From IMG/VR virus record IMGVR_UViG_3300009788_000006, positions 18,022 to 82,021 of that record: a stretch of 64,000 nucleotides of DNA; one strand, written 5' to 3'. This document shows positions 1 through 64,000 of this stretch, piece by piece. The position numbers were made by a program, and so were the translations under genes. Numbering within the stretch: the stretch's first letter is position 1; each line of letters opens with the position of its first letter. Under the pieces are notes generated by a model. It saw only the letters and a list, made by a program, of their open reading frames with translations. It did no database searches and was not told where the DNA came from. Source of the DNA: a virus.

Positions 1-38
1 ATGATGTACGCGCCGGCGGTTGCTTCAGGGGTTTGCAT
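1..38 (-). CDS. 5' end of an unidentified gene (partial)
   Basis: Only the first 12 codons lie in the window (MQTPEATAGAYI). The ATG at 38-36 overlaps the stop of the LamG gene at 40-38 (ATGA), so it would be the next gene of the same leftward operon. Too little is visible to suggest a function. Confidence 0.6.
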   Translation of the reverse strand, partial: MQTPEATAGAYI

Positions 39-2188
39 CAGGATTCTTCGTCGATTGCGATCCGGTAGGCCACGCGATACTCATCGCCCGCCACCTTGGC
101 GAACATATCGCGGCCAGTCTCAGACGGGCTCAACCGGCCGTGGATGACCGCCAGCTTCTGTCCAACGATATCGTTCGTTTTCGAGCCGACCACCACCACT
201 TCAGCGCGACGGGCAGCAAGAGCAAGGACGCGGGCGGCCTCTTGCAACGTCAGCCAGACCGTGAAGCTCAGCTGGCGCCGCGGGTTCCGCCCCGTTCCTG
301 GCTGGACATCTACGTGGCCCATATCTCGCCCCATCGGGCCGCGGGATCCAGAGACACCCTCGAAGAGGCGCGCCGAGCGCACGGCGATGAAGCCGTCGGC
401 GGTGGCCGGGTCCCATACCCGGATCTTGAGCTCGTTGACATCGGCGGCGGTGTCATAAGGCACCACCACCTTCTGCCCGTAGAGCTCCGGCAGAGCCTCG
501 AGCCGGGTCTGGCTGTTGGGGACTTCCTGGTCTGTCAAAAACGTCGAGTCCGTGACTGTGAGGTTGAGCGCCTCGGCGCCGTGGTCAAGGACTCCGTCTG
601 TGGCATCGGATAGGGTATAAGCGAGACGGATACGTGGGTCGAACTCGTTGGACAGCGGCGCGCCGCTGCATAGCGTTTGCGCCTCGGCCGTGGTGAGGAT
701 GCCGCCGACTACGACGACAGGCCCCATGATGTCTACCCGCGCCTCGTTGAAGTTCGGGCTCTGCGCTCCTAGTAGCAGCTTGGCGACGGCACTTGCGGCA
801 AATGCCGACAACCCTGTTGCTGTAGCCTCCAGGGTGGTACCGGAGTAGAGTTTTAGCTCGCTATTGCGCTCGTCGATTGTGATCAGGATCGGGCCGTGCC
901 AGGACCCATCAGCGAAAGTAGAGGTCGAGTTCGCTGTTTTTTGCGTAGATCCGCGTGTTGTGGAGATCTGAAGCTTCCCTGTTGAGAGTATGGTCAGTGC
1001 TATGTCGCGAGTGGCGAACACCGGACCCCAAAGCGCCAACATAGCGCTCTGGGGTGTGGGCGGGAATCGGACGCCACCAAAGACCATCGAGCAATTTTCC
1101 AGGATGTCGGCGGTAGCCGCGGTTACGGCATCTGCGTTTGACCCCTCACCGCCGAAGCTGAGCGCCGTTCGGCGTGCCATCGGCCCGAAGACGGGCTCTT
1201 CCCACCTTAGCGGGGCGAACGGGTTTCTCCGCTCTACCCAGGCGTTCGGTGCCGTACCGGCGTGATTCCCCGCTGCGTCAGTCAACGTGGTGGTGCCGGA
1301 ATCGGCAGCCAGCATTTGCCAGCTCATTTGCAGCCCGTCGAACGGGTGGGCGTCGTGCATATCGTCGATGATGGCGTCGAGCTCGGCCGCCGTCAACTCG
1401 GCGGTCACGAAGAATTGCGGGCCGACTTCCAACGCGGTGTAGGTCGGCGACGTTGCGTTATCGTTTCCGATAGTGATCGTCTCGGTCGATGTCGAGACGT
1501 GCGCCGGGATCGTAGCCGAACCCTCGGACGCGAAGTTGCCGCCAGCGACCCGCACGTACAGATTGCCCGTCGTCGAGCCGTCACAGGTGATGGCCACAGC
1601 GAAGATTTGGCCATGGTCGACGCGGGTGGTGCCGGTAATCGTGGTTGCGGCCGCTCCGTTGTAGCGGTGAAAATTCCCCGTAACCAAGCCGGTGGCGGTG
1701 GCGATGCCGATGTACCAGTCCACCGTCGTATTCGCGAATCCGTCGGTGGCGCCAGAGCCGAACCAGGCCAGGAGTGGAATCGCCGAGAGCTTAATCTGGG
1801 GACGATAGCGGAAGATGCCGAGGTAGGAAAATGCTGCCGAGGTCGTCAAGTCCGCTGAGCTGACGATATCCGTCGACGAGCCGTCGAGAAAAACCACATT
1901 AAGTTCGGCCGGCGCCCCCGCGTCGCAAGTCAGGACCGTCTCACGGGCAGCATTGGCGAAGTCAACCACCGCGCCCCGGGCGTTGCGGGCGGCTGAGCTC
2001 GTGTTCTTTCTCAGGGCTTGGGTGTTCGCCGCGGCCGCGTCGTTTGTCCGCCAGCCGGCGCCGACTAGGTTGTCAAGCTCAGTGGCCTCGAAGGTTGCGA
2101 GCTCGTCCACCGCTTCCTCGGCGGAGTTCTTATGCCAGGTGCCGCCGGTGTCGTCGGGGTGGGGGCGGTAGAGGAGCTGCCAGGTCAT
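38..2188 (-). CDS. LamG-like phage structural protein
   Basis: 716 residues, starting at the ATG behind GGAGG with a 7-base spacing; the longer frame upstream is not needed. The composition is Thr/Ala-rich and beta-strand rich. Two stretches (about residues 70-280 and 340-530) look like concanavalin-A/LamG jelly rolls, with patterns such as 'GNLYVRVAGG' and 'ELKLYSGTTLEA'. The last 180 residues differ and resemble a tail attachment domain. It is probably a tail or virion surface protein that binds carbohydrate; that role is inferred. The large tail protein at 46.4-49.8 kb has similar LamG modules. Confidence 0.75.
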   Translation of the reverse strand: MTWQLLYRPHPDDTGGTWHKNSAEEAVDELATFEATELDNLVGAGWRTNDAAAANTQALRKNTSSAARNARGAVVDFANAARETVLTCDAGAPAELNVVFLDGSSTDIVSSADLTTSAAFSYLGIFRYRPQIKLSAIPLLAWFGSGATDGFANTTVDWYIGIATATGLVTGNFHRYNGAAATTITGTTRVDHGQIFAVAITCDGSTTGNLYVRVAGGNFASEGSATIPAHVSTSTETITIGNDNATSPTYTALEVGPQFFVTAELTAAELDAIIDDMHDAHPFDGLQMSWQMLAADSGTTTLTDAAGNHAGTAPNAWVERRNPFAPLRWEEPVFGPMARRTALSFGGEGSNADAVTAATADILENCSMVFGGVRFPPTPQSAMLALWGPVFATRDIALTILSTGKLQISTTRGSTQKTANSTSTFADGSWHGPILITIDERNSELKLYSGTTLEATATGLSAFAASAVAKLLLGAQSPNFNEARVDIMGPVVVVGGILTTAEAQTLCSGAPLSNEFDPRIRLAYTLSDATDGVLDHGAEALNLTVTDSTFLTDQEVPNSQTRLEALPELYGQKVVVPYDTAADVNELKIRVWDPATADGFIAVRSARLFEGVSGSRGPMGRDMGHVDVQPGTGRNPRRQLSFTVWLTLQEAARVLALAARRAEVVVVGSKTNDIVGQKLAVIHGRLSPSETGRDMFAKVAGDEYRVAYRIAIDEES

Positions 2189-2313
2189 GAGCTCGCCTCC
2201 GACTGCACCAACTGAAGTGCGACTATGTGCGCCGCAACAAGCCAGAGCGAGGGCGCTATACACGCCATGATCACGATGCCGAGCAGTCGGTCGTCGAGGT
2301 CGTCATCTCTCAT
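2185..2313 (-). CDS. 42-residue single-span membrane protein
   Basis: A short frame with an acidic start (MRDDDLDDRL) and one hydrophobic segment at about residues 11-35. Both ends overlap neighbours by ATGA, so it fits exactly between the flanking genes. Function unknown; several similar mini membrane proteins occur in this operon. Confidence 0.65.
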   Translation of the reverse strand: MRDDDLDDRLLGIVIMACIAPSLWLVAAHIVALQLVQSEASS

Positions 2314-2525
2314 GGCTCAACCCTGTCTGCCGGGACACCGTCGATTGTCAAGACACCGCTTTGCGAGTCAAAGGCCAGGTGATGAGATGCGCCGTCGTCG
2401 GCGCGCATGAAGAACGCAACGCCGTTGCAGACAATCTCAAGGCCGCGGTCCGTCCACTTAGCATCCATGCTGTAATCGTCTCCGGAGATTGTGACATCGA
2501 CGATGTTGGGATTGAGGTGGGCCAC
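2310..2525 (-). CDS. Hypothetical protein, 71 residues
   Basis: The GTG start lies 13 bases after the upstream stop and behind GGGGGAA. The longer frame would overlap the previous gene by 130 bases and is rejected. The sequence has alternating strands (VDVTISGDDY...LEIVCNGVAFF) and looks like a small beta protein. No family recognised. Confidence 0.6.
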   Translation of the reverse strand: MAHLNPNIVDVTISGDDYSMDAKWTDRGLEIVCNGVAFFMRADDGASHHLAFDSQSGVLTIDGVPADRVEP

Positions 2526-2538
2526 TGGAGTTCCCCCG

Positions 2539-2820
2539 TCAGGCTCCGACTTTCTCAAGGCGCCGAGCTGCTGCCCCCAGCTCAAGGACGTCTGCCTCAG
2601 ACGGCTCTTGACTCGGCGCGGCGTCATAGATCTCGCGCGCTCGCGCAAGGATCTCCGGAAGCTCATCGCAGACCTTGGGCATGTCTATTTCGAGCGTCCG
2701 GCCGCGCTGATCCGCCTTCGCGGACCCACCCATCACCATGCTCCTGGCCTCTTTTATGCAGTCAATCCACAGGTCATTGCTGACTTGTTCTATCTTCGAC
2801 ACTAGTCCCACTTCGTCCAT
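2539..2820 (-). CDS. Hypothetical helical protein, 93 residues
   Basis: Starts behind a strong AAGGAGG ribosome site. Charged and mostly helical, with heptad-like Leu/Ile spacing at its C-terminus (ADVLELGAAARRLEKVG). The first 47 bases overlap the end of the preceding Cys-containing gene in another frame. Function unknown. Confidence 0.65.
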   Translation of the reverse strand: MDEVGLVSKIEQVSNDLWIDCIKEARSMVMGGSAKADQRGRTLEIDMPKVCDELPEILARAREIYDAAPSQEPSEADVLELGAAARRLEKVGA

Positions 2821-3034
2821 CTGACTTCCTCCTTATCTCTGACAACGGCGGGCCGGCGGCACGACGCTTATTTTGAGAGCAGATCCAGCACGAACACCAG
2901 CGACGGACCCCGGCCATAATTCCGACCGTTCTGGGGTTCGCCTCGATCTCCCAGAGCTGACACAGTCTCCGGGCTCGTTGCTTCGCCCTGTGCCCCTGTT
3001 GCCTCTTGTAGGCTAAGCCTCTGCTGGAACTCAC
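2774..3034 (-). CDS. Small basic phage protein with C-x-C-W-x-C motif
   Basis: 86 residues from a GTG whose TG is part of the preceding stop (GTGA). An Arg/Lys-rich first half is followed by 'CSCWICSQNKRRAAG...SEIRRK'. This matches a widespread short phage family with the pattern CSCWMCGNPR...; its function is unknown, and zinc binding by the three Cys is plausible. The last 16 codons overlap the next gene. Confidence 0.6.
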   Translation of the reverse strand: MSSSRGLAYKRQQGHRAKQRARRLCQLWEIEANPRTVGIMAGVRRWCSCWICSQNKRRAAGPPLSEIRRKSDGRSGTSVEDRTSQQ

Positions 3035-3255
3035 GGCGCCACCGCCTCTCCCATCATCCGGCGAGCGGCACGCTCTGCGGTCGACTTCCGTCGGTACGCG
3101 CCAAGCCACCAGCCAGGGGAGCCAGGATCGAAGACCGGGTAAAGATCGTCCCCCGACTCGTCGGACTGGTCTCCGGCTACGATGACCGGGGCAGCAAGGA
3201 CGCGGCGGCGCCATTCAGCATAGCCGGGGCTGCTGAGTTCAGTCCTCGCGCTCAT
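3031..3255 (-). CDS. Hypothetical protein, 74 residues
   Basis: Starts behind GGAG; the stop overlaps the GTG of the next gene. It contains a 'PVFDPGSPGWWLGAYRRKSTAERAARRMMGEA' type C-terminal half, a short strand followed by a basic helix. No function recognised. Confidence 0.6.
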   Translation of the reverse strand: MSARTELSSPGYAEWRRRVLAAPVIVAGDQSDESGDDLYPVFDPGSPGWWLGAYRRKSTAERAARRMMGEAVAP

Positions 3256-3499
3256 TGGACTCTCCGGCCTCGGACTCGGGGCAGCGGGTGGTGATCGATG
3301 ATTTTTGCTCAGTCGTCTCTGACCCCGTTAGGGTCGCTGGCCACCCCAGTTCAGTGCCGCCGATGCTAAGCATTTTCTCGGGCCAGCCGGGAACTCCGGG
3401 AGTACGCGGCGACGTGTTCATTAGCGGCTCTAGTGAGCTGTCGGGCGCTTTGATGCCATCCTTGCGGAGCCTCTCTATGAGGCGCGGTTTACCATTCAT
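3239..3499 (-). CDS. Hypothetical protein, 86 residues
   Basis: The ATG lies behind GAGG (7-base spacing) and overlaps the end of the preceding gene by 11 bases. An N-terminal basic helix (NGKPRLIERLRKDG) is followed by a Pro/Gly/Thr-rich, probably flexible tail. No family recognised. Confidence 0.55.
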   Translation of the reverse strand: MNGKPRLIERLRKDGIKAPDSSLEPLMNTSPRTPGVPGWPEKMLSIGGTELGWPATLTGSETTEQKSSITTRCPESEAGESNERED

Positions 3500-3887
3500 A
3501 GAGCGGCCTCGCATTTCGCCGAGAAGACATGAATGCGTCGTATTCAAGAATCGCCGGCTCGCGGTTACTGGGCCGTTTCGCCCACTTCTTGCGGATTCTT
3601 CGTCGCTTGGACCGCGGGAAGCGGTTCTGGATCGTGACGGCATGGCTGACGTAGACTTTAGCGCCTAGAAATCCAGCAAGCTCTAAGCGGTGCGCAACGG
3701 CCGGGTGAGCGAAGTAGGTTCTCGGCGGGTCTGGGATCAATCGAAAGCGGACGGTACCGGAGGCCAGCCCGGCGAGATAGTCAACAGACTCGGCTGGCGA
3801 AGGCGTTGCGCACGACGCACTTTGCATCCATGGGCTGACATCTTTGCCGTCGATAGTGAGGCCAGTGATGGGGGCGATGATGCTCAC
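3489..3887 (-). CDS. Hypothetical protein, 132 residues
   Basis: The GTG start is behind GGGAG and overlaps the stop of the 39-residue membrane gene by GTGA. The N-terminal half is mixed alpha/beta (SIIAPITGLTIDGKD). It continues to a very basic patch (NRFPRSKRRRIRKKWAKRP), suggesting nucleic-acid contact. No specific function can be given. Confidence 0.55.
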   Translation of the reverse strand: MSIIAPITGLTIDGKDVSPWMQSASCATPSPAESVDYLAGLASGTVRFRLIPDPPRTYFAHPAVAHRLELAGFLGAKVYVSHAVTIQNRFPRSKRRRIRKKWAKRPSNREPAILEYDAFMSSRRNARPLYEW

Positions 3888-4003
3888 GGCAACATCTCCC
3901 AGAGGAATACGGCGAGTATAGCCAAGGCTAACAGGTCGTGCGGCTCCCAGATAAGGTCGCTCCACCGCTTGCCGATCTCGGGGGCTCCAGGGCGAACTCT
4001 CAT
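3884..4003 (-). CDS. 39-residue membrane protein
   Basis: MRVRPGAPEIG... then a hydrophobic run (LLALAILAVFLWEML) to the C-terminus. GGAGG lies 4 bases before the start; both ends overlap neighbours (ATGA and GTGA). One predicted span; function unknown. Confidence 0.6.
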   Translation of the reverse strand: MRVRPGAPEIGKRWSDLIWEPHDLLALAILAVFLWEMLP

Positions 4004-4440
4004 GGCGCCTCCGATCGTTCGACAAGCACCCGTAGGCCGTCCTCACTACCGTCCTCAAGCTTCCAGGACTCGAAGTCGGCGAAGATCTCAGGGTCACTGA
4101 GGTCGACGCGATGCGTAAGCTTGAGCACCCACCCTGGCAGAGAAGGAAGGTGATGGGCTGTCAGCCCGGGGGTGGAGATGCTGACAGCGCCGGCGGCCGC
4201 CGCCCTAGCCATCAACTCCGCCGGCCCCCATCCGAACCCCGCCGCGATCGCCATCCCTTGCGCGTGGCTCCATTGCCGGGCCTTGCCGGGGTCGAGAAGC
4301 CGCGGCAGGACCCGCTTGTCGAGCCGGGTGCGGCGCTGGAACTCGTCAATCCCGTGCTCAGCCACCAGCTCGGCGGCTAGGGCCGAGAGCAGCCGGTGGA
4401 GCTCCAGGCGGTACGCGCTGACTTTCTCTCCGTGGCTCAT
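4000..4440 (-). CDS. Putative DNA-binding protein, 146 residues
   Basis: The first half is helical with a helix-turn-helix-like stretch at about residues 31-75 (DEFQRRTRLDKRVLPRLLDPGKARQWSHAQGMAIAAGFG). The C-terminus is acidic. The ribosome site is weak. The XRE-like reading is tentative; it could be another small helical phage protein. Confidence 0.5.
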   Translation of the reverse strand: MSHGEKVSAYRLELHRLLSALAAELVAEHGIDEFQRRTRLDKRVLPRLLDPGKARQWSHAQGMAIAAGFGWGPAELMARAAAAGAVSISTPGLTAHHLPSLPGWVLKLTHRVDLSDPEIFADFESWKLEDGSEDGLRVLVERSEAP

Positions 4441-4455
4441 GTGGGGATGATACCA

Positions 4456-5094
4456 TTATCGGCCGCGTCCTGTCTTGAGACTTTGCTCCACAGAGTCCAA
4501 GGACCGCTCAAGATCTTCAATCTTGTCGGCGAACGTCCCCCGCTGACGACGCTCCTCGCAGAGCATCAACACTGCCGCGGCCAAGCTGCGCTCACGAGCT
4601 GTGGCGGTCGGGTCAAACTGCGCTTCCCGGCCGAAGGTTTCCGCTAGCTCGGCAGTCTGGTCGAAGTCGAGCGCCCCGCAGTCACCACCGTCGATCACGT
4701 GAGTATGGTGTGTCCGGATCGGGGATCGGTCCATCGGAGCGCCCGAAGTCTCAACATCTGGAGGCGGCGCATCTTTGGTTTTCAAGCTCCTGCCAATAGG
4801 ACTCGTAAGCCTCTCGATGATCGCCAGCAGTTCGCTGGTCTCGGCTGATGCACCAACGAAGGCGGTTTTACAGGCGAGATTTTCCTCTTCGGTCAGCTGA
4901 GCTCGATCATCGTCGTCGCACGGATCTACAGACCACAGCCTTGGGTAGCCGTCGCTTTTGAATCTCCCCATCGGCTCACCGGCTTGGAAAGCAGCGTCTC
5001 GGGCATCGTAGGCCGCAACGATCACAGAACAAGGCTTTGCATCTACGCTGCGCTTGACGTGCCACTCGACGAGGTATCTCCTAGCAGCATTCAT
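4456..5094 (-). CDS. Hypothetical acidic protein, 212 residues
   Basis: The start overlaps the upstream stop (ATGA). The N-terminus looks like a small strand-helix domain (RRYLVEWHVKRSVDAKPCSVIVAAYDARDAAFQAGEP). The middle is a low-complexity linker, and the last 60 residues form an amphipathic helix typical of a coiled coil. No family recognised. Confidence 0.6.
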   Translation of the reverse strand: MNAARRYLVEWHVKRSVDAKPCSVIVAAYDARDAAFQAGEPMGRFKSDGYPRLWSVDPCDDDDRAQLTEEENLACKTAFVGASAETSELLAIIERLTSPIGRSLKTKDAPPPDVETSGAPMDRSPIRTHHTHVIDGGDCGALDFDQTAELAETFGREAQFDPTATARERSLAAAVLMLCEERRQRGTFADKIEDLERSLDSVEQSLKTGRGR

Positions 5095-5324
5095 TCCAGC
5101 GTCTCCGCAATCGCCGCCGCCGTCTCGTCGTCGATCACTCCATCATCGCGCAACCGCACCAACTCGCGGAGCATGTCGGCCTTCGCAAGCAATAGGCCCA
5201 GGTCCGGTCCTTCGTCGTGCGTCGGGAAGATCCTGACTAGAAGCCACGCCACAGCGAAGGCGCCAACGATCAGAACGACTATCGCCACCTCGCTGACGGC
5301 AACCACTTTCCACAGGTCAGCCAT
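5091..5324 (-). CDS. 77-residue membrane protein with helical tail
   Basis: One transmembrane helix at about residues 7-32 (VAVSEVAIVVLIVGAFAVAW) is followed by an amphipathic helix that ends DDGVIDDETAAAIAETLE, a SHOCT-like C-terminal pattern (LRDDGVIDDETA). Starts behind a GA-rich ribosome site. Cytoplasmic C-terminus presumed; function unknown. Confidence 0.65.
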   Translation of the reverse strand: MADLWKVVAVSEVAIVVLIVGAFAVAWLLVRIFPTHDEGPDLGLLLAKADMLRELVRLRDDGVIDDETAAAIAETLE

Positions 5325-5342
5325 CCCGCCTCTCTCTATCCT

Positions 5343-5663
5343 TCATTTCCCCCTCCTTCGCATCGCCAGCCTTCGCTCTCGTCCGAAGCTCCGCAGCCTC
5401 ATGTGCTCCAGATAGGCGTCATCCACCGCCCCTATCGGCCACGTCAGGGCAGCCCAGAATAGCAGAGCGCGAAGCTTGATTTGGAGCTTGGCCCGCTGCC
5501 ACCATGACAGCTTCGGGACGTAGAGCTCTAGGGAGAAGGTTGCGGGCGACGTGACCCCGGCAGAATCTACAACCAGGCGAACCCACTGCGGCGGAGGAGC
5601 GTTGGTTGGTGAACCCGGCGCGGCCGGCGTAACTATCGTTCGGGTCACGGTTCGGGAGGTCAC
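5343..5663 (-). CDS. Hypothetical protein, 106 residues
   Basis: The first 60 residues are Thr/Pro-rich and strand-like (RLVVDSAGVTSPATFSLELYVPK). Then comes a hydrophobic, Trp-containing helix (LSWWQRAKLQIKLRALLFWAALTWP) that may lie on or cross the membrane, and a basic C-terminus. ATGA overlap with the Cys-rich gene upstream. Function unknown. Confidence 0.6.
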   Translation of the reverse strand: MTSRTVTRTIVTPAAPGSPTNAPPPQWVRLVVDSAGVTSPATFSLELYVPKLSWWQRAKLQIKLRALLFWAALTWPIGAVDDAYLEHMRLRSFGRERRLAMRRRGK

Positions 5664-5860
5664 TGCCGCGCCCCCTTGCGGATCTTAGCGGGTTGCCAGA
5701 ATACGCAATCGCGGACACCTGGGATCGAGGTCCCTCTCGCCTCTACAGCCTCATCGCTGACACACCACCAGCTCACCGCCGCCTGTAGATGGCAACAGTC
5801 CGCGCAACAGCGGCGACCAGCGTCGGGGTTCTCTCCGCAAGAGAGTACGTTCTCAATCAT
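5660..5860 (-). CDS. Cys-rich small protein, 66 residues
   Basis: Eight Cys residues, including 'CGENPDAGRRCCADCCHLQ' and 'WWCVSD', with a His between them, suggest a compact zinc-binding fold. The start overlaps the stop of the 16-codon frame upstream (ATGA), and its own stop overlaps the next start. No known family recognised. Confidence 0.6.
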   Translation of the reverse strand: MIENVLSCGENPDAGRRCCADCCHLQAAVSWWCVSDEAVEARGTSIPGVRDCVFWQPAKIRKGARQ

Positions 5861-5907
5861 GGCGGCGCGTCCGTCAGGGGCTGCATTATGTCTCGAAGGT
5901 CGGTCAC
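5857..5907 (-). CDS. 16-codon mini-gene (possible leader or coupling peptide)
   Basis: GTG start behind GGGGG with 7-base spacing; reads MTDLRDIMQPLTDAPP and stops at the TGA that overlaps the next ATG. It overlaps the preceding stop by GTGA. It could be a real micropeptide or simply a translational coupler; only its position and ribosome site support it. Confidence 0.35.
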   Translation of the reverse strand: MTDLRDIMQPLTDAPP

Positions 5908-6156
5908 TGCCACTCCCCCGTGTCACCGTTCGCCTCATCTGCACCAAGGCCGTTCGCGGCAGCCGCCTTCATCATTTCCATGATGTCTCCAGAGGCAATC
6001 GCTCTCTCGGTTTGCCTGATCAACCCCTTGGTGATCGCCTTTGTCTACGTCTAGGCCAGCACCAGACCCCGGCAAAATCTTTGCCGTCTCTTCTATCTCG
6101 CGGATGAACTGACGCGATTCCTCGTTGGCTTTCAGAAGCCCTTCGACAAGATTCAT
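5904..6156 (-). pseudogene. Small helical protein gene split by an apparent +1 shift
   Basis: The ATG at 6156 (behind AGGAG, overlapping the lipoprotein stop) encodes MNLVEGLLKANEESRQ... and a helical start. Near 6055-6057 (an AAA run) the sensible reading passes to the +1 frame: KAITKGLIRQTERAIASG...MMKAAAANGLG, ending GDTGEWQ with TGA at 5906-5904. The unshifted frame turns into unlikely His/Arg/Cys-rich sequence ending at 5935. The span is 84 codons plus one base. A homopolymer error, a true mutation or a real frameshift are all possible. Confidence 0.55.
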
Positions 6157-7994
6157 TCCCATTCTCCTGTGTCGCCAGTCTCAAACCCGCTTTCGAATAT
6201 CAAGCCCTCATCCGGCGGCGCCACATGCTCCGGCATCCGGTGCCCGTCGAGCACCCCGAACGCCGCGCGGTAGAAGATATCCCCGACGAAGCTCCCGCGG
6301 TGAGGGAGGACGTTGCGTGTGCCGAGATCGTTTGCCGGGTACATGTAGCCCCAGTAGTCGACCTGCTGGCCGCTGCACGGGTCCGTGAACGTTTCGCCCC
6401 TCGGTAGCATGGTGATCGTCGGGGCTTGCGAGACGTCGAAGAAGCGCTCGCGGTAACCTCCTGCCAGCCGGCCGGCGCCGGCGAAGGTGGTGGCGGGCGC
6501 GTAGTACACCCATCCCTCACCGTAGGACAGATAGTCTTTGGTCGCGAACGGGGTTCCGGAAACGTCGAAGCTGCCGATCTGCAATCCTCCGGCGCTGAAG
6601 TCGTAGACTTTGACGGTCCGCGTCGGACCCTGGGCGATCACCATCGCGCCCCACAGGCTGACGCCGTCCGACCACAGCGTGACCCCGCGGGCGGGCTCGG
6701 TGGTGCTCCAGATCAGCTCACTGCTGGTCGGGTCTTCGAGGTTGACGCGCCAGAGCTCGGCGGAAAAGCTGGTGCCGGCGAGCAAGTAGATGGCGCCACC
6801 GTGGACCGCGGCGCGGCTGTAGATAGTCGCCTCCAGCGAAGCGAGCTCCCAAAGGACCGCGGCGATGCGGTGACGGGTTCCGGCCGCCTCGGCGACCTTC
6901 CCCTGAGCTTCCTGCGTGGCAACGAGCCATCTCAATATCTCGACGGGTTCCTCAAGTTCTGCGGCTCGGAAAACAGCGAACGGGTCGGACGTTCCGCCAT
7001 CTTCCGAGTCTACATCCGGCGACCCACTTCTGCGTCCGTCGTCTCGAACTCGTAGGGGCTCACTGCGCATCACCTCCTGTTGTGCGGTCAACGAACTCAC
7101 TACTGCGAAGGATTCCCCGTCCCCGATCTCGCCCAGCCGCACCCCGCAAGAGCCTGTATAACTTCCGGGGTGTCGCTCCGGAAGCAGCTGGGCATTTTCA
7201 GCTAATTCTGTCAAGTTATCGTCCAGGCACGGCGCCGGCAGCGCCAATGCTGCGTCCGCGTCGTAGACGTGGCAGCCCAGCACGCCACAGGCGACGGCGT
7301 ACCGGCCGCCGAGCTCGACCAGGTCCACGGCTGTCGACCGGCTGGCGACGTCCTGGTAGAGGATGCGCAGCCGCTCATCGGCCGCTGGTGCTTCGAGGCG
7401 CCAGAGGGACGCGCCGACGGTGGAACGGCCGGAGGCGGCGATCACGGCTTCGCCAGAGGGCAGATACACGGCTTCGGCTTCGTCTAGGTAGAATGCGTTT
7501 TCGCCATACTCGGGAAAAGCAAGCCAGCATCCGTCTTGCCCCGACTCCTGGCAGATGTTATCCCACCCGGTGGCGTTCCGAAGTGGCACCGGCCGCCCCT
7601 CGATTAGATCGGTTCGCCACACCCCGATCGTGGCGTTTCTCGTGACGATGCATCTCGCGGACGACGGACAAGTAACAGCCTCGAATAGATCTTCGCGAGT
7701 CGTCGAGACCCACTGCGAACGATCTCTCGCCGCCGGCAAAGGCGGGCACTGCGCCCCGGAGCAAAAATCCATAGGTTGAAACTGAGTCCACAAATCCGCC
7801 CCGAGGTGGTGATTCGGCGCCGGCCGCGCCGGGCTGTTGTCGCCACACACTACGCTACTGCTCAGCGGTGCAGTCGCCGCAGCCCTTCGCAAGTCGCAGG
7901 GGCCTTCGTCGAATCCGAGACAGCACCCGGTCAGCACGAGCGCGGTGGCAATGGTCGCTATTCGTCCGACACCTTGCGCTCCGGCATGCGTCAC
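6153..7994 (-). CDS. Large phage-encoded lipoprotein, 613 residues
   Basis: The GTG start (behind GAGG, overlapping the upstream stop) opens a signal peptide with lipobox LTGC (Cys24), so the mature protein should be lipid-anchored outside the inner membrane. The body is beta-rich with repeated 'GGRYAVACGVLGC', 'GGAIYLLAGTSFSAELWR' and 'DGVSLWGAM' units, like a beta-propeller. The C-terminus FESGFETGDTGEWE resembles tails of secreted proteins in some Gram-negative bacteria. It may be a cargo (moron) surface protein or superinfection factor. No catalytic motif recognised. Confidence 0.7.
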   Translation of the reverse strand: MTHAGAQGVGRIATIATALVLTGCCLGFDEGPCDLRRAAATAPLSSSVVCGDNSPARPAPNHHLGADLWTQFQPMDFCSGAQCPPLPAARDRSQWVSTTREDLFEAVTCPSSARCIVTRNATIGVWRTDLIEGRPVPLRNATGWDNICQESGQDGCWLAFPEYGENAFYLDEAEAVYLPSGEAVIAASGRSTVGASLWRLEAPAADERLRILYQDVASRSTAVDLVELGGRYAVACGVLGCHVYDADAALALPAPCLDDNLTELAENAQLLPERHPGSYTGSCGVRLGEIGDGESFAVVSSLTAQQEVMRSEPLRVRDDGRRSGSPDVDSEDGGTSDPFAVFRAAELEEPVEILRWLVATQEAQGKVAEAAGTRHRIAAVLWELASLEATIYSRAAVHGGAIYLLAGTSFSAELWRVNLEDPTSSELIWSTTEPARGVTLWSDGVSLWGAMVIAQGPTRTVKVYDFSAGGLQIGSFDVSGTPFATKDYLSYGEGWVYYAPATTFAGAGRLAGGYRERFFDVSQAPTITMLPRGETFTDPCSGQQVDYWGYMYPANDLGTRNVLPHRGSFVGDIFYRAAFGVLDGHRMPEHVAPPDEGLIFESGFETGDTGEWE

Positions 7995-8191
7995 GTGTTG
8001 GCCTCCGATCTGCGCAACCCCTGCGCCTTCCGCCGAAGATTCTGAATCGGCATCCATATGCGGGTCCGCCCGTTGGTCAGGCAGCCAGGCTCAAGCTGAG
8101 GGAATTCCTTGAAAATCCCCGCGCGCTCCTGGCGCTCTTTTTTACCCCTTGCGGTCGCCTCTTCTCTAAGTTGGCACAGTTTCTTTTTCAC
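7991..8191 (-). CDS. Basic helical protein, 66 residues
   Basis: The GTG start has the leader GAGGCCAACAC, identical to the leader of the lipoprotein gene that follows. Highly charged first half (KKKLCQLREEATARGKKERQERAG). No family recognised. Confidence 0.5.
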   Translation of the reverse strand: MKKKLCQLREEATARGKKERQERAGIFKEFPQLEPGCLTNGRTRIWMPIQNLRRKAQGLRRSEANT

Positions 8192-8204
8192 GTGTTGGCC
8201 TCAT

Positions 8205-8466
8205 TTAGTCAGGCACCTTGCTGCCGTGCTCTCGCTGCCACTGTTCCATTGTGACCGCAAGCCCAGAAGCCTCGCTGAGCTTGCCCATCTTGACCCCGTG
8301 GGTCCTCGCAAAAGCTACCCACGTCTTGACCAGCGCCGGCGCGAGAATGTCTCGGGCGCGGAGTATGAAGACCGGCTCTGAATCCTGTGTTTTGTTCCAG
8401 GTCGATCTTCTTCATCGCCGTAGACACTTCGAACACGTAACCGCCGCCGGGTCTGTAGTCGTTCAT
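8205..8466 (-). pseudogene. Conserved small phage protein gene, interrupted by an apparent +1 shift
   Basis: The ATG at 8466 (ATGA overlap) starts MNDYRPGGGYVFEVSTAMKK. At about 8393-8400 (CAAAAC, then AGG) the good reading jumps to +1: DSEPVFILRARDILAPAL VKTWVAFARTHGVK...MEQWQREHGSKVPD, stop TAA at 8207-8205. That second half matches a common phage pattern (ILRA.D.LAP.LV..W...A...G). No start codon precedes it in its own frame. Length is 87 codons plus one base. Confidence 0.6.
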
Positions 8467-8924
8467 TCTCCAGCCCCTTCGGCCCGCGCTTCTTTTGGCC
8501 CTTTTTCGTCGACGGGCTCGATCCTGTTGGGCGAGTTGTCGATACAGATGGCGCGGGAAGTCTCGATGCATCGATCGCAGATGCAAACAGGGTCAGCCAT
8601 GACAAGAAAAGTAGCCTGGCTCCGTTGGCGGTGACAGAATGAGCAATTATAGAGAGGCTTCTTGATCATCTGGTTATGGGCGTACGCTGCCCGGCGTAGC
8701 ACGGCCTCGGCCTTGTAGTTCGGCAACCCGTCGTCGTCGAGTTCCTCGCGAGGATAGACGGCACAGAAGCAACTCCCGTCCCTGCTCCTTATCGCAGTGC
8801 GCCACCACTTGCCGTCCCAAAGCTCCCGCTCGACTCTCCACGGGCCGAGGCCGATGCCCGGGTATTTATCCGGGGCAGCCTGCGGCGGCAGGTCTTCTTT
8901 CGTAATCTCAGGCGGCTTGCTCAT
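8463..8924 (-). CDS. Protein with ClpX-type C4 zinc finger, 153 residues
   Basis: The C-terminal half has Cys94-x2-Cys97 ... Cys116-x2-Cys119 in the context 'YNCSFCHRQRSQATFLVMADPVCICDRCIE'. This closely follows the N-terminal zinc finger of ClpX (CSFCGKSQ...VYICDECV). The front (PGIGLGPWRVERELWDGKWWRTA) is a separate small strand-rich domain. There is no AAA+ module, so it is not a protease unfoldase. A protein-binding or adaptor role is an inference. Confidence 0.65.
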   Translation of the reverse strand: MSKPPEITKEDLPPQAAPDKYPGIGLGPWRVERELWDGKWWRTAIRSRDGSCFCAVYPREELDDDGLPNYKAEAVLRRAAYAHNQMIKKPLYNCSFCHRQRSQATFLVMADPVCICDRCIETSRAICIDNSPNRIEPVDEKGPKEARAEGAGE

Positions 8925-9109
8925 GCGCTCATTCTCCTATAGTTGGCCTGCCGTGTTGCCGGGGCGACCGTTGCCCTTTTGACTTCGTCGAGCACAGAAA
9001 CCACCATCAGATGGGCATCCGCTCCCTGCTGCGTTGGCGCCACAGCCGCCGAGAGCACGTGATCATCTCGGATCTTGGCCAGACGTAGCCGCAGGCTTTC
9101 GACGGTCAT
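8921..9109 (-). CDS. Hypothetical protein, 62 residues
   Basis: The ATG at 9109 overlaps the upstream lipoprotein stop (ATGA); the longer frame lies inside that gene. Helical, moderately basic (TVESLRLRLAKIRDDHVL). Function unknown. Confidence 0.55.
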   Translation of the reverse strand: MTVESLRLRLAKIRDDHVLSAAVAPTQQGADAHLMVVSVLDEVKRATVAPATRQANYRRMSA

Positions 9110-9426
9110 GGTACCTTGCTTTCGTGCTCTCGCCGCTCGAAGCACCTCCACCCGCCGCACCACCACGGCTCATCCCGCGGCGTCCGCATACAGGCCAGCT
9201 GGCCGCGCTCCCAGCGGTGAGCCACGCAGGTGATGAGGCGCCCGTCGATTTCAGCAGACATCTCCGTGCCTGCTGCGCCCCGAGCCCATCCGCCGATTTC
9301 CTGGATGCCGATTGTCGGCTCCATGTCGCTGTCGAGGACGGCGAGCCGCAGCACCTGACTGGAGCAGCTAGCGAACAAAAGGCCGAGGAGGCCAAAAACA
9401 ACGATACTCCTCCGGGCCTCGTCCAT
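9106..9426 (-). CDS. Small lipoprotein, 106 residues
   Basis: A signal sequence SIVVFGLLGLLFASC gives a lipobox (FASC, Cys21 from the ATG). The mature part contains four further Cys and Trp-rich ends (EPWWCGGWRCFERRE). The start could also be the GTG three bases upstream. With the holin-like gene at 10.1 kb nearby, an outer-membrane or lysis-related role is possible but unproven. Confidence 0.6.
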   Translation of the reverse strand: MDEARRSIVVFGLLGLLFASCSSQVLRLAVLDSDMEPTIGIQEIGGWARGAAGTEMSAEIDGRLITCVAHRWERGQLACMRTPRDEPWWCGGWRCFERREHESKVP

Positions 9427-9995
9427 CACTTCCCCATAAGGGACTCGTCAATCCCGGGGTCTGTTACGTCGATCCCGGCGAGGCTCGCGTCTTGCGCAAT
9501 GCATGGCGGCGTCTTGAGCTCTTCGAGAAGACTGGGACCCTGCGGGATGCCGGGCGCCATTCCAGGATGATCCAGCCAGCGCAGCAACGTCGCACCGGGA
9601 TTCGTCCCGACGATGATTTTACAGCCGAACTTGCCGCCTCCGATGCCGATCTTGGTGATCAGCGGACGAAGAGTCAGGCGGGAGACGAAATACTCCCGAA
9701 GCGCTATCCTCGCCGCCGCCCAAATCGAAACGCCGGAAGCGGCAGCATATCGGGGGTCAGACAGAAACCCATGAAGAATTGGCCCCATGTAGGTCCAATT
9801 GGTCACTACAGCCTTTTCAAATCCGACTCCGGTCTCGTAGTTATCGCGCCAGATCTTGGCTAGAGCACTTCCAAGTTCGGTATCGGGTTCGTGGTTTGGG
9901 GGCGGCTCCACTTCGGTTGTACTGAGGGAACCTAGGTCCACGAACTCGAACGCATCCGCCAATCGATCGAAGCGGATTCCAATTGTGTCGCTCAT
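9426..9995 (-). CDS. Hypothetical protein, 189 residues
   Basis: Excellent ribosome site (AAGGAGATATTCG). First gene after a leftward terminator. Mixed alpha/beta with a Gly-rich strand region (TKIGIGGGKFGCKIIVGTNPGATLLRWLDHPGMAPG). No signal peptide and no recognised motif. Confidence 0.6.
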   Translation of the reverse strand: MSDTIGIRFDRLADAFEFVDLGSLSTTEVEPPPNHEPDTELGSALAKIWRDNYETGVGFEKAVVTNWTYMGPILHGFLSDPRYAAASGVSIWAAARIALREYFVSRLTLRPLITKIGIGGGKFGCKIIVGTNPGATLLRWLDHPGMAPGIPQGPSLLEELKTPPCIAQDASLAGIDVTDPGIDESLMGK

Positions 9996-10018
9996 CGAAT
10001 ATCTCCTTCTAGTCTTGG

Positions 10019-10064
10019 AAAAAAGACGGCCGCCGGAACCCAGGGAGGACCAGTCCGGCGACCG
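10019..10064 (-). terminator. Intrinsic terminator (leftward)
   Basis: Reading leftward, CGGTCGCCGGA (10064-10054) pairs with TCCGGCGGCCG (10037-10027): 11 base pairs including one G-U, followed by TCTTTTTT. It separates the holin-like gene from the gene at 9.4-10.0 kb. The G-U is possible only in the minus-strand RNA, which fixes the direction. Confidence 0.8.
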
Positions 10065-10075
10065 GTTTGAGAAGC

Positions 10076-10393
10076 TTACTTGTGGCGCGCCGCGGTGGTC
10101 ATCGGCAACCGGAGCCCGACTCCCTTGCGCTTGTTCCAGATGGCTTTGGCCGCTCCACCGAGGTGCTCAATCGCCTTGTGTAGCGCGGCAGCGAACGCGC
10201 CAAGGAAAAGCGCCAGAGCCGGCGTCACGTTGTCGGCGCCGACCTGGACAAGCATCCAGTTCGCGACCAGCCCGAGCAACGGGAGCACGACGGGAACCAT
10301 CAGCGCTTTTGGGACTTTGCCGACGGCCCAGATCATGATCCAGGCGAGCACGGTGGTCAGACCGGGGATCAGTAACAGATTGACCTGTTCCAT
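10076..10393 (-). CDS. Small membrane protein, holin candidate
   Basis: 105 residues with three hydrophobic helices (about 5-25, 29-52, 56-75), a short hydrophilic N-terminus and a basic C-terminal tail (NKRKGVGLRLP). Size and layout fit class I holins, but other small phage membrane proteins look alike and no endolysin was recognised beside it. Good ribosome site (GAGGTGAAAAA). Confidence 0.5.
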   Translation of the reverse strand: MEQVNLLLIPGLTTVLAWIMIWAVGKVPKALMVPVVLPLLGLVANWMLVQVGADNVTPALALFLGAFAAALHKAIEHLGGAAKAIWNKRKGVGLRLPMTTAARHK

Positions 10394-10408
10394 TTTTTCA
10401 CCTCAGAA

Positions 10409-10970
10409 GGTTAAAGCGGCTCCGGTCCACCAGCACGCCCCCGACACAACGCCGAGAGCTTCGCGGTCCATCTGAATCCAGAGCCGTCAACCAGGAGCCG
10501 GAGGAGGAACCCGCTACGACCAAGCGAGACACAACCGATGCGGATACTCCGGCCCCTGGTTCAGGGCTCGGCAATTGCAGGGAGTAGAGCCGCCAGCTGC
10601 AAGCCGGGGCGACAGGCGCCAGCCGTCGCACCATCCGACTGAGCCGGGAAGGTCTCCGGCTTGCAGCTCATGGCTCTGGTCTCGAATCTCTCGCAGCCCC
10701 CGAGGGACTTATGCACGGAATCGCCAGCTAACCTTAGACCAGCCGTTACCGATCTACTCTTCGCTGAACACGCCCCTCGATTCCCCACCATGCTAACCGG
10801 GGCGGCCGGCTTCTCAACCGTGCCGGGGCCTGCCAAAGATTCGAGAATCCGGCTTCTCGAGGACTTCATGACAGCGACCCCTGGCTCAGCCAGGATTATG
10901 CGATCGGCCACGCCGACGTTACTCGCCATTCGTCCGGTCAAGATTGAGCTTTTGCTCCGGGGCCGGTCTC
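10409..10970 (-). ncRNA. Structured, apparently non-coding tract B
   Basis: No persuasive gene here; the open frames at 10398-10634 and 10561-10929 overlap each other and have poor composition. Perfect inverted repeats are frequent: 13 bp at 10595-10607/10656-10668, a 10-bp stem with one G-U at 10494-10503/10557-10566, CGGCTC/GAGCCG at 10417-10422/10481-10486, and a 7-bp hairpin at 10841-10860. The G-U suits a leftward RNA. It lies downstream of the 58-residue gene and may continue the larger structured tract at 11.2-11.9 kb. Confidence 0.45.
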
Positions 10971-10982
10971 CGGAATTCCAGA

Positions 10983-11159
10983 CTATCGAAACGCCCCGAG
11001 AGGCGTGAAATCCTCCCACCGGTTCCGGTACGGGCTGTTCGGCGGATAGTCGCCGCTGATCTTTCGCGCATAGGCCGATCTGCGACCAGGGGCGCTCATC
11101 GCGCGCTCCTTGGCGGCCTTCCGTTTTGCTCTTTCCTTCAAACGTTTCTCGCTCTTCAT
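10983..11159 (-). CDS. Small basic protein, 58 residues
   Basis: Starts behind AAGGGAGACAGC. Very basic N-terminus (MKSEKRLKERAKRKAAKERAM), then 'RKISGDYPPNSPYRNRWEDFTPLG'. It is the only convincing gene inside the 1.5 kb structured region and separates its two halves. RNA or DNA binding is likely from charge alone. Confidence 0.6.
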   Translation of the reverse strand: MKSEKRLKERAKRKAAKERAMSAPGRRSAYARKISGDYPPNSPYRNRWEDFTPLGAFR

Positions 11160-11177
11160 GCTGTCTCCCTTGGGGAT

Positions 11178-11920
11178 TGCCGGCCCGTGCTACCGTAGCG
11201 GGCCAGCGGTGGGTCGGTTGGGAAGGAGTCACGCCCCTGGTAGCTCGGAGCGGTGAGAAGGCGAGGCCAGGCCCTTGGGGTCGCGCCTGGAAAACTACCA
11301 GGTCTCGGCGGGTCAACGAAACCGCGTGCAAGCCGCAGCAGCGAGGCACCGGATCGATCACTATGGGTAGCTCGCCGAGGTTGGGCTCGCACACTATCGC
11401 CGATGCTTGCGTCGACGATATGCCGGTCGCCCTTTCGCTTGGCGTTGCCGCCAGGCGCGCGCCCAAAGGCCCGCTATTTAGCTGGCGCTCCAGGAGGCCG
11501 CCGCCAACCCTCTCGACCGGAACGGCTGAGAGAGCACATTGCCGACGGCGGTCTGCTGCAACGTCAGAATAGTGACGGGATTGCACCGCCCCGCGGTCTC
11601 TCACCGCTTGGCCTGGGTTACGACCAGTCCCACGGACACCTCCATCTACGTGCCGCGCGGATAAGGCGCCGTCAGCCCCGCGCGTACGCCGACCATTGCT
11701 CCACCAGGGCGATTTGCCGCTGTCGGTCCTGGTTTCATCGCCTTCACAACGGGCCGCCAGCCTACCGGAGCTTACGCTTGATCGGTGGTCTCCTCCGGCT
11801 CTACCACTCAGCAATGCCAGGCTGTACGGCGACCCTTTCACGCAATGACGCTCCACGCGACCGCCGCTGGCAGGGAGGCTTTTCCCATGCAATCCGCGGC
11901 GGTCGCGTGCAACGTCAGTC
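11178..11920 (-). ncRNA. Candidate large structured RNA (tract A)
   Basis: About 740 bases of dense nested inverted repeats. A 13-bp perfect stem (11855-11867/11896-11908) is closed by a second 5-bp helix (11846-11850/11913-11917). A three-part hairpin covers 11751-11835. TGAGAGA/TCTCTCA (11527-11533/11597-11603) encloses GGCGGT/ACCGCC (11547-11552/11585-11590). Other stems are 11440-11453 (tetraloop), 11396-11403/11412-11419, 11236-11243/11295-11302 and 11182-11187/11199-11204. In two stems one pair is G-U only if the RNA is read leftward. Giant phage RNAs such as GOLLD or ROOL are one comparison; membership is not shown. Confidence 0.55.
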
Positions 11921-11931
11921 ATGCCGCCGCC

Positions 11932-12129
11932 CAATCGATTGGATTCGTGCGGGCTGGTGTGTAGGCTCCAGTCTAGCGACCCCTCGCTCCCACAGGGAAC
12001 GTCGCAAGCCTCCCAGTCAGCCTCGGGGCTTTCGAAGGTACAAGTCTTGCCGAGGTCCGGCGGTGACCCATCAAGTGCCGCTATTCCGTCGACGCGAATC
12101 ACGGCCGCTACGTGTGTCCAGATACTCAC
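11932..12129 (-). pseudogene. 5' part of a conserved phage gene (SIWTHV family), no clear 3' end
   Basis: The GTG at 12129 (GTGA overlap) reads MSIWTHVAAVIRVDG...LGKTCTF...CDVPCGSEGSLDWSLHTSPHESN, matching a common phage family (SxWTHV...CDVPCGSEGSL) of about 120-150 residues. The expected second half (an 'AAxTVxxxGDLRD' region) is missing. After residue 66 the frame stays open to 10561 but its composition is poor, exactly where the stem-rich tract begins. It may be truncated, frameshifted or interrupted. Confidence 0.55.
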
Positions 12130-12467
12130 GGGTCAACTTCTTCATCTGGTTCTGGGGCAGGCCCGAGAACACTGACTCGGTCGCCGGGCTTCAGCACGCA
12201 CTCAGGGCATGGAATCAACGTATCGAATTGGCGATCCGGATCCCGGACGATGAATAAGAAACCGCACTGAGGACACTTCTTCTTTCTTGTGGGCCGCTGC
12301 GGGAATTCGGCGCGCGTCTCCCACCCCAGATCCGCAATCACGAGCCCCCGGACGTAGGCCGAGAACGTCATCTCTCTGACCCGGGCCTCTCTCTGTGCAT
12401 TGCGCAGAATACCGCTCGGCATACTGACGCTGGTCTTGACCGCGGGTCCGTTGGGGTTCGTCGCCAT
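12126..12467 (-). CDS. Ribbon-helix-helix/zinc-ribbon protein, 113 residues
   Basis: The N-terminal 50 residues (AVKTSVSMPSGILRNAQREARVREMTFSAYVRGLV) fit a ribbon-helix-helix DNA-binding fold. The C-terminal half has CPQCGFLFIV...IPCPEC, a C2-C2 zinc ribbon. Probably a repressor. Its promoter region carries a repeated 10-mer that could be its operator. Confidence 0.65.
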   Translation of the reverse strand: MATNPNGPAVKTSVSMPSGILRNAQREARVREMTFSAYVRGLVIADLGWETRAEFPQRPTRKKKCPQCGFLFIVRDPDRQFDTLIPCPECVLKPGDRVSVLGPAPEPDEEVDP

Positions 12468-12471
12468 GCCC

Positions 12472-12520
12472 TGTATCTTTTCACACCGCGGGCCGGGGTG
12501 TCAAGAACTATTTTCACACC
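12472..12520 (-). promoter_or_regulatory. Leftward promoter with paired GGTGTGAAAA repeats
   Basis: TTGACA (minus, 12504-12499) faces AAGATA/GATACA near 12472-12479, a loose match with a long spacer. The minus-strand 10-mer GGTGTGAAAA occurs at 12487-12478 and again at 12520-12511, flanking the -35. The rightward leaderless gene at 12557 shares this divergent region. Confidence 0.5.
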
Positions 12521-12556
12521 TTCGCCCGTTCTGCCCGTGTGCTACCATCGCCACCC

Positions 12557-12997
12557 ATGGCGGACGATCCCATCCAGATAGCACTCCTCGAAGAAGTCAG
12601 GAAGCTCATCGAAGCAAAGTTCGCGGCGTCCCAGGCCGCCTCGGAAGCGGCAGTGGAAGCTTCCGAGAACGCTACGACCGCCGTGGCCGTGATGGGCAAG
12701 CAAATCCAAGGCGAGCTCCACGAGCTATCAGACCGGCTTCTGGAGCTTCTCGCGATGATCCGGGAAGACAGGGCACGGGAGGGAGCGTCAGCTTCGGGTA
12801 TCGAGGCCATCGCGACTGCCTTCAAAGCCGCCGGCGCCGACCGCGAGAGAATCGGCAAGATCGAAGGCCGCCTCGACGGCGAGACGCTCCGCTTAGACGG
12901 ACGCATCGGCAAGCAAGCGATACAGTTGGTAATCATCTGGGGCTTTATCGTCATCTTGGGGCTCAGGGTAGCTGCCGAAATCCTGGGAATTCCCTAA
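12557..12997 (+). CDS. Tail-anchored coiled-coil membrane protein, 146 residues
   Basis: A TACCAT box lies 8 bases before the ATG, so the message is probably leaderless. Residues 5-110 are Ala/Glu-rich and helical (coiled coil). One transmembrane helix (IQLVIIWGFIVILGL) sits near the C-terminus, so the bulk is cytoplasmic. First of four rightward genes. Function unknown. Confidence 0.6.
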   Translation: MADDPIQIALLEEVRKLIEAKFAASQAASEAAVEASENATTAVAVMGKQIQGELHELSDRLLELLAMIREDRAREGASASGIEAIATAFKAAGADRERIGKIEGRLDGETLRLDGRIGKQAIQLVIIWGFIVILGLRVAAEILGIP

Positions 12998-13051
12998 CCT
13001 TAGTCCTTTTCGCTTGCGGCCCGGGCAAGCATTCTGCTAAGATTCCCGCCC

Positions 13052-13267
13052 ATGAAAAGGGACAGGGCGGCCGAGTACTTCAGCGGGCTTCGAGCTCACC
13101 TAGAAGAGTACCGAAGTCGCTACTCCGAGCAGAATGGAGAGATAGCTGCCGCGCTTGACCGGCTCCAAGAGATCCAGAGCCAGCACGGTACGGCCTCCAC
13201 ACCTGAGGACCGCCACCAGGTCCACGAGAGTCTGCGCTGTTTCATCGCGTGGCTTGAAGGGCTATAG
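13052..13267 (+). CDS. Hypothetical helical protein, 71 residues
   Basis: TTGCGG-18-TAAGAT ends 8 bases before the ATG: another predicted leaderless gene. Helical, charged (RAAEYFSGLRAHLEEYRSRYSEQNGEIAAALDRLQEI). Function unknown. Confidence 0.6.
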   Translation: MKRDRAAEYFSGLRAHLEEYRSRYSEQNGEIAAALDRLQEIQSQHGTASTPEDRHQVHESLRCFIAWLEGL

Positions 13268-13344
13268 CGCGGACTCCCAGCACCAGGATGGACGCCGAGG
13301 GCTTCAGGGTTGCGCGCCAGCACCGGCGCGGTCAGAATCGTCAG

Positions 13345-13776
13345 GTGCCTATTGAGTTCAAAATCATCACCGCCGTTCTCGCACTTGGCGCCGGCCTCAG
13401 TCTCACCTCCTGGCCGTGGTCCTGGACTCGCTGGCTGTGGTCGGCCACCTGTATCTGTGCGGCGCTGACCTTCGCTCGGCCGGTGATCGAGGCGCTTGGC
13501 GGTGTCGACCCGGTCATCCCGCGCTGGGCTCTGCTGGTGCTCGGCCCCGCGTCTATCGCGACACTGCTCGACATCTGGCGCCGGACATCTCGACGGCTGC
13601 CGCGCCGCCTGACACTTGCTGCCGCTGCGGCGCTCAGCTGCGCCCTTGTGGCCTGGCCGTTGTACGCCGTGGCGCCGAAGACGGCGGCCGTGCTGTGCTA
13701 TCTGCCGCTCTGGGTTCTCTTCGGGTCCGTGATACGGTGGAGGCTCATCCCACCAAAGGAGAAAGTCCATGCCTGA
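13345..13776 (+). CDS. Membrane protein with about four spans, 143 residues
   Basis: The GTG start is chosen because TTGCGC-17-CAGAAT ends 6 bases before it. Hydrophobic helices at about residues 6-25, 30-47, 58-75 and 95-135, separated by Arg-rich loops. Function unknown; part of the short rightward cluster before tRNA-Thr. Confidence 0.55.
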   Translation: MPIEFKIITAVLALGAGLSLTSWPWSWTRWLWSATCICAALTFARPVIEALGGVDPVIPRWALLVLGPASIATLLDIWRRTSRRLPRRLTLAAAAALSCALVAWPLYAVAPKTAAVLCYLPLWVLFGSVIRWRLIPPKEKVHA

Positions 13777-14179
13777 CCCCGCCTTTTACGCCGCCGCCCT
13801 TATCGATCGCATCGAGGCCCGCGGAGTCAACGTCGACGTCCCCGCCCAGGACCTTATCTTCGGCTACGCCACCACGCTCCACGCCGAGCTCGAGGAGCAC
13901 TGGGACGGCGCGTCCGGCAAGGCGGTCCGTGCCGGGATCGACGACTACGCCTGGCTCCCCGCTGTCACCGCCCGGCAGGTCTTCGAGTTCTTTTTGATGA
14001 TGGGCGCCAAGTCGGAGCGGCTGCGCCAAGCCGAGCTCGCGTCGGCCCTCTCTCAGCACCGAGACGAGGTGGCGAGACTCGAGGAAGGCGGGAATGATCT
14101 CGGGGTGCTCGAGCAGCTAGCCGCGACTATCACCGCAGTGGGTCCGACGGGGCTCTGCTTTTCCGACCCCGGTCCCTGA
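13769..14179 (+). CDS. Hypothetical protein, 136 residues
   Basis: Behind AAAGGAGAAAGTCC and overlapping the membrane gene by 8 bases. Helical and acidic; begins PDPAFYAAALIDRIEARG. No family recognised. Confidence 0.6.
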   Translation: MPDPAFYAAALIDRIEARGVNVDVPAQDLIFGYATTLHAELEEHWDGASGKAVRAGIDDYAWLPAVTARQVFEFFLMMGAKSERLRQAELASALSQHRDEVARLEEGGNDLGVLEQLAATITAVGPTGLCFSDPGP

Positions 14180-14187
14180 CCACTTCA

Positions 14188-14263
14188 GCTCCGATAGCTC
14201 AGCCGGAAGAGCGGCTGCCTCGTAAGCAGCGGGTCGGCGGTTCGAATCCGTCTCGGAGCTCCA
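14188..14263 (+). tRNA. tRNA-Thr (CGT)
   Basis: Complete cloverleaf: acceptor GCTCCGA/TCGGAGC, D stem GCTC/GAGC, anticodon stem GCTGC/GCAGC with loop CTCGTAA, T arm GGCGG-TTCGAAT-CCGTC, encoded CCA. The anticodon CGT reads ACG. Confidence 0.95.
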
Positions 14264-14272
14264 GGATTATAG

Positions 14273-14503
14273 TCAAGGGCGGGCCGTCCTTGGCCTGCGG
14301 ATCGAAACAACCCGGCCGGTACGGTACGCCTCGAACGTGTCGCGGGCGATTCTCATCGCTTCGTCGAGCATGTCCATCTCTTCGTGGCTGGCACTCGGGG
14401 CGACTTGAGCTACCGACCGGCCTACTGCTGAGCACTCTCCAGGGGTCTTCGCTCGCTTCGCTTGGGCGAGAACTAATTCGGCCTTGCTGCTAGGCGTAGA
14501 CAT
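14273..14503 (-). CDS. Hypothetical protein, 76 residues
   Basis: Helical small protein (SSKAELVLAQAKRAKTPG...EEMDMLDEAMRIARDTFEAYR) with a basic end. Overlaps the upstream gene by 14 bases. Function unknown. Confidence 0.55.
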   Translation of the reverse strand: MSTPSSKAELVLAQAKRAKTPGECSAVGRSVAQVAPSASHEEMDMLDEAMRIARDTFEAYRTGRVVSIRRPRTARP

Positions 14504-14777
14504 CTTCGTCCATGACCCCGGCGAGCGTCGAGCTCATCCCTGACCCCGGCGGTGGAACTGGCGCGGCGCGCATCCGCAACAGATCGCCCATCAGGTTGGC
14601 CGGCAGACCCTCCGACGCGCGGACCTGGTTGCCGTCCTGGTCGACGGCCGGCTTCTCGGTGCGGTAGCAGTCGAGGGCGCCGCAGAAGAGCCCGGTCCCC
14701 GTCCAGAGCCGCGACTGCCGGGAGTGGCAGAATGGGCAGAACGGGTGCATCAGGGCGAAGATCTCGAAGTGGCTCAC
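14490..14777 (-). CDS. Zinc-finger protein, 95 residues
   Basis: GTG start overlapping the upstream stop (GTGA). 'MHPFCPFCHSRQSRLWTGTGLFCGALDC' places four Cys as a zinc ribbon at residues 13-36. The remainder is flexible. Function unknown. Confidence 0.6.
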   Translation of the reverse strand: MSHFEIFALMHPFCPFCHSRQSRLWTGTGLFCGALDCYRTEKPAVDQDGNQVRASEGLPANLMGDLLRMRAAPVPPPGSGMSSTLAGVMDEDVYA

Positions 14778-15319
14778 GGCGTCACCTTCGCTGTTCTCTT
14801 TTCGTAATCGGCAACACAGCACCAGCCGCCCACCGGCTGACCGAAGCCTCTCCCGCAGACTCCGAGCCGCAAACCCGGCTGTAGTGACGGATCATCTTCC
14901 GCGTTCGTCACCCGCGTCTCGGCCCACCAGCGGCAGCTTTCGCAGTTCTCGATCGCCTTCGCGGAACCACCATGCGCTCGCCCCGCCTGTCGCTCGATCC
15001 ATCCAAGGAAGTCTCGGACGCCCTTCCGCCATTGCGGCCCGTGGGCTATATCTCTCTGGTTCACAAGGCTCCAGCCTTCTTCGAGGACCCGTTCAACGGT
15101 TAGGCCCGGACTCGCGCCCCGGCCCTGCTGGATCTGATCGAGAGCTTGCTCCGCCTTTCTCCCAATTTCGTGGGCGACTGGCGCCAGCACGGAGCTCCTC
15201 AAGATGCTGAGCGCTGACCGAACGATCTCGAACGACACGGCGACCTCGGTAGCATCTTCAGCGGCGGCGGTCCGCCGCGCGATCGCGTCGAGCTCCTGCC
15301 GGGACATCTTGGTCTTCAC
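14774..15319 (-). CDS. Hypothetical protein with ALDQIxQGRGA motif, 181 residues
   Basis: Starts at the GTG overlapping the preceding stop. It contains 'ALDQIQQGRGASPGLTVERVLEE', similar to the protein at 53154-53654, and a C-terminal Cys cluster (CESCRWWAETR ... GVCGRGF ... WCC) that may bind zinc. No assigned family. Confidence 0.6.
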   Translation of the reverse strand: MKTKMSRQELDAIARRTAAAEDATEVAVSFEIVRSALSILRSSVLAPVAHEIGRKAEQALDQIQQGRGASPGLTVERVLEEGWSLVNQRDIAHGPQWRKGVRDFLGWIERQAGRAHGGSAKAIENCESCRWWAETRVTNAEDDPSLQPGLRLGVCGRGFGQPVGGWCCVADYEKRTAKVTP

Positions 15320-15681
15320 TCCGCTACCTCCGTTTCGGTTTCAAGCTCGAGCTCCACAAGACGGCCTCCGCAGAACGGGCAGAACTTCATCCCGTTCTCG
15401 GTCGGCGTCTTTCCGTCGATGATGCTATAGGCATCGCCGCAGCCGGTGTCCCAGCCTAAGTCGTCATCGTCGCCCATGCGGTTCCACTTGCAGACGGGCC
15501 GGCTGCCCTTGTCGAGCAGACGCCGCAAAGCTACGCCCTGGGTCTTTAGCCGTTCCGAGCGGGGCTCGGTGATCTCCTCGGGGTCGAGCCAAGCTTCGCG
15601 GATCAGGGTCGCTGCCGCCCCCATCACAGCGCGGTACATGGCGGCGGACCCCCCGAGCTCTGGTACTGGAATCGTGTTCAT
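15316..15681 (-). CDS. Lar-like zinc-ribbon protein, 121 residues
   Basis: The C-terminal part 'CKWNRMGDDDDLGWDTGCGDAYSI...KFCPFCGGRL' matches small restriction-alleviation-like phage proteins, with two Cys pairs for one zinc. The N-terminal 60 residues are helical. An antirestriction role is suggested by family resemblance only. Confidence 0.6.
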   Translation of the reverse strand: MNTIPVPELGGSAAMYRAVMGAAATLIREAWLDPEEITEPRSERLKTQGVALRRLLDKGSRPVCKWNRMGDDDDLGWDTGCGDAYSIIDGKTPTENGMKFCPFCGGRLVELELETETEVAE

Positions 15682-15881
15682 GGCATGGTCCCCTTCGAGG
15701 ACGGGGCGGGGTCGCCGAGTCCTTTGAGAAGCTGGTTGAATTCCTCCACCTCTGCGGCTCGTTTCTCGCGCATCTCGTAGCTTTCCAAGATGTCCACAAC
15801 CACCGGAGTTTCACAAACCGCGCAGAGCGTTCCGAGCTTCTTGGCGTTGTACAGAAGCCGCAGCCAGGGCAAGCCGTACAT
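15678..15881 (-). CDS. Hypothetical protein with CxxC, 67 residues
   Basis: MYGLPWLRLLYNAKKLGTLCAVCETPVVVDILESYE... has one Cys pair, then a charged helix. The start is set by the stop of the 28-residue gene upstream. Function unknown. Confidence 0.5.
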   Translation of the reverse strand: MYGLPWLRLLYNAKKLGTLCAVCETPVVVDILESYEMREKRAAEVEEFNQLLKGLGDPAPSSKGTMP

Positions 15882-15888
15882 AATTTCA

Positions 15889-15975
15889 TTACGGCGCCAC
15901 CTCCGCCTCTTTGTCCCGGATCTTGATCGTAGTGGTTTCACCGACCAGAATGGTAATCCGTGCATCGATCTTCAT
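15889..15975 (-). CDS. 28-residue peptide gene
   Basis: MKIDARITILVGETTTIKIRD... is a strand-rich peptide, and its stop abuts the next gene. The ribosome site is weak, so this is a position-based call. Confidence 0.4.
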   Translation of the reverse strand: MKIDARITILVGETTTIKIRDKEAEVAP

Positions 15976-15999
15976 CTAATGGCATGAGCAAGAGGGGAC

Positions 16000-17013
16000 C
16001 TATCCGGCTGCCGTTTCCCAGATGTCACACTGTCGGTTCTCATCATCGACGAACTTGTTCTCAGCAGCAGCCTGGACGTAGATTTCCGACTGGTCGTAAT
16101 AGCCCGGCTTGAGCTCCCAACCCATCCCGATGCGACCGAGAGATACCGCAGAATATGGCACGGAGCCAACACCGTGAAACGGGTCAACCACGATCTCCCC
16201 AGGGTTGGTTTTCAACTGGATGGCGCGCTCGCACACGTCGAGCGGAAGCGGGTGCGGGTGAGCCGGGCTGGCGCCGCTGAAGGTCTCATCGTCCGGATCG
16301 GTGTATTTCGGCAGGCAGCGATCATAGCGGATATCTCTCCAGTCTCCGGCCGCGTACCTCTGCCAGATCCATTGTGAGTAATCATTGTAGATCTGGTTGC
16401 CTTCCATGCCCTGGCGAGCCAGAAGCTCGGCGGGAATCTTCTCTGACCCTGAATAGTTGAGCAACCCGGTAGGATGTTCGACTGGCACCGGATTCTCTCC
16501 GGGTTTCCGGAATACTAGCACCTGGTCGCACACAGCGACGCCAGCCGCTGCGCTGTCCTCGCAAAGGTTCTTGTGGAATAGAGCCTTGACCATCGTGGCG
16601 TTACGGACGACAAGGGCGTTGCGCCAGATGACATGTCGGCCGCCGTAGATCCATCCGACCCGTTGATATAAGCGGATGATGTCGCCGGGAAAGTCAGTGT
16701 ACGTGTCGGCTCCGCTATTATCGTTGACGATGTCGCAGCAGTGTGGCATAGACACGCGGCCCGGCATAGTGATCCGGAACATCTCCTGAACAAAATACTC
16801 GAAGTGCTCAAAGAACTCCTTGTAGTTGGCTGAGTTAGAGAGGTCCCGCGGATCACTGCCGTAGTGATACAGTGCGCCCCGCCCCTCGCTGGCGAACGGT
16901 GAAGAGTAATGAGTGAAATGGACGGACTTGTCTGGAAGGTCTTTCATGCCCTCAACAGCGTCGCCGCAGTAAAGGGCGAACTTGTCAGTGACGAGCTGCT
17001 TTGCTACAGCCAT
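16000..17013 (-). CDS. DNA methyltransferase (amino-MTase type)
   Basis: 337 residues. The front has the substrate loop 'YCGDAVEGMKDLPDKSVHFTHYSSPF', where SSPF stands at the usual (D/N/S)PP(Y/F) motif IV. The S-adenosylmethionine motif 'VVDPFHGVGSV' comes near residue 283, giving the circularly permuted beta-class order. Expected to methylate adenine N6 or cytosine N4. It overlaps the helicase gene by 10 bases; such helicase/methylase pairs recur in phages. Likely protects phage DNA from host restriction. Confidence 0.8.
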   Translation of the reverse strand: MAVAKQLVTDKFALYCGDAVEGMKDLPDKSVHFTHYSSPFASEGRGALYHYGSDPRDLSNSANYKEFFEHFEYFVQEMFRITMPGRVSMPHCCDIVNDNSGADTYTDFPGDIIRLYQRVGWIYGGRHVIWRNALVVRNATMVKALFHKNLCEDSAAAGVAVCDQVLVFRKPGENPVPVEHPTGLLNYSGSEKIPAELLARQGMEGNQIYNDYSQWIWQRYAAGDWRDIRYDRCLPKYTDPDDETFSGASPAHPHPLPLDVCERAIQLKTNPGEIVVDPFHGVGSVPYSAVSLGRIGMGWELKPGYYDQSEIYVQAAAENKFVDDENRQCDIWETAAG

Positions 17014-18467
17014 GCCGGAACCTCCATTCCCTGGGTGTAAATGTCTGGTTGACTGACGCCCTCGGCGTCGTTCATATAACCGACCAGCTTTCCGAACATG
17101 TAATCGGCGCGCTTCTGCTTTGCGAGAAGATTGGACAGAACTCGCGACTCCCCGGAGGTGGTGATCAGGTCCACGATGACCTCATGCGCCTGACCGAAGC
17201 GCCAACATCTGCGGATCGCCTGGTACCACGCCTCGAAGGAATTCATGGCGCCGAGGAAAACCATCCGGTGACAGTTCTGAAGATTGAGCCCCCACGCGCA
17301 GATTTTCGGCTTGGTGATCAGGACGCGGATCTCTCCGTGCTCAAATGCCAGGATCGCCGCTTCCTTCTGGATGTGGATGTCACCCTTTGGAGCTCGCCAT
17401 GCAACCGTGCTTCCATACCGAACCGCCTGGCCGGCTACTTCGACAGCGCCAGGAATTACCTGGACAAGGTGTTCTCCTTCGGGGTTCAGCTCGCACCAGA
17501 TGATCGCCTGCTCTTTGTGGTCGGTGAGCTCGGCCGCCTTATCGCACCGTGCCACCATTGTTGTGCGGCGCTCCGCCCGTTGCTCACTCACCCCGCGGGC
17601 TTGGGGTGGAATAAGCAAACGCTGGCCGTCCCCATCGATCAAGGGCTTTTCACACTTGACGCCGTGCTCTCGCTGTATCAGTCCTGGCAGCTCATAGAGG
17701 TGGTCTTCATGCGGAAATCCGAGTTCGCCAGGCTTGCGGGCGCTCCGCGACCAGCTCGAAACGAATTTCCAGAACGGCTCTTCGGCGTGACCGCGAAAGC
17801 GCCACCCTTGAGCGTGCATGTCGGCTCTGCCGCTGTGCCGTTGTCCCTTTGACCATCGCGCGATTGTCGGCCCGTCGACTTGTCGGAAGAAGCGTTCCTT
17901 GACCTGATCTTCGCGCAGTCGCCCCAGCGCCTCAGAGAAAGTGCCGAGCTCGATAAACGCGTTTGGCGCCGGCGTCCCGCTGTAGAGCGATCGATACCGG
18001 ACCCGGTTCATCATTCTTTGGATTAGGCGGCGTGTCTTACCGATCACGTTCTTGAGGACGGATCCTTCATCGATCAGAATGCCGACGAATGCGCTGGCGT
18101 CGAAGTGCTGGAGACGCTGGAAGTTCGTGACCACCACGCGGGGGCCTGGCGGGTACTTGCCGTCGATAGAGCGGACCGCGTCAATGCCGAACTTCTCGGC
18201 CTCAAGAATCGTTTGGTGCGAAACGGCGAAAGGCGTTGCCAACAAAACAGGTTTGTTCGTGTGTCTTACGACATTATCCCCGACTGTGAGTTGTATTGCG
18301 CTCTTGCCCAAACCACATTCTATCAGGTTCGCCGCGCACCCCTCGGCGAGTGTCCACTCGACTAGATGATTCTGGAAGTCATAGAGGCAGTCCGGCATCC
18401 AGTAAGGGGCGAACCCGTCACCGGCCGGCAGTTGCAACTTGCGGGCTACGAAGTCCCGATAGCTCAT
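17004..18467 (-). CDS. SNF2-like/superfamily 2 helicase
   Basis: 487 residues. P-loop 'LIECGLGKSAIQL' (about 48-60), motif II 'ILIDEGSVLKN' (DEGS in place of DEAH), motif III 'YSGTPAPN', and C-terminal motifs 'GLNLQNCHRMVFLG' and 'QAIRRCWRFGQ'. The order is that of SNF2/DEAD-like phage helicases. Its tight linkage to a DNA methyltransferase suggests joint action in DNA modification or replication. Confidence 0.8.
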   Translation of the reverse strand: MSYRDFVARKLQLPAGDGFAPYWMPDCLYDFQNHLVEWTLAEGCAANLIECGLGKSAIQLTVGDNVVRHTNKPVLLATPFAVSHQTILEAEKFGIDAVRSIDGKYPPGPRVVVTNFQRLQHFDASAFVGILIDEGSVLKNVIGKTRRLIQRMMNRVRYRSLYSGTPAPNAFIELGTFSEALGRLREDQVKERFFRQVDGPTIARWSKGQRHSGRADMHAQGWRFRGHAEEPFWKFVSSWSRSARKPGELGFPHEDHLYELPGLIQREHGVKCEKPLIDGDGQRLLIPPQARGVSEQRAERRTTMVARCDKAAELTDHKEQAIIWCELNPEGEHLVQVIPGAVEVAGQAVRYGSTVAWRAPKGDIHIQKEAAILAFEHGEIRVLITKPKICAWGLNLQNCHRMVFLGAMNSFEAWYQAIRRCWRFGQAHEVIVDLITTSGESRVLSNLLAKQKRADYMFGKLVGYMNDAEGVSQPDIYTQGMEVPAWL

Positions 18468-18976
18468 TGCCCGTCCGCTGAGGGCCGAGCCACCCGCTCA
18501 TCGGGCCGCGACTTGATCACCGACCAGCGCCGAGCAACTACCGCTTGCCAGTCGAAACCAAGTCCGTCAATATCAGCGGCCAGCCCTTCGAAAACGTGAG
18601 TGGCAGCCCGCTCGAGCCCGTCGAGCACTTGCCGCAACGGCACTGCTCCAGCACCATCCTGCCCTGACTCGTGGATTAGCTGGCGGTCAAGATCTAGCGA
18701 AACCAGGCGGCAGAGAGCTACAGTAGTGACCAAAAAGCCATCCGCTTCGCACCTAACCGCTCTCCCGAGTCGACCGCAATAAGCCGCCAACGCTATGAAA
18801 ACGTCGGCCGCTTCCTCGGCCTTGAGAGGCGGAAGAGCAGCTGACAACATCTCGCCGAGCTCGCCGACCGCTTTCATTAGGGCGTGCTCCGGGAAGCACT
18901 CGAAGTGCTCCAGGTGCCAGGCGAGGACCTCGGCCTGAAACTCTGCAAGATCGACTGTGGTAGGCTTGGATTCCAT
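18464..18976 (-). CDS. MazG-like nucleotide pyrophosphohydrolase
   Basis: 170 residues. 'ALMKAVGELGEMLSA...KAEEAADVFIALAAYCGRLG' has the ExxE...ExxD metal-binding pattern of MazG-type enzymes. The C-terminal half is not recognised. Would hydrolyse (d)NTPs or lower ppGpp during infection. A promoter lies upstream at 19036-19064. Confidence 0.65.
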   Translation of the reverse strand: MESKPTTVDLAEFQAEVLAWHLEHFECFPEHALMKAVGELGEMLSAALPPLKAEEAADVFIALAAYCGRLGRAVRCEADGFLVTTVALCRLVSLDLDRQLIHESGQDGAGAVPLRQVLDGLERAATHVFEGLAADIDGLGFDWQAVVARRWSVIKSRPDERVARPSADGQ

Positions 18977-19035
18977 TTGGCAGCTCCTTTGCCGGTGGGT
19001 GGCGCCGTGGCGGTGACTCGTCTCGGCGCTCTTGT

Positions 19036-19064
19036 ATTCTACCCGCTAGCGCAGTCGGTTGCAA
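19036..19064 (-). promoter_or_regulatory. Leftward promoter for the MazG/helicase/methylase genes
   Basis: On the minus strand TTGCAA (19064-19059), 17-base spacer, TAGAAT (19041-19036). The same palindromic TTGCAA -35 is used by the promoters at 41.6 and 42.5 kb. Confidence 0.7.
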
Positions 19065-19065
19065 G

Positions 19066-19458
19066 TCACCCCGACGGACAAGCCAGGTCCCTGAGATCGC
19101 CCAGCAGCACTTCGCCGAAGCCGACCAGATCCTCGTCCTCCGGGGTCGTCCCCCAATACCAGAACACCTGATCCGGATCACACTCGGCGGTCCCGTCCAT
19201 GACCTGGAGCGCGAAGCCTAGGAGCTCGACCTCTCGCCGGGTCTTCATGCGGTCGTCATCGCGGCGGATGGCGATGAGCTGCTCCAGCCTATTCCGGTCC
19301 GGGACTTCGCCGCTATCGGCACCGCGGGCGCCGGCCAGGTCGAAGGGCTCCGTGTTGGCCGTCCAGGCGAAGCCCAGCATTTCACCGACGGCGTCCGTCC
19401 AGCGGCGGAGTAGGACGATGCGGCGCTGGCCGCATCCGGGGGTAAGCGAGGTGGTCAT
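19066..19458 (-). CDS. Hypothetical protein, 130 residues
   Basis: Acidic mixed alpha/beta protein (RREVELLGFALQVMDGTAECDPDQVFWYWGTTPEDEDLVGF). One base separates it from the upstream stop. No family recognised. Confidence 0.6.
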   Translation of the reverse strand: MTTSLTPGCGQRRIVLLRRWTDAVGEMLGFAWTANTEPFDLAGARGADSGEVPDRNRLEQLIAIRRDDDRMKTRREVELLGFALQVMDGTAECDPDQVFWYWGTTPEDEDLVGFGEVLLGDLRDLACPSG

Positions 19459-19662
19459 TCAGTAATTCTCCGATGAGGTAACGATCACCCGCAGCACCTC
19501 GGTAGCAGCGCTTACAAGGGCCGACGGGTGAGCCTTCGCCTGTCCGTAGAGATAGGCGCCAAGCTCGTCGAGCTCATCGTCAGATAGCTTCGGCAGCCAG
19601 GCAAGCGCAGAGGCGAGCTCTGAGGCGATAGCGGCGGGGAGGTTGTTGGGGTCGGGCATCAT
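19459..19662 (-). CDS. Hypothetical acidic helical protein, 67 residues
   Basis: Starts behind GAGGAGATTTGAG (MMPDPNNLPAAIASELASAL). Helical throughout. The longer frame upstream overlaps the SWIM-like gene and is rejected. Confidence 0.6.
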   Translation of the reverse strand: MMPDPNNLPAAIASELASALAWLPKLSDDELDELGAYLYGQAKAHPSALVSAATEVLRVIVTSSENY

Positions 19663-19673
19663 CTCAAATCTCC

Positions 19674-20258
19674 TCAGATTCCGAACGCTGGATTGTTGTC
19701 GTCCTCGGCCCGGACGAAAGCGCCGTCGGCACGGTCGCGGGCGACCGAGGCGGCGAGGTTGCGGAATGCCTGGCTGGTAGGCTGGCCACAGTCCGCGCAG
19801 AAGCCGTTGACCGGTAGGTGGTTCCCTTGCTCGCACCCGGCGATCCGGCGGGCCAGCAGGACGCCTACTTTGCCGGCCGTTGGAGACTCGCGCCAACCCG
19901 CGAAGACGTCCACGTCCTCGAGCTGGTTCGTCGGATCGTTGATGAGCTCGGCCAGCGCCAGCAGGCCGTGATAGCAGATTCCGTACCTACCGCTCTCGCA
20001 CGGGCAGCTCAGGCGGTTCGCCCGGTTGCGGGTCGCGACCGTGACCGGGTAGGTCTTGGCGCTCCCCTTGACGGCGACTGTCCGGCAGCGGACCCCGAGT
20101 TTGAGAAGCAGATCCAACGTGGTGTTGGCGATCGAGTCCAGCGTGGCCGTCTCGGGCGTGCCGAGTGCGCCAACGAGTTCCGGGTGGTCTTCGGTTCGAT
20201 CGCAGAGCGTCTTCAGAAGTTGCTCGAGGGCGCTGGCCTGGTTGGCGCTGATCTTCAT
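19674..20258 (-). CDS. SWIM-like zinc-finger protein, 194 residues
   Basis: Starts behind GAGGAG. The centre reads 'TYPVTVATRNRANRLSCPCESGRYGICYHGLLALAEL', the CxC...CxH arrangement of SWIM zinc fingers. A second Cys pair (GFCADCGQP) lies near the C-terminus. DNA or protein binding is likely. Confidence 0.65.
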   Translation of the reverse strand: MKISANQASALEQLLKTLCDRTEDHPELVGALGTPETATLDSIANTTLDLLLKLGVRCRTVAVKGSAKTYPVTVATRNRANRLSCPCESGRYGICYHGLLALAELINDPTNQLEDVDVFAGWRESPTAGKVGVLLARRIAGCEQGNHLPVNGFCADCGQPTSQAFRNLAASVARDRADGAFVRAEDDNNPAFGI

Positions 20259-20346
20259 GGTCGTCTCCTCGGTTGGTCGGTCTCCGTCAGCCCTCCGTGA
20301 GGACTCGCGGGGGCCGGTCAAGCGGATCGAGGTCGGGTAGCAGGGG

Positions 20347-20360
20347 CGGCCTTTCGGCCG
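20347..20360 (-). other. GC-rich hairpin between genes
   Basis: CGGCC-GAAA-GGCCG on the minus strand, with outer pairing possible. It is not followed by a T tract, so it is not a classical terminator. It may protect the end of the upstream message. Confidence 0.4.
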
Positions 20361-20368
20361 GCCGTCTG

Positions 20369-20734
20369 CTAACTGAATTGAGCATCAAGAAGGTCGCGCC
20401 GTTCTAAGTACGGGCGGCCATTGTCGCGACAGAAGTCGCCGATCATCGACGGGAGTTTCGAGAATTCCCGCCAGTCTGCCGGTCTGTTGCCAGGGCGTCG
20501 CATCTTCAGTGCGTCCAGCGCACGATAGACTAGGGAATAATCGACCCGGTTGGCCTTGCGCCAAGCCTTGGTGACCATGTCAGCCCAGTAACTTGGCGCC
20601 TTCGTCCGTTTGATGATGGCGGCGAGCGCGTTCCCGGGCATGCCTTTCAGGGCTTGCTCGTCGACCGTGCCGTCCTCGCCAAGCAGAAGCGCGATACCCT
20701 CGGGAGTCATGTTCGTGATGTCGAAAGTCTGCAT
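20369..20734 (-). CDS. Hypothetical protein, 121 residues
   Basis: Behind GGAGAGCACA; the first gene leftward of the operator-rich region at 20.9-21.1 kb and so probably controlled from it. Helical and basic (KRTKAPSYWADMVTKAWRKANRVDYSLVYRALDALK). No family recognised. Confidence 0.6.
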   Translation of the reverse strand: MQTFDITNMTPEGIALLLGEDGTVDEQALKGMPGNALAAIIKRTKAPSYWADMVTKAWRKANRVDYSLVYRALDALKMRRPGNRPADWREFSKLPSMIGDFCRDNGRPYLERRDLLDAQFS

Positions 20735-21114
20735 TGTGCTCTCCAGATTCGCAGGAGCGGTTGATCCCGCCCCTCCTATCCGACCTCGATTCGTTCGTGG
20801 CCCTTATTCTCGCCTACCAAGACTCGAAGCATGGCTGCCGGCGGTTTCGGGTGAGTTGTCAAAGGGTTCTTTCTCGGTCGCCTATTAGAACTTGCAAACC
20901 CTATGCCAGAATTATGAACACAGCCCCATGAAAGGTTGGTGGGCCTTAAACGTAAGCATGTCACCACTTACGCCGAATGCCGCCGGGCCAGAGGCCCGGG
21001 CCGCTGACCCGGAATGTCCAGAATTCCGTACATTGTATCCACAATTCTGGACACGGGCCGATAAGCGCTTACGGGTCAACACTTACGAGCCCTTGATTTG
21101 TTCAGAATTCTGGA
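20735..21114. promoter_or_regulatory. Operator-rich control region
   Basis: No credible gene between 20735 and 21082. Two repeat families stand out. Family 1 is CCAGAATT(CTGG): sites at 20906-20913, an inverted pair 21016-21025/21043-21052 and a palindrome 21103-21112, which lies in the 3' end of the HTH gene. Family 2 is CTTACG: an inverted pair 20952-20971 and copies near 21066 and 21081. This looks like a two-protein phage switch. An exact promoter was not pinned down. Confidence 0.6.
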
Positions 21115-21316
21115 TCAGAGGTGAGTCGAGCGCGCGGAGTAGGTTGAGCACGGCCACGGCCGATCCGAGGTTGTCGCCCTGCTCCCAGGCCCACAGCCTG
21201 GTGCGGACGATGTCCAGGTCAACGGCAGCGGCCTTAGAGCTGCGCCCCGTCGCTTGTCGTAGGCTGCGGATGTGGGCGCCGAGGTCCTTGGGAGTGATGT
21301 CGTGGTGTGTTTTCAT
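21083..21316 (-). CDS. XRE-type HTH regulator, 77 residues
   Basis: MKTHHDITPKDLGAHIRSLRQATGRSSKAAAVDLDI...RLWAWEQGDNLGSAVAVLNLLRAL is a lambda repressor-like helix-turn-helix: HIRSLRQATG, then the recognition helix, then WEQGDN. Its 3' end contains one copy of the CAGAATTCTG palindrome, and further copies lie just downstream. It is the likely reader of these sites. Confidence 0.7.
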   Translation of the reverse strand: MKTHHDITPKDLGAHIRSLRQATGRSSKAAAVDLDIVRTRLWAWEQGDNLGSAVAVLNLLRALDSPLIQNSEQIKGS

Positions 21317-21359
21317 GGTCTCAGGTGATTGCAAACCGCGTGCCGCGGACGAAAGTCCA

Positions 21360-21638
21360 TCATTCATCGCGACCACGGAAACCGAACACCGAATCGGCGC
21401 CGACCAGCTCCTGCGGCGAGCCCAGCCTCGCCTCCAGATATTCGTGAGCACGGCAGAATGTTGCACCCCTCATTGGGCGGCAGCGACACTGCCTCAGAGT
21501 CCAACTCATTTCAAAGCCGCTCGGCGTCCTACCGGTCCTACGCAAGCAATCACGCTCCGCGACCTCGGCCGGACAGAATCCCTCTTTCGGGTTATCTACA
21601 CTGCTACAGGCGGACTCATATGGACCATAGATGCCCAT
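21360..21638 (-). CDS. Small Cys/His protein, 92 residues
   Basis: Starts behind GGGAG and shares one base with the upstream stop. 'TLRQCRCRPMRGATFCRAHEYLEARLG' is the zinc-binding C-x-C...C-x2-H pattern of a common small bacterial protein type (CRN.A..G..FC..H). Function unknown. Confidence 0.6.
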   Translation of the reverse strand: MGIYGPYESACSSVDNPKEGFCPAEVAERDCLRRTGRTPSGFEMSWTLRQCRCRPMRGATFCRAHEYLEARLGSPQELVGADSVFGFRGRDE

Positions 21639-21952
21639 CAGAGCTCCCTCGGCGGCTCTGGCCGCCGCGCCTCGGCCAGCGTCAGTGGCACGGAGAGCAC
21701 GGAAGCTTTCCGCCGACACATCTCGGTGAACATCGCGTCGAAGAGACCGCCGGGAAGATGGGTAGCAAGGGCGTCAACAACCTCGGCCGCTTTGCCATGA
21801 TAGGCACCGCGAGCGAAATCCCCCGGGCGGTCCCCCTGCCACAGATCCGGATCGGGGACTTCTTCGTCGAAGCGCAAGATCAGGTTCGCGGGCTCAGGGT
21901 CGCCGGGGAGCTGCTGGGCTTTCCAGCTATGTAGCTCGTGAGTCTCGGTCAT
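21638..21952 (-). CDS. Hypothetical protein, 104 residues
   Basis: Behind AGGAGAAGCAA. Begins with a polar, strand-containing segment (ETHELHSWKAQQLPGDPEPANLILRFDEEV); the second half is helical. No family recognised. Confidence 0.6.
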   Translation of the reverse strand: MTETHELHSWKAQQLPGDPEPANLILRFDEEVPDPDLWQGDRPGDFARGAYHGKAAEVVDALATHLPGGLFDAMFTEMCRRKASVLSVPLTLAEARRPEPPREL

Positions 21953-22430
21953 TTGCTTCTCCTTTTGCTGCGCGGTCGGCTGCTTTCCACCACGCTCTGA
22001 ATTCAGGGTCGGGGTCCGGGATCTGCCACTCCAACCGCTCGCGAGCTATCAGCCGGACACTTTCGACGTACTCGTAGAAGGCGGTCGAGTTGAGCTGGGC
22101 CGTGGACGGGTCGTCGATCACGGTTACCTTCCGGTCCATCACCACCTCTTGCCGGGCCGTAGTCGGCAGTAGCGTATCCCGGAAGTGCGCGTGGATCGCA
22201 TCACAGGACGCGGCCGGCATGCCAGCGGCATCAAGCCCGCGCTGGAATTCTGGATAGACCAGGCCCCACAGGTAGGCATTAGCTTGCAGGCTCCGGACCG
22301 GCGGGCTGATCGTGATCGCCACCGGGCGGCCGGCGTAGAGCTGGAGCTCGTCGTTGATCTGATCGACTGTCGACTGCGGAAGCTCGCCCTGGCCGCTGAC
22401 GAGGCAGATCTTGGTGACCCGCTGGGGCAT
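21927..22430 (-). CDS. ninB: NinB-like recombination protein
   Basis: 167 residues. 'PPVRSLQANAYLWGLVYPEFQRGL', then 'STAQLNSTAFYEYVESVRLIARERLEWQIPDPDPEF', follows the conserved blocks of lambda NinB (RS..QNA..W, and the TS..L...E...YIE.I...A...G). The family binds single-stranded DNA and helps RecA-independent recombination. It lies between the HNH gene and the HTH/operator region. The start overlaps the upstream stop (TGATG). Confidence 0.65.
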   Translation of the reverse strand: MPQRVTKICLVSGQGELPQSTVDQINDELQLYAGRPVAITISPPVRSLQANAYLWGLVYPEFQRGLDAAGMPAASCDAIHAHFRDTLLPTTARQEVVMDRKVTVIDDPSTAQLNSTAFYEYVESVRLIARERLEWQIPDPDPEFRAWWKAADRAAKGEANDRDSRAT

Positions 22431-22792
22431 CAGACTACCGCCTCCGCTGCAACTTTCCCGCACTCTTCCTGGAGTGCAGAGATCCTGCCGAGCAGCTCGC
22501 GAACGTCTGTAACGGCCACCCCGAGGCGGCGCTCGATGTCCTCTCGCCACTCCCTGACGGCCTCGGGGTCTAATGGTCTCGGTGCGTGTCCGCGGCCGTG
22601 GCAGTCCTCACAGAGAGTCTCGAGCAGTCGCGGCGGCGTATCCCATGGATCTGAGCCGACGTAGCTTCGGTGGTGGACATGCAGCGTCTTGTCCTCAGCC
22701 CCACACTGCCGGCATTTCCACTCGTCCCGGCTCATGACTTCGAGGCGGACCCGTTGCCACCTGGGATCGAGAAGCTTGTCGGCGTAGGTCAC
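22430..22792 (-). CDS. HNH endonuclease-like protein, 120 residues
   Basis: The GTG start overlaps the helicase stop. 'YADKLLDPRWQRVRLEVMSRDEWKCRQCG' leads into a treble-clef HNH: CxxC, HVHH (the HH pair), then LCEDCH. Phage genomes carry this 'YADKL.DPRWQ' family often. It probably nicks or cuts DNA; a coiled C-terminal helix follows. Confidence 0.75.
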   Translation of the reverse strand: MTYADKLLDPRWQRVRLEVMSRDEWKCRQCGAEDKTLHVHHRSYVGSDPWDTPPRLLETLCEDCHGRGHAPRPLDPEAVREWREDIERRLGVAVTDVRELLGRISALQEECGKVAAEAVV

Positions 22793-24108
22793 TGTCTCGG
22801 CTCCGGCTGCCGGGCGACATCTGCGAACCTCATCAGCTCTCCGATCCATCCTACGTGGCACGTTCCGGCCGGCACGCCGTCTCGATTCTTCCGGATGATA
22901 ATTTCGGCAACTCCGGGATCTTCAGACTCGTCGACCACTGAGGTGATGAACGTCATCAGAACGACATCTGCATCCTGGCCAACCGCGCCGCTGTATTTGA
23001 GATGGACCAGTAGCGGCCGATCCGCCTTCTGCCCTTCGTTGGCCAGCTGGTGGAGAAGGACCACGGCCACGTCGAGCTCTTTGGCGGCCAGCTTGCAACG
23101 GCGGGCAATCCGGGAGATTCGAATCTCTTGATTTTCCTTCGGGTCGCTGGTCTCGATCAGGCTCAGATAGTCGATCGCCAGCACCTGTATCTCTCGCTCA
23201 GCCTTGAGCCGGCGAGCCCTGGCGATGATAGCGTCGATCGTCTGAATCGGAGTGTAATCGACCCAGAGCGGCATATTCATCAGCGTATTCCGAGCCGCGT
23301 CGATCCGCTGGCGCTGATCGGCCGACAGCTGCGCTGTCTGGATCGACCGGTGAGGGATTCCGGTGACCTGAGACAATAGGCGTCCGGTGATCTGAGCTCT
23401 AGACATCTCGAGCGACACCATCGCGCACGGGTGGCCGGCGAGCGCCGCGGCGCGGAGCATTCCGAGCGCCAGCGATGTCTTGCCGTGACCGGTGATGCCG
23501 CCGATGACGTAGAGATGGCCGGGCAGTAGGCCGATGATCTCTTCGTCGAGGGCGTGGATGCCGGTAGAGATCCCGACCCTCTCTTCGGGTCCGCGGTCCA
23601 GCCTCAAGTCCTCGAAGCCGTCGGCCGCGTGGACATACTCGAAGCTTCGCGCGTCGGTCTCCAGATCGAGGAGCTCGGCGCCAGCCCTTCCGATCGTCTC
23701 CGATACGTCCGTACCGTTCTGGGCCGCGGCCGCAAGCCGGGAGCCCATTTCGATCAACTGCCGGCGGCGCCATCGGTCGAGGATGATCGTAGCGTAGCGC
23801 TCGAGCCCGCCGAGGTCGGGGAGGTCGAGATCAAGCCCGGCGAGGTAGGCCAAGCCGCCCACCTCTTCGAATTTCCCCGCGCGCTCGATCTCGGCTTGCA
23901 GTGTCCGGAGGTCGATGCCGCGGGCGCCCTCGGCATGCTCGACCCAGATATCCCACATTGCTCGCCAGATGATCTTGTGGCGGTTGGTGTAGAAGTGGCG
24001 CTCATCGAGATGGCCGGCGGCGATCGAGATATCTTCTGGGCGCAGAAGACAGCAGGCGAGCACGGCGCGCTCCGCCTCTTCGGCGTGGGGTAAGGATTCG
24101 GGATTCAT
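22789..24108 (-). CDS. dnaB: DnaB-family replicative helicase
   Basis: 439 residues. N-terminal helical domain (HAEEAERAVLACCLLRPEDISIAAGHLDERHFY...), then the RecA-like motor with Walker A GITGHGKT (about 204-211), 'SLEMSRAQITGRLL', Walker B 'QVLAIDYLSLI' and the late motif 'VVLLHQL'. Unwinds DNA at the phage fork. The putative loader precedes it with ATGA overlap, as in O-P or gene 18-12 arrangements of lambdoid phages. Confidence 0.92.
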   Translation of the reverse strand: MNPESLPHAEEAERAVLACCLLRPEDISIAAGHLDERHFYTNRHKIIWRAMWDIWVEHAEGARGIDLRTLQAEIERAGKFEEVGGLAYLAGLDLDLPDLGGLERYATIILDRWRRRQLIEMGSRLAAAAQNGTDVSETIGRAGAELLDLETDARSFEYVHAADGFEDLRLDRGPEERVGISTGIHALDEEIIGLLPGHLYVIGGITGHGKTSLALGMLRAAALAGHPCAMVSLEMSRAQITGRLLSQVTGIPHRSIQTAQLSADQRQRIDAARNTLMNMPLWVDYTPIQTIDAIIARARRLKAEREIQVLAIDYLSLIETSDPKENQEIRISRIARRCKLAAKELDVAVVLLHQLANEGQKADRPLLVHLKYSGAVGQDADVVLMTFITSVVDESEDPGVAEIIIRKNRDGVPAGTCHVGWIGELMRFADVARQPEPRQ

Positions 24109-25097
24109 ACCAGCGGCTCTGCCGCGAACTCCGGCGGCGGTTTACGGTCGGCAGTCGATGGTGGGCGGGCCTTTCGTCTCTCCGCGGCGCTCGGCGGTCG
24201 TTGCCGCGCGCCGAGAGAGGACTCGGCCATCCGGCCGGCCGTGCCGTCGGTGATCGCCCTATTCAGGATCTTGTTGACGTAGGCGGTTGATTTGGCGTCG
24301 CCGTTCTCGCAGATATACCGGAGGTCGGCCAGTAGCTTCTCGTGTGGAATCTTGGCGCGGCGGTACTTCGCCACCCACCCGCGGGCGCGGTCGGCGTCGG
24401 CCCGGTTCGGCATCCCGCTACCGCCGAGGAAAGACCCGGTCATCGGATCGCCACCCCCGGAGAGGACGGACAGGCACTCGGCGCCGCGTTCCATGTCCGT
24501 GAGCTTGGCGGAAAGATCGCGCGCGGGAGGCGCCGCTCCGGCTCCCTCTTCCTGCTCTTGTTCCTGATCCTGATCCTGCTCCTGAGTGCAGGCCCCGTCT
24601 AACGGGGCGTCTAACGGGGCGTCTAACGGGGCGTCTAACGCTCCCAGCAGGTAAGGGTAGGACGGTCCGTGGCGATCGATAAAAGCGCGATAAAGGCCGC
24701 TTCCGTGCGCTTCCGCGAGCAACTGGCGCACGAGAGGCAGCCGCGAATCTTCCTTCTTGCCGTCATCGTGCCGCCGGGCTGGGTCTGCTCCGAACTCATG
24801 CCGGAATAAGTCCAGAACCCACACCCACTCCGTCTTCCGGTCGTACCGTATGAGGCCCCGTTCCCCCAGTAGAGACAGGGCGTCATACGCCCCGTCTAAC
24901 GCCCAGTCTCGGTCCGCCATCACGTAGCCGACGGGAAGGAAGAACAACCCGATAGCGTTGCCGTGCGGGCAGCTCACCAGATAGCCGGCGAGGCTCTGGG
25001 CTCGAAGGTTCTGGATGTCTTCGCCGCGGATCGACCGGCCGAAAGAGCCGGTGTGGAGACGTGGACCGACCTTGCAGTAGGGTCTACCTCTCGCCAT
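24105..25097 (-). CDS. Putative replication initiator or helicase loader
   Basis: 330 residues. The N-terminal 110 residues look like a winged-helix module (YDALSLLGERGLIRYDRKTEWVWVLDLFRHEFG). The centre has Leu-Asp-Ala-Pro repeats encoded by 12-bp iterons, then an Asp/Glu/Gln run, then a C-terminal helical domain (WVAKYRRAKIPHEKLLADLRYI). Position directly upstream of dnaB and the embedded repeats resemble lambda gene O. No clear sequence family was recognised. Confidence 0.6.
   Translation of the reverse strand: MARGRPYCKVGPRLHTGSFGRSIRGEDIQNLRAQSLAGYLVSCPHGNAIGLFFLPVGYVMADRDWALDGAYDALSLLGERGLIRYDRKTEWVWVLDLFRHEFGADPARRHDDGKKEDSRLPLVRQLLAEAHGSGLYRAFIDRHGPSYPYLLGALDAPLDAPLDAPLDGACTQEQDQDQEQEQEEGAGAAPPARDLSAKLTDMERGAECLSVLSGGGDPMTGSFLGGSGMPNRADADRARGWVAKYRRAKIPHEKLLADLRYICENGDAKSTAYVNKILNRAITDGTAGRMAESSLGARQRPPSAAERRKARPPSTADRKPPPEFAAEPLV
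24596..24640. repeat. Tandem 12-bp iterons (possible replication origin)
   Basis: CGTCTAACGGGG is repeated head to tail at 24596, 24608 and 24620, with a partial fourth copy at 24632-24640 and an isolated CGTCTAACG at 24893. The adjoining 24550-24590 stretch is purine-rich on the minus strand. In lambda the origin is a set of iterons inside the O gene, which this copies in layout. Confidence 0.6.
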
Positions 25098-25101
25098 TGG
25101 T

Positions 25102-25359
25102 TCAACTCGCGGACGGAATGCTGTACAGCATCGGTTTCCTGCCGGGCTGGTCCTCCCGGTCGAGAAGCCCTATTTCCCACAATCTGCCGAGTCGCATAGC
25201 CGCTGCGGTCCTACTGAGACCGAGTCGCTGGGCAAGATCCCCCGTTGTCCTCGCACCCGTCTTGACCGCGTCGAGGGTTTCTTGGGTCGTCGCGCGCTCC
25301 TCGACTGACCGAAAACCCATCTTGCGCGAGCAGACTTCAAACGCTCTTTGAGTATCCAT
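25102..25359 (-). CDS. Winged-helix regulator, 85 residues (leaderless)
   Basis: MDTQRAFEVC...QETLDAVKTGARTTGDLAQRLGLSRTAAAMRLGRLWEIGLLDRE is a winged helix-turn-helix. The start is fixed by TTGACA-17-TATTCT ending 7 bases before the ATG; the 12 extra codons upstream are the promoter itself. It leads the operon with the loader and DnaB genes. A similar leaderless protein is at 33514. Confidence 0.7.
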   Translation of the reverse strand: MDTQRAFEVCSRKMGFRSVEERATTQETLDAVKTGARTTGDLAQRLGLSRTAAAMRLGRLWEIGLLDREDQPGRKPMLYSIPSAS

Positions 25360-25366
25360 AACGCCG

Positions 25367-25395
25367 AGAATATCCCGTCTTGTAACGTCTGTCAA
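25367..25395 (-). promoter_or_regulatory. Strong leftward promoter, leaderless start
   Basis: TTGACA at 25395-25390, 17 bases, TATTCT at 25372-25367; ATG at 25359. Drives the winged-helix/replication operon. Confidence 0.8.
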
Positions 25396-25411
25396 GAGGC
25401 TAAGTGACCCA

Positions 25412-25597
25412 TTACCCTCCAGTGATCACCGCCGACTTGAAAGGCCGGTAGCTCCTCGCCGCCGTCAGCGCTTTCGCCGCCGCCTTCATGCTTGAGAACC
25501 TCTTCGCGTCCGCTTCGGTCAGCGTCTGGCCAGGGACCCGTCTTCCGTGCAGCGGCGCCAGCCAGACACCGGGCTCGAGCTCGACGATGTAGCTCAC
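25412..25597 (-). CDS. Hypothetical protein, 61 residues
   Basis: GTG start in a GTGA overlap. 'SYIVELEPGVWLAPLHGRRVPGQTLTEADAKRFSSMKAAAKAL' resembles small phage proteins of unknown role that describe a value or mask; no motif to name. Confidence 0.6.
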   Translation of the reverse strand: MSYIVELEPGVWLAPLHGRRVPGQTLTEADAKRFSSMKAAAKALTAARSYRPFKSAVITGG

Positions 25598-25818
25598 GGC
25601 GCCACCTCGGCCGTTGCCGCCGGCGTCGCTGGGCGGTCCAGTCGGGCGAGCCGACGAATCTCCTGGTTGCATCGCCAGGCTTCCCACTCTTTGCAGTGGG
25701 CCTCGTAGACGGCGAGCGCTCGCTCGATAACGGCGCCGTGGCTGCGCCCTTGGTCGGCGGCGATCCTGGATAGGACACCGTGCGCCGACTCGGGGATTCT
25801 GACTTGCTTGGTGCTCAT
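25594..25818 (-). CDS. Ribbon-helix-helix regulator, 74 residues (leaderless)
   Basis: MSTKQVRIPESAHGVLSRIAADQGRSHGAVIERALAVYE fits a strand-helix-helix DNA-binding domain. TTGACA-17-TACGCT ends 6 bases before this ATG, so this start is preferred to the ATG two codons upstream. Probable transcription regulator. Confidence 0.7.
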   Translation of the reverse strand: MSTKQVRIPESAHGVLSRIAADQGRSHGAVIERALAVYEAHCKEWEAWRCNQEIRRLARLDRPATPAATAEVAP

Positions 25819-25824
25819 CCTCAT

Positions 25825-25853
25825 AGCGTATTCCTATGTCGGCCAGTTGTCAA
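25825..25853 (-). promoter_or_regulatory. Leftward promoter, leaderless start
   Basis: TTGACA at 25853-25848 overlaps the stop of the upstream gene; spacer 17; TACGCT at 25830-25825; ATG at 25818. Confidence 0.75.
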
Positions 25854-26137
25854 CCGTTTCGGATTCCGGCAGCGGTTTTTTTACCGGTCCCGAACTTGAT
25901 CTCGGCCATCGGCTCGCCGAGGTAGTTCAGCGTGTCGGCGTAGGGCACGAGATATCTCAGGCGCTCGGTCCGGTAGACCCAGCCGTACCCCCGGCCTCGG
26001 TACCACCGCATGACCAGCACGTCCCCGTCGATGATCGCCCGGACTTCGTAGGGTAGCCGGGGCACCCCGAAGCGCAGCCGGTCGCCCGGCCGGATCTTGT
26101 CGACGTCGGAGGCGGTGAGCTGGCGATAGGTGGCCAT
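25850..26137 (-). CDS. Beta-rich small protein, 95 residues
   Basis: 'ASDVDKIRPGDRLRFGVPRLPYEVRAIIDGDVLVMRWYRGRGYGWVYRTERLRYLV' looks like an SH3-like barrel. Begins in a TGATG overlap with the zinc-ribbon gene. Function unknown. Confidence 0.65.
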   Translation of the reverse strand: MATYRQLTASDVDKIRPGDRLRFGVPRLPYEVRAIIDGDVLVMRWYRGRGYGWVYRTERLRYLVPYADTLNYLGEPMAEIKFGTGKKTAAGIRNG

Positions 26138-26352
26138 CAGGCCAAGGGGTAGACATAATCAGGACCCTCGGCTCCGCATGCTGGGCAGACTACCCGGGCG
26201 GAGCAAGGCACGCCGACAGCGAAATGCGTCACCGGATCTTCGACAAGCCGCGGCTCATAGCCGCAAAACGGGCAACGCCGAAGAGCGGTCAGATCGCGAA
26301 GACGGTCGGCCTCTGCTTTCTTTGCCGCCAAGAGCTGGGCGATGCCGATCAT
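26137..26352 (-). CDS. Lar-like zinc ribbon, 71 residues
   Basis: 'RRCPFCGYEPRL...SARVVCPACGAEGPDYVYP' is a C2-C2 ribbon of the restriction-alleviation (Lar) type. Good ribosome site (GGAG). Whether it affects restriction is unknown. Confidence 0.65.
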   Translation of the reverse strand: MIGIAQLLAAKKAEADRLRDLTALRRCPFCGYEPRLVEDPVTHFAVGVPCSARVVCPACGAEGPDYVYPLA

Positions 26353-26552
26353 GTTCCGTCACTCCTGCCGGTCCAGTTCGCGCACGGCTCTAGGCGATCT
26401 TCACGGATGCGGACCCAACCCTCGGAGCAGGTGTCCGGGTAGCTGAACAGCCGGCGCTCGCAGTCCTCACAGGTGCCGCCGACCCCGGGCTCGAAACGGG
26501 CAAACGCCTTGCCCTTGGCGATGAAGTATGCAGCGAGGTCACCCGTTGGCAT
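26349..26552 (-). CDS. Small Cys protein, 67 residues
   Basis: Starts behind AAGGAGTGAAG. 'GGTCEDCERRLFSYPDTCSEGWVRI...PCANW' has four Cys for a possible zinc site. Function unknown. Confidence 0.6.
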   Translation of the reverse strand: MPTGDLAAYFIAKGKAFARFEPGVGGTCEDCERRLFSYPDTCSEGWVRIREDRLEPCANWTGRSDGT

Positions 26553-26787
26553 CTTCACTCCTTCGCTCAAGCAAATTCTCATCGGTCAGGCGGCCGGTCT
26601 TGGCATAGTGTCTTTGTGCCTCACTGACATCGCCGTGACGGGGACACACTCCCTTTTCGAGACGGAACCAGCAGCGTCCGACCGAAACGCCGTCGGCAGT
26701 TCTCAAAAGAATAGCGCAGTTTCCTGGAGCTATCGCGGAATCTTTTCCAACGCCGCGGCCGCCAGCAAGCTTTTTGCTCATGATCAC
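26539..26787 (-). CDS. Hypothetical protein, 82 residues
   Basis: Basic N-terminus followed by 'CAILLRTADGVSVGRCWFRLEKGVCPRHGDVSEAQRHY', which resembles a short zinc-binding hairpin (C-x-P-x-H). Ends inside the next gene's start region. Confidence 0.6.
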   Translation of the reverse strand: MIMSKKLAGGRGVGKDSAIAPGNCAILLRTADGVSVGRCWFRLEKGVCPRHGDVSEAQRHYAKTGRLTDENLLERRSEDANG

Positions 26788-26990
26788 AGCCCCCGCTCTC
26801 GCCGAAGATCAGCAATCCGCTTCTCGGCCCGCTCGCGGAGTTCTAGGACAAGCACGGTCTGTCGCAGGTCGCTAAGGTCCCTCAGGATTGTCGAGGCGAC
26901 CTCAAGGCCGATCTCGACGCCTTCGTCCACGTAGGGCCGCATCGCGTCCCGGATTGCGGTGTCGATCTTGTCGTCCGCTGGGGTGGTCAT
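26784..26990 (-). CDS. Hypothetical helical protein, 68 residues
   Basis: The ATG at 26990 overlaps the previous stop (ATGA); an ATG two codons upstream is an alternative. Two helices, the second highly charged (ELRERAEKRIADLRRERGL). Function unknown. Confidence 0.6.
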   Translation of the reverse strand: MTTPADDKIDTAIRDAMRPYVDEGVEIGLEVASTILRDLSDLRQTVLVLELRERAEKRIADLRRERGL

Positions 26991-27130
26991 GGACATATGC
27001 ACTCCACCAGGACGGTACGATGGCACGCGGGGCACCGGCGCTCACGAGCCCAGTCGGGCGAGGGTAGGCCGGCGGCCCGGTAGCGAGCCACTGCGGCCTT
27101 CAGGTGCTCGAGCAGCTCAGCCGGGGTCAT
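26987..27130 (-). CDS. 47-residue zinc-ribbon protein
   Basis: MTPAELLEHLKAAVARYR... then CPACHRTVLVECIC, a two-pair zinc ribbon. Both ends overlap neighbours by ATGA. The helix-plus-ribbon layout suggests a small adaptor. Confidence 0.65.
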   Translation of the reverse strand: MTPAELLEHLKAAVARYRAAGLPSPDWARERRCPACHRTVLVECICP

Positions 27131-28146
27131 CGCTTTCCGGCTTTCATCTTGCCAACCTCAGCCAACAGCTTGCCGCGGGTCATGCTGTGTGCCTCCCAGG
27201 TGTCCGGCGGACCCATGCGCTCGACGAACGCTGGCCAGTCGACGCCGGCGCCAGTGCAAGCGGCGCGGATCTCCTTCTCTAGATCAACCTCTGTCGCGGC
27301 TGCTGGCTCAACTTCCGCCGGGGGCTCGGCGGCCTTCGCCAGAATCTTGATAGCTGCGTCAAACTTCGCGGGGTCCAAGTCGCCGAGCCCCTTGCCGCTC
27401 TTCAGCAGATCCTCAGCCACAAGAATCTCGACGGCGTCAGAAGCAGCCAGCTTCGGCGCGTTCTGCGCCAGCCACGCGGCGATGGACGGAGCACCATTCA
27501 CCGCGACCACCTCCACGTCGATGACGGTATCCACCTCCCCTTCGGGCAGTGATGACCCGGTTAGGTGCGTCATGATCGCGTGATACATCTTCCGCTCGGC
27601 CTTCCCGAGAATCGCATCGGAGCCCTGGTATTTATTCACCTTAACGGCAAACGTCCTCTTGATGTGGTCAGCGCGGCCGCTGATCTGCCATTCTGCCTGG
27701 TAGTCCACCAGCGCCCCGCCGTCCTTCATTCGGGGCACCGACGGCTGCATGCGCAGGCCGGACAGACCGGGATGCTCGGCAACCTTGCGGCGCAGGCCAT
27801 TCTTGGCGCCGTAAAAGTTCCCGGCGATAATGTTGAACTCGTTGTTCGTGACGCGAAAACCGTTCAAGGCGGCGGTGATCACCACTCGGCGGACCGCGGT
27901 GAGCGGATAGCCACCGTCCTTGTCCTTGTCAGTCCGAAAGCCGAGAATCGACCCCTGGAGCGGCATCACCAGCTCTTTCATCGTCTCGTCGTCCAGGGCC
28001 TCTTCAAGGGCCTTGATCCCGCGAGCACACCGGAGCATACCGGAAAACGGTCCGCCATCCTCCACCGTCGCTAGCTGGTTGTCCGTGGCGATCTGGTCCA
28101 GCTGTGCCGCCCGGTCATCGAGTTTCGCAAGAGCCGTGGTCGTCAT
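27127..28146 (-). CDS. RecT-like single-strand annealing protein
   Basis: 339 residues. The core 'GILGFRTDK...GYPLTAVRRVVITAALNGFRVTNNEFNIIAGNFYGAKNGLRRKV' and 'FAVKVNKYQGSDAILGKAERKMYHAIMTHLTG' are typical of phage RecT-superfamily annealases (NEFNI..G..Y..K.G). The C-terminal 80 residues are an acidic linker plus a small helical domain. It is paired with the exonuclease gene next door: the exonuclease exposes single strands and this protein anneals them. Confidence 0.7.
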   Translation of the reverse strand: MTTTALAKLDDRAAQLDQIATDNQLATVEDGGPFSGMLRCARGIKALEEALDDETMKELVMPLQGSILGFRTDKDKDGGYPLTAVRRVVITAALNGFRVTNNEFNIIAGNFYGAKNGLRRKVAEHPGLSGLRMQPSVPRMKDGGALVDYQAEWQISGRADHIKRTFAVKVNKYQGSDAILGKAERKMYHAIMTHLTGSSLPEGEVDTVIDVEVVAVNGAPSIAAWLAQNAPKLAASDAVEILVAEDLLKSGKGLGDLDPAKFDAAIKILAKAAEPPAEVEPAAATEVDLEKEIRAACTGAGVDWPAFVERMGPPDTWEAHSMTRGKLLAEVGKMKAGKR

Positions 28147-29024
28147 ATCCATATCCTTTCTTCATGTTTCCGCCGCCACCACGCCGGGAGGCTAGCGGAC
28201 TGTGATTCATCAGCAGCGCGGCGCCACCATTTATCGTTCTCATAGCACCAAGACAGCTCGGCCAAATCCCTGCCAACTTGTCGCCGGGCGATGGCGATAT
28301 CCTCGGCGTCGATCTCGAAGCATCCCCACTCGTAGGGCGGCTCCTTCGACGCAACGAGGTGGAAGATCTTCTCGGCTGGCAACCCGGTAGCGGACTCGAA
28401 GCCGAGATCATAGAGGCCAAGCTGATAGATGCCGCCGAAGCGTGCCAGCCCGTCGCCGTAGCGTTCGGCTGGCGGAATCGGCCGACCGTAGCTCTTGATG
28501 TCGGCGAACCAGGCATCGCCGCGAAGGTCATGCTTCGACCGGCATTCTAGCCCGCTCTCGTGCCGCCAGAACACCTCGGCCTCTCGTGCCGTAGCGGTCC
28601 GGATGAGGTCGGCGGCTTGTTCCTCCATCGGCGTTCGAGGTGTGAGGAGGGACAGGTACAGATTCAGGGCCAGGGCGCGCTCATGGGCAAGGATCACCCC
28701 GCCGGGTCCGTGCTCTGCTACAGCGGCGTCCCAGGTGGCGCCTTGTCGGCGGCCGAGCGGCTTGCCGCGGTATTCTACCGTGGTCAGCCGGGACCGGCCG
28801 ATAGGACTCTCGCCGGGTTGGCCATCGAGCCCCCACCCTTCGACCATTTCATGCAGCGCGATCCCGATGGCCAGATTCGCGTCCGCTTCTCGTGGCGGCA
28901 GATCGCGGGTCACGTACCGGCCGCGGTAGATCAAAGGTCCATCATCACGGAAGCACGCGAGCGCTGTTGACCCGATCGCGGCCGATGAATAGTAGCCGCC
29001 TTGGCTGCTCCCGGTGGTCGCCAT
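28143..29024 (-). CDS. RecE/exonuclease VIII-like PD-(D/E)XK nuclease
   Basis: 293 residues from the ATG at 29024. 'LAIGIALHEMVEGWG' holds the His; 'ECRSKHDLRGDAWFADIKSYGRP' gives the D...DxK catalytic core; 'FGGIYQLGLYDLGFES' gives the QxxxY motif. These mark Cas4/RecB-like phage exonucleases. It forms a pair with the annealase for recombination and end repair. Confidence 0.75.
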   Translation of the reverse strand: MATTGSSQGGYYSSAAIGSTALACFRDDGPLIYRGRYVTRDLPPREADANLAIGIALHEMVEGWGLDGQPGESPIGRSRLTTVEYRGKPLGRRQGATWDAAVAEHGPGGVILAHERALALNLYLSLLTPRTPMEEQAADLIRTATAREAEVFWRHESGLECRSKHDLRGDAWFADIKSYGRPIPPAERYGDGLARFGGIYQLGLYDLGFESATGLPAEKIFHLVASKEPPYEWGCFEIDAEDIAIARRQVGRDLAELSWCYENDKWWRRAADESQSASLPAWWRRKHEERIWI

Positions 29025-29389
29025 CAGGCGGCATCCTTCGCGCACGGCGGGCAGATCAGCACGCCGTCCACGTCGACGCGTTCCTCGGCATGGCGGCCGC
29101 ACGCCGGGCACAGTAGCTCCAGCGCTCGCGCAGCCTCGGCCTGGTGGAAGAAGACCGCAACGTGTTCGCCACGTGATATGGCCAGGGCTTGCATGTCCGC
29201 CATCTGCCAGCGGAACGGGAAGCAATCGGCAGCCCCTACAAGCCAAGCCCTGGCGAGATTCGAGAATCTGGCCGCCGACATTCCGATCTTGGCGGCGTAT
29301 GCCACGTCGGTGACGCACCCGCTACGCTCTCGACTCGCACGGAGCAGGGCCGACAGCTCGGCGCTGGTCTTGTCTGCCCATGTCATCAT
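29024..29389 (-). CDS. HTH/zinc-ribbon protein, 121 residues
   Basis: The first 60 residues contain a helix-turn-helix-like stretch (CVTDVAYAAKIGMSAARFSNLARAWLV). The C-terminus has 'LCPACGRHAEERVDVDGVLICPPCAKD', a C2-C2 ribbon. Possibly a DNA-binding cofactor of the recombination genes it is fused to by TGATG overlap. Confidence 0.6.
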   Translation of the reverse strand: MMTWADKTSAELSALLRASRERSGCVTDVAYAAKIGMSAARFSNLARAWLVGAADCFPFRWQMADMQALAISRGEHVAVFFHQAEAARALELLCPACGRHAEERVDVDGVLICPPCAKDAA

Positions 29390-29733
29390 CAGTAGTCTCC
29401 AAACATGGCTTTGAATACCTTATGGCGCCCATAACTCTCTTTGAGAGAATCCGCCATCTGGGTGACCATAGCCTCCGAAAGCATCTCGGAAATCGTGCCC
29501 GCGCACTTGACCGCCGACGACACTAGGGAATCCTTGTTGGAACTCAGGGCCTCCTCGATCTCTGGGACCAGGTTTTCCGCGCACCACTCGGTAACAGTAG
29601 TTCGCACCTGGTCTGCAACGTCGCTTCTGAGCCCTTCAAGCATCGACTGCCGTAGCTCCGCTTTGAGGCTTTCCACGATTGACGGAGTGGCCTCGGCCAG
29701 CATTGTCGTGACTTGATCTTCGGTTAGTTTCAT
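29389..29733 (-). CDS. Hypothetical helical protein, 114 residues
   Basis: Entirely helical and acidic (EDQVTTMLAEATPSIVESLKAELRQSMLEGLRSDVADQVR). No Cys clusters or motif. Second gene of the recombination operon. Confidence 0.65.
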   Translation of the reverse strand: MKLTEDQVTTMLAEATPSIVESLKAELRQSMLEGLRSDVADQVRTTVTEWCAENLVPEIEEALSSNKDSLVSSAVKCAGTISEMLSEAMVTQMADSLKESYGRHKVFKAMFGDY

Positions 29734-30098
29734 GAGCCCGTCTCGAGAATCTCGTCGGTTTCGTCCTCGATAAAACCGAACGGGTTATGTCCTGAGATCG
29801 TGAAGGAATCGAATGGTGTCCATTTGTCTCTGATGTTGCGACCAGCGCTTTCGATGGCCACAACGACGACCGGGTCAGCCGAGACCTCCTTGCAGTTCTC
29901 AGCGGAAAGCTCAAGGGAGATATCGGAGTGCTTCCCGGAGATCTCACCGAACCAGATGGTCCACCCATAGAGTCTTTCAATGTCTTCGACATGGGCCGTG
30001 AACAGAGCTTCGACGCCGAAACCCCTCCCGGAGTCTTCGTCGATGCGGTACAGACGCCGCGGGGTGTCGTGCTGGTTCTCAGCTTCCTTGCTGCTCAT
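29730..30098 (-). CDS. Hypothetical protein, 122 residues
   Basis: First gene of the leftward recombination operon; behind AAAGGAT, with a promoter at 30141-30169. Alternating strands (VEALFTAHVEDIERLYGWTIWFGEISG...VVVVAIESAG) and an acidic C-terminus. Function unknown. Confidence 0.65.
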   Translation of the reverse strand: MSSKEAENQHDTPRRLYRIDEDSGRGFGVEALFTAHVEDIERLYGWTIWFGEISGKHSDISLELSAENCKEVSADPVVVVAIESAGRNIRDKWTPFDSFTISGHNPFGFIEDETDEILETGS

Positions 30099-30140
30099 CT
30101 GTGCTATCCTTTCCCCGGCAAGTTTAGCGCCGGAAGTTGA

Positions 30141-30169
30141 ATCTTACACGACCCGCTTGCCTTTGTCAA
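30141..30169 (-). promoter_or_regulatory. Leftward promoter of the RecE/RecT operon
   Basis: TTGACA at 30169-30164, 17-base spacer, TAAGAT at 30146-30141. A leader of about 35 bases contains the hairpin CCGGCG...GCCGG and the ribosome site of the first gene. Confidence 0.8.
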
Positions 30170-30177
30170 ATGCTATC

Positions 30178-30609
30178 ATGAAACCCTCGTCGCTCATCCG
30201 CAAAACCGGCCTCAAAGCCCGCAAGCCGTGGCGCCCCAAGCGCAAGCCGGTCCGGCGCCGCAACCCCGAGCGCGCGGCAGCTGCCCTACTGAGTGACTAC
30301 GGCCCGCCAGAGCGTCGCGAGTGGTTCACCTCGCAACCGTGCGCGTTCTGTCAACGTGAGGACGACACCATCGTCCAGGCCCACGTCCGCGGCAAAGGAC
30401 GGCCGGGCTGTGAGCGGGAAATCGTACCGGCGTGCTTCCGGTGTCACCTGCTGATGCATGAGGGGATCGAGAGCTTCGCCGCGGGGCAGGAGGTGACGGT
30501 GGAGGGGTTGCTGGAGCTCTCCGAGCGCTATGCGCGGGACTGGGGCGTCAACCCAGAAGGCGAGAACGTCCACCGCAACCCACCCCAAGCGTCATCGACA
30601 CGAAGATGA
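30178..30609 (+). CDS. HNH-like nuclease, 143 residues
   Basis: A very basic first 35 residues (DNA binding) precede a treble clef: Cys55-x2-Cys58, His69 (IVQAHVRG), then Cys86-x2-Cys89-His90 and His94. This is an HNH arrangement like phage recombination endonucleases. It starts opposite the recombination operon, so it may share its control region. No ribosome site is seen. Confidence 0.65.
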   Translation: MKPSSLIRKTGLKARKPWRPKRKPVRRRNPERAAAALLSDYGPPERREWFTSQPCAFCQREDDTIVQAHVRGKGRPGCEREIVPACFRCHLLMHEGIESFAAGQEVTVEGLLELSERYARDWGVNPEGENVHRNPPQASSTRR

Positions 30610-30649
30610 AGACCACGACCAGCCAGGCTACTATTTCTATACAGCTCAT
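30548..30649 (-). CDS. 33-residue membrane peptide, antisense to the HNH 3' end
   Basis: MSCIEIVAWLVVVFIFVSMTLGVGCGG... is one membrane span behind a perfect AAGGAGATACCGG. The gene lies convergently over the last 62 bases of the HNH-like gene. Good initiation signal, so probably translated from the minus-strand message coming from 31.4 kb. Confidence 0.6.
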   Translation of the reverse strand: MSCIEIVAWLVVVFIFVSMTLGVGCGGRSRLLG

Positions 30650-30734
30650 CCGGTATCTCCTTTTCCTTCTTTCTCGCAAGCGTCCAGAAACTCGCCGAGG
30701 GCTATGCGGTGGGGTGGGACGTCTTAGCTGTCGA

Positions 30735-31445
30735 TCAGTAGGCTATGCCTTCGTTCTGTGTTTCGTTGACCTGCTCCCAGAATACCTTCTTCTCCTCTTT
30801 GTAGCTCCATGAGGGATGTACCGTCATGGCCCAGGCGCCCTTGGACCCTGGGTGGATATCAGAAGGAACGTCCTCGATCTTACTCTGCCGGATCGCCGCC
30901 AACATGCAAGCAGGGCAGCCTTCGCAAAAGTTCCGCAGCTGATCGAGCTCTGCCTGGGTTCCCTTGCTAAGCACCTTGACCGCGTCGACCACTGGACCGC
31001 CGTGACCAGTGCCGGATACTCCGCACATCCCGCACTTGCGGTTCGGGTTGGCGGTGCAATGCTCCTGGTGGCGGGACATCGAAGCGGCCGAGCAATTCGA
31101 CTTTCGGCAGAATCCGCAATGGTAGCGCCAAACACGCTCGCGGCGCACGGGCACGGCCGCCACCTTCCCGTCAGAGGGTAGTACTTTCAGTTCGCGATCG
31201 AGCGCTGCACGAAGCCGGCGCCGAGCGAGGTAGAGCAGAGGGCGGACTGTCTGCCGCTCCGCGAGCGGTAGCCGGCACAGATCGCACGGGCCATCATCGT
31301 ACTGATCTATCTCGAGGCGCGCCGCCTCGCGGCATGGCATATCGTCCTCGGACTCGTTGCGGCAGCCCGCCGGTCGCATCGCGTAGCGGACGCGCTCCAG
31401 CGTCCGCACGGTCAGCGCTAGAGAAAGAATTGATTCGGCGTTCAT
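30735..31445 (-). CDS. Cys-rich multi-zinc protein, 236 residues
   Basis: At least six CxxC-type pairs: 'GPCDLCRLPL', 'YHCGFCRKSNCSAASMSRHQEHC', 'RKCGMCGVSGTG', 'NFCEGCPAC'. The second block resembles a C2H2/C3H finger. The C-terminus is acidic. Several zinc sites in one small protein suggest a nucleic-acid or protein scaffold. No family name can be given. Confidence 0.65.
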   Translation of the reverse strand: MNAESILSLALTVRTLERVRYAMRPAGCRNESEDDMPCREAARLEIDQYDDGPCDLCRLPLAERQTVRPLLYLARRRLRAALDRELKVLPSDGKVAAVPVRRERVWRYHCGFCRKSNCSAASMSRHQEHCTANPNRKCGMCGVSGTGHGGPVVDAVKVLSKGTQAELDQLRNFCEGCPACMLAAIRQSKIEDVPSDIHPGSKGAWAMTVHPSWSYKEEKKVFWEQVNETQNEGIAY

Positions 31446-31705
31446 GGCCCGACGCTTCCTTGATCTCGCGCTCGGGCGTCGGCCGCCAGCTGCAAAGCGA
31501 TCTGGGCGTACCCGTTAATTTTGACCAGGTCGACCAAGCCGCCGACACCGTCGAGATTCTCAGGCCACTGGTCGGCATAGAACGCGGCAACGATGTGTAG
31601 CAGGTCGGCGATCGTGACAGGTCGCTCCGCCTGGATATCGAGTTCTCCCGACCAGTCGGAATTGTGGTGAACTCGCAAGTCGTCATCGATAGTCAGCGTA
31701 TGCAT
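31442..31705 (-). CDS. Hypothetical protein, 87 residues
   Basis: Mixed fold with an aromatic-rich middle (ADLLHIVAAFYADQWPENLDGVGGLVDLVKINGYAQIALQLAADARAR). ATGA overlap with the Cys-rich gene downstream. Function unknown. Confidence 0.6.
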   Translation of the reverse strand: MHTLTIDDDLRVHHNSDWSGELDIQAERPVTIADLLHIVAAFYADQWPENLDGVGGLVDLVKINGYAQIALQLAADARARDQGSVGP

Positions 31706-31906
31706 TATTTTCTATCCTTGTCTGGATCGTAGGGGAATCGGTCATCTGGAATAAGATGCGCCCACGCTCCGCCGCTGTTGCCAGCGGTCCAGGTGCAACC
31801 GTGCGTAGAACAGCGAAAAGTGGGTCGCGGCGGGGTCTTTGATATAGTCGTCCCCGACGTACTCTGCTCCCGAGCTCTGATGTCGGCTACAAGTGTTCAG
31901 CTTCAT
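31705..31906 (-). pseudogene. Zinc-finger gene with an apparent +1 shift
   Basis: The ATG at 31906 gives MKLNTCSRHQSSGAEYVGDDYIKDPAATHF. At the TTTT run near 31821 the good reading skips one T and continues RCSTHGCTWTAGNSGGAWAHLIPDDR...DPDKDRK, stop TAA at 31707-31705 touching the next ATG. Without the shift the frame ends at 31742 in unlikely sequence. The joined product has C-x2-H and C-x3-H-x-C sites. Length is 67 codons plus one base. Confidence 0.6.
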
Positions 31907-31991
31907 TGGAACCCACTCCTGGGAGCAAGATCGAGATGCCAAGGCAAAGGATGATGAATCCTGCGAATTGAGACCTGTAGCGCTTCGTCAT
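31887..31991 (-). CDS. 34-residue membrane peptide
   Basis: MTKRYRSQ then a hydrophobic span (FAGFIILCLGISILLPGVG). The start overlaps the upstream stop (ATGA), and the end overlaps the zinc-finger gene by 20 bases. Function unknown. Confidence 0.6.
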   Translation of the reverse strand: MTKRYRSQFAGFIILCLGISILLPGVGSNEAEHL

Positions 31992-32407
31992 GGCCGCGCC
32001 CCTGCCTCGTAGAGAAACGCCGCCGTCTCAGCATAGGCAGCGTCGAAGTGATGGAGCGCCCACAGCTCGAAGCAGCGCGGGAGCGCCTTCCCGTCTTCCG
32101 GGTCGCGGCCGTTGCTGGCGACCCACTCGGCCTTGATTGCAGAGATCCAGGCGAGCCATTCTTCGGTTCCCATCTCGCTACACATGCCGAGAAACTCATC
32201 AGGGACGCCGTCTAGCGGTGGGCCGGCGTTGCCCATCTGCCCGGCCGCCATGTCCCGGAGCCGATCGGCCAGCCGCAGTCCGGCGCCAATGGCCGCGAGC
32301 TCGGCGGTCGAGCCGTGCAGGCGATCGACCTCGATGCTGAGCTTCTGGTTTGTTTCCTCGGCCGCGGCGATGCGGTCGGCGAGTGATGCTTTGCTGGTGT
32401 TGCTCAT
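31988..32407 (-). CDS. Hypothetical coiled-coil protein, 139 residues
   Basis: An N-terminal coiled coil (LADRIAAAEETNQKLSIEVDRLHG) is followed by a helical domain ending 'CFELWALHHFDAAYAETAAFLYEAG'. Starts behind AGGAGAGGAATC. No family recognised. Confidence 0.6.
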   Translation of the reverse strand: MSNTSKASLADRIAAAEETNQKLSIEVDRLHGSTAELAAIGAGLRLADRLRDMAAGQMGNAGPPLDGVPDEFLGMCSEMGTEEWLAWISAIKAEWVASNGRDPEDGKALPRCFELWALHHFDAAYAETAAFLYEAGARP

Positions 32408-32610
32408 GATTCCTCTCCTGTGTCGTTGAACTTGACGCGCACTTCGATAGCTGTCGACGAGGTGTCGGTGTATTCTCCGCGCAGAGCAACCAGCAGCGGC
32501 AAAGCCCGATTGACGACCGTTGCCGGGGATTCATCCTCGCCGTGGCACCTGACGACAATCCGCGCGGTACCGTTGCGAAACAGGTCTACGGACAGACGCG
32601 GGTGCTTCAC
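32404..32610 (-). CDS. Hypothetical beta-rich protein, 68 residues
   Basis: GTG start in a GTGA overlap. Strands 'RLSVDLFRNGTARIVVRCHG' and 'TAIEVRVKFNDTGEES' frame a helix. The C-terminal DTGE codons double as the ribosome site of the next gene. Confidence 0.6.
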   Translation of the reverse strand: MKHPRLSVDLFRNGTARIVVRCHGEDESPATVVNRALPLLVALRGEYTDTSSTAIEVRVKFNDTGEES

Positions 32611-32765
32611 GTCACCCCGCCCCAAATCTTGTAGACAACGAACAGGGCGGCGAAAACCATCACGACCACGGTCGGACAGCCGATCTTGACGAATGCCCAC
32701 ATCATGCGCTGCTGATCGCGCACAATCTTCTGAGTTTCCTCGAACTGTCTATCGAAGCCGTCCAT
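32607..32765 (-). CDS. 52-residue membrane protein
   Basis: Behind AAGGAGGCCAGCCG. A polar start (DGFDRQFEETQKIVRDQQRM) then one span (GCPTVVVMVFAALFVVYKIW). Function unknown. Confidence 0.65.
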   Translation of the reverse strand: MDGFDRQFEETQKIVRDQQRMMWAFVKIGCPTVVVMVFAALFVVYKIWGGVT

Positions 32766-32794
32766 CGGCTGGCCTCCTTCTTTGGGATTCGGCG

Positions 32795-33382
32795 TTACTC
32801 GGCAGGAGAGATTCCGTAGTGCTCCGGCGTACGTTTTTCGGCTATGTCTTCTTGTGTGGCTTTGCTCAGTGCGGCCCGCACGTCGCGCACTAGATAGCAC
32901 TTTCCTGCTATCTGGAGCTGTCGCGCGCCATGCTCCACGTTGAGATGTGAACTCTCGTAGCCTTTGAAGACACCGCGCAACGGGACGGCGTCTTTCCAGC
33001 CATCGCCGATGTAGACCAGCTCGAATTCCTCTTCCATGACGGCGGCGAGCCCTAGCGTGATGTCGACGTAGTCGCTGCCAGCCTCTCCGAGCTGTCTATA
33101 GATGCCAGGAGCGTCCTCGCCTGGGACATCTTCCGTCTCGGCATAGTCGCCGATGATGGCGATCCTGTCGCCACTCCACCGCCCGACGAACCGCGCGGGA
33201 TTGCCGCGTCCTTCCATATAGTCACCGCCCCCTCGGCCCGAAGATGCCGAGAGCAACAGATGGAGCGCGCTCGCGACGCTCCCTTCGCCGTGTTGTTCGA
33301 GCAGCTTCGCGCCACATCCGAGGAGGTAGTTGTCGAGGTACTCTTTCTTGTCCAGGTTGACTGCTTTGTGGTACTGGCCCAT
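32795..33382 (-). CDS. Conserved MGQYHKAVN-type protein, 195 residues
   Basis: Starts behind AGGAAGAGGATC. 'MGQYHKAVNLDKKEYLDNYLLGCGAKLLEQ...GRGGGDYMEG...FVGRWSGDRIAIIGDYAE' matches an uncharacterised family common in phages and actinobacteria (MGQY..VNL.K.E.L.P...G...KL.E). Function unknown. Driven by the leftward half of the divergent promoter at 33.45 kb. Confidence 0.7.
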   Translation of the reverse strand: MGQYHKAVNLDKKEYLDNYLLGCGAKLLEQHGEGSVASALHLLLSASSGRGGGDYMEGRGNPARFVGRWSGDRIAIIGDYAETEDVPGEDAPGIYRQLGEAGSDYVDITLGLAAVMEEEFELVYIGDGWKDAVPLRGVFKGYESSHLNVEHGARQLQIAGKCYLVRDVRAALSKATQEDIAEKRTPEHYGISPAE

Positions 33383-33437
33383 GATCCTCTTCCTTTCACG
33401 GTGTTCCGGCCGGCGCCCATCGCCAGCCGATGGGAAA

Positions 33438-33506
33438 AGCATAAACCAAATCGGGGGCGAAGTCAAGAAGAAAGTTGTTGACAATTTCTTCGCTACACGG
33501 TACAGT
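33438..33506. promoter_or_regulatory. Divergent promoter pair
   Basis: Leftward: TTGACT (33466-33461), 17 bases, TATGCT (33443-33438). Rightward: TTGACA (33478-33483), 17 bases, TACAGT (33501-33506), with the ATG of the winged-helix gene only 7 bases on. Confidence 0.8.
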
Positions 33507-33513
33507 CTTACCC

Positions 33514-33804
33514 ATGAACGGGAAAACAATCACCTTACAAGAGCTCCGCGCTCTGGCATTGGAGCGGGATTACGTCCTCAAGTCGCTGCCGCCGACGGTG
33601 CTCGCGACACGCGACGCGGTCCTCGCCGGAGCATGCACAGCCTCAAAGCTGGCGGCGAGCGCCGGCATCCTTCGCAGTACCGCGTCGGAGCGGCTGCGGG
33701 CGGCAAAGCGCCTCGGAGTGCTCGACGCCGTCAAGCCACCGGGGCACGAAGAGATGATCTACATGGAGCCGCGGCAGACACCAGAAAGGGACGAAAAATG
33801 CTAA
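33514..33804 (+). CDS. Winged-helix regulator, 96 residues (leaderless)
   Basis: 'TRDAVLAGACTASKLAASAGILRSTASERLRAAKRLGVLDAVKPPG...MIYMEP' is a winged helix-turn-helix, alignable over about 50 residues with the protein at 25102-25359. It heads the rightward operon and probably regulates its own divergent promoter. Confidence 0.7.
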   Translation: MNGKTITLQELRALALERDYVLKSLPPTVLATRDAVLAGACTASKLAASAGILRSTASERLRAAKRLGVLDAVKPPGHEEMIYMEPRQTPERDEKC

Positions 33805-34067
33805 GGCCGAGACCATGGAAGCACAGAATCGACGTCGCTGACGCCTGGAAGACGCAAAAATTCAAGGCTGTGGCGACGTCCGCTAAGCAGCAACTGGGGC
33901 GACTTCAGAGCCAACACTTCAACGACGATTCGACGCTCGCCGAGCTCATCGACGAGCTCGAAGCCATCGCCCACTGCTGGGACTCCACCGTCGACGATTT
34001 CGACGACGTCTGGGGTCAGCTCTACGACTGGGCTGACCGCGAGCGGGTATGGCTGGGGACGGTATGA
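33798..34067 (+). CDS. Hypothetical protein, 89 residues
   Basis: Behind AAGGGACGAAAA and overlapping the regulator by 7 bases. Helical, acidic second half (LAELIDELEAIAHCWDSTVDDFDDVWGQLYDWADRERVW). Function unknown. Confidence 0.6.
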   Translation: MLRPRPWKHRIDVADAWKTQKFKAVATSAKQQLGRLQSQHFNDDSTLAELIDELEAIAHCWDSTVDDFDDVWGQLYDWADRERVWLGTV

Positions 34068-34519
34068 TGGACACCCCCTACGCCGAGGATCTCAACTACT
34101 GGAAGACCAGCCGTTCCGACGCGGACACCTGGCTCGAGAAAGCCGAGCGCGTCGTGGAAGGCTACGGCGCTACGGTCACCCACCGCGCCATGTTCCGCGA
34201 ACACGGCCGGGAGGCCATGTTGCTCCAGTTCGAGATTGACGGCGAAGCGTTCCGTTTGGCTTGGCCGGTGCTCGAATCGAAGACCGGCGACGAACGATCA
34301 GCACGTCGGCAAGCGGCCACGATGCTCTATCACGATGCGAAGGCGCGCGGGTTGCTCTTGGCCGTCTTCGGGGCGCGTTTTGCGTTCCTGGCTGAGAAGA
34401 TGCTCGCCGATGGTCGGACCGTGGCGCAGTTGGCGGACGTCGAGCTGGACGATCAACTACCAGCGCTGATGACGACGGGCGATGGTCCGCGGCTTTTGGC
34501 GACGATCGGAGGGGAGTGA
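34064..34519 (+). CDS. Hypothetical protein, 151 residues
   Basis: Starts in an ATGA overlap. 'DADTWLEKAERVVEGYGATVTHRAMFREHGREAMLLQFEIDGEAFRLAWPVL' is a compact alpha/beta segment seen in other phage proteins of unknown role, followed by a helical C-terminus. Confidence 0.6.
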   Translation: MMDTPYAEDLNYWKTSRSDADTWLEKAERVVEGYGATVTHRAMFREHGREAMLLQFEIDGEAFRLAWPVLESKTGDERSARRQAATMLYHDAKARGLLLAVFGARFAFLAEKMLADGRTVAQLADVELDDQLPALMTTGDGPRLLATIGGE

Positions 34520-34520
34520 A

Positions 34521-34949
34521 ATGGCGGGACCGCTCAACTCATTGCCGGATCTGTCGTCGGGCTGCTGGTATGACGACGACAACGAACAGGACGGCGACCT
34601 TGCCGGCGGCGCTCAGGTAGCCGACGTTCGCGGACCTCTGCCGCGAGACCTCGACACCGGCTGGCAGACCTGCCTGGCGGCCCTCGGTGAGCGGGCGGCA
34701 TTGGCCGAGCCCTTCACCGGGCTGCCGGCGCCGACGGACTCCGGACTCACAGAATCCGGGATCATCCTCGTGTGGGACGACGGCGTCCGGTATTGCGAAG
34801 TCGAGTGCGTTGGTGGCGACGTCTACGAGTGGTTCTACCTGGATCGACCTACGGACGCCTACCATGGCTCTGAGGGCGCCGCTGATGAAGCTGTGCAAGG
34901 CGTCACCGAAATGCTGACCGCGGCCGGATTCATCGCGGAGAAACCATGA
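34521..34949 (+). CDS. Hypothetical protein, 142 residues
   Basis: Behind GGAGGGGAGTGAA. Acidic, with a strand-rich C-terminal domain (SGIILVWDDGVRYCEVECVGGDVYEWFYLDR). Function unknown. Confidence 0.6.
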   Translation: MAGPLNSLPDLSSGCWYDDDNEQDGDLAGGAQVADVRGPLPRDLDTGWQTCLAALGERAALAEPFTGLPAPTDSGLTESGIILVWDDGVRYCEVECVGGDVYEWFYLDRPTDAYHGSEGAADEAVQGVTEMLTAAGFIAEKP

Positions 34950-35620
34950 ACGATCAGAACTGGCTGGCGTCCCACAGCCTCACCGCCCGCCTAATGAGCT
35001 TCGCCAAAACCGTGCGGCAATATGAGGACGGGTCGAAGACCGTCACCCGGCGCGGTGGCCCGGAACCGACGTGGCAAATCCTGCGACCTGGCGATCTCGT
35101 CCGGGGTGTGGAGTGGTCGCCGCGAGTTGGGCGACGCTACGTGTGCGAAAAGTGCGGATCTTTGGGCGGAGCCAAGTTTCACCCGGGCTCAGTGGCGCTA
35201 TGCGGAGGAGAGTGTCCAGATTCCGGCCAGGTTAGGTATCGCTTGCCTCGCCGGCTCGGTCTTGCGGTCATCCTCGACGTCCGTGAAGAGAGCCTAGGCG
35301 ACATCACCGCCGAGGAGGTGGCGCGGGAGGGGTTCCCAGATCTGAGCCCATCCGGATTCATCCTTCTCTATACTGGTTTCAAGGTGACCTGCGCTTACTC
35401 ATCAAAGCCGGGGCCGATTCAGCGAGCCCTCAACTGGCGCGTCAACCGGATCGAATTCGCGCGGATCATCGACCAGGACGGCGAGCGAGTCGTCAGGATG
35501 CCGCGCTCTGACGGTCCCCTGCGGGTTACGTGGTCTTTCCGCGGCATGGTTGGAAGAATCGGCGCTCTCGACGCGGTCAGCATGGCGCGGCGGGGTGTAT
35601 GGACAACGGAGGCAACATGA
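34946..35620 (+). CDS. ASCH-domain-like protein, 224 residues
   Basis: 'FAKTVRQYEDGSKTVTRRGG...WQILRPGDLVRGVEW' is the K-T-x-T-R-R...L-x-P-G-D signature of ASCH/PUA-like phage proteins, interrupted by a Cys cluster (CEKCGSLGG...CGGECPDSG) likely to bind zinc. 'LGDITAEEVAREGFP' is also typical. RNA or modified-nucleotide binding is inferred. Confidence 0.65.
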   Translation: MNDQNWLASHSLTARLMSFAKTVRQYEDGSKTVTRRGGPEPTWQILRPGDLVRGVEWSPRVGRRYVCEKCGSLGGAKFHPGSVALCGGECPDSGQVRYRLPRRLGLAVILDVREESLGDITAEEVAREGFPDLSPSGFILLYTGFKVTCAYSSKPGPIQRALNWRVNRIEFARIIDQDGERVVRMPRSDGPLRVTWSFRGMVGRIGALDAVSMARRGVWTTEAT

Positions 35621-36636
35621 GCGACACGAGTATCCAGTGGGTTCACCTTCCTGGCCACGTCCCCGTCAGCTGGAATCCAATCCGCGGATGCTCTCGCGTC
35701 AGCCCCGGGTGCGGCGGTGGCACCCCCGGAGGCGGGGGCGGCTGCTACGCCGAGTCCATCGCCGGCCGGTTCTGTGGACCTGGCCAGCCCTTCGAGGGGT
35801 TCGCCACGCGGACCAAGGCTGGCGCTCGCTGGACGGGCAAGGTCGAGCTCTTGCCAGCCAAACTGGCCGAGCCGCTGTCCTGGCGCAAGCCCCGCTGCTG
35901 TTTCGTCAACTCGATGTCGGACCTGTTCCACGAGTCGCTGAGCTTCGAGGAAATCGCAGCCGTTATCGGGGTGATCGCCGCTTGCCCAGAGTCGAAGTTC
36001 CTTACGCTGACGAAACGCTCGGCGCGGATGCTGGAGTGGTTCGAGTGGATCGGGGAATCGGCATGGCCAGCAGGGCATCTTGCTGAGCGAGCCAGGTCGC
36101 TATCTCAAGAAGTTCGAAACAGGGTTCGCTTCATTGACGAAAGGGTGCCGGGATGCAGAGCTGGTGAAGTTGGATGGCCGCTCCCGAATCTCTGGCTCGG
36201 AGTCTCCACCGAGGATCAGCAGCGGTGGGACGAGCGCGTTCCAGACCTGCTGAGGTGCCCGGCGGCAGTGCGGTTCGTAAGTGCCGAGCCCCTGATTTCC
36301 AGTATCCGGCTATGGGGTTGGTGTGAAGGGTGCGGCGCGGCGGTCGATCCCGGTGATTTCGTTTCCGGGGGTCATGCCATCGCCGTTCCGCCAGATGGCG
36401 ACGCAGAACTATGCGGTCCGGTGAAGTTTCCGGATCAGGTTATTGTCGGCTCTGAATCTGGCCCCGGAGCCCGGCCGATGGACATCGAGTGGGTGCGCTC
36501 GATCCGCGACCAGTGCAAAGCGGCTGGCGTCGCTTTTTTCATGAAGCAGCTCAGCACGTCCAGCGGGAAGAAGATCACCGACCCGGAGAAGTGGCCGGAG
36601 GATCTGCGGATCAGGGAGTGGCCCGATGGGCATTGA
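35617..36636 (+). CDS. DUF5131-family phage protein (Gp37/Gp68-like)
   Basis: 339 residues. 'SWNPIRGCSRVSPGCGGG...CYAESIAGRF', 'RCCFVNSMSDLFHESLSFEEIAAVIGVIAACPESKFLTLTKR', 'NLWLGVSTEDQQRWDERVPDLL', 'RFVSAEPLI' and 'VIVGSESGPGARPMDIEWVRSIRDQCKAAGVAFFMKQ' are the ordered conserved blocks of this family. Three N-terminal Cys resemble the start of a radical-SAM site. Biochemical role unknown. Confidence 0.85.
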   Translation: MSDTSIQWVHLPGHVPVSWNPIRGCSRVSPGCGGGTPGGGGGCYAESIAGRFCGPGQPFEGFATRTKAGARWTGKVELLPAKLAEPLSWRKPRCCFVNSMSDLFHESLSFEEIAAVIGVIAACPESKFLTLTKRSARMLEWFEWIGESAWPAGHLAERARSLSQEVRNRVRFIDERVPGCRAGEVGWPLPNLWLGVSTEDQQRWDERVPDLLRCPAAVRFVSAEPLISSIRLWGWCEGCGAAVDPGDFVSGGHAIAVPPDGDAELCGPVKFPDQVIVGSESGPGARPMDIEWVRSIRDQCKAAGVAFFMKQLSTSSGKKITDPEKWPEDLRIREWPDGH

Positions 36637-37099
36637 CCCTGCCAGCCTCGGCCCGGCCTACAAAAAGGCTCTGGCGGCAAAGCGAGATTCTCAGCACCCG
36701 AAGCGCGGCAATAGCGGCCTGGAGTGGGAGTTCCTGTGCCACCTTCGCCAGCTCGGGGTGCCGGAAGCGTTGCGGGATCAGCGACTGCCGGAGCTCGGTA
36801 AGCACGAAGCTGACTTTCTGTGGACGGATACCCACTTCTACCCGACCGCGGATTACAAGGGTCCGGACATCCGTTCACTGGCGGTCTTCATCGACGGCGG
36901 AGCGCACGGGATCAAGGGCCGATACGACGCCACCCTGCGCTGTGTCAACCTCTGTCACCTGCTGTTGCCGCCCACCTATACCGTCCTGCGCTTTGGCCAC
37001 GGGCAGATCGAGATGGGCGCTCGGGTGGTCAAAGCGTGGTGGGACGGCGATGTCGACAAAATGGTCCATCTGATCAGACAGCGAAAGGCTAAGCCATGA
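36626..37099 (+). CDS. Vsr/PD-(D/E)XK-like endonuclease, 157 residues
   Basis: 'NSGLEWEFLCHLRQLGVPEALRDQRLPELGKHEADFLWTDTHFYPTADYKG' then 'LAVFIDGGAHG...DATLRCVNLCHLLLPPTYTVLRFGHGQIE' follows the very-short-patch-repair nuclease fold (E...ADF..., hydrophobic-IDGG-H-G, late R/F). Probably nicks DNA. Overlaps the DUF5131 gene by 11 bases. Confidence 0.6.
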   Translation: MGIDPASLGPAYKKALAAKRDSQHPKRGNSGLEWEFLCHLRQLGVPEALRDQRLPELGKHEADFLWTDTHFYPTADYKGPDIRSLAVFIDGGAHGIKGRYDATLRCVNLCHLLLPPTYTVLRFGHGQIEMGARVVKAWWDGDVDKMVHLIRQRKAKP

Positions 37100-37266
37100 A
37101 ACGGGGCCGGGCCGCAGCAAGCCACCAGGGACCGCTGTACGCCCTCAGAGGGGCGACCTACCCTACCGACTGGACTGGGAAGAAAGATCACCACAAGGCT
37201 GCCCTGGCGGCCGTCTGCTATGCGGCGGCGGTTTGGCGCGGCGAAACCGGCGGAGGTACGCCATGA
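37096..37266 (+). CDS. 56-residue basic protein
   Basis: MKRGRAAASHQGPLYALRGATYPTDWTGKK... with ATGA overlaps at both ends. Single small domain; function unknown. Confidence 0.6.
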   Translation: MKRGRAAASHQGPLYALRGATYPTDWTGKKDHHKAALAAVCYAAAVWRGETGGGTP

Positions 37267-37589
37267 TCAAGCTCAACCTGAATTCGGAATACGCTTCGGC
37301 CCGTCTTGCCCTGATGGCCTTGCGCGTCGAACTCGAACGCGTTGCCCTGCTGGAGTTCGACCCCGGCGCCGTTCCCGGGTCAGTGCTGGTCGACTTCAAC
37401 CGCCACTGGCCGGATGGTTGGTATTGGGACACAGAGGGGCTCTGGGATGAAGATGACAAGGGGAACACCAGCCTTGAGCGCGGCCGTCTCTACGACACCC
37501 AGGATTGGTTTCTCGTGGACGATGACGGGGCCGAGGAGGAGCTAAGCAGTTTTATTCAGCGGTTCATTGAAGGGCAGGGGACCGACTGA
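37263..37589 (+). CDS. Acidic protein, 108 residues
   Basis: Last gene of the rightward operon. A helix (SARLALMALRVELERVALLEFD) and an acidic, aromatic C-terminus (WYWDTEGLWDEDDKGN...DWFLVDDDGAEEEL). It meets the leftward genes 11 bases further on; no terminator is visible between them. Confidence 0.6.
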   Translation: MIKLNLNSEYASARLALMALRVELERVALLEFDPGAVPGSVLVDFNRHWPDGWYWDTEGLWDEDDKGNTSLERGRLYDTQDWFLVDDDGAEEELSSFIQRFIEGQGTD

Positions 37590-37600
37590 TCGATAGGTGC

Positions 37601-37828
37601 TCACAACCCGATGCCGAGGGGCGCGTCCTCGTCGCAGTCCTCGCAGACCTCTTCCAAGGTGACGAGGCCGCGGAACAGGCCGCCGCGGTCGGTCGTCTTG
37701 TAGCACTGCGGGCACCATCGGGCGGGGCGCCGCATCGACTGGGACAGCGGCACGAGGGCTGCGCGGTACAGCCAGATGAAGCCGAGTGCCATCATCAGGG
37801 TGCCGATCCAGATTCCGGCGGTGGTCAT
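37601..37828 (-). CDS. Membrane-anchored zinc-ribbon protein, 75 residues
   Basis: N-terminal span (TTAGIWIGTLMMALGFIWLYRAALV) then 'RWCPQCYKTTDRGGLFRGLVTLEEVCEDCDED', a C2-C2 ribbon. Last gene of a leftward operon. Function unknown. Confidence 0.65.
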   Translation of the reverse strand: MTTAGIWIGTLMMALGFIWLYRAALVPLSQSMRRPARWCPQCYKTTDRGGLFRGLVTLEEVCEDCDEDAPLGIGL

Positions 37829-38508
37829 GATTCACCGCCGCGCAGAACCTTAGCGGCGCCAGGCCCGCCAGCGGCCAGCGTGCGAAGCTTGCCGCGCGCG
37901 GGCACGGAGTACACCCGCCAGCCATCAGGCCAGCGGTGCTTGCGCGCCTCGCCCCATTCCCTGGCCTCGTCTTGAGACAGAAAGACGCGGTGCGTGTCCC
38001 ACCATTCGACGATGCTCTCGGAATCGGTCTCGACGAGCTCGTGGTATCCCAGTGGGGTAGGATCGTCATTGGGCTCGTCCTCCCACACGTAATACTCTCC
38101 GTCGTAAACAACGCCAGGGGGGATGTATGCCAGAAACCACCGCCGGGTCTGCAACAACGCCAGCGGCTCATCGGTGGCGGTCCTTGCTCGCTCGTGATCG
38201 CGCTGGGATTCGTAGATCGCCGGGTGGTATTCGATCATCTTTTCCGGTCCGCAGTGGCTGGTGCGGCTCCAGGCGTCCTTGAGCGTGTAGATGCCGGCCG
38301 TGTCGAATCCAACATAGCCGCCACCGTTTGGGCCCCAGTACCATCCGTGTTCACTGCTCCAGATCCGCACCAGCTTCTCGCCGTGCTCGGCGAGGATCGA
38401 CGGGCGGGCTCTTCCCTCGTCGTCCTGGCAGGTGTCGCCCTTGATCGTCTGATGAAGGATTCTGGTGTCGTCAGGCCAGGCGAGAGAGGTGGCGGGGTCG
38501 GCGCTCAT
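37825..38508 (-). CDS. Hypothetical acidic protein, 227 residues
   Basis: Two Trp-rich strand regions (EHGWYWGPNGGGYVGFDTAG and GEYYVWEDEPND) and a C-terminal helix-strand (AREWGEARKHRWPDGWRVYSVPA). No family recognised. Confidence 0.6.
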   Translation of the reverse strand: MSADPATSLAWPDDTRILHQTIKGDTCQDDEGRARPSILAEHGEKLVRIWSSEHGWYWGPNGGGYVGFDTAGIYTLKDAWSRTSHCGPEKMIEYHPAIYESQRDHERARTATDEPLALLQTRRWFLAYIPPGVVYDGEYYVWEDEPNDDPTPLGYHELVETDSESIVEWWDTHRVFLSQDEAREWGEARKHRWPDGWRVYSVPARGKLRTLAAGGPGAAKVLRGGES

Positions 38509-38987
38509 GGCTTGGCCCCCGGCAGGTCGTCAACCGACAGCACCAACGCGCGACAGAATACCTGGACGCCCGCCATCAAATCGAAGTGGTGGCCGATGTC
38601 TCCGGGCGCGGTGATGAGCCAGGATTCCCGGGTCGGCTTCGCCCACCACCGGGCGGTGATCTTGACCGACCCGCCGAAGCGCGTTCGGACCCAATCTCTC
38701 ACAGCGAGCTTGGTCGTTTCATCGTTCTCACCCGCGAGGCGGCCGGCCAATTCGGAGATCTCCGGGACCACACCGCCTCTGCCGATCATGAATACGGGGC
38801 GGGCGCCGCTACCGATGTCGTGACTGTCGACTCCGTAGACTCTGACGCTGTCATCCGAGACGATGACGAACAAGCCGGCATCTTTCCACCTCTGCTGTTC
38901 TTCGGCCGATGGGCGGAGCGGGTACTGACGGCCGTCGAGCTCGGCGGCGGTGATGGCTGCGGTGTCGAGGGGTTCGGTGTCGCTCAT
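38505..38987 (-). CDS. Paralogous protein 1, 160 residues
   Basis: Alignable along its length with the gene at 44198-44674: both begin M(S/P)DTE, share 'AELDGRQYPLRPS...DAGLFVI...VYGVD', then 'ESWLITA' and end 'FCRALVLSVDDLPGAK'. The fold looks alpha/beta. Gene duplication within this phage is the simplest reading; function unknown. Confidence 0.7.
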   Translation of the reverse strand: MSDTEPLDTAAITAAELDGRQYPLRPSAEEQQRWKDAGLFVIVSDDSVRVYGVDSHDIGSGARPVFMIGRGGVVPEISELAGRLAGENDETTKLAVRDWVRTRFGGSVKITARWWAKPTRESWLITAPGDIGHHFDLMAGVQVFCRALVLSVDDLPGAKP

Positions 38988-39295
38988 GACGCCACCATAA
39001 ACTGCTGGACGCACCACCCCATGGCGAGGATAAGAAGCGGATACCATATCGAGTGTAGCGTCGCCTTGATGATTGATTCCCACAGGTCGCTGCCCTCCGG
39101 CGTGTCGATGTATTGGTGAGTGAGATACGCGATCACGATGGCCACGCCGATAGCTGCTGGCAGAGCGAGCGCGGGCAGACCAAAGGTCGGGACCATGAAC
39201 CAGCCCCACAGCTTCGACAGAACCCAACCGTTGAAGATGGCCTGAAACGGCGTGATCAGGATAGCAAAAAGGCACCCGGATGCCGTCTTATTCAT
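38984..39295 (-). CDS. Membrane protein, 103 residues
   Basis: Three hydrophobic helices (residues 8-33, 38-62 and 80-100). ATGA overlaps at both ends. Could be a holin-like or antiholin protein but carries no diagnostic motif. Confidence 0.6.
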   Translation of the reverse strand: MNKTASGCLFAILITPFQAIFNGWVLSKLWGWFMVPTFGLPALALPAAIGVAIVIAYLTHQYIDTPEGSDLWESIIKATLHSIWYPLLILAMGWCVQQFMVAS

Positions 39296-39591
39296 GTCGC
39301 CCTCCGGAGTATCTCTTCGAGAGTCGCAATCAGCTCCGCGCTGTCGTCCGCGCGCATATTGCCGGCGGTCTCAGGGTCAACGAGCGCGGCCAGCCACAAA
39401 GGGCTGTCGCCGAGGTTGATTGCGGCCACCAAGGAAATGCCGAGTGCCTGAAGCTCTCCCTCTTCGTAGTTGTCAAAGCGGTTTTGGCGGAACCCTCGCC
39501 GCCCTTGGAGCTCTTCAGCCACCGCAACCGCTGCGCGCTCCGAGGCAGACTTGGCCCCGGCCGGGAACATCTCGTCGTGAATCCAACTCAT
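39292..39591 (-). CDS. Hypothetical protein, 99 residues
   Basis: Behind ACGGAGGACGAC. Helical with a strand (QALGISLVAAINLGDSPLWLAAL). Its 150-base leader holds a long stem (39624-39730). Confidence 0.6.
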   Translation of the reverse strand: MSWIHDEMFPAGAKSASERAAVAVAEELQGRRGFRQNRFDNYEEGELQALGISLVAAINLGDSPLWLAALVDPETAGNMRADDSAELIATLEEILRRAT

Positions 39592-39623
39592 GTCGTCCTC
39601 CGTTTTTGTCGTTCCGTTCTGTC

Positions 39624-39730
39624 GCTCACCACTACCAGAGGCCCCGGCTCGGTGACTCGGCGTGGGTCCTGGCGGGATTCTGGGGTCTGCGGGGGTCTTG
39701 GCAAGGCCGAGGCCCCTGATGGTGGTGAGC
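39624..39730 (-). other. Long structured leader (stem-loop)
   Basis: The 150 bases 39592-39741 have no gene. GCTCACCAC (39624-39632) pairs with GTGGTGAGC (39722-39730), and inside it a 9-bp helix forms with a G-U that is possible only in the leftward RNA. It sits between two leftward genes and could be a regulatory leader or a processing site. Confidence 0.5.
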
Positions 39731-39741
39731 GGGTTGGTGAT

Positions 39742-40026
39742 TTACGCGCCGGCGAAGAATTCCTCGCGGGCCTTCTCCGTCATGAACTCTGGCCGAGCGA
39801 AGTGCTTTGGCTCGTTCTCATCAAGCCACGCCAGCGTCTCCGCTTTGGCGGTGAGCATCGCGCCCACCTTGAACTTTTCGTCATAGTCGCCGATGTCTTT
39901 GCCGAAGATCGCGACGAGCTCGGGGCAATTGCCGCCATTGATCATCGTTTCAATTACCTTCTCGGCCTCTTTGGGCCAGAGCCCCTTACTGGCCAGTTGC
40001 TCGGCAATCCAATCCCTGGTCTTCAT
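39742..40026 (-). CDS. Hypothetical protein, 94 residues
   Basis: Behind AAGGAAATTCAAA. Helical (TRDWIAEQLASKGLWPKEAEKVIETMINGG), like many small phage proteins of unknown role. Confidence 0.65.
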   Translation of the reverse strand: MKTRDWIAEQLASKGLWPKEAEKVIETMINGGNCPELVAIFGKDIGDYDEKFKVGAMLTAKAETLAWLDENEPKHFARPEFMTEKAREEFFAGA

Positions 40027-40232
40027 TTTGAATTTCCTTTCCCGGTTGAATTGTCGACCACCACCGCCCTCAGCCCTTCGAGACGCTGGCGGATGTCTAT
40101 GATCAGCCCCGTGTCGCCGGCCTCGATCGCGGCATCCAACACCGCGAATATCGGGGCGGCGGTTCTTCGGGCGGCGGCTTGGGCCTGGAGCAGCAGCCAC
40201 GCAGCGTCGGATTCGGTCTGTCGGTCTTTCAT
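40023..40232 (-). CDS. Hypothetical helical protein, 69 residues
   Basis: The ATG at 40232 overlaps the upstream stop (ATGA). KDRQTESDAAWLLLQAQAAARR then 'FAVLDAAIEAGDTGLIIDIRQRLEGL'. Function unknown. Confidence 0.6.
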   Translation of the reverse strand: MKDRQTESDAAWLLLQAQAAARRTAAPIFAVLDAAIEAGDTGLIIDIRQRLEGLRAVVVDNSTGKGNSK

Positions 40233-40384
40233 AACTGCGCCTCGTCTTCGTCGTCGAGATCGGTCAGGAGGTCCCACGGCTCTAAATGGTACCCGCACTC
40301 TGGCGGGGGATCGGTGTCGAGGATTTTGTCCGCGAGCATCGCGGCGTAGTCGAGGGCGTCTTGTTCTGTGGCGGTGAGGATCAT
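40229..40384 (-). CDS. Acidic 51-residue protein
   Basis: First gene of the leftward transcript from the operator region at 40.45 kb; behind AAGGGAGACAAGCC. Ends in an acidic run (LLTDLDDEDEAQL). Function unknown. Confidence 0.6.
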   Translation of the reverse strand: MILTATEQDALDYAAMLADKILDTDPPPECGYHLEPWDLLTDLDDEDEAQL

Positions 40385-40421
40385 GGCTTGTCTCCCTTGG
40401 TCGTTCACTTGATCTGAAGAC

Positions 40422-40522
40422 AGTATAGGCAACGGCTTGCCGCATGTCAAGGCAATTCCTTGCCCTATGTCGTTGGTCTTTTCGGGCAACGGGTTGCCTT
40501 ATGGGGCGAGGTGCGGTATTGT
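40422..40522. promoter_or_regulatory. Divergent promoters with three GGCAA-N4-TTGCC operators
   Basis: Leftward promoter: TTGACA (40450-40445), 17, TATACT (40427-40422). Rightward: TTGCCT (40494-40499), 17, TATTGT (40517-40522). Palindromic 14-bp sites at 40428-40441 (exactly the leftward spacer), 40451-40464 (abutting its -35) and 40485-40498 (covering the rightward -35). One repressor could block both directions. Confidence 0.85.
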
Positions 40523-40528
40523 CGACGG

Positions 40529-40861
40529 ATGAAGAACGCACGCAGCACGCTTACCGCCCCGATCTCCTTTCGAGCTCTCCCGGTAGAGGATCGCGATTAC
40601 GATTACGCCCGTCGAGCGCTTGACGCAGCTCTCCCGGTTCGGCAGTGGGTCGTATCCTTGGCCTGGTGGCCCATCGGCAAAGTCCTGTCGTTCACAGATC
40701 CCTGGGTCGGCAGGATCTACAGGGTCAAGCGGGTCAACTCAGCGCGGTACGAGATAGTGCCGTGGTCTGAGCGCCTTGGCCGCCAACGCAAGAACGAAAA
40801 CCCGCGCGCGGTGAACTCCATCCCGGGTTACTGGGAAACCGAATCCGGATACGACGGATGA
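40529..40861 (+). CDS. Hypothetical protein, 110 residues (leaderless)
   Basis: The ATG lies 6 bases after the -10. 'VEDRDYDYARRALDAALPVRQWVVSLAWWPIGKVLSF' leads to a strand-rich, basic C-terminal half (WVGRIYRVKRVNSARYEIVPWSERLGRQ). Together with the next gene it is the first product of the rightward operator-controlled message. Confidence 0.6.
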   Translation: MKNARSTLTAPISFRALPVEDRDYDYARRALDAALPVRQWVVSLAWWPIGKVLSFTDPWVGRIYRVKRVNSARYEIVPWSERLGRQRKNENPRAVNSIPGYWETESGYDG

Positions 40862-41130
40862 AGAGCATCCGAGACATCCTCCGGCCGGCCGCCTTGGCCG
40901 AACTCAACCGCGACGGTCGCCGGCATCGTCTCGCCCGCATCTGGCGCGAGTACCACGGCCTCACCAACGAGGAGGCCGCAGCGATCTGCGGCGTGGAGCC
41001 CTACAGCTTCAGCCGCTTTGGGACCCACCGACAGCGACCGGAAGCGGGGCGGCTGGTGGCCAAGGGGATCGGGCTCGACAGCAGCACCCGGCCGTGGAAG
41101 GCGGCGGTCGCTGGCACCATCCTAGCGTAG
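40858..41130 (+). CDS. Putative HTH regulator, 90 residues
   Basis: 'HRLARIWREYHGLTNEEAAAICGVEPYSFSRFGTHRQRPEAGRL' is a good helix-turn-helix candidate (LTNEEAAAICGVEPYSFSRF). As the second gene of the operator-controlled transcript it is the best local candidate for the GGCAA-N4-TTGCC reader. Confidence 0.55.
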   Translation: MKSIRDILRPAALAELNRDGRRHRLARIWREYHGLTNEEAAAICGVEPYSFSRFGTHRQRPEAGRLVAKGIGLDSSTRPWKAAVAGTILA

Positions 41131-41186
41131 CTCAGACGGCAGAGCGCTCGGAGAGGTCGCGGGTTCGAGCCCCGCCGGACCTACCA
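41121..41186 (+). pseudogene. tRNA-like remnant without anticodon arm
   Basis: D stem GCTC/GAGC (41130-41133/41142-41145), a perfect T arm GCGGG-TTCGAGC-CCCGC (41159-41175) and CGGACCT-A-CCA at the 3' end are present. Only 13 bases separate the D and T stems, so about ten bases of the anticodon arm are missing, and the 5' acceptor strand does not pair. It is a decayed tRNA or possibly an attachment-site relic. Confidence 0.6.
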
Positions 41187-41189
41187 GCA

Positions 41190-41621
41190 AGCGGGAGGGG
41201 CGCACCTCGGGCTCTTCCCCCGGTTAGGGGTTGCCTGAGACCACGCAGAGGGTGAGAGCCTTCGACTATTCCCGTTGACCAGGGTGCGGGCCGTGTCGCT
41301 CGCTAACTGAGCACAGAGCCTGGATTTCCGCCGAACCTCTCGGCCGGTCAGGTGAAACCGGCATCCCCGCGACGCAAGACGCAAGCGCGTCCCCGTCTCC
41401 TCTGCGTGACTTTGTCCGGCCACCGCGCGCCGACATCTTTGGGAGTATCTTTTCCCCGCCTGCCCAGTTGGTGACCCGGTGGGCTGGTTTCGCGTAACCC
41501 GGGATACCGGCTGTCCGGTGCGGCTGCACCCCTGCTCGGCCACCGAAGAGGCGGAGCGCTTGTGAGAAGCTCGAGGGGTGGGCGGCTGGATCTTCGCCGC
41601 CTGCTGTAATCATGGGATCAG
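41190..41621 (-). ncRNA. Candidate structured RNA with its own promoter
   Basis: The 540 bases from 41187 to 41730 contain no convincing gene. A distant perfect 10-bp pair CACGCAGAGG/CCTCTGCGTG encloses many small hairpins: GGTGC-AGCC-GCACC, GACGC-GCTT-GCGTC, GCCGGT/ACCGGC and GCCGA/TCGGC. The promoter at 41622-41649 would start it. A 115-codon ORF (41266-41613) begins 8 bases after the -10 and could be a leaderless gene instead; its composition is poor. Confidence 0.45.
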
Positions 41622-41673
41622 TCTATACGACTCCGCCCCGGCTTTGCAACCGGAGCGGCGACGATGATTACAG
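41604..41673 (-). promoter_or_regulatory. Leftward promoter inside inverted repeats
   Basis: TTGCAA (41649-41644), 16 bases, TATAGA (41627-41622). A perfect 10-bp inverted repeat CTGTAATCAT/ATGATTACAG (41604-41613/41664-41673) flanks it, and TTGCAA sits in the loop of CCGC(T/C)CCGG...CCGGGGCGG. Probable operator for a dedicated regulator. Confidence 0.65.
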
Positions 41674-41730
41674 AGGCAGCCCGGAATCCAAGCGGGCGGA
41701 TTTCATCCTACCGCGCCGAGGTAGTGCGGG

Positions 41731-42396
41731 TCAAGCGTGACCGGCGAAGCTAAGAATCTTCCGCATCTCCGCCGCCGATTCCGGCCGGTTGCCCTGCTGA
41801 CAGGAGACAGAATAAGCGTCGAGAACCCGCTTCTTCCCGTAGTCTATGTAGAGCGTTTCTGGATCGAACGCCATCGGCTGACTTTCTGGGGTCGCATCGC
41901 GGAATCCCAGGACGCGGCGCTCCTCTCTCTGGGCCGTGAGTTGAATCTCGTCGAAAGTCTCACGCGGCAACATTTCCCGAGCCTTCTCACAAAAACACCG
42001 AAAATACAAAGACCTCCGCTCACTTCGCTTCTTTTGGATCGCCTCATTCACCAGGGCGATAGAGGCTCCGATCTCTAAGGCTTTCTCGGGGTAGTCGACT
42101 TGCAGGCCGATCAACTTCCGGCGGATTGTCGTCAGCTTTCCAAGGTCGGCGCCGGTCATTTCTTCCTTGACGGACGGAAGCCACGTCGGGGCCTTTTTCG
42201 CCGCCATGAGCCGCCGGAGCTCCTTAGTTTGGTGGGCAGTCACCATCGCGGCGTGCTTCACTCTCGACCAGTGCGGGAAATCAGCCGTGCCCTCGCCGTC
42301 ATTCCCGGCACACCGCTCCTTCTTTCTAGCCTTGCAGGATGGACACTCGAAGCCAAGAGTTTGAATCTTGACGGCATAACGACTATGTTCGGCCAC
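41731..42396 (-). CDS. Zinc-finger protein, 221 residues
   Basis: GTG start behind AAGGAGAAAAC. 'LGFECPSCKARKKERCAGNDGEGTADFPHWSRVKHA' is the C-x2-C...C...H...H finger seen in actinobacterial and phage proteins (CP.C.A..G..C......H..R...A). The rest is helical with a basic middle. Transcribed from the promoter at 42451-42478. Confidence 0.65.
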   Translation of the reverse strand: MAEHSRYAVKIQTLGFECPSCKARKKERCAGNDGEGTADFPHWSRVKHAAMVTAHQTKELRRLMAAKKAPTWLPSVKEEMTGADLGKLTTIRRKLIGLQVDYPEKALEIGASIALVNEAIQKKRSERRSLYFRCFCEKAREMLPRETFDEIQLTAQREERRVLGFRDATPESQPMAFDPETLYIDYGKKRVLDAYSVSCQQGNRPESAAEMRKILSFAGHA

Positions 42397-42450
42397 GTTT
42401 TCTCCTTACGGGCGCCGGCGAAGTTCTTTCCTCGACGGCGTCAGCGTAAT

Positions 42451-42486
42451 TCTATACGACTTGCGGCCGGTCTTGCAACCGGCCGC
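42451..42486 (-). promoter_or_regulatory. Leftward promoter with perfect palindrome at the -35
   Basis: TTGCAA (42478-42473), 16 bases, TATAGA (42456-42451). GCGGCCGGT/ACCGGCCGC (42463-42471/42478-42486) is a perfect 9-bp inverted repeat with the -35 in its loop. Nearly a copy of the promoter at 41.62 kb, including the AGTCGTATAGA segment. Confidence 0.7.
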
Positions 42487-42494
42487 GAGTCAAG

Positions 42495-42571
42495 TGGTGG
42501 CCCCGGCGGGATTCGAACCCGCAATAACCGGATTTTGAGGCCGGCGCCTTTTCCGTTTAGACCACGGAGCC
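42495..42571 (-). tRNA. tRNA, probably Leu (CAA), short variable arm
   Basis: Acceptor GGCTCCG/CGGGGCC (one G-U), D stem GTCT/AGGC, anticodon loop CTCAAAA, T arm GCGGG-TTCGAAT-CCCGC, encoded CCA. By position the anticodon is CAA. The variable loop has 5 bases, unlike ordinary leucine tRNAs, and the last pair of the anticodon stem (C-T) is a mismatch. Confidence 0.75.
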
Positions 42572-42573
42572 AT

Positions 42574-42661
42574 TGGTGCCAGGGGTAGGATTCGAACCTA
42601 CGATGGGATCTTTCGAGACCGGATTTACAGTCCGGCGCTTTCACCGCTCGGCCACCCTGGC
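42574..42661 (-). tRNA. tRNA-Tyr (GTA)
   Basis: Acceptor GCCAGGG/CCCTGGC, anticodon stem CCGGA/TCCGG with loop CTGTAAA, long variable arm, T arm GTAGG-TTCGAAT-CCTAC, CCA encoded. A normal class II tyrosine tRNA. Confidence 0.95.
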
Positions 42662-42667
42662 TGAAGT

Positions 42668-42742
42668 TGGTAGACCCCTTCGGATTCGAACCGAAAATCT
42701 TCAGATCCTAAATCTGACCGTTGCCATTTAGCCTAGAGGTCC
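42668..42742 (-). tRNA. tRNA with anticodon TAG by position (Leu?)
   Basis: Acceptor GGACCTC/GGGGTCT pairs with G-U at both ends; anticodon stem TCAGA/TCTGA with loop TTTAGGA; T arm TTCGG-TTCGAAT-CCGAA; CCA encoded. The anticodon read is TAG. The D arm is poorly formed and the variable loop is short, so the isotype is uncertain. Confidence 0.7.
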
Positions 42743-42879
42743 TGAAACGCGAAACGGCCCCCGGAGTCATCCAGGGGCCGCAAGCTCTCTCGCTGATCTG
42801 CCGCGCTTACACGGCGACGCCCCTGGCGAATGCCAGCGGATACAAGCCGGTGAGGAGTAAGCGTTGCATGCCCGAGACC

Positions 42880-43332
42880 CTATCTGAGGTTGCTGGCGGT
42901 GTCAAACACGGCCCCGCCGGTGTCACCCTTGTCTTCCCAGGTGGTAGGCTGATCTGGCGCGGTTGCGCCGGCTCTCTCCTTGCGCGCCTTCTCGGCCCGG
43001 TAGAGGAAGATCCCGGCGTCCACCCGCTTCTCGAGGGAACGGGGAAGGTCCTCGCCTGTCTCAGAGTCCCTGTAGAGCATCGGGGTTGTAAAGCCGGGGT
43101 CGTTGCCAATTTCTTTGCTTCTGCTGTACAGGTAGATCCTGCCGTCGATGTTCGCCCGAGGGAACCCGGTCTGGGAATCGATAGAGATGGTAGCGGGGTC
43201 CGCGGTCTTGGCCAGCTTTTCGTCGAGGCGGTTGCCTAGCCATCGGTTCACAAGCTCGGTTACGCTGCAATCCTCGGCAGCAGCCTCCGTCTTCAGCCGG
43301 GCGTGTAGGTCGTCGTCAATCCGTGGCCGCAT
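42880..43332 (-). CDS. Ribbon-helix-helix protein, 150 residues
   Basis: Behind AAGGAGACACC. 'MRPRIDDDLHARLKTEAAAEDCSVTELVNRWLGNRLDEKLAK' is a strand-helix-helix DNA-binding domain. The C-terminal 90 residues ('NIDGRIYLYSRSKEIG...FLYRAEKARKERAG') are not recognised. Probable repressor; its promoter has TGGT repeats near the start. Confidence 0.65.
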   Translation of the reverse strand: MRPRIDDDLHARLKTEAAAEDCSVTELVNRWLGNRLDEKLAKTADPATISIDSQTGFPRANIDGRIYLYSRSKEIGNDPGFTTPMLYRDSETGEDLPRSLEKRVDAGIFLYRAEKARKERAGATAPDQPTTWEDKGDTGGAVFDTASNLR

Positions 43333-43358
43333 GGTGTCTCCTTGGTTATTATGGACCA

Positions 43359-43387
43359 ATGGTACACCGGAACCACGGCAATGTCAA
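43359..43387 (-). promoter_or_regulatory. Leftward promoter of the RHH gene
   Basis: TTGACA (43387-43382), 17 bases, TACCAT (43364-43359). The -35 overlaps the stop of the gene upstream. Confidence 0.75.
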
Positions 43388-43671
43388 GCCCTCGCCGCGA
43401 CCTCTCCCGCCGCCGGCAGCCACACGGACAGCGACCGGCCGCAAAAGCACCGCGCGCTGTAGACCCGGCGTCCGTCATCGACCCGGAACATGGGGACCCC
43501 GTTCAGGCACTCGACCTCGATTGCGGCGCCGCAGCACTCCGACTTGCCGAAAAGATCCGTCTCGAGATAGGCCACGGGAGCGTGACGCGCGATGGCAGCC
43601 CATGTCGTCTCCCTGTCCGGGATCGGTATCCGCGCGGGTGCTCCCCGTCGCTTGCGGCTGGCCTTCTTCAT
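43384..43671 (-). CDS. Zinc-ribbon protein, 95 residues
   Basis: 'KSECCGAAIEVECLNGVPMFRVDDGRRVYSARCFCGRSL' has two Cys groups for one zinc. The start is uncertain: MKKASRKRR at 43671 is used, but ATG 43725 would overlap the upstream gene by 23 bases. Basic N-terminus. Confidence 0.55.
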   Translation of the reverse strand: MKKASRKRRGAPARIPIPDRETTWAAIARHAPVAYLETDLFGKSECCGAAIEVECLNGVPMFRVDDGRRVYSARCFCGRSLSVWLPAAGEVAARA

Positions 43672-43702
43672 TTTGGAGCTGCTCCCCTCTATCGCCGCTG
43701 CT

Positions 43703-44116
43703 TCACTGTTCGATCCTATAGCCATCCCGCCCCAGGGCTTCTTGCAGAAAGCAGAAGCCGACATTGCTGCCTAGCCACTGAATCATCGTGGCGACTAACC
43801 GGCGTTCTCGTCGAGTCAGCGGCAATTCGAATCCCGGCATGTTCTTCATCAGCATGTCGGGTAAAGACCGCGGGCGATGTTCGTGATAGCCCTGGTCGTT
43901 CTCTGCCCGCCACTGTTCGGCGAAGGCGCGCTCGAGAAGCGCGTGCTCGCTCCAGGTTCGACGTTCGAAGTATCCAACGTGTTCATCTGACGCCTGACAG
44001 TCGTGCGCCCAGGGCATTCCGTCAACGCGCTTGGCAACATCTTTGCCGCACCGAGGGCAGCTAATGCGCTTTAGTGGGCCGCCTTGGCGGGCGGTTGCTG
44101 TAGAATCTGTGCTCAT
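43703..44116 (-). CDS. Zinc-ribbon/helical protein, 137 residues
   Basis: Behind AAGGAGGATCGAACG. 'RISCPRCGKDVAKRVDGMPWAHDCQ' is a zinc ribbon, followed by helices (LLERAFAEQWRAEN; RRERRLVATMIQWLGSN). Function unknown. Confidence 0.6.
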   Translation of the reverse strand: MSTDSTATARQGGPLKRISCPRCGKDVAKRVDGMPWAHDCQASDEHVGYFERRTWSEHALLERAFAEQWRAENDQGYHEHRPRSLPDMLMKNMPGFELPLTRRERRLVATMIQWLGSNVGFCFLQEALGRDGYRIEQ

Positions 44117-44158
44117 CGTTCGATCCTCCTTGATCGTTCGGTGGTGGGTCGCTGGCTC

Positions 44159-44186
44159 TTCACCGGCCAGCGGCCCGATTATAGCA
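44159..44186 (-). repeat. Repeated promoter-leader element, copy 1
   Basis: The leftward -10 (TATAAT) and the first leader bases lie in a 24-bp segment (core GGCCAGCGGCCCGATTAT) repeated with one mismatch at 45816-45839. The leader then folds as CGCTGGC/GCCAGCG. It precedes the gene at 43703-44116. Confidence 0.65.
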
Positions 44187-44197
44187 CGCGGTAGTAG

Positions 44198-44674
44198 CTA
44201 GGTGCCGGCCGGAAAGTTAGCGACGGTGAGCACCAGCCCGCGGCAGAAGATCTCACCGTCCTCCATGATGTTGAACGCTGCCCCGCCGACGCCTTCTGCC
44301 GTGATCAGCCAGGACTCGCCGGACGGTGGGCACCACGTCGACTCGATCTTGACGGCGTTGCGTCGAGCAGCAAGCCAAGGTTCTACCGCCGCCACCACCT
44401 GGTCGTCGCTTGCCCAGTCGTCGAGCTCGCCGCTTACCTCGCTCCAAGGCCGACAAGGTCCGGCACGTCCCAGCAAGAAAGATCCCGGGCCGCCCACCTC
44501 TTCGCGGTCGACTCCATAGATCTCGACGAGATCATCGGAGGCTCCGCAGATCACGAAGAGGTCGGCGCCTTTCCACGCCTCCTGGTCTTGTCGGGACGGA
44601 TTGAAAGGGTACGCCGCTCCGTCGAGGGCGGCGGCCACGGTTGCGGCAGTGATAAGATTCTCAGTGTCGGGCAT
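44198..44674 (-). CDS. Paralogous protein 2, 158 residues
   Basis: Shares its order of motifs with the 160-residue protein at 38505-38987: ALDGAAYPFNPS, ADLFVI, VEIYGVD, ESWLITA, IFCRGLVLTVANFPAG. Behind GAGGAGACACCG, with its own TGCTATAGTCGG promoter at 44733-44746. Function unknown. Confidence 0.7.
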   Translation of the reverse strand: MPDTENLITAATVAAALDGAAYPFNPSRQDQEAWKGADLFVICGASDDLVEIYGVDREEVGGPGSFLLGRAGPCRPWSEVSGELDDWASDDQVVAAVEPWLAARRNAVKIESTWCPPSGESWLITAEGVGGAAFNIMEDGEIFCRGLVLTVANFPAGT

Positions 44675-44732
44675 CGGTGTCTCCTCGTAGACGTTGATGT
44701 GGCGGGTTGCGGTCTCAGCCGCTGCCCGTCTT

Positions 44733-44746
44733 CCGACTATAGCACA
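44733..44746 (-). promoter_or_regulatory. Leftward extended -10 promoter
   Basis: Minus strand TGTGCTATAGTCGG; nearly identical to TGTGATATAGTCGG at 45923-45936 and to the TATAAT-TCGG of 44175-44186. No clear -35 hexamer. Confidence 0.55.
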
Positions 44747-45222
44747 TTCTGCCCGGACAGAACGGCATCCCTGTTCGAAGCCTCTGCTATCTCTTGAGCT
44801 CTTTCTTCATTTCGCCGCCTAGTGCCGAGATCAGCCGTTGCTGGCACTTTCGCCCCGTGGACTAGAGCGTCAACGGCCGCCAGGTTCCATCGCGGAGTCC
44901 AGCGGATTACGATCGCCACCGCCCGGCCATGGACCAAGGCGCGGACACGGTTCTCTACCGAACCCGAAGGACCGCCGGTCGCCACTCTTTCGGCTGAACC
45001 CTGGCAGTCGGTCCACGCGGTCACAGAATCCGGACCGAGCTGGAGAGCTGCCAGGATGCCTCTCTCCAGCGCCCCGAGCTCGGCAACGTCGCTGGAAGCT
45101 CGCGGGGCAAGGCGCAGGCCGTGAGAAATCACCGCCCCGTCTGAGTCGCGGACGATGAACGCGGTATAGGCATTGCGCCCAACGGTGCCCGCATCCACGT
45201 CCACATGTAAGTCAGCAGTCAT
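44737..45222 (-). CDS. RNase H-like protein, 161 residues
   Basis: 'ADLHVDVDAGTVGRNAYTAFIVRDSDGAVISHG' supplies strands 1-3 with Asp8/Asp10; Glu48/Glu53 in 'VAELGALERGILAALQL'; Asp72 in 'AWTDCQGS'; 'RWNLAAVDALVHGA' gives the late Asp118. This is the D-E-D-D order of RNase HI. It may remove RNA from hybrids during replication or be an inactive relative. Confidence 0.7.
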   Translation of the reverse strand: MTADLHVDVDAGTVGRNAYTAFIVRDSDGAVISHGLRLAPRASSDVAELGALERGILAALQLGPDSVTAWTDCQGSAERVATGGPSGSVENRVRALVHGRAVAIVIRWTPRWNLAAVDALVHGAKVPATADLGTRRRNEERAQEIAEASNRDAVLSGQNVL

Positions 45223-45442
45223 GATGTACTGCCGGTAGCTCCTCCAGCCGCTTGCAGTGGTCCCAAATCAGCTCGCCCAGAGTAGGGAGACTGACTCCCC
45301 ACTTGCGAGCCAGGCCACCGAAGGTCAGGCCGCGCGTGTGGATCTCGTGGCAGAGGATCTCGCCGAAGCTTGCGCCGCAATCGGTTGGGTGGTCAGCGTA
45401 CTGCCGCTCGATCTCGTCGCGGAATATCTCCAGAAATGCCAT
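45212..45442 (-). CDS. HTH-like small protein, 76 residues
   Basis: 'ILCHEIHTRGLTFGGLARKWGVSLPTLGELIWDHCKRLEELP' has a helix-turn-helix look, similar to MerR/XRE recognition regions. Overlaps the RNase H-like gene by 11 bases. Confidence 0.6.
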   Translation of the reverse strand: MAFLEIFRDEIERQYADHPTDCGASFGEILCHEIHTRGLTFGGLARKWGVSLPTLGELIWDHCKRLEELPAVHHDC

Positions 45443-45490
45443 TGCTTCACAGGTCTTCGCGGTGCTGAAGCTGATGGGGCGAGATGGCCA

Positions 45491-45778
45491 TCACAGCTTG
45501 CCGTACTGAGCATCCAGCGGATTATCCCAGCCGGCCGCTAGAGAGTCGGCCGAGGACAGCGCCGCTTGCTCGACAATCCGTTCGTGCTCTTGCTCGATGA
45601 GCTCTTGCTCTGAAAGGTCGCGTGGCGCTTCTCTTTCCGGGTGACCTTCGCGAAAGAAGTTGGCGATCATTTCCGGCGTCTGAGGCCAGCGGTTGGCTTC
45701 GCCGAACCACTCGCCGCCGTCTGCGTCCTTGAACCCGTGCCAGATGAGGTCCGGCCAGTCGCTATGTCTGGGGTTCAT
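45491..45778 (-). CDS. Hypothetical acidic protein, 95 residues
   Basis: Trp-rich N-terminus (NPRHSDWPDLIWHGFKDADGGEWFGEANRW) then a charged helix. Its leader contains copy 2 of the GGCCAGCGGCCCGATTAT repeat (45816-45839). No family recognised. Confidence 0.6.
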   Translation of the reverse strand: MNPRHSDWPDLIWHGFKDADGGEWFGEANRWPQTPEMIANFFREGHPEREAPRDLSEQELIEQEHERIVEQAALSSADSLAAGWDNPLDAQYGKL

Positions 45779-45815
45779 AAGGCTTCTCGATCGGTGGTGA
45801 AGGGCTGCTGGCTAA

Positions 45816-45839
45816 TTCACTGGCCAGCGGCCCGATTAT
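45816..45839 (-). repeat. Repeated promoter-leader element, copy 2
   Basis: Copy of the element at 44159-44182 with one substitution; its leader again folds as GCTGGC/GCCAGC just after the CATAAT box. Confidence 0.65.
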
Positions 45840-45844
45840 GCTAA

Positions 45845-45918
45845 GAGGGCGGGGTCGGACTCGAACCGACATTTCCCCGTTAGAGGCACATGCCCATTAC
45901 CATGTTGCTCTCGCCCTC
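45845..45918 (-). tRNA. tRNA-like gene, isotype unclear
   Basis: Acceptor GAGGGCG/CGCCCTC and a perfect T arm GTCGG-TTCGAGT-CCGAC are clear. Two extra bases separate them, the D and anticodon stems are poor, and CCA is not encoded. The loop region GCCTCTAAC could present TCT or CTA. A promoter-like TGATATAGTCGG lies directly upstream, so it is probably transcribed. Confidence 0.55.
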
Positions 45919-45931
45919 GACTCCGACTATA

Positions 45932-46264
45932 TCACACCGCCACCCCCAACAGAATCAGGCTCTTCTCAAATCCCCGGCGCCCGCCCTTGAGTTTCGACTC
46001 CACCACCAGATCAAGCGCTTCGCCTAGCCGTTCCTGGAGCTCGACCGCAATCACCAGATCTTCGACCGTAGATACGGCAACACCCATCCGAATTGCTACC
46101 GGCTTGAGTAGATCTTCATCATCCTCAAAAAGTCGGTAAGCCAACCGCGTCAGAGTGCCCGGCAATCCCCGCCTGCCAGTCCGCCGGGCATTGCCCACCA
46201 ATGCTCGAACCGCCTCGATTCTTTCAGCTGAGTCAACGCCGGCGCTTTCCAGGCGTGTGCTCAT
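45932..46264 (-). CDS. Small protein sharing the tail protein's C-terminus, 110 residues
   Basis: The last 26 residues (VVESKLKGGRRGFEKSLILL...) are nearly identical to the C-terminus of the 1122-residue tail protein at 46445. The first 80 residues differ (helical, HTH-like 'KPVAIRMGVAVSTVEDLVIAVEL'). A shared docking or assembly tail is likely. Confidence 0.65.
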   Translation of the reverse strand: MSTRLESAGVDSAERIEAVRALVGNARRTGRRGLPGTLTRLAYRLFEDDEDLLKPVAIRMGVAVSTVEDLVIAVELQERLGEALDLVVESKLKGGRRGFEKSLILLGVAV

Positions 46265-46443
46265 GGCTTGGCCTCTTCAGCTCTGATCGTGATTTTCCCC
46301 TCCGGGGTGATCGTCACCTCGACCGAGTGGCCGAGATATGCAAACTGATAGGGATGTGTGCCACAGAGAGTCTCGGTCAGGTCTTCCAGAGTTTCGCAGC
46401 GGAACACCTCGGACTCCAGCGCCTGTAGTGGTCCTTCGTGCAT
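46261..46443 (-). CDS. 60-residue protein
   Basis: Small alpha/beta protein (FRCETLEDLTETLCGTHPYQFAYLGHSVEVTITPEGKITIRAEE), between two genes that share a C-terminal tail. It begins two bases after the tail protein's stop. Confidence 0.6.
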   Translation of the reverse strand: MHEGPLQALESEVFRCETLEDLTETLCGTHPYQFAYLGHSVEVTITPEGKITIRAEEAKP

Positions 46444-46444
46444 C

Positions 46445-49400
46445 CTACACCGCTACTCCCAGCAAGATCAAGCTCTTCTCGAACCCGCCCCGGCCGCCCT
46501 TGAGCTTTGACTCCACCACCACCCCGCGCACCTCCCCGCCCTCGACACCCGGCGCAACGACCGCGATGATCGTTCCCGCGGGCGTTGCCGTCAGCCAGTC
46601 GGAAGTCACCAGCGTGTACTTCCGCGGCGCCCGGCCCAACTTGGTGGCCAGCGATGCCGCCGAGGTGGCTGCGGCGGACAAGCTCACGAACGCGGCATCG
46701 TAGCGGGCTTCGCGGCTCGAGAGCAGGTAGGTATTCGTGGCGCCGGCGATCTCGCGGCGCTGATAGCGAATCGGCTTCTGGACGAATCCGCGCCGCTCAT
46801 CATCAGCACCCAACAGCGGGTCGGGCTGCACCAGGCCGATGAGGTCGAAGCCGACGGACGCTGCCCAAGGTGGATCGGACCGTGCCCCCATCTGGATGGT
46901 TTGCAGAGCGCGGTCGTCGTTGATGGTCACCGTCGCCGTGGCCGTCGTCAGATCCTCAAAGGCCGTCCAGGTAGCCAGGCCCGCTTCGCCGTCCCAGACG
47001 ATCCAGCCCTCCGGCATGCGCAGCAGATCGATGACGTCCTGGACGGCCTGGTCACCGGCCATAGGGAGGCCGCGTGGCTCGTCCGGGAGGTCGACAGCAG
47101 CTGAGAGATCTTGCTGCGCGTCCGTCATGCCAGCCCGAAGGACCAGCGCATGGGCGGCAATGCATGGCATGTTTCCGACCGGGACCGGCTTGTTCCATTC
47201 ACCAGAGGTCACTACGAGGTCTTGCCCTCCAGTTGCTCCGGTATCAGGCCATACTGCCGGGTCAACATCTACACCAGCCTCTGACCAGCGATGCTCTGCC
47301 GCGCCTCCTGTTGGAGCAAAGTCGGGATCGACGAACAGCTCAAAGACTTCGGCGGCGGTCAGAACAGAATCATGAAGTTGGTTTTCGTTTGTGATCGTAT
47401 CCCGTAAGAATGTGGCAGGCGTTTGAATGCCGAAAGTCAAGTCCGTTGTCGGCGTCGACAGCTGCCCGGAAATAGCCGTGGTGTTTTTTAGAATTCCATT
47501 GATATAGATCTTAAGCTCTACGTTCGACGCGTCAATCTCGTCGGCCGTCACAGCCCAAAAATAGGGCTGTTCGAACGGGGTTGTAGCGACCGCGGTGTCG
47601 GTAGTTGACGTAGTTTCTAGACTAGCCGTTAATTGAGCCTCTCCTAAAATATTGAGCATGTTCAAAGACGCAAATTCGCTTGTAAACAATCTCCCGTCTG
47701 CTGTGGTCGCTGTTGTGAAAACCCATCCAGATAGGGTGTAACCCGATGTCAGAATAGAGCTGAAAGTAGCGTTAGAATCTGCCCAGGTCGCGGAGCCGTC
47801 GTAATGCATCCCGTGATCCCAGAAGCTCTCCCCCCAGGTATCACAGGTCACGGCTGCGGATGGCGCTGTGCCGAATCGGATATACTGCGCGTTCGTGGTA
47901 TACTTCCCGGCCCCCACAGCCGTCTGAAAGAAGTCCATCAGGTTGTCGATCTGGCCGCTGGTATCGAGCGCGACAACCGTGGCGCCGTCGAAGACGCCGG
48001 TCAGTGGGCCAGCGGTGTTCTCGGAGTTCGACCACATGAGGAAGTCGCTGAAGGCTTGTACGCCTGAAGCCACCGCCGAGCTGTGGACGTTCTTGGCCAG
48101 CCCGTAGGACACCGGGGGGCGCGTCCCCGCGAGCGTGACGCCGCCCTGGAGCCCGTGCGCTACGGCCGCTTCGGTGGTCGTGATCTCGGTTGCTTCGGCC
48201 ACGGACGTCGGGGTAGCGCCAGCGTCCAGCGGGTGAGCAAACCAGGTATCCCCGGTCGAGTCGATATCGTCGCTCCACTCGAAGGTCACGCCCGCGTCGT
48301 TCTCGGTCAGGCGTCGGCGGATCAGCGCGGTCCGGACGTCGTTGTCGGCGGGGAGCACCCCGGTACCGACGCCGATGGCGATCTGCGAAACGATGCCCTC
48401 GAAGAGCAGCGTATTACCCGGCGGATCAGCCCCTATCGTGAGCTGAGTCGCCGTCGCGGTGTAGGCGCCTGTTACCGAGCCCGTGGCCGAGCCCGCGGTC
48501 ATTGGGCGGGCACGATCCGACCAGTTCATCAGAAAGCCTTGAAGGGTGTTGGCCGTGGTGTCGAACTCGAAACGCGCCGAGTACCAGTTCTCGAGCCGGG
48601 GGACCGCCGGAGTCGACGCCTCGAACTTCACCGAATTGATATGGATGAACATCGTGAAGACCAGAGCTGAAGAATCGAAAGTGACGCCGTATGAGCCCCC
48701 GTCTGCCAAGGCAATCGCCCCGTTCGCGATGATGTAATGGTGTTTTGTCTGCCCGCGGTACTGCTCGGGAATGAACACTCTGCCGATCTGGATCACCATG
48801 TGATCCGATGCGCCGGGGTCGAGCCCCGCGGGCCGCGCTGAGTCCGTGTGGTAGTAGGCGCCGGCGTCGAACAAGATCGCGGCTCCGAATCCCGCGTACG
48901 GGAGCGCCAGCGGCTGCGTCCAGCCGATCACCGGCGGACGGACACCCAAGGTCAAGCGGTTGTTGGCCAGGTCGACGTGCTCGCTGTCTGTCAGCCCGTC
49001 CTTGAACAGGTAGCCAGGGGACGCCCACGTCACCCGGGAGCCGTCTTGCAGCGCACCGGTATAGCGGAGCTCGGCAGTCCGCCCGCTGGCGCTGTAGGCC
49101 ATGTAGGTCGCGGCAATCGACCGCGGCGTCTCGGGATGGGTCAGGATCTTGGCATCGTCCGACCAGCCGCCGGACGGAGCCGCGGGCCAGAACGGCAGCG
49201 CGGCGATCACGCCCGACCCGTTGGCGGTCGTGTCCTCGAGCACCACCCGCCACGCTTTTGGGCCGTCACCGGCGACGTGGAAGCGGTCGCCGCGGTGGAT
49301 GATGTGATTGGCTGGCAGCCCGTCACACGCCAGGGTGTAGACATCGGCCGAGACCGCGCCGTTGATCAACCCGCCGGCGCGGTGGAAGCCACCGAGGTCG

Positions 49401-49813
49401 GCAGACGTGTTCTCAAAGTTGATCTTCAGCTTCCCGACATCCAACTCGGTCTTGGCGACTAGCAAGCCGGCCAGCCCTTCATCCGCTTTCCCGCTGACGG
49501 CATTGGCTGCCGCGGATACTAGCGGGTGTTGCTGGCCCTTGGTGAGCTTCGAGGTGAGCGAGGTTACCTCTAAGCCTTCGCACAGGCTATCAGCGGTAGC
49601 AACGTCCGCGGGGATCACCGAGCAGAAGCGGTGGGTCTCGTCAACGCCGGTATCGATCCGGCGCATGGTCGTCGACAGCGTCAGCTCGACGCGGGCCGTT
49701 TTTCCGGCGGCGATCTCGGCGGCAAGGTCTGCGGCGGTAGCCATAGCTACCGAGGATAGCACGACGGCGAAGACAAAGGCGCGGAACGGCGCCCAGACGT
49801 GGTAGGATCTCAT
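46445..49813 (-). CDS. Large tail/adhesion protein with LamG modules, 1122 residues
   Basis: Behind AAGGAGGTTACC. A signal-like start (FRAFVFAVVLSSVAMATAADL) precedes beta-rich domains. LamG-type modules lie at about 320-500 and 690-830, with 'NVELKIYINGILKNTT' typical of the fold. The last 220 residues ('LIGLVQPDPLLG...TLVTSDWLTATPAGTIIAVVAPG') look like a baseplate-hub or tail-tip domain. DNA for about 780-670 (47330-47780) is visibly AT-richer, suggesting recent exchange. Probably the receptor-binding or tail-tip protein. Confidence 0.75.
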   Translation of the reverse strand: MRSYHVWAPFRAFVFAVVLSSVAMATAADLAAEIAAGKTARVELTLSTTMRRIDTGVDETHRFCSVIPADVATADSLCEGLEVTSLTSKLTKGQQHPLVSAAANAVSGKADEGLAGLLVAKTELDVGKLKINFENTSADLGGFHRAGGLINGAVSADVYTLACDGLPANHIIHRGDRFHVAGDGPKAWRVVLEDTTANGSGVIAALPFWPAAPSGGWSDDAKILTHPETPRSIAATYMAYSASGRTAELRYTGALQDGSRVTWASPGYLFKDGLTDSEHVDLANNRLTLGVRPPVIGWTQPLALPYAGFGAAILFDAGAYYHTDSARPAGLDPGASDHMVIQIGRVFIPEQYRGQTKHHYIIANGAIALADGGSYGVTFDSSALVFTMFIHINSVKFEASTPAVPRLENWYSARFEFDTTANTLQGFLMNWSDRARPMTAGSATGSVTGAYTATATQLTIGADPPGNTLLFEGIVSQIAIGVGTGVLPADNDVRTALIRRRLTENDAGVTFEWSDDIDSTGDTWFAHPLDAGATPTSVAEATEITTTEAAVAHGLQGGVTLAGTRPPVSYGLAKNVHSSAVASGVQAFSDFLMWSNSENTAGPLTGVFDGATVVALDTSGQIDNLMDFFQTAVGAGKYTTNAQYIRFGTAPSAAVTCDTWGESFWDHGMHYDGSATWADSNATFSSILTSGYTLSGWVFTTATTADGRLFTSEFASLNMLNILGEAQLTASLETTSTTDTAVATTPFEQPYFWAVTADEIDASNVELKIYINGILKNTTAISGQLSTPTTDLTFGIQTPATFLRDTITNENQLHDSVLTAAEVFELFVDPDFAPTGGAAEHRWSEAGVDVDPAVWPDTGATGGQDLVVTSGEWNKPVPVGNMPCIAAHALVLRAGMTDAQQDLSAAVDLPDEPRGLPMAGDQAVQDVIDLLRMPEGWIVWDGEAGLATWTAFEDLTTATATVTINDDRALQTIQMGARSDPPWAASVGFDLIGLVQPDPLLGADDERRGFVQKPIRYQRREIAGATNTYLLSSREARYDAAFVSLSAAATSAASLATKLGRAPRKYTLVTSDWLTATPAGTIIAVVAPGVEGGEVRGVVVESKLKGGRGGFEKSLILLGVAV

Positions 49814-50111
49814 GGTAACCTCCTTGGACGTGGGGCGCCGGCGGGCTGAGAGACTCGCTGGCGCCTATTTTTCGGACAGCGCCAACCAGAGGCGCCCCTT
49901 CGCTTCCCCGGAACGCCCCCGTCTCACTCTCACACTTCCGAGGGTAGGCAGAGCCTACCCAATCAGGTGGGATAAATCAACTACCCGCCACGGCTTTGTC
50001 TCTGTGGTGGGGTTCGCGAGAAGTCAAGGACTATTTTCAGGACCTTCGAGGCCATGGGAAAAGACGGGACGGCGCCCGGGTACTGTGGCGATAGTGGTGT
50101 AGAATGCGCCT
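49814..50111. promoter_or_regulatory. Divergent intergenic region
   Basis: Holds the leader of the tail gene, including a perfect 8-bp hairpin GGGTAGGC-AGA-GCCTACCC (49942-49960), and the rightward TAGAAT box (50100-50105) 6 bases before the ParB-like start. A leftward TTGATT-17-TAGGCT is possible upstream of the hairpin. No gene seen. Confidence 0.5.
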
Positions 50112-50666
50112 ATGGCAGAACCGGAAGAGCTCACGCTTCGATACGTGCCCCTCGATGAGTGCCGCCGGTGGCCGAGCAATCCCAAAACTCACGACCTCGA
50201 CAAGCTCCAGGAATCGATGCGCCGCCACGGCTTCGTTGACCCGGCGAAGTTCGACACCGCCCTCGGCGCGCTGGTCTACGGGAATGGGCGGACCGAGGCC
50301 CTCGAGATCATGCGCGACGCCGGCGAAGAGCCGCCCCGCGGCGTCCATGTCGATGAGTCCGGCGTCTGGATGGTGCCGGTCCAGTACGGCGTCGACCAGG
50401 AGAGTCGGCAGATGGCCGAGGCGCTGGCGGTGGACCACAACTCACTGACCGCCGCTGGCTTGCCTGTCGAGCAAGTGGCGCTGATGTTCGACGCGGAGCT
50501 GCTAGCCGAGCTGATGGGCGGGGAGAATGCTCCAGAGCTGCTGCTGGATCTGGCGAGCGCGCTTGCTGACGTTGAGCCACCGGATGAGTTTCCTGATGTC
50601 GACGAGAATCTGCCGACCGAGCACCAGTGCCCGGAGTGCGGCTACAAATGGAGCGGCGGCGGATGA
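50112..50666 (+). CDS. ParB/Srx-like nuclease-domain protein, 184 residues (leaderless)
   Basis: 'LRYVPLDECRRWPSNPKTHDLDKLQESMRRHGFVDPAKFD...GALVYGNGRTEAL' is the ParB-N/ParB-like nuclease fold (hydrophobic-P-NPK.H....L..S...GF..P....G.....GR..AL). A C-terminal zinc ribbon (QCPECGYKWSGGG) follows. In phages it is often beside DNA methyltransferases, as here. Confidence 0.75.
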   Translation: MAEPEELTLRYVPLDECRRWPSNPKTHDLDKLQESMRRHGFVDPAKFDTALGALVYGNGRTEALEIMRDAGEEPPRGVHVDESGVWMVPVQYGVDQESRQMAEALAVDHNSLTAAGLPVEQVALMFDAELLAELMGGENAPELLLDLASALADVEPPDEFPDVDENLPTEHQCPECGYKWSGGG

Positions 50667-51907
50667 TCGAGGTTGAGGGCGCCAACGGGTTCAACCGCCA
50701 CCGCTTCGAGAATCGGGGGGGGGGGCAACCTATGGCGACGATTCAGGCGAAACGGCCGGTCAAGATCCGCGTGAGCGGTGAGCTGGACGCGGCGGGTACC
50801 TACTCCACCCCGACCATGGCCGAGGTCAACGCTGCCCGCGGGTCAAGCGGCCTTCGCGGCGTCTCTCTCTTCGCTGGCGGTGGCGGCTCGTCAACTGGCT
50901 GGGCGCTGGCGGGCTTCTCCGTGCTGTGGGCGAACGAATTTACCCGGCATGCCGCGGCGACCTACCGCGCCAACCACGCCGAGACGATCGTTGACGAGCG
51001 CTCTATCCGCGACGTGAAGCCGGAAGAGATCCTCGAAGTCCTCAGCCTCAAGCCTGGTGAGCTCGACTTCTTGGATGGGAGCCCGCCCTGCGACGCCTTC
51101 AGCACCGCCGGCAAGCGGGACAAGGGGTGGGGCAAGAAAAAGGCGTACTACACCGGCCAACACCGGCAGCGGACCGACGATCTGTTCTTTGAGTATATCC
51201 GCATCCTCGAAGGCTTGCGCCCGCGGGCATTCATCGCCGAGAACGTCTCTGGCCTGATCAAGGGTCGCGCGAAAGGTCGATTCATCCAGATCGTGAAGGC
51301 GCTCAAGGCCATCGGCTATCGCGTCGAGGTCAAGGTGTTGGACGCGCAATGGCTCGGCGTGCCGCAGTGCCGACAGCGAGTGATCTTCCAGGGGTCGCGG
51401 GATGGCAGGGAGCTGCGGTGGCCGAAGCCGCATACGAAGCGGATCTCGATGCGAGAAGCAATCGGAACGGAACGCGGATTAGTCGGCGTGGCGCCGAAGC
51501 GGTGGACAAGCGGCAAACGGTTCCATTCAAGCAATCCGGCGCCGGTAGTGATGAAAGACGGGATCGCCGGATCGGCCCGCCACCAGGTTCTTCTTGAAGC
51601 TGGTCACGAGCCTCTGCCACCGTCAAGACGCAAGGCATACGAAAGGCGGCGAGGCGTTCAACTTCACCAAGCTGTCGCCGGTGAGCCGGCGCCGACGATC
51701 ACAATCAGCAGCCCGGGGAACGATGTCGGGCACTGGGAAGGGCCGCGCAAGCTCACCATTCCAGAGCTCAAGGCCATCTGCTCATTCCCCGCAGACTACA
51801 AGCTTCTCGGGTCCTATGCCGAGCAGTGGGCCATCTGCGGGATGAGCGTGCCGCCGCTGATGATGTTCGAGATCGCGAAGTGTGTCAGGGAGGGGCTCGG
51901 CAGCTGA
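50663..51907 (+). CDS. C5 cytosine DNA methyltransferase
   Basis: 414 residues from the ATG overlapping the ParB-like stop. Motif I 'GVSLFAGGGGSSTGWALAGF', catalytic motif IV 'GSPPCDAFSTAG', motif VI 'AFIAENVSGLI', motif VIII 'QCRQRVIF', and the motif IX/X region 'LTIPELKAICSFPADYKLLGSYAEQWAICGMSVPPLM'. Residues around 326-341 look frame-scrambled (see findings). An 11-G run lies near codon 18, and ATG 50732 downstream is an alternative start. It should protect the phage genome from restriction. Confidence 0.85.
   Translation: MIEVEGANGFNRHRFENRGGGQPMATIQAKRPVKIRVSGELDAAGTYSTPTMAEVNAARGSSGLRGVSLFAGGGGSSTGWALAGFSVLWANEFTRHAAATYRANHAETIVDERSIRDVKPEEILEVLSLKPGELDFLDGSPPCDAFSTAGKRDKGWGKKKAYYTGQHRQRTDDLFFEYIRILEGLRPRAFIAENVSGLIKGRAKGRFIQIVKALKAIGYRVEVKVLDAQWLGVPQCRQRVIFQGSRDGRELRWPKPHTKRISMREAIGTERGLVGVAPKRWTSGKRFHSSNPAPVVMKDGIAGSARHQVLLEAGHEPLPPSRRKAYERRRGVQLHQAVAGEPAPTITISSPGNDVGHWEGPRKLTIPELKAICSFPADYKLLGSYAEQWAICGMSVPPLMMFEIAKCVREGLGS
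50715..50725. repeat. Homopolymer of 11 G inside the methyltransferase gene
   Basis: A run of 11 G between codons 17 and 21. Length change by one would put translation from the upstream ATG out of frame, leaving ATG 50732 downstream. Confidence 0.9.
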
Positions 51908-51982
51908 CTACGGAATCTAAGCCGCCGTGCTAAATTCCGCCCCTTAAACCACAAACCCGCTACCAGAGCGGCTCTGTGGCGT

Positions 51983-52011
51983 TTGCGACCCCGCAATGAT
52001 TCCGCTATGAT
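51983..52011 (+). promoter_or_regulatory. Rightward promoter before the terminase region
   Basis: TTGCGA, 17 bases, TATGAT; the GTG start is 6 bases on (leaderless). The 110 bases before it hold an imperfect hairpin (51959-51982) and no gene. Confidence 0.75.
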
Positions 52012-52017
52012 ACCGCC

Positions 52018-53094
52018 GTGAGTAGCTGTAATACCGCATGCGCGAAGATCAGGAAGACGAAGAGCGGGGAGCTGCGCCACGCCTATGCCCTGCTGGCCGC
52101 AGCGAATCCGGAGCTCAAGGACGATACCGCCCTCAGAGTCAGGCTCTGGCGTCAAGCGGGCTTCGGTGGTGAATCGAATGACGAGAGCGTCCGCCGGGCA
52201 TCGCTTGCCGCGCTGAAGAAGCCGGCGCTGATGACGGTGATCCAGCACCACCGGCCGGACATGCTTCGAGCTCAGGACCCAGAGCCAATAGAGCAGCCAC
52301 CAGAGAGTCCGGAGAACCAGGAGTACCGCAGTGGCCTAGCTCGTGAGCTGATTCACCGCCTCGACGAGATCAAAGGGCTCAGCACCTTGGTCAATACCGG
52401 CAACCCCGAGGCGGATGGCAAGCAGACGAAGAAGAACCGAGCGAAGATGAATGTCCTCGCCGCGGGCTATATGGAGTGGACTCGCGAGAAGCTCCCCCCG
52501 GCCCTCGAAGGTGATCAAGGGCTATGTGGCCCGCCGTGCTTCGGTCTCAGTGAGAGGAAATTCGATATCCACTTGCTGCTCCTGGCCAGGGTCTCGGCTA
52601 CGGAGGCATACGCACGGACCGCCAACGGCAGCAGCCCGTCCCGGTCGACGTGCCAGAAGAAGGGTCCGGAGATCGCCAAAGGGGACGATGTCCAGGCGGC
52701 GATTACGTGGCACCGGCAACTACGCACCGGAGCCGTGTTGTCGAAGGCCGCGAAGCTTGAAGAGAAATACTGGTCCTACATGGATGACTCGAGGCCCGAG
52801 GCGACGCGGGATCGGATCGCCGCCGGCAAGGAGATCGCCAACCTGAACGGGCTCAATGCCCCCGAGCGCATCCAGCTCGATCAGATCAGCTGGCTATCCG
52901 ATGTCCTTCGCAACGCTGCCAAGACCGCCGACTTCGTCCAGGCCAACGGTAGCCCATCTGCCGCCGAGGTCGAAGAGCTCCACGGCATCCTGCGCGCTGT
53001 CGGCGCCCATGTCCGCGCCCAGAGCGGCTTGCCTGCGGAGCTCGGGCAGAAGGTGATTGAGCTTACGGTCGAGACCTCTTCCAGCGACGCCTGA
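52018..53094 (+). CDS. Probable terminase small subunit-like protein, 358 residues
   Basis: The segment near residues 190-230 ('SATEAYARTANGSSPSRSTCQKKGPEIAKGDDVQAAI') follows the small-terminase pattern AT.AY...G.S...A..KG..I...P.V...I. The N-terminal part (AYALLAAANPELKDDTALRVRLWRQAGFGG...) and the C-terminal helices are not recognised. It lies before the large subunit with six small genes between. Likely role: recognising phage DNA for packaging. Confidence 0.5.
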   Translation: MSSCNTACAKIRKTKSGELRHAYALLAAANPELKDDTALRVRLWRQAGFGGESNDESVRRASLAALKKPALMTVIQHHRPDMLRAQDPEPIEQPPESPENQEYRSGLARELIHRLDEIKGLSTLVNTGNPEADGKQTKKNRAKMNVLAAGYMEWTREKLPPALEGDQGLCGPPCFGLSERKFDIHLLLLARVSATEAYARTANGSSPSRSTCQKKGPEIAKGDDVQAAITWHRQLRTGAVLSKAAKLEEKYWSYMDDSRPEATRDRIAAGKEIANLNGLNAPERIQLDQISWLSDVLRNAAKTADFVQANGSPSAAEVEELHGILRAVGAHVRAQSGLPAELGQKVIELTVETSSSDA

Positions 53095-53129
53095 AAAAAC
53101 CGAAGGCCCGGGGCTTGCCCGGGCCTCGG
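53094..53129 (-). terminator. Intrinsic terminator facing left
   Basis: Read leftward: CCGAGGCCCGGG / CCCGGGCCTTCGG with a 5-base loop, then TTTTTT. It immediately follows the TGA of the rightward gene. No T tract exists in the rightward sense. Confidence 0.8.
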
Positions 53130-53153
53130 GAGTCGTATAGACTCTCAGGTACC

Positions 53154-53654
53154 ATGCTGATAAGGAAATCCTATCCTACAGCCGGACCGATGTCTAGTCG
53201 GTCCGTACCGCCGGACCCGATCGAGACAATCCGTTGCGGCCTGCACTGCGCCATTAGCGAGTATGACGGCTGCGAGCGGCTGCCGGACGAGCTCAAGGAC
53301 GCGGTTGCGGCCCTCGATCAGATCCACCAAGGCCGGGGAGCGATCCCGCGGGGCCTGAGCGTTGAAGAGATCCAAGAAGAGCTGGCCCGCCGGGCAGAGG
53401 TGATTCTCGAAAAGATCACCCCGGCTGTGCAAGTCTGTCAGCCTGAGCTCGAACAGATGCTCAACCAAAGCCTCGGTGAATTGGAGTCCTTTGAGGACTG
53501 GATCTCAGAACGTCTCGAAGCCAAAACCGAGCGTATCGGGGAGCCGCAAGGCTCGAGCGGCCAGGCGGTGGCCGATGGAGCTACGAGAGACATAGAGGGG
53601 CCGTCAGACCCAGACGGCAAGCAGGAAGCGGAAACCCTGGCAACGGGCGAGTAG
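53154..53654 (+). CDS. Hypothetical protein with ALDQIxQGRGA motif, 166 residues
   Basis: A GTCGTATAGA box lies 12 bases before the ATG (short leader). 'AALDQIHQGRGAIPRGLSVEEIQEELARRAEVILEKI' is related to a block in the protein at 14774-15319. The remainder is acidic helix and flexible tail. Function unknown. Confidence 0.6.
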   Translation: MLIRKSYPTAGPMSSRSVPPDPIETIRCGLHCAISEYDGCERLPDELKDAVAALDQIHQGRGAIPRGLSVEEIQEELARRAEVILEKITPAVQVCQPELEQMLNQSLGELESFEDWISERLEAKTERIGEPQGSSGQAVADGATRDIEGPSDPDGKQEAETLATGE

Positions 53655-53960
53655 TCGATCTCGCCGGCACCGGTCCGACTCCGGCGCCGCTCTGACGTCC
53701 AGGTCCCTTGGGGGCAAGGGGAACGCTTGAGCTTACTCTCGCAAGGACTCCGGATCTGGGACCCGCAAGGGGAGCCCAGCCCCCTACCAAGGGGATAGCC
53801 GGGGTCCGTGTGGGGGAATCTCCCGCCCCCATCCCTCGTCCCTGCCCAGTAGTTACACCGGTTGCGCCCGCCCGCTAAATTCACTCCGGGGTCTAACTCT
53901 GTGTCCGGGATCCCCCGGTTCTGCAATTCCTGCCAGCCTGAACTTTCTTCTGGAAATACC
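53655..53960. other. 306-base gap with hairpins, no gene seen
   Basis: No convincing coding on either strand; the long antisense frame is rejected. Contains a perfect CCCTTG-GGGG-CAAGGG hairpin near 53707-53723, other G/C-rich pairings, and the run-up to the strong promoter at 53961. Its place before the packaging genes makes a pac/cos site or a non-coding RNA possible. Confidence 0.5.
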
Positions 53961-53989
53961 TTGACACGGGTCGAAGGCTTGGCTATACT
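53961..53989 (+). promoter_or_regulatory. Strong rightward promoter
   Basis: TTGACA, exactly 17 bases, TATACT. The leader of about 33 bases ends in AAGGAGACAAGATC before ATG 54029. Confidence 0.85.
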
Positions 53990-54028
53990 GTGTTCAGAAG
54001 TTAGGACACCGACCAAGGAGACAAGATC

Positions 54029-54554
54029 ATGACCACCAACACCGTCCACCCTTTCAATCACATCTGCCCCGGACCCTACCGGTTTCTCGGAGTCTCTACG
54101 GTTGAATCCCGCGCCACCATCCCAGCGCGAAGCCGCTGGGATGGTGTTCACCACGAACCTGTGCGGCGGAACCTGTGACCACTGCGGCACGGCGATCTCT
54201 AACGTCTTTCGCTTCGAGGGCTCCGATGGAACGCGCTTCAAGGTCGGCTCGGTCTGCGTTGACAAGGCCGCGAAGGTGCTCGGCTCTGCCGCCCGCGCCG
54301 ATCGGGCAATCGAGAAGGCCAAGAGTGAAGCGCGCAACGCCGCGAAGGCTGGCCGTCACGCCCGGGAGGCTGCCAAGATTGAAGAGGCGGAAGCGTGGAT
54401 TACGGACCACCGCGACGAGCTGGCCTCTTGCCCTCACCCGCGCGGATTCGAGGGCCAAAGCCTGATCGACAGCATCAACTGGATGTGGGGAAACGCTGGC
54501 GTGTCCGGCAAGCTCAGAACCTACAAAGCCGCAAGGATCGCACTCGCCGCCTAA
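54029..54554 (+). pseudogene. Zinc-binding protein gene with an apparent +1 shift
   Basis: MTTNTVHPFNHICPGPYRFLGVSTVESRATIP is in the frame set by promoter and ribosome site; near 54123 one base must be skipped to continue REAAGMVFTTNLCGGTCDHCGTAISNVFRF...GSVCVDKA, ending at 54554. The unshifted frame stops at 54178. The second half has CDHCG...VC zinc ligands and an Ala/Lys helix. Length is 175 codons plus one base. Confidence 0.6.
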
Positions 54555-54566
54555 AGGGAGCCAACC

Positions 54567-54866
54567 ATGAAGACCACTGCCACCCAGCTCGACAGCGCCA
54601 TCGACAACCACAGCGCCGCCATCGACAATTTCATCGGCTACGCCACCATCGACCCGGCCGGCTCGGCAGCGCGGCTGCGCTCGACCGGTGACCGGCTGAT
54701 GACGCTCTTGGCCCAGGACATGCGCGCCACGGTCGACCCGGAGATGGTCCGGATGGCCGAGTCCATGGTCGACCGCTCGGCGAAGATGCTGGACGGTTCC
54801 GGGCGCCGCTCCAACCCGCACGCGGACGCCCTCGAAACAGCCCGCGTATGGAAGAACTCGATATGA
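54567..54866 (+). CDS. Hypothetical helical protein, 99 residues
   Basis: Behind AAAGGGAGCCAACC. Helical (QLDSAIDNHSAAIDNFIGYA...RLMTLLAQDMRATVD). Function unknown; start of the tightly packed pre-terminase operon. Confidence 0.6.
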   Translation: MKTTATQLDSAIDNHSAAIDNFIGYATIDPAGSAARLRSTGDRLMTLLAQDMRATVDPEMVRMAESMVDRSAKMLDGSGRRSNPHADALETARVWKNSI

Positions 54867-55303
54867 CCGATCGCGAAAAAGCTCTCAAGTTCCGCGTCAA
54901 CGGCGCCACCTACGCGGCCATCGCCGCCGCCCTCGGTTGCTCCCAGGGCAAGGCGTACTCGCTGGTCAAAAGCGACCGCCAACCAGCAGAGCCGCTGCCG
55001 CCGACGCGCCAGGCTCGTATACATCTGGCGCATGAGACCTTGGCCAAGCTGCCGGCCTACCGTGCCCCGGGGCGAGGTCGGCGATCCCAGCGCGGGAAGA
55101 TCCTGGATGCCGCCCTGGAGCTGATATCGACCTGGCATTCCCGGGAAGAGCTACGCCCCGGGAAGGAACTACGGCCATGGGTGCCGTGCGAGCTCCTCGA
55201 CGTCGCCCGCCGCCGGGTGATAGAAATCCACGGCAAGGGCCACAGCTTCCCCCGTGTTCTGGGGTGGGCGGTGGCCGAGGTTCTGAAGGAGGATCTGAGA
55301 TGA
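54863..55303 (+). CDS. HTH protein, 146 residues
   Basis: The ATG at 54863 overlaps the preceding stop. 'MTDREKALKFRVNGATYAAIAAALGCSQGKAYSLVKSDRQ' is a resolvase/Hin-type helix-turn-helix (ATYAAIAAALGCSQGKAYSLV). The C-terminal half is helical. Could recognise the packaging site or regulate late genes. Confidence 0.6.
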   Translation: MTDREKALKFRVNGATYAAIAAALGCSQGKAYSLVKSDRQPAEPLPPTRQARIHLAHETLAKLPAYRAPGRGRRSQRGKILDAALELISTWHSREELRPGKELRPWVPCELLDVARRRVIEIHGKGHSFPRVLGWAVAEVLKEDLR

Positions 55304-55539
55304 GCATTGAACGTGAAATCGGACAGGACGAGCGCGCTTGCGCCAAAGTTGCAGGCCAGAGGTGCGGCAGCGGCAAATTCGTTGACCCGCGCCATAGGTG
55401 TGGCTTGCCCACCGAGACGGAAATGAGAAGTTACGGCCTGACGATCAGAACTGCATGGCGGTGCGACTGCGGGCGGCAGTTCGAATGGGGTTGCAGCTTA
55501 GCTGACAGGGCTGCCCATTGGATAGAGTGGTCCTCATGA
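55300..55539 (+). CDS. Cys-rich protein, 79 residues
   Basis: Behind AAGGAGGATCTGAG. 'RCGSGKFVDPRHRCGLP...AWRCDCGRQFEWGCSLADRAAHWIEW' gives six Cys and two His for zinc. Function unknown. Confidence 0.6.
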   Translation: MSIEREIGQDERACAKVAGQRCGSGKFVDPRHRCGLPTETEMRSYGLTIRTAWRCDCGRQFEWGCSLADRAAHWIEWSS

Positions 55540-56129
55540 GCACTCAAGGCGACACCCACAGCCCCGCGGCGCGGTACCTGGAGAGGTACGCAGACGTTTT
55601 AGAGCGCCGTCTTCGGCAGGCGAACGTTAGGCGAACGACAGCATGGTCTACGGAAGAGGAAGAATGGGACCAAGGTGCTGCCGAGTGCCGGGCGCTCGCC
55701 GCCCAGCTGGGATCTCAGGAGCCGGCGACCGGGGTCGATCCAGAGACCGGAATCAAGCTGACGCACCAAAGCAGGCGCGAGCGGTGGTTCGAAGACGGGA
55801 CCTGCATCAACGGCGAGGCCATGCTACACGAAGAGTGGCACAAAAACCCTCTGGCCCAGGTGGAGCGGCCTGCCGACGGCTGGGTCTACACGGACCCCGA
55901 CAGCTCGCCGCCGGACGGCTGGTACAGGTTCCGCTGGGCGACGGGTGAAGAGGTCCGCGTCAAAGAGGCCAGGACCGTCGATGGCGTCGCTGTAGTCTAC
56001 GGTATCGCCCAGCGGTGCTCGTGGAGCAGCTTTGTCGAGAACGAGGGCCGCCAGATGTGGCCGGTCCCGGTTGAGATGTACGAAGACGAGCCGATGGCCG
56101 AAGGCGGAACCGAGCACGGAGGCCGATGA
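55536..56129 (+). CDS. Hypothetical protein, 197 residues
   Basis: An N-terminal helix (ARYLERYADVLERRLRQANVRRTT) and a Trp-rich, strand-containing C-terminus (GWYRFRWATGEEVRVKEARTVDG). ATGA overlaps at both ends; ends at the terminase start. Function unknown. Confidence 0.6.
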   Translation: MSTQGDTHSPAARYLERYADVLERRLRQANVRRTTAWSTEEEEWDQGAAECRALAAQLGSQEPATGVDPETGIKLTHQSRRERWFEDGTCINGEAMLHEEWHKNPLAQVERPADGWVYTDPDSSPPDGWYRFRWATGEEVRVKEARTVDGVAVVYGIAQRCSWSSFVENEGRQMWPVPVEMYEDEPMAEGGTEHGGR

Positions 56130-57760
56130 CTGAGCTCAGCTTCACTGACTCCGTCCTATCGGACTGGCGAGGAGCGCAAGCGGGGCCGCAGGCAATGTCG
56201 CCTGTCTCCCTGGCGGATCACCTACGGGAGGTTGATCCAGGTCCGCATCTAGATTGGTGGCACGTCGGCGCCATGGTCGAGGTGTGTCAGGCGGTGCTTG
56301 ATGGCGAGCTTGATCGCCTCATGATCCACGCTCCGCCGCGGTATTTCAAGTCGAGGGTAGTAGTTCAGGGGCTTGGATCGTGCTGGGTTCGCAACCACCC
56401 GGACCAGTTCGTGGCGCTGCTATTCGCGTCTGACAAGCTGGCGAAATTCCACTCGATGCACACCCGCGAAGCGGTCGAGCGTGCCGGGGTCAAGCTCCGA
56501 ACAGATTCGCACGACAAAGGGCTGTGGATGGTCGACGGCAGCCACGGCGGTCTGTGGCTGACGACGATTCGCGGGAAGCCATTGGGTTTCGGCTGGCGCC
56601 TTGGAATCGTCGATGATCCTCTAGGCAGTTACGAAGAGGCCCAAGGCGTCACCGGCCAGGAGATCGCGGAGCGCGCGTTCGACTCATTCGTGGAGCGGCA
56701 GGAAAAAGGCCAGCCGAAGCCCGTGCTGGTAGTCATGCACCAACGGTTGGCAGCTCTGGACCTGGCGGGCCGGCTCTACCAGAGGGAGATTGATAGCCGT
56801 CGGGCAGAGGGGTGGACGGTGCTCGAAATGGCAGCGGAGCGACGTCCGCGCAGGGTGGCGATGCCGGGCAGCTGCACAGTGGTTCAAGATCCGCGCGAAA
56901 ACGGTGAGGCGCTGTGTCCCGATCTCGAAGGGGTCGACGAGATCCAAGCTCGGCAGGAGCGCGACCCGGTCCGCGCCGCATCGGTAGACGGCCAGGAGCC
57001 GCTAGAGATGATGGGCGGCGGCATCTTCCGGCAATCGTGGTTCCGCCTGGTCGGCATTGGTCGAGATGATTTGGGCCGAGGTCCGCGCTTCAACGACCAG
57101 CTTGCTGTATTGAATACTCTTGTATCAGAGGGGGTTATCGCGCCCATCCGCATGCTGTTGCGAGGACATGATTTCTCGGCCGGCGGCAAGGATACGACCA
57201 CGTCGGTAGGGCTTGCGGTTCTTGAGCCGGGCCAAGGGCTCGAATATCTCTGGTTCGACATGACCGAGGATTCCCCCGCAGCCGCTGCGGTCGAAGGTAA
57301 AGCGTTGAGCAACGCATTGCGCGACGATACGGACGTAGAGCAGGTGATCCCGAACGAAGTCGGCACCGGCGGCACCTTGTCCGCGTCGCTTGCCGGCCAG
57401 ATGCGAAAGCTTCGCTACACCGTCCACGTTCAGCCGCAGCGCCGCGGCAAGCGCGTCCGGGCAATGCCGCATGCCGGCGCAGCTGCGCCCCTGTGCCGTG
57501 GCTGCGGAGCCTTGGTGGTGTCGCCAGCGGAACGCCGCTCGATGTCTGGATCAGATCTTTGTGGCTGTGGTTCGCCGGACGTGACTCTTGGGAAGGTCGG
57601 CGTCTTGTCCGGCCCGCTGGCCGACCGGTTCGTCTCGGAGCACCACGAATTTACTGGCGAGGAAGGCGGCCGAGACAATCTGGTGGACGCTGCCGCGTTG
57701 GCCTACCTCGTTGCTATCTCAGTGCCCGCGGTCAAGCCCCGTGACTGGAGCAGCTTTTGA
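56126..57760 (+). CDS. terL: Terminase large subunit
   Basis: 544 residues. ATPase: Walker A 'HAPPRYFKS' (68-76), Walker B with catalytic acid 'RLGIVDDPLGSYEEAQ' (167-177), coupling motif later. Nuclease: first Asp in 'GHDFSAGGKDTTTSVGLAVL', last Asp in 'DNLVDAAALAYL'. Between them is an unusual zinc finger (APLCRGCGALVV...LCGCGSPD). It cuts and pumps DNA into the prohead with the small subunit and portal. Its stop carries the -35 of the next promoter. Confidence 0.93.
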   Translation: MTELSFTDSVLSDWRGAQAGPQAMSPVSLADHLREVDPGPHLDWWHVGAMVEVCQAVLDGELDRLMIHAPPRYFKSRVVVQGLGSCWVRNHPDQFVALLFASDKLAKFHSMHTREAVERAGVKLRTDSHDKGLWMVDGSHGGLWLTTIRGKPLGFGWRLGIVDDPLGSYEEAQGVTGQEIAERAFDSFVERQEKGQPKPVLVVMHQRLAALDLAGRLYQREIDSRRAEGWTVLEMAAERRPRRVAMPGSCTVVQDPRENGEALCPDLEGVDEIQARQERDPVRAASVDGQEPLEMMGGGIFRQSWFRLVGIGRDDLGRGPRFNDQLAVLNTLVSEGVIAPIRMLLRGHDFSAGGKDTTTSVGLAVLEPGQGLEYLWFDMTEDSPAAAAVEGKALSNALRDDTDVEQVIPNEVGTGGTLSASLAGQMRKLRYTVHVQPQRRGKRVRAMPHAGAAAPLCRGCGALVVSPAERRSMSGSDLCGCGSPDVTLGKVGVLSGPLADRFVSEHHEFTGEEGGRDNLVDAAALAYLVAISVPAVKPRDWSSF

Positions 57761-57785
57761 CGCGCCGCGGTGAACCTGTTACAAT
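57757..57785 (+). promoter_or_regulatory. Rightward promoter with leaderless start
   Basis: TTGACG (overlapping the terL stop), 17 bases, TACAAT; ATG at 57792, six bases after the -10. Confidence 0.8.
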
Positions 57786-57791
57786 CTCACC

Positions 57792-58196
57792 ATGAAAGAG
57801 ATTAAGCTTAAGGTCCGCTCCGGGATGCCCGGCGCCTCCAAGGCGGACAGCCAAGCGGACGTGGTCGAAAAGATCGCCCAGTTCGTGGAAGATTCCGACT
57901 ATGATCGCCGGTCTGCGGACAAAGGAGAGTGGAGTTGTCACTCGCTGGCAGAAGAGATCCGCGAGAGGTGGGCTGGCAATTCTCAGATCACGCCGGGCCA
58001 CCTACAGGGATATCTCGGCGTCAATGGCTGGGAGTGGCTCGGAGAAATCTGGAGGACCGGGGGGATATTCGGTCCACAGGTGGCGGTCACTTCACACCAA
58101 GAGGATGTAGAGCGGGAGATTTTCATACTCGCGAAAGCTGAAGGCAGGACGGTCGCCGATCTCAAAGCCGCTATCCGGACGGTGACCAGGACATAA
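57792..58196 (+). CDS. Hypothetical protein, 134 residues
   Basis: Leaderless start. 'VVEKIAQFVEDSDYDRRSADKGEWSCHSLAEEIRERWAG...HLQGYLGVNGWEWLGEIW' suggests a helical fold with an HTH-like middle; ends in a basic helix (LKAAIRTVTRT). Function unknown. Confidence 0.6.
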   Translation: MKEIKLKVRSGMPGASKADSQADVVEKIAQFVEDSDYDRRSADKGEWSCHSLAEEIRERWAGNSQITPGHLQGYLGVNGWEWLGEIWRTGGIFGPQVAVTSHQEDVEREIFILAKAEGRTVADLKAAIRTVTRT

Positions 58197-58219
58197 CGCC
58201 CGCCCATTGAGGAGGAAGA

Positions 58220-58588
58220 ATGAGCACCATCACAGAAGGCAAGAAAAAGAAGGGCGCGCAGAATAACCCGCCGCCGACACGGCGCCCGGCGCCGCCAGTT
58301 GGCCAGGATGGGTTGGGGCGCGACCTGGAGGAGTCCTTCATCCATTCAAACCCCAGGCCCTCCTCAAAGGCGCCGTTGGGATACCAGCCAACGTCAGCGC
58401 CTACGAACCCGGCTCCCCCTAGAGGTGGTTCGGGGGCGGTGCGCGATCCAGAAAAGTCCTCATCCACAAGCCGGGAAGCCGTCATAGATGAGGTGGCAAT
58501 CTGGCTGGGGACGTCCTATAGTCTCGATGCGGAGCGAGCGGTCCGTGGGCACTTCGGACGTCCACAGCGTGGGTGCTTGGTCAGATGA
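58220..58588 (+). CDS. Pro-rich linker protein, 122 residues
   Basis: Behind GAGGAGGAAGA. Lys/Pro/Ser-rich and mostly disordered, with a short helical C-terminus (EAVIDEVAIWLGTSYSLDAERAVRGHFG). Function unknown. Confidence 0.55.
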   Translation: MSTITEGKKKKGAQNNPPPTRRPAPPVGQDGLGRDLEESFIHSNPRPSSKAPLGYQPTSAPTNPAPPRGGSGAVRDPEKSSSTSREAVIDEVAIWLGTSYSLDAERAVRGHFGRPQRGCLVR

Positions 58589-58824
58589 AGAGCGCAACCG
58601 GCAAGACCGGATACCGCCTCGTCCTCCAGCTGATCGAGGAGAAGGGGTCTTCGCGGACCGAGATTCTCCACCGCGAACTGGCCGTTTTCCCGCAACGAAA
58701 AGATGGCAAAGACGCAGAGCAATACCGCTGGGTGGCGACCGACTGTTTCTGGGAGGTTGCGAGCCCGATTGAGCGCTGTGAGAGCGCTCAGAACTACCCC
58801 GGAGCCTACGTTCCGCCATGTTGA
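58585..58824 (+). CDS. Hypothetical protein, 79 residues
   Basis: ATGA overlap. 'GYRLVLQLIEEKGSSRTEILHRELAVFPQRKDGKDAEQYRW' is a strand-helix-strand. Function unknown. Confidence 0.6.
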   Translation: MKSATGKTGYRLVLQLIEEKGSSRTEILHRELAVFPQRKDGKDAEQYRWVATDCFWEVASPIERCESAQNYPGAYVPPC

Positions 58825-59024
58825 CTGCCGCTCTGATCCTGCTGCTCGTCGGCGGTCTCGCCCTGGTCGCATGGGCGCTGGTGGCCGTGACCGGCTGGTG
58901 GATGTGGCCGCTCTGCGGCGGCGCGGTGAGCATCGCGCTTGCCCTGATCGTCATCGGGCGGGACAGGCTTCGGACGATCTGGGCGCAAGGGCTGCGCGCC
59001 GTGATCCGAGGAGAGAAGCGATGA
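58818..59024 (+). CDS. Two-span membrane protein, 68 residues
   Basis: Hydrophobic helices at about 3-24 and 27-46, then a basic tail (RDRLRTIWAQGLRAVIRGEKR). Overlaps the previous gene by 7 bases. Holin-like size, but no diagnostic feature. Confidence 0.65.
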   Translation: MLTAALILLLVGGLALVAWALVAVTGWWMWPLCGGAVSIALALIVIGRDRLRTIWAQGLRAVIRGEKR

Positions 59025-59209
59025 AAGTTTCATATGAAACGTCGATAGGGGCTGTGACTGAATTCACGGTAGCGGGCCGTCGAGAAACTGGCGAGATTCT
59101 CAAATCCAACTCGCTGACGGTGTGGGTTCGGTGGCAAGGCAAGGCGATCAAGCGACACCGGAGGAAGCATGGTGTCGCCACCGCTCTGCCGCTGTCGCGG
59201 AAGGTGTAG
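59021..59209 (+). CDS. Beta-rich basic protein, 62 residues
   Basis: KVSYETSIGAVTEFTVAGRRETGEILKSNSLTVWVRWQGK is a set of strands ending in a basic tail (IKRHRRKHG). ATGA overlap. Small SH3-like fold possible. Confidence 0.6.
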   Translation: MKVSYETSIGAVTEFTVAGRRETGEILKSNSLTVWVRWQGKAIKRHRRKHGVATALPLSRKV

Positions 59210-59221
59210 TACACTGGGCTC

Positions 59222-60583
59222 ATGCCATTCTGGAAAAACCTCGACGCCGCCACCGCAGAATACAAAGCTGGCTCTGCGTATGTTCCCCGTACTACATTCT
59301 TAGGTGTTGGGGAGAAAACCGTCCTCAAGGGAGATCTAGGCGACGGCAAGAAGGCGATCAAGGAAGGTTATCTAGGATCGACCTGGGTCTATCGGTGCGT
59401 CCGCCGGAAGCAGGACATGGTGGCGAAGCTCCGCTGGATGGTCCGGACCTACGCCGCCGACGGCACGTTCACCGACGATTTCGAGCACGCTGCCGGCATG
59501 AAGATCAACCACATGGGGCTCGCTCTCCCTTCGTGGCACAACATGCACCGGGCAACCGGTTTCCTGTCCGTCACCGGGAACTCGATCTTCGGGCTCTTCG
59601 GTCCCGGGATCAGCAGCGATGGAGCATCCTTTGACCCGGTGGAATTCAGGGAATCCCCGCGCTCCGAGATGCGTACAGAGTCGCCTGTCGGGGTCGACCC
59701 CATCGAAGATGATAGCGGCGGGGTCCTAGAGTACAAGCTCAACCCACCTCGCGGGCCGGCCGGGAGGATTAAATCGTGGTCTCCCGAGACGATTTTGCAT
59801 GTGATGCTCCCGAGCTTGTCCGACACGGGCCTCTGGGGGCAGTCTGAGCTGGAGGCCTTGGCGCTGGCGGTCGACACCGACGCCGCCGGCCATCAGTGGA
59901 ACCTCGACAGCTACGGCGCTGGCGGCATGCCTGCCTGGATGATGGTCGACTACTCGCTGGCAGAGGGCAGCGTCAAGAAAGCCCGCGCCGACCTCGAAGA
60001 CCGATTCAGGAGTCGTGGCCGGTCGCGCATCCCTTGGCTGGTCGGTGGCCAGCGCGACCAGAGCGGGAAGCCGGACATCGAGCTCCACAAGCTTGGCGCC
60101 GATGCGCAGGAAATGGACTGGCTCAACGGCCTGGGCTTGGCTCGCGATGAGATCGTCGGTGGGTTGGGCTTCCACCCCGCATCGTTCTCGAAGGAACACA
60201 CGACGCGCGACAACGCCCGCCAGGCCAACCGGCAAGCCTGGGAGCAAGGCGCATTCCCGTTGATCGAGGCGTTCTCGGCCTGGTTCTCGATGAAGCTCCT
60301 CACGCCCGAGGAGCGGCTTTCGGGCATGGTCATCGTCCCGGATATCCGGGGCGTCCGCGAGCTCCAGGAGGATGCCGCGATCGTCGCCACGGCGTTCTCG
60401 AATCTCGTCGGCCCGAACAAGCTCAGCCCGGCCGACGGTGCGAAGGTCACTGGCTTGACGCTCGACACGGACGAACACCCGGAGTATGAAGAGCCGCTCC
60501 GGACGCTGAATGCGAAGCCGCTTGCTGATCCGGGCGGCGGCCCGCCCCCGATCCCAGACGAGGAGGGTACGGCAGGTGGCTGA
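59222..60583 (+). CDS. Portal protein (HK97/lambda-type)
   Basis: 453 residues. TACACT ends 6 bases before the ATG: leaderless. 'STWVYRCVRRKQDMVAKL', 'TGNSIFGLFG', 'LHVMLPSLSDTGLWGQSELEALALAVDTDAAGHQWNLDSYGAGGMPAWMM' and 'HKLGADAQEMDWLNGLGLARDEIVGGLGFHPASF' are the ordered blocks of phage portals (dodecameric DNA gate at the head vertex). Follows terL with five small genes between. Confidence 0.85.
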   Translation: MPFWKNLDAATAEYKAGSAYVPRTTFLGVGEKTVLKGDLGDGKKAIKEGYLGSTWVYRCVRRKQDMVAKLRWMVRTYAADGTFTDDFEHAAGMKINHMGLALPSWHNMHRATGFLSVTGNSIFGLFGPGISSDGASFDPVEFRESPRSEMRTESPVGVDPIEDDSGGVLEYKLNPPRGPAGRIKSWSPETILHVMLPSLSDTGLWGQSELEALALAVDTDAAGHQWNLDSYGAGGMPAWMMVDYSLAEGSVKKARADLEDRFRSRGRSRIPWLVGGQRDQSGKPDIELHKLGADAQEMDWLNGLGLARDEIVGGLGFHPASFSKEHTTRDNARQANRQAWEQGAFPLIEAFSAWFSMKLLTPEERLSGMVIVPDIRGVRELQEDAAIVATAFSNLVGPNKLSPADGAKVTGLTLDTDEHPEYEEPLRTLNAKPLADPGGGPPPIPDEEGTAGG

Positions 60584-60695
60584 AACCGACTGCACGGCGC
60601 GGGTCTTCGTCGCGCGGTGTCTTCGGACGATATCAACGCCAGAGTCCACCATTCCGACGTCCGTGAAATTCTTCACCGCAGGGGAAAAGCCATGA
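60576..60695 (+). CDS. 39-residue protein
   Basis: GTG start behind GAGGAGG, overlapping the portal stop by 8 bases: MAETDCTARVFVARCLRT... Its stop overlaps the next ATG. Function unknown. Confidence 0.5.
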   Translation: MAETDCTARVFVARCLRTISTPESTIPTSVKFFTAGEKP

Positions 60696-60910
60696 CAACA
60701 AGCAATGCCGAAGCCGCGTCGATGACGGTCGGCCTGTTGATTCTGGCGAAGTCCAGGCCGCGGATTCTGAGCCGCCAGCTCTTCCGCCTTCTGGCGGTCG
60801 CCGTAGAGAAGGAGATGCCCGGCAGCGTCAAGCTCGACCCGAAGAGGATCGAGTGGCCCGAGGGCGCCGCCACCTACTGCGCGCAGCCTCTCCCAGAATG
60901 GACGATGTAG
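60692..60910 (+). CDS. Hypothetical protein, 72 residues
   Basis: Behind GGGGAAAAGCC. 'ASMTVGLLILAKSRPRILSRQLFRLLAVAVEKEMPGSVKL' is a hydrophobic-to-basic helix pair. Function unknown. Confidence 0.55.
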   Translation: MTTSNAEAASMTVGLLILAKSRPRILSRQLFRLLAVAVEKEMPGSVKLDPKRIEWPEGAATYCAQPLPEWTM

Positions 60911-60923
60911 AGAAGGAGATGAG

Positions 60924-61241
60924 GTGAAGGTCAAGCCATGGCAGCCCGTCTTCCTTGACGAAGCAGACCGGAAGCCGGCTGGATGGATGACGGGTTATGT
61001 TGATTCGCGGGCCAGTTCCTTCTATTGGCACAAACAAGAGTCGGCCGATATTGGAATTCTTCGGCGGGGTCAAGATCCGGCTCCGTTGCCGGCCGCAAAG
61101 TCTATGCTCAGAACCACGAGATACCACAGCACCGGCGAGGCGGTTCGCCCGGTGGATTGCTGGATAGCCGCCAAGGGCGTGCCGGACGACGCCAGATTCT
61201 ACAGGCCCAGCGGGTCGAGGAGGATCTATGGGCGGTGTTAA
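60924..61241 (+). CDS. Hypothetical protein, 105 residues
   Basis: GTG start behind AAGGAGATGAG. Mixed alpha/beta (DSRASSFYWHKQESADIGIL...RPVDCWIAAKGVPDDARFY). Function unknown. Confidence 0.6.
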   Translation: MKVKPWQPVFLDEADRKPAGWMTGYVDSRASSFYWHKQESADIGILRRGQDPAPLPAAKSMLRTTRYHSTGEAVRPVDCWIAAKGVPDDARFYRPSGSRRIYGRC

Positions 61242-61482
61242 GATCGCCAGGTGCAAGAGGTGTAGGTCTTCGCGATGCCCTGGGCGTTTTGGTGACGTAC
61301 TGGCTACGTGCTGGACGGCTCGTGGCTTCATCCGTATCGCCGGCATGTTCCAGGCGGACAGCGAATACTGCCCGATCACTACGATCCATGACCCACCTCT
61401 GCGGGATACGTGCGGCAGCGAGGCCCAGGCTATCTACGACAAACTCTACGAGGACCACCCGGTCTTTCAACAGCGCCGGTAA
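61228..61482 (+). CDS. Cys-containing protein, 84 residues
   Basis: 'ARCKRCRSSRCPGRFGDVLATCW' near the N-terminus suggests a zinc site; the C-terminus is a charged helix (IYDKLYEDHP). Overlaps the previous gene by 14 bases. Confidence 0.6.
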   Translation: MGGVKIARCKRCRSSRCPGRFGDVLATCWTARGFIRIAGMFQADSEYCPITTIHDPPLRDTCGSEAQAIYDKLYEDHPVFQQRR

Positions 61483-61496
61483 AAAGGGGGCTCGCG

Positions 61497-62492
61497 GTGG
61501 CCGCTGTAGACTACGCCGAGGACGCCGCCCACTTTGAGCTGCTGCTGGGCTTGATCGCCCAGCTCGTCGAGGACGAAATGGCGATCATCGCCCGCGAGAT
61601 CAGCAAGCGTCAGCGGGCCGCGACTCTTGCTGACCTCGCCGCGGTCTTCGAGACCGGCCGCAAGAGCTTCGACCCCGCGCTGATCTGGGAGAGGCTCCGC
61701 GAGTTGCTGTCACCAGCTCAAGCGGGCGCCGCTGTCGGGCTCGTGATCGGGAACGCCGTTGAACGCACGGTCGAAGTCACCGGTCCGCCGATGACCGCGT
61801 TTACCGTTGGACGCACCGGCGTTGACCTGGACTTCGAGGATATCGCTGAGTCGGCCCGGCTGTGGGCGGTGGCACAGTCTCGGAATCTGATCGCCGAGAT
61901 GTCCGCCGCGCAACCCGGCTTGCTCAGGGCCATGCTCGATCTCATCGCGGCCGAGGATCTCGATCCGGTTGACGCCGCGCGGCTGATCCGCGGGGCGCTG
62001 GGTCTGAGCGCCTCTCAGGCACAGGCACTCTTCAACGCCAATCAGGACTGGATGGCGATGCAGGCCGCCGGCAAGATCACCACCACCAAGCGGCGGCAAC
62101 TTCTCGCGACCTACAGGGAGCGGCTCATCGCCCACCGGTCCGAACGGCTGGCCAAGGATTGGGTGGCGCGCGCGGCCAACGAAGGGCAGCGGCGGATCTG
62201 GACCGGTATGGCCACGGCTGCTCCCGAGCTCGCCAGCGCATGGGAGCGGCGTAGCGTCGGCATCCTGAGCGGCAACATCTGCCCGTACTGCTACGAGCGC
62301 CACGGCTGGCGGGCACCGATCGGCGGAGCGTATGAGGACGGGTCGAACGGCCCGCCCTGGCCGCATGCCGCTGGCGGTGGTACTTACGGCTGCCGCTGTA
62401 CCGAGGAGCTCGTCGAGGTCGGGTCTTCCGAGGACGGCAAACCGCCGTTTATCACGCCTAGCGGTGGCGGGTCCTTGCGGCCGATGGTTTAG
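61497..62492 (+). CDS. Head morphogenesis protein (SPP1 gp7/MuF-like)
   Basis: 331 residues from a GTG behind AAGGGGG. Helical body, then a C-terminal zinc-like cluster 'NICPYCYERHGWRAPIGGAYED...PPWPHAAGGGTYGCRCTEELVE' that is the hallmark of minor head/MuF proteins (C..C...G........P..H..C.C). Adjacent to the portal as usual; helps prohead assembly. Confidence 0.8.
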   Translation: MAAVDYAEDAAHFELLLGLIAQLVEDEMAIIAREISKRQRAATLADLAAVFETGRKSFDPALIWERLRELLSPAQAGAAVGLVIGNAVERTVEVTGPPMTAFTVGRTGVDLDFEDIAESARLWAVAQSRNLIAEMSAAQPGLLRAMLDLIAAEDLDPVDAARLIRGALGLSASQAQALFNANQDWMAMQAAGKITTTKRRQLLATYRERLIAHRSERLAKDWVARAANEGQRRIWTGMATAAPELASAWERRSVGILSGNICPYCYERHGWRAPIGGAYEDGSNGPPWPHAAGGGTYGCRCTEELVEVGSSEDGKPPFITPSGGGSLRPMV

Positions 62493-62519
62493 ACTCAGGT
62501 CACCAGAAGGAGAAAAGGT

Positions 62520-62795
62520 ATGAAGCAGATCAGGCTTTTCGACGTCCCAATCAGCTGCCCGGCGGCAGCGTTTCTGAGCGGTTGGATTGGCGGCTTGCTT
62601 TTCGTTGCAGGGCTTACAGTCTCAGGCTGGCTCCTTATTCCAGGCTCGGCCTTGGCGGGCATCGGATGCTGGATGACGCTTTTCGCCGAAACCCAGATCG
62701 AAGACGGCTGGAAGGCAATCCACGGCGATGCCTGCCCTCTCGTCGGTTTCGGTTCTGAGCCTTGGCGAACGGGCCGCTCGGTCCCGGGCGGGTAG
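62520..62795 (+). CDS. Two-span membrane protein, 91 residues
   Basis: Behind AGAAGGAGAAAAGGT. Hydrophobic helices about 12-35 and 38-55, with a short cytoplasmic tail. Function unknown. Confidence 0.65.
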   Translation: MKQIRLFDVPISCPAAAFLSGWIGGLLFVAGLTVSGWLLIPGSALAGIGCWMTLFAETQIEDGWKAIHGDACPLVGFGSEPWRTGRSVPGG

Positions 62796-62862
62796 GGGCA
62801 GGTTTTCGCTTGCGTCCCGTGCTGGCGGTGCGCTACGGTCGAAGATCAAAGGAGGTCCAAGC

Positions 62863-63324
62863 ATGAACGACGAGTTGCTGTCTACGCGCCAGAAAGTCTT
62901 GTACGCGCTCACCTGCGGGACGGGTATTGCGTGGGGCATAGGTATCGTGGTGGTCTTGGCTGTCTTGATCTACGCCCTCGATGCCAAGGCCGTCATCCCC
63001 AGCACCCCGTCGATCGACGCCTTCACTGAGTCCGCGATCGACAACACGGACTCGCTGTGGTACCACCTCCGGGGCGAGTATGCGTGCTTCATCTGGGGCA
63101 CCTGGGACACTGCTACCGCTGGCATTGAGACCCTCGTTTCCGGCACGACCACCACACCGACCAAGCTGCTGGACGTTGCTCCGGCCGGCCTGGTCGGGCT
63201 CACCGCGGACATGACGGCGTTCGTAGCGCTCCGGGCAGGGATCGGATACTACCGCCTGAAAGTCGTCAACGGCAACGGCTCGGAATCTCTGAGCTTGCAG
63301 TGCCGGCTGATTCCTGTGGGGTGA
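62863..63324 (+). CDS. Membrane-anchored protein, 153 residues
   Basis: Behind AAAGGAGGTCCAAGC. One span near the N-terminus (LTCGTGIAWGIGIVVVLAVLIYAL), then a strand-rich extracytoplasmic part (TPSIDAFTESAIDNTDSLWYHLRG...) likely to face the periplasm or virion. A TTGCGT-18-TACGGT promoter lies upstream. Confidence 0.6.
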   Translation: MNDELLSTRQKVLYALTCGTGIAWGIGIVVVLAVLIYALDAKAVIPSTPSIDAFTESAIDNTDSLWYHLRGEYACFIWGTWDTATAGIETLVSGTTTTPTKLLDVAPAGLVGLTADMTAFVALRAGIGYYRLKVVNGNGSESLSLQCRLIPVG

Positions 63325-63327
63325 GAA

Positions 63328-64000
63328 ATGAACTACAAGTGTAGGGCCTTGACCGTCATCGCCATCGTCATGATGGCGGCCCAGTTGGGCGCACAGACGA
63401 GTCCATCGGATCAGACCAATATCCCGATCCTCGATCTTGTCCGCGGGCTGTCTGCGGAATCCTACTGCGTGAGCAAATTCGGCAGCAACGCCGCAGTTCC
63501 AAGCGGCTCCCCTGAGCTCGTCTGGTCGCTGTCGTCCACCTACGTCTTCCCGACTACCTCCGAGACCGTGAGAGTCCAGGCCGGGGGCAATGCGGCCGAC
63601 ACCGCGCTCGGGGCTGGCGCAAGAAAGATCTTGGTGGAGGGTCTCGACGAGAACTGGGACCGTGCTACGTCAACTTTGGTCACTGCTGCCGCCGATGCGA
63701 GCTCGGCATCGACGACAACTTTCGTTCGCGTCAATCGGTGCTACCTTCCGGATGACGGCTCGGGCACCTACGGCGTTTCAACCGCATCTAGGGGGGCGAA
63801 TACGGCGGCGGTGACGATCGAGAATACAGCTGCGGGCCAGGATCTGTGCCACATCGGCGCCGGGCAGGGACAGAGCGAGATGGCCATCTACACAGTGCCC
63901 CGGGGATTCACCTGCTATCTGACCGGCGCCCGTGTTGACAACGATGCCAACAAGTCCGCGAACTTCACCTGGTGGCGTCGGCAGGCGGCTGACGATACTG
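63328..64000 (+). CDS. Structural protein with signal-like start (partial)
   Basis: Runs off the end of the window (224 codons visible). A hydrophobic N-terminus (ALTVIAIVMMAAQL) is followed by 'LVEGLDENWDRATSTLVTAAADASSAS...TFVRVNRCYLPDDGSGTYG' and 'LCHIGAGQGQSEMAIYTVPRGFTCYLTGARVDND'. This resembles a virion protein family seen in marine phages (IEN......IA.G.GQS.M..YTVP.G). Role in the virion unknown. Confidence 0.65.
   Translation, partial: MNYKCRALTVIAIVMMAAQLGAQTSPSDQTNIPILDLVRGLSAESYCVSKFGSNAAVPSGSPELVWSLSSTYVFPTTSETVRVQAGGNAADTALGAGARKILVEGLDENWDRATSTLVTAAADASSASTTTFVRVNRCYLPDDGSGTYGVSTASRGANTAAVTIENTAAGQDLCHIGAGQGQSEMAIYTVPRGFTCYLTGARVDNDANKSANFTWWRRQAADDT

Follow-up and report, generated by a model that had tools for sequence, protein, structure and literature searches.

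In a 64-kb window of viral DNA (bases 18022-82021 of a linear, 82,021-base IMG/VR viral contig), an uninterrupted run of eleven guanines lies inside the gene of a C5-type DNA modification enzyme, between two in-frame start codons. We tentatively favour, at somewhat less than even probability, a reading in which this run, in frame with the enzyme and prone to slip, is part of an accessory N-terminal extension, and in which slips would alter the isoform or the level of the enzyme but not switch it on or off. We infer the slippage itself, which is plausible, together with the coupling of the enzyme to its upstream neighbour, the use of each start and any phenotype. The features on which this reading builds are the following:

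50112-50666, plus strand: ParB-like gene (PHROG 620 ParB-like, 3.8e-12)
50664-50666, plus strand: TGA, stop of the ParB-like gene, overlapping the enzyme's ATG50663
50663-51907, plus strand: C5-cytosine DNA modification enzyme of the CmoX/C5-MTase superfamily (long form, 414 aa)
50663-50665, plus strand: ATG, upstream enzyme start, in an ATGA overlap with the ParB-like stop (Shine-Dalgarno energy -6.0)
50666-50713, plus strand: N-terminal extension ahead of the tract, IEVEGANGFNRHRFEN, coding-like in the enzyme frame
50715-50725, plus strand: G11 tract, read in the enzyme frame as CGG GGG GGG GGG (R-G-G-G)
50732-50734, plus strand: ATG, second start, with G11 as a Shine-Dalgarno-like sequence 6 nt upstream
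50771-50773, plus strand: GTG, third in-frame start, about where extension-less relatives start, overlapping the TGA at 50772-50774 (GTGA)
50772-50774, plus strand: TGA at which, by frame reading, translation from ATG50663 would stop with a tract of 10 G
50779-50781, plus strand: TGA at which, by frame reading, translation from ATG50663 would stop with a tract of 12 G
51080-51091, plus strand: SPPC catalytic motif with the nucleophile Cys143, an invariant alignment column
51536-51700, plus strand: two TRD-like PAP(V/T)(V/I) units, PAPVVMKDGIAG and PAPTITISSPG, the first resembling the N-terminal module of relatives
51842-51844, plus strand: Met394 codon, at the position of HhaI Asn304 and CmoX Arg350

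The tract is exactly where an earlier note on this DNA had placed it, flanked by a C at 50714 and a C at 50726, and is the sole G or C run of at least 7 on either strand of the window, all others being of at most 6. About 0.001 runs of at least 11 are expected in the window, with a run-length tail that drops about 6-fold per added base, and the longest G/C run in 525 kb of other high-GC loci is of 9. A dinucleotide shuffle, a poor null here that over-predicts G runs, yields 18.6 G7 words, while 5 are observed, every one within G11; long G runs are therefore avoided elsewhere. With the N-terminal amino acids and phage codon usage taken as given, a G run of at least 11 has P = 0.016 and, because of this value and the run-length spectrum, chance is an unlikely origin of the tract under nulls that fit the data. 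As in contingency genes, the long homopolymer sits in the 5' part of a reading frame, downstream of ATG50663 as the earlier note held, albeit by 17 codons and not by "a few"; by analogy with known poly-G loci, it would be long enough for slippage.

The ATG50663 does share its ATGA with the ParB-like stop, as had been noticed before, and it is in frame with ATG50732 and the enzyme: the frame it opens passes through the tract as R-G-G-G-Q-P, then through ATG50732 and into the remainder of the enzyme. Over the 17 codons ahead of the tract, the codon log-likelihood is +9.4 bits in the enzyme frame as compared to -11.9 and -9.1 in the two others, exceeding the 95th percentile of real gene windows (8.4; mean 3.1), and the pre-tract stretch is probably translated since these coding statistics favour the enzyme frame. 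The duplex energy at ATG50732, -10.2 kcal/mol, is the strongest of the seven starts scored and among the strongest in the window (mean at random positions, -2.8), where all Shine-Dalgarno energies refer to an anti-Shine-Dalgarno sequence that may not be that of the host. The relatives L005-L007 start about 13 residues ahead of MAEI, at approximately the position of GTG50771.

A structure predicted from a 33-sequence alignment, with the L015 and L016 proteins left out, has a pLDDT of about 60 for the first 50 residues, and the catalytic core, which begins at about residue 51, mostly exceeds 90; within the extension, strands are predicted at residues 2-5 and 12-15 (pLDDT about 60-68), and the TRD region is poorly predicted. 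The alignment of CmoX with the window enzyme begins at residue 19 of the CmoX chain; little sequence ahead of the core is thus needed by an active relative. By this model, all three starts (ATG50663, ATG50732 and GTG50771) would retain the catalytic core.

At a tract length of 11, a ribosome finishing the ParB-like gene would restart at ATG50663 and produce the long form, the overlap of stop and start suggesting translational coupling of the two genes. At a length of 10 or 12, the ATG50663 reading would end within about 60 nt of the tract, and the enzyme would be made only from ATG50732, with the tract as its Shine-Dalgarno sequence, or from GTG50771, giving a short form, perhaps in another amount. 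The earlier expectation that a one-base change throws ATG50663 out of frame and leaves ATG50732 agrees with the stops at 50772-50774 and 50779-50781, with the addition that GTG50771 is left as well. Because both of these starts follow the tract in frame and the core begins later, the gene would not be switched off, and since the core is kept from any of the three starts, a slip would amount to a change from the long to the short form or to a change in amount.

The gene had been called a DNA methyltransferase gene, and its product indeed has the C5-methyltransferase fold and the catalytic PPC Cys, ENV and QxRxR motifs, with matches to Pfam PF00145 (1.4e-53) and NCBIfam TIGR00675 (9.9e-47) that yield a C5-cytosine methyltransferase call. 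The nearest solved relative by sequence is CmoX (8YF3, 4.1e-58), followed by M.HaeIII (4e-21), and 8YF3 is also the top Foldseek match (9.7e-27). CmoX moves a carboxymethyl group from Cx-SAM and contacts it through Arg350, and CmoX candidates have been defined by SPPC plus this arginine (PMC12783734). The window enzyme has SPPC and overall similarity to SpCmoX but Met394 in place of Arg350, and it reads GMSV where motif X has the Asn of HhaI (GNSV, N304); across 116 homologs, R occupies this position 92 times and N 21 times, with D, L and M occurring once each. "Methyltransferase" is therefore uncertain, a default name and not a result, since the nearest characterised enzyme is a carboxymethyltransferase and yet its arginine is replaced. 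No match to CmoA (TIGR00740) or to an Asn-synthetase-type ligase (PF00733) was found in the 82-kb record, which is possibly incomplete.

The sole D, L and M at this position belong to L004, L033 and the window enzyme, all of which are tract-bearing. A strict link between tracts and a motif X without Arg (4/23 versus 0/92, Fisher 0.0013) was nevertheless rejected, as L183, with a G8 found by motif scan, carries Arg and the link is thus not absolute.

The neighbourhood is that of a phage ParBc/C5-enzyme gene pair, with the ParB-like gene immediately upstream and a 4-nt ATGA overlap of stop and start, an overlap of the same length recurring in Streptomyces phage TurkishDelight, L005 and L018; a terminase large subunit gene lies in the same window at 56126-57760. 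ParBc neighbours are frequent beside CmoX and were without known role in the 2025 paper (PMC12783734). The ParB-like protein gave no match in a Pfam search, and its C-terminus carries a CPECGYKW Cys pair; the N-termini of the L008 and L010 enzymes have one or two CPxCxxxW zinc-ribbon-like motifs ahead of the core, like this C-terminus. Elsewhere in the window, two minus-strand ORFs, of which the second has 1122 aa, share a C-terminus, VESKLKGG(R)RGFEKSLILLGVAV, that is encoded by a 75-nt direct repeat (81%; 45934-46008 and 46447-46521).

For comparison, we read 167 loci collected by three protein scans and could place the start of the core in 108 of them. Among these 108, five of the nine G/C runs of at least 8 fall within the 200 nt ahead of the core, which make up 21 kb or 3% of the DNA; the other four are spread over the remaining 658 kb. 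The binomial probability is 3e-6, or 3e-5 when counted per locus (4/7), in a test made post hoc, once the pattern had been noticed; none of the 20 A/T runs of at least 8 in these loci falls in that region. The five runs are found in L004 (twice), L018, L033 and L041. Several relatives have at the N-terminus a module (PSPTIMAGGLGGGNTSQYWIEDDG and similar sequences) akin to the P-x-PT(I/V) units that these enzymes carry in their TRD region; its three Gly codons ease runs of G8-G9 (P of G8 or more 0.009-0.07 per gene), and such a Gly-rich motif accounts for part of the relatives' tracts. In L064, L177 and L180 the same module glycines are encoded by interrupted G runs, and the closest relatives of L018 interrupt the tract by synonymous codons, so that the tract is not conserved. 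Most homologs are without an N-terminal extension.

Where module and tract occur together, the module is in frame across the tract in L018 and L183 and, as far as the contig extends, in L041. In L004, "QPSPSIQAGG" and "GVGGGNTSQYF" lie in different frames on either side of a G8, and in L033 an upstream ORF that by eye is module-like stops at a C8, followed by AATGA, whose ATG begins the core. L066 has a split module and core without any tract, and L178 was dropped as an out-of-frame case, as it has several frameshifts and is pseudogene-like. A module HMM gave the window protein as a whole 15.1 bits, a score that does not come from the tract region. The idea that the GGGNTSQYW module has a frame-displaced copy at the window tract, readable there as "IGGGGNLW", was rejected, as this stretch scores with the module HMM like shuffles; the window extension is not recognisable as a module copy, and the parallel with the relatives is therefore one of position, not of sequence. 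Two further arrangements emerged among these loci: an intein-like insertion directly at the catalytic Cys of a C5-type enzyme in L010 (8001-9746; SPPC followed by FPAGALVLAKRGLIPIEEIVVGDEVLT...), and an enzyme ORF in L053 (2740-4383) with, at its N-terminus, the motif IX-X tail of a different C5-type enzyme (RKFTVAELKRICSFPDDF...), which suggests a tandem fusion or a permutation.

An exact-flank search of viral contigs for length variants recovered only IMGVR_UViG_3300024265_000238 (L003/L184), which overlaps the window by 13.7 kb with 2 substitutions and no indels and also has 11 G. No variation in tract length is thus seen between the two assemblies, a single comparison of consensus sequences that says little on minority lengths. 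A search for relatives through the terminase returned one identical contig and one 41% relative (L185). Upstream of its terminase, L185 has a different C5-methyltransferase-like ORF (about 2316-3056) and a second ORF resembling a DNA methyltransferase (about 5558-7087), and it contains a C9 run at 994-1002.

The reading of the tract as a slippage-prone part of the extension draws on the pre-tract coding signal, the Shine-Dalgarno energies of both ATGs, the conserved overlap, the clustering of G/C runs ahead of the core, and the frame breaks in L004 and L033; against it count the uniform length in the two assemblies, the lack of conservation of the tract, the many homologs without an extension, and the dissimilarity of the window extension to the relatives' module. 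Some of the same observations would fit a tract that is merely the Shine-Dalgarno sequence of ATG50732, the enzyme starting only there and the tract being untranslated and of neutral length above about 5 G. Its 6-nt spacing and strong duplex energy speak for this, as does the presence of the whole core in the short form; we nevertheless find it rather unlikely, as the codons ahead of the tract score above the 95th percentile of gene windows in the enzyme frame, the upstream ATG50663 has the family-typical ATGA overlap, and a Shine-Dalgarno sequence of 11 G would be unusual in a window whose other runs are of at most 6. Of similarly low probability is that a disordered N-terminus that the enzyme can do without acquired a long G run by drift in a stretch coding for Gly and Arg, as a neutral by-product, with occasional slips that have no consequence and are not selected. 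The low predicted confidence of the extension, its absence from most homologs, the poor conservation of the tract among relatives and the higher odds brought by Gly-rich coding all accord with such drift, but the tract stands alone as an extreme case in a genome where long G runs are avoided elsewhere, and the relatives cluster G/C runs at the same place whereas A/T runs do not.

The phase switch proposed in the earlier note holds up as far as an in-frame tract near the 5' end, a coding-like stretch ahead of it, and G/C tracts at the same place in relatives are concerned, two of them (L004 and L033) with frames that break at the tract. As a classical on/off switch of the enzyme it is very improbable, as the in-frame ATG50732 and GTG50771 sit between tract and core. 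That the homopolymer length is an artefact of assembly or sequencing is more improbable still: the sequence comes from a metagenome contig and homopolymers are error-prone, but the other assembly, 2 SNPs apart, has the same length, and at 11 the frame is intact, with coding-like sequence on both sides.

The slippage reading has parallels in several known systems. Phase variation through poly-G is reported to have been shown experimentally for a receptor-binding protein of Campylobacter phages (Sorensen et al. 2021 Cell Rep, cited in PMC11868660 and PMC10579305) and is the closest precedent for the mechanism, so that the earlier "less so in phages", said of phase-variable methyltransferases, needs updating. 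There too, a long G tract inside a phage gene can shift the frame, but what it switches is a receptor-binding protein, while the window gene modifies DNA, keeps its core through downstream starts and has no observed variation. Phasevarions likewise have a homopolymer in the 5' portion of a gene for DNA modification, but their phase-variable methyltransferases belong to Type I/III RM systems of the bacterial host, which switch on and off or change specificity (PMC12707154), whereas the window enzyme is an orphan phage C5-type enzyme in which the expected change would be one of isoform or level. No direct precedent for a phage-encoded, phase-variable DNA-modifying enzyme was found in the openly licensed literature.

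Among characterised enzymes, CmoX of Synechococcus phage S-B43 (a DNA cytosine C5-carboxymethyltransferase, 8YF3) resembles the window enzyme in SPPC, sequence and structure, and ParBc neighbours are described for many CmoX (PMC12783734); it differs in that the window has Met394 for Arg350, no CmoA or ligase found in the 82-kb record, and the G11 extension. In TurkishDelight (gp122-gp123, L016), there is likewise a 4-nt overlap between a ParB-like gene and that of a C5-type enzyme (42% identity), but this enzyme has Arg at motif X, is without a run of G6 or longer ahead of its core, and is followed by a glutamine-amidotransferase and then a second "methyltransferase" gene. The order of gp122-125, annotated generically as ParB-like, C5-type enzyme (with Arg), glutamine amidotransferase and "methyltransferase", looks like a CmoX-CmoY-CmoA pathway by analogy with the published one (PMC12783734).

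Should the length of the tract vary, several forms of the phage's DNA-modifying enzyme would coexist in one population. This would hedge against restriction by the host through replication slippage and not through recombination, with the enzyme retained. The tract is also a specific starting point for understanding the N-terminal modules in the large CmoX/ParBc family. It is conceivable, though doubtful, that in those phage enzymes of the CmoX superfamily that modify cytosine and are coupled to ParB, an N-terminal, often TRD-like, module is repeatedly attached or detached by way of slippery G/C tracts, located downstream of the coupled start and ahead of the core; if so, module switching would diversify the specificity or the amount of genome modification within a virion population, while the core would always be active.
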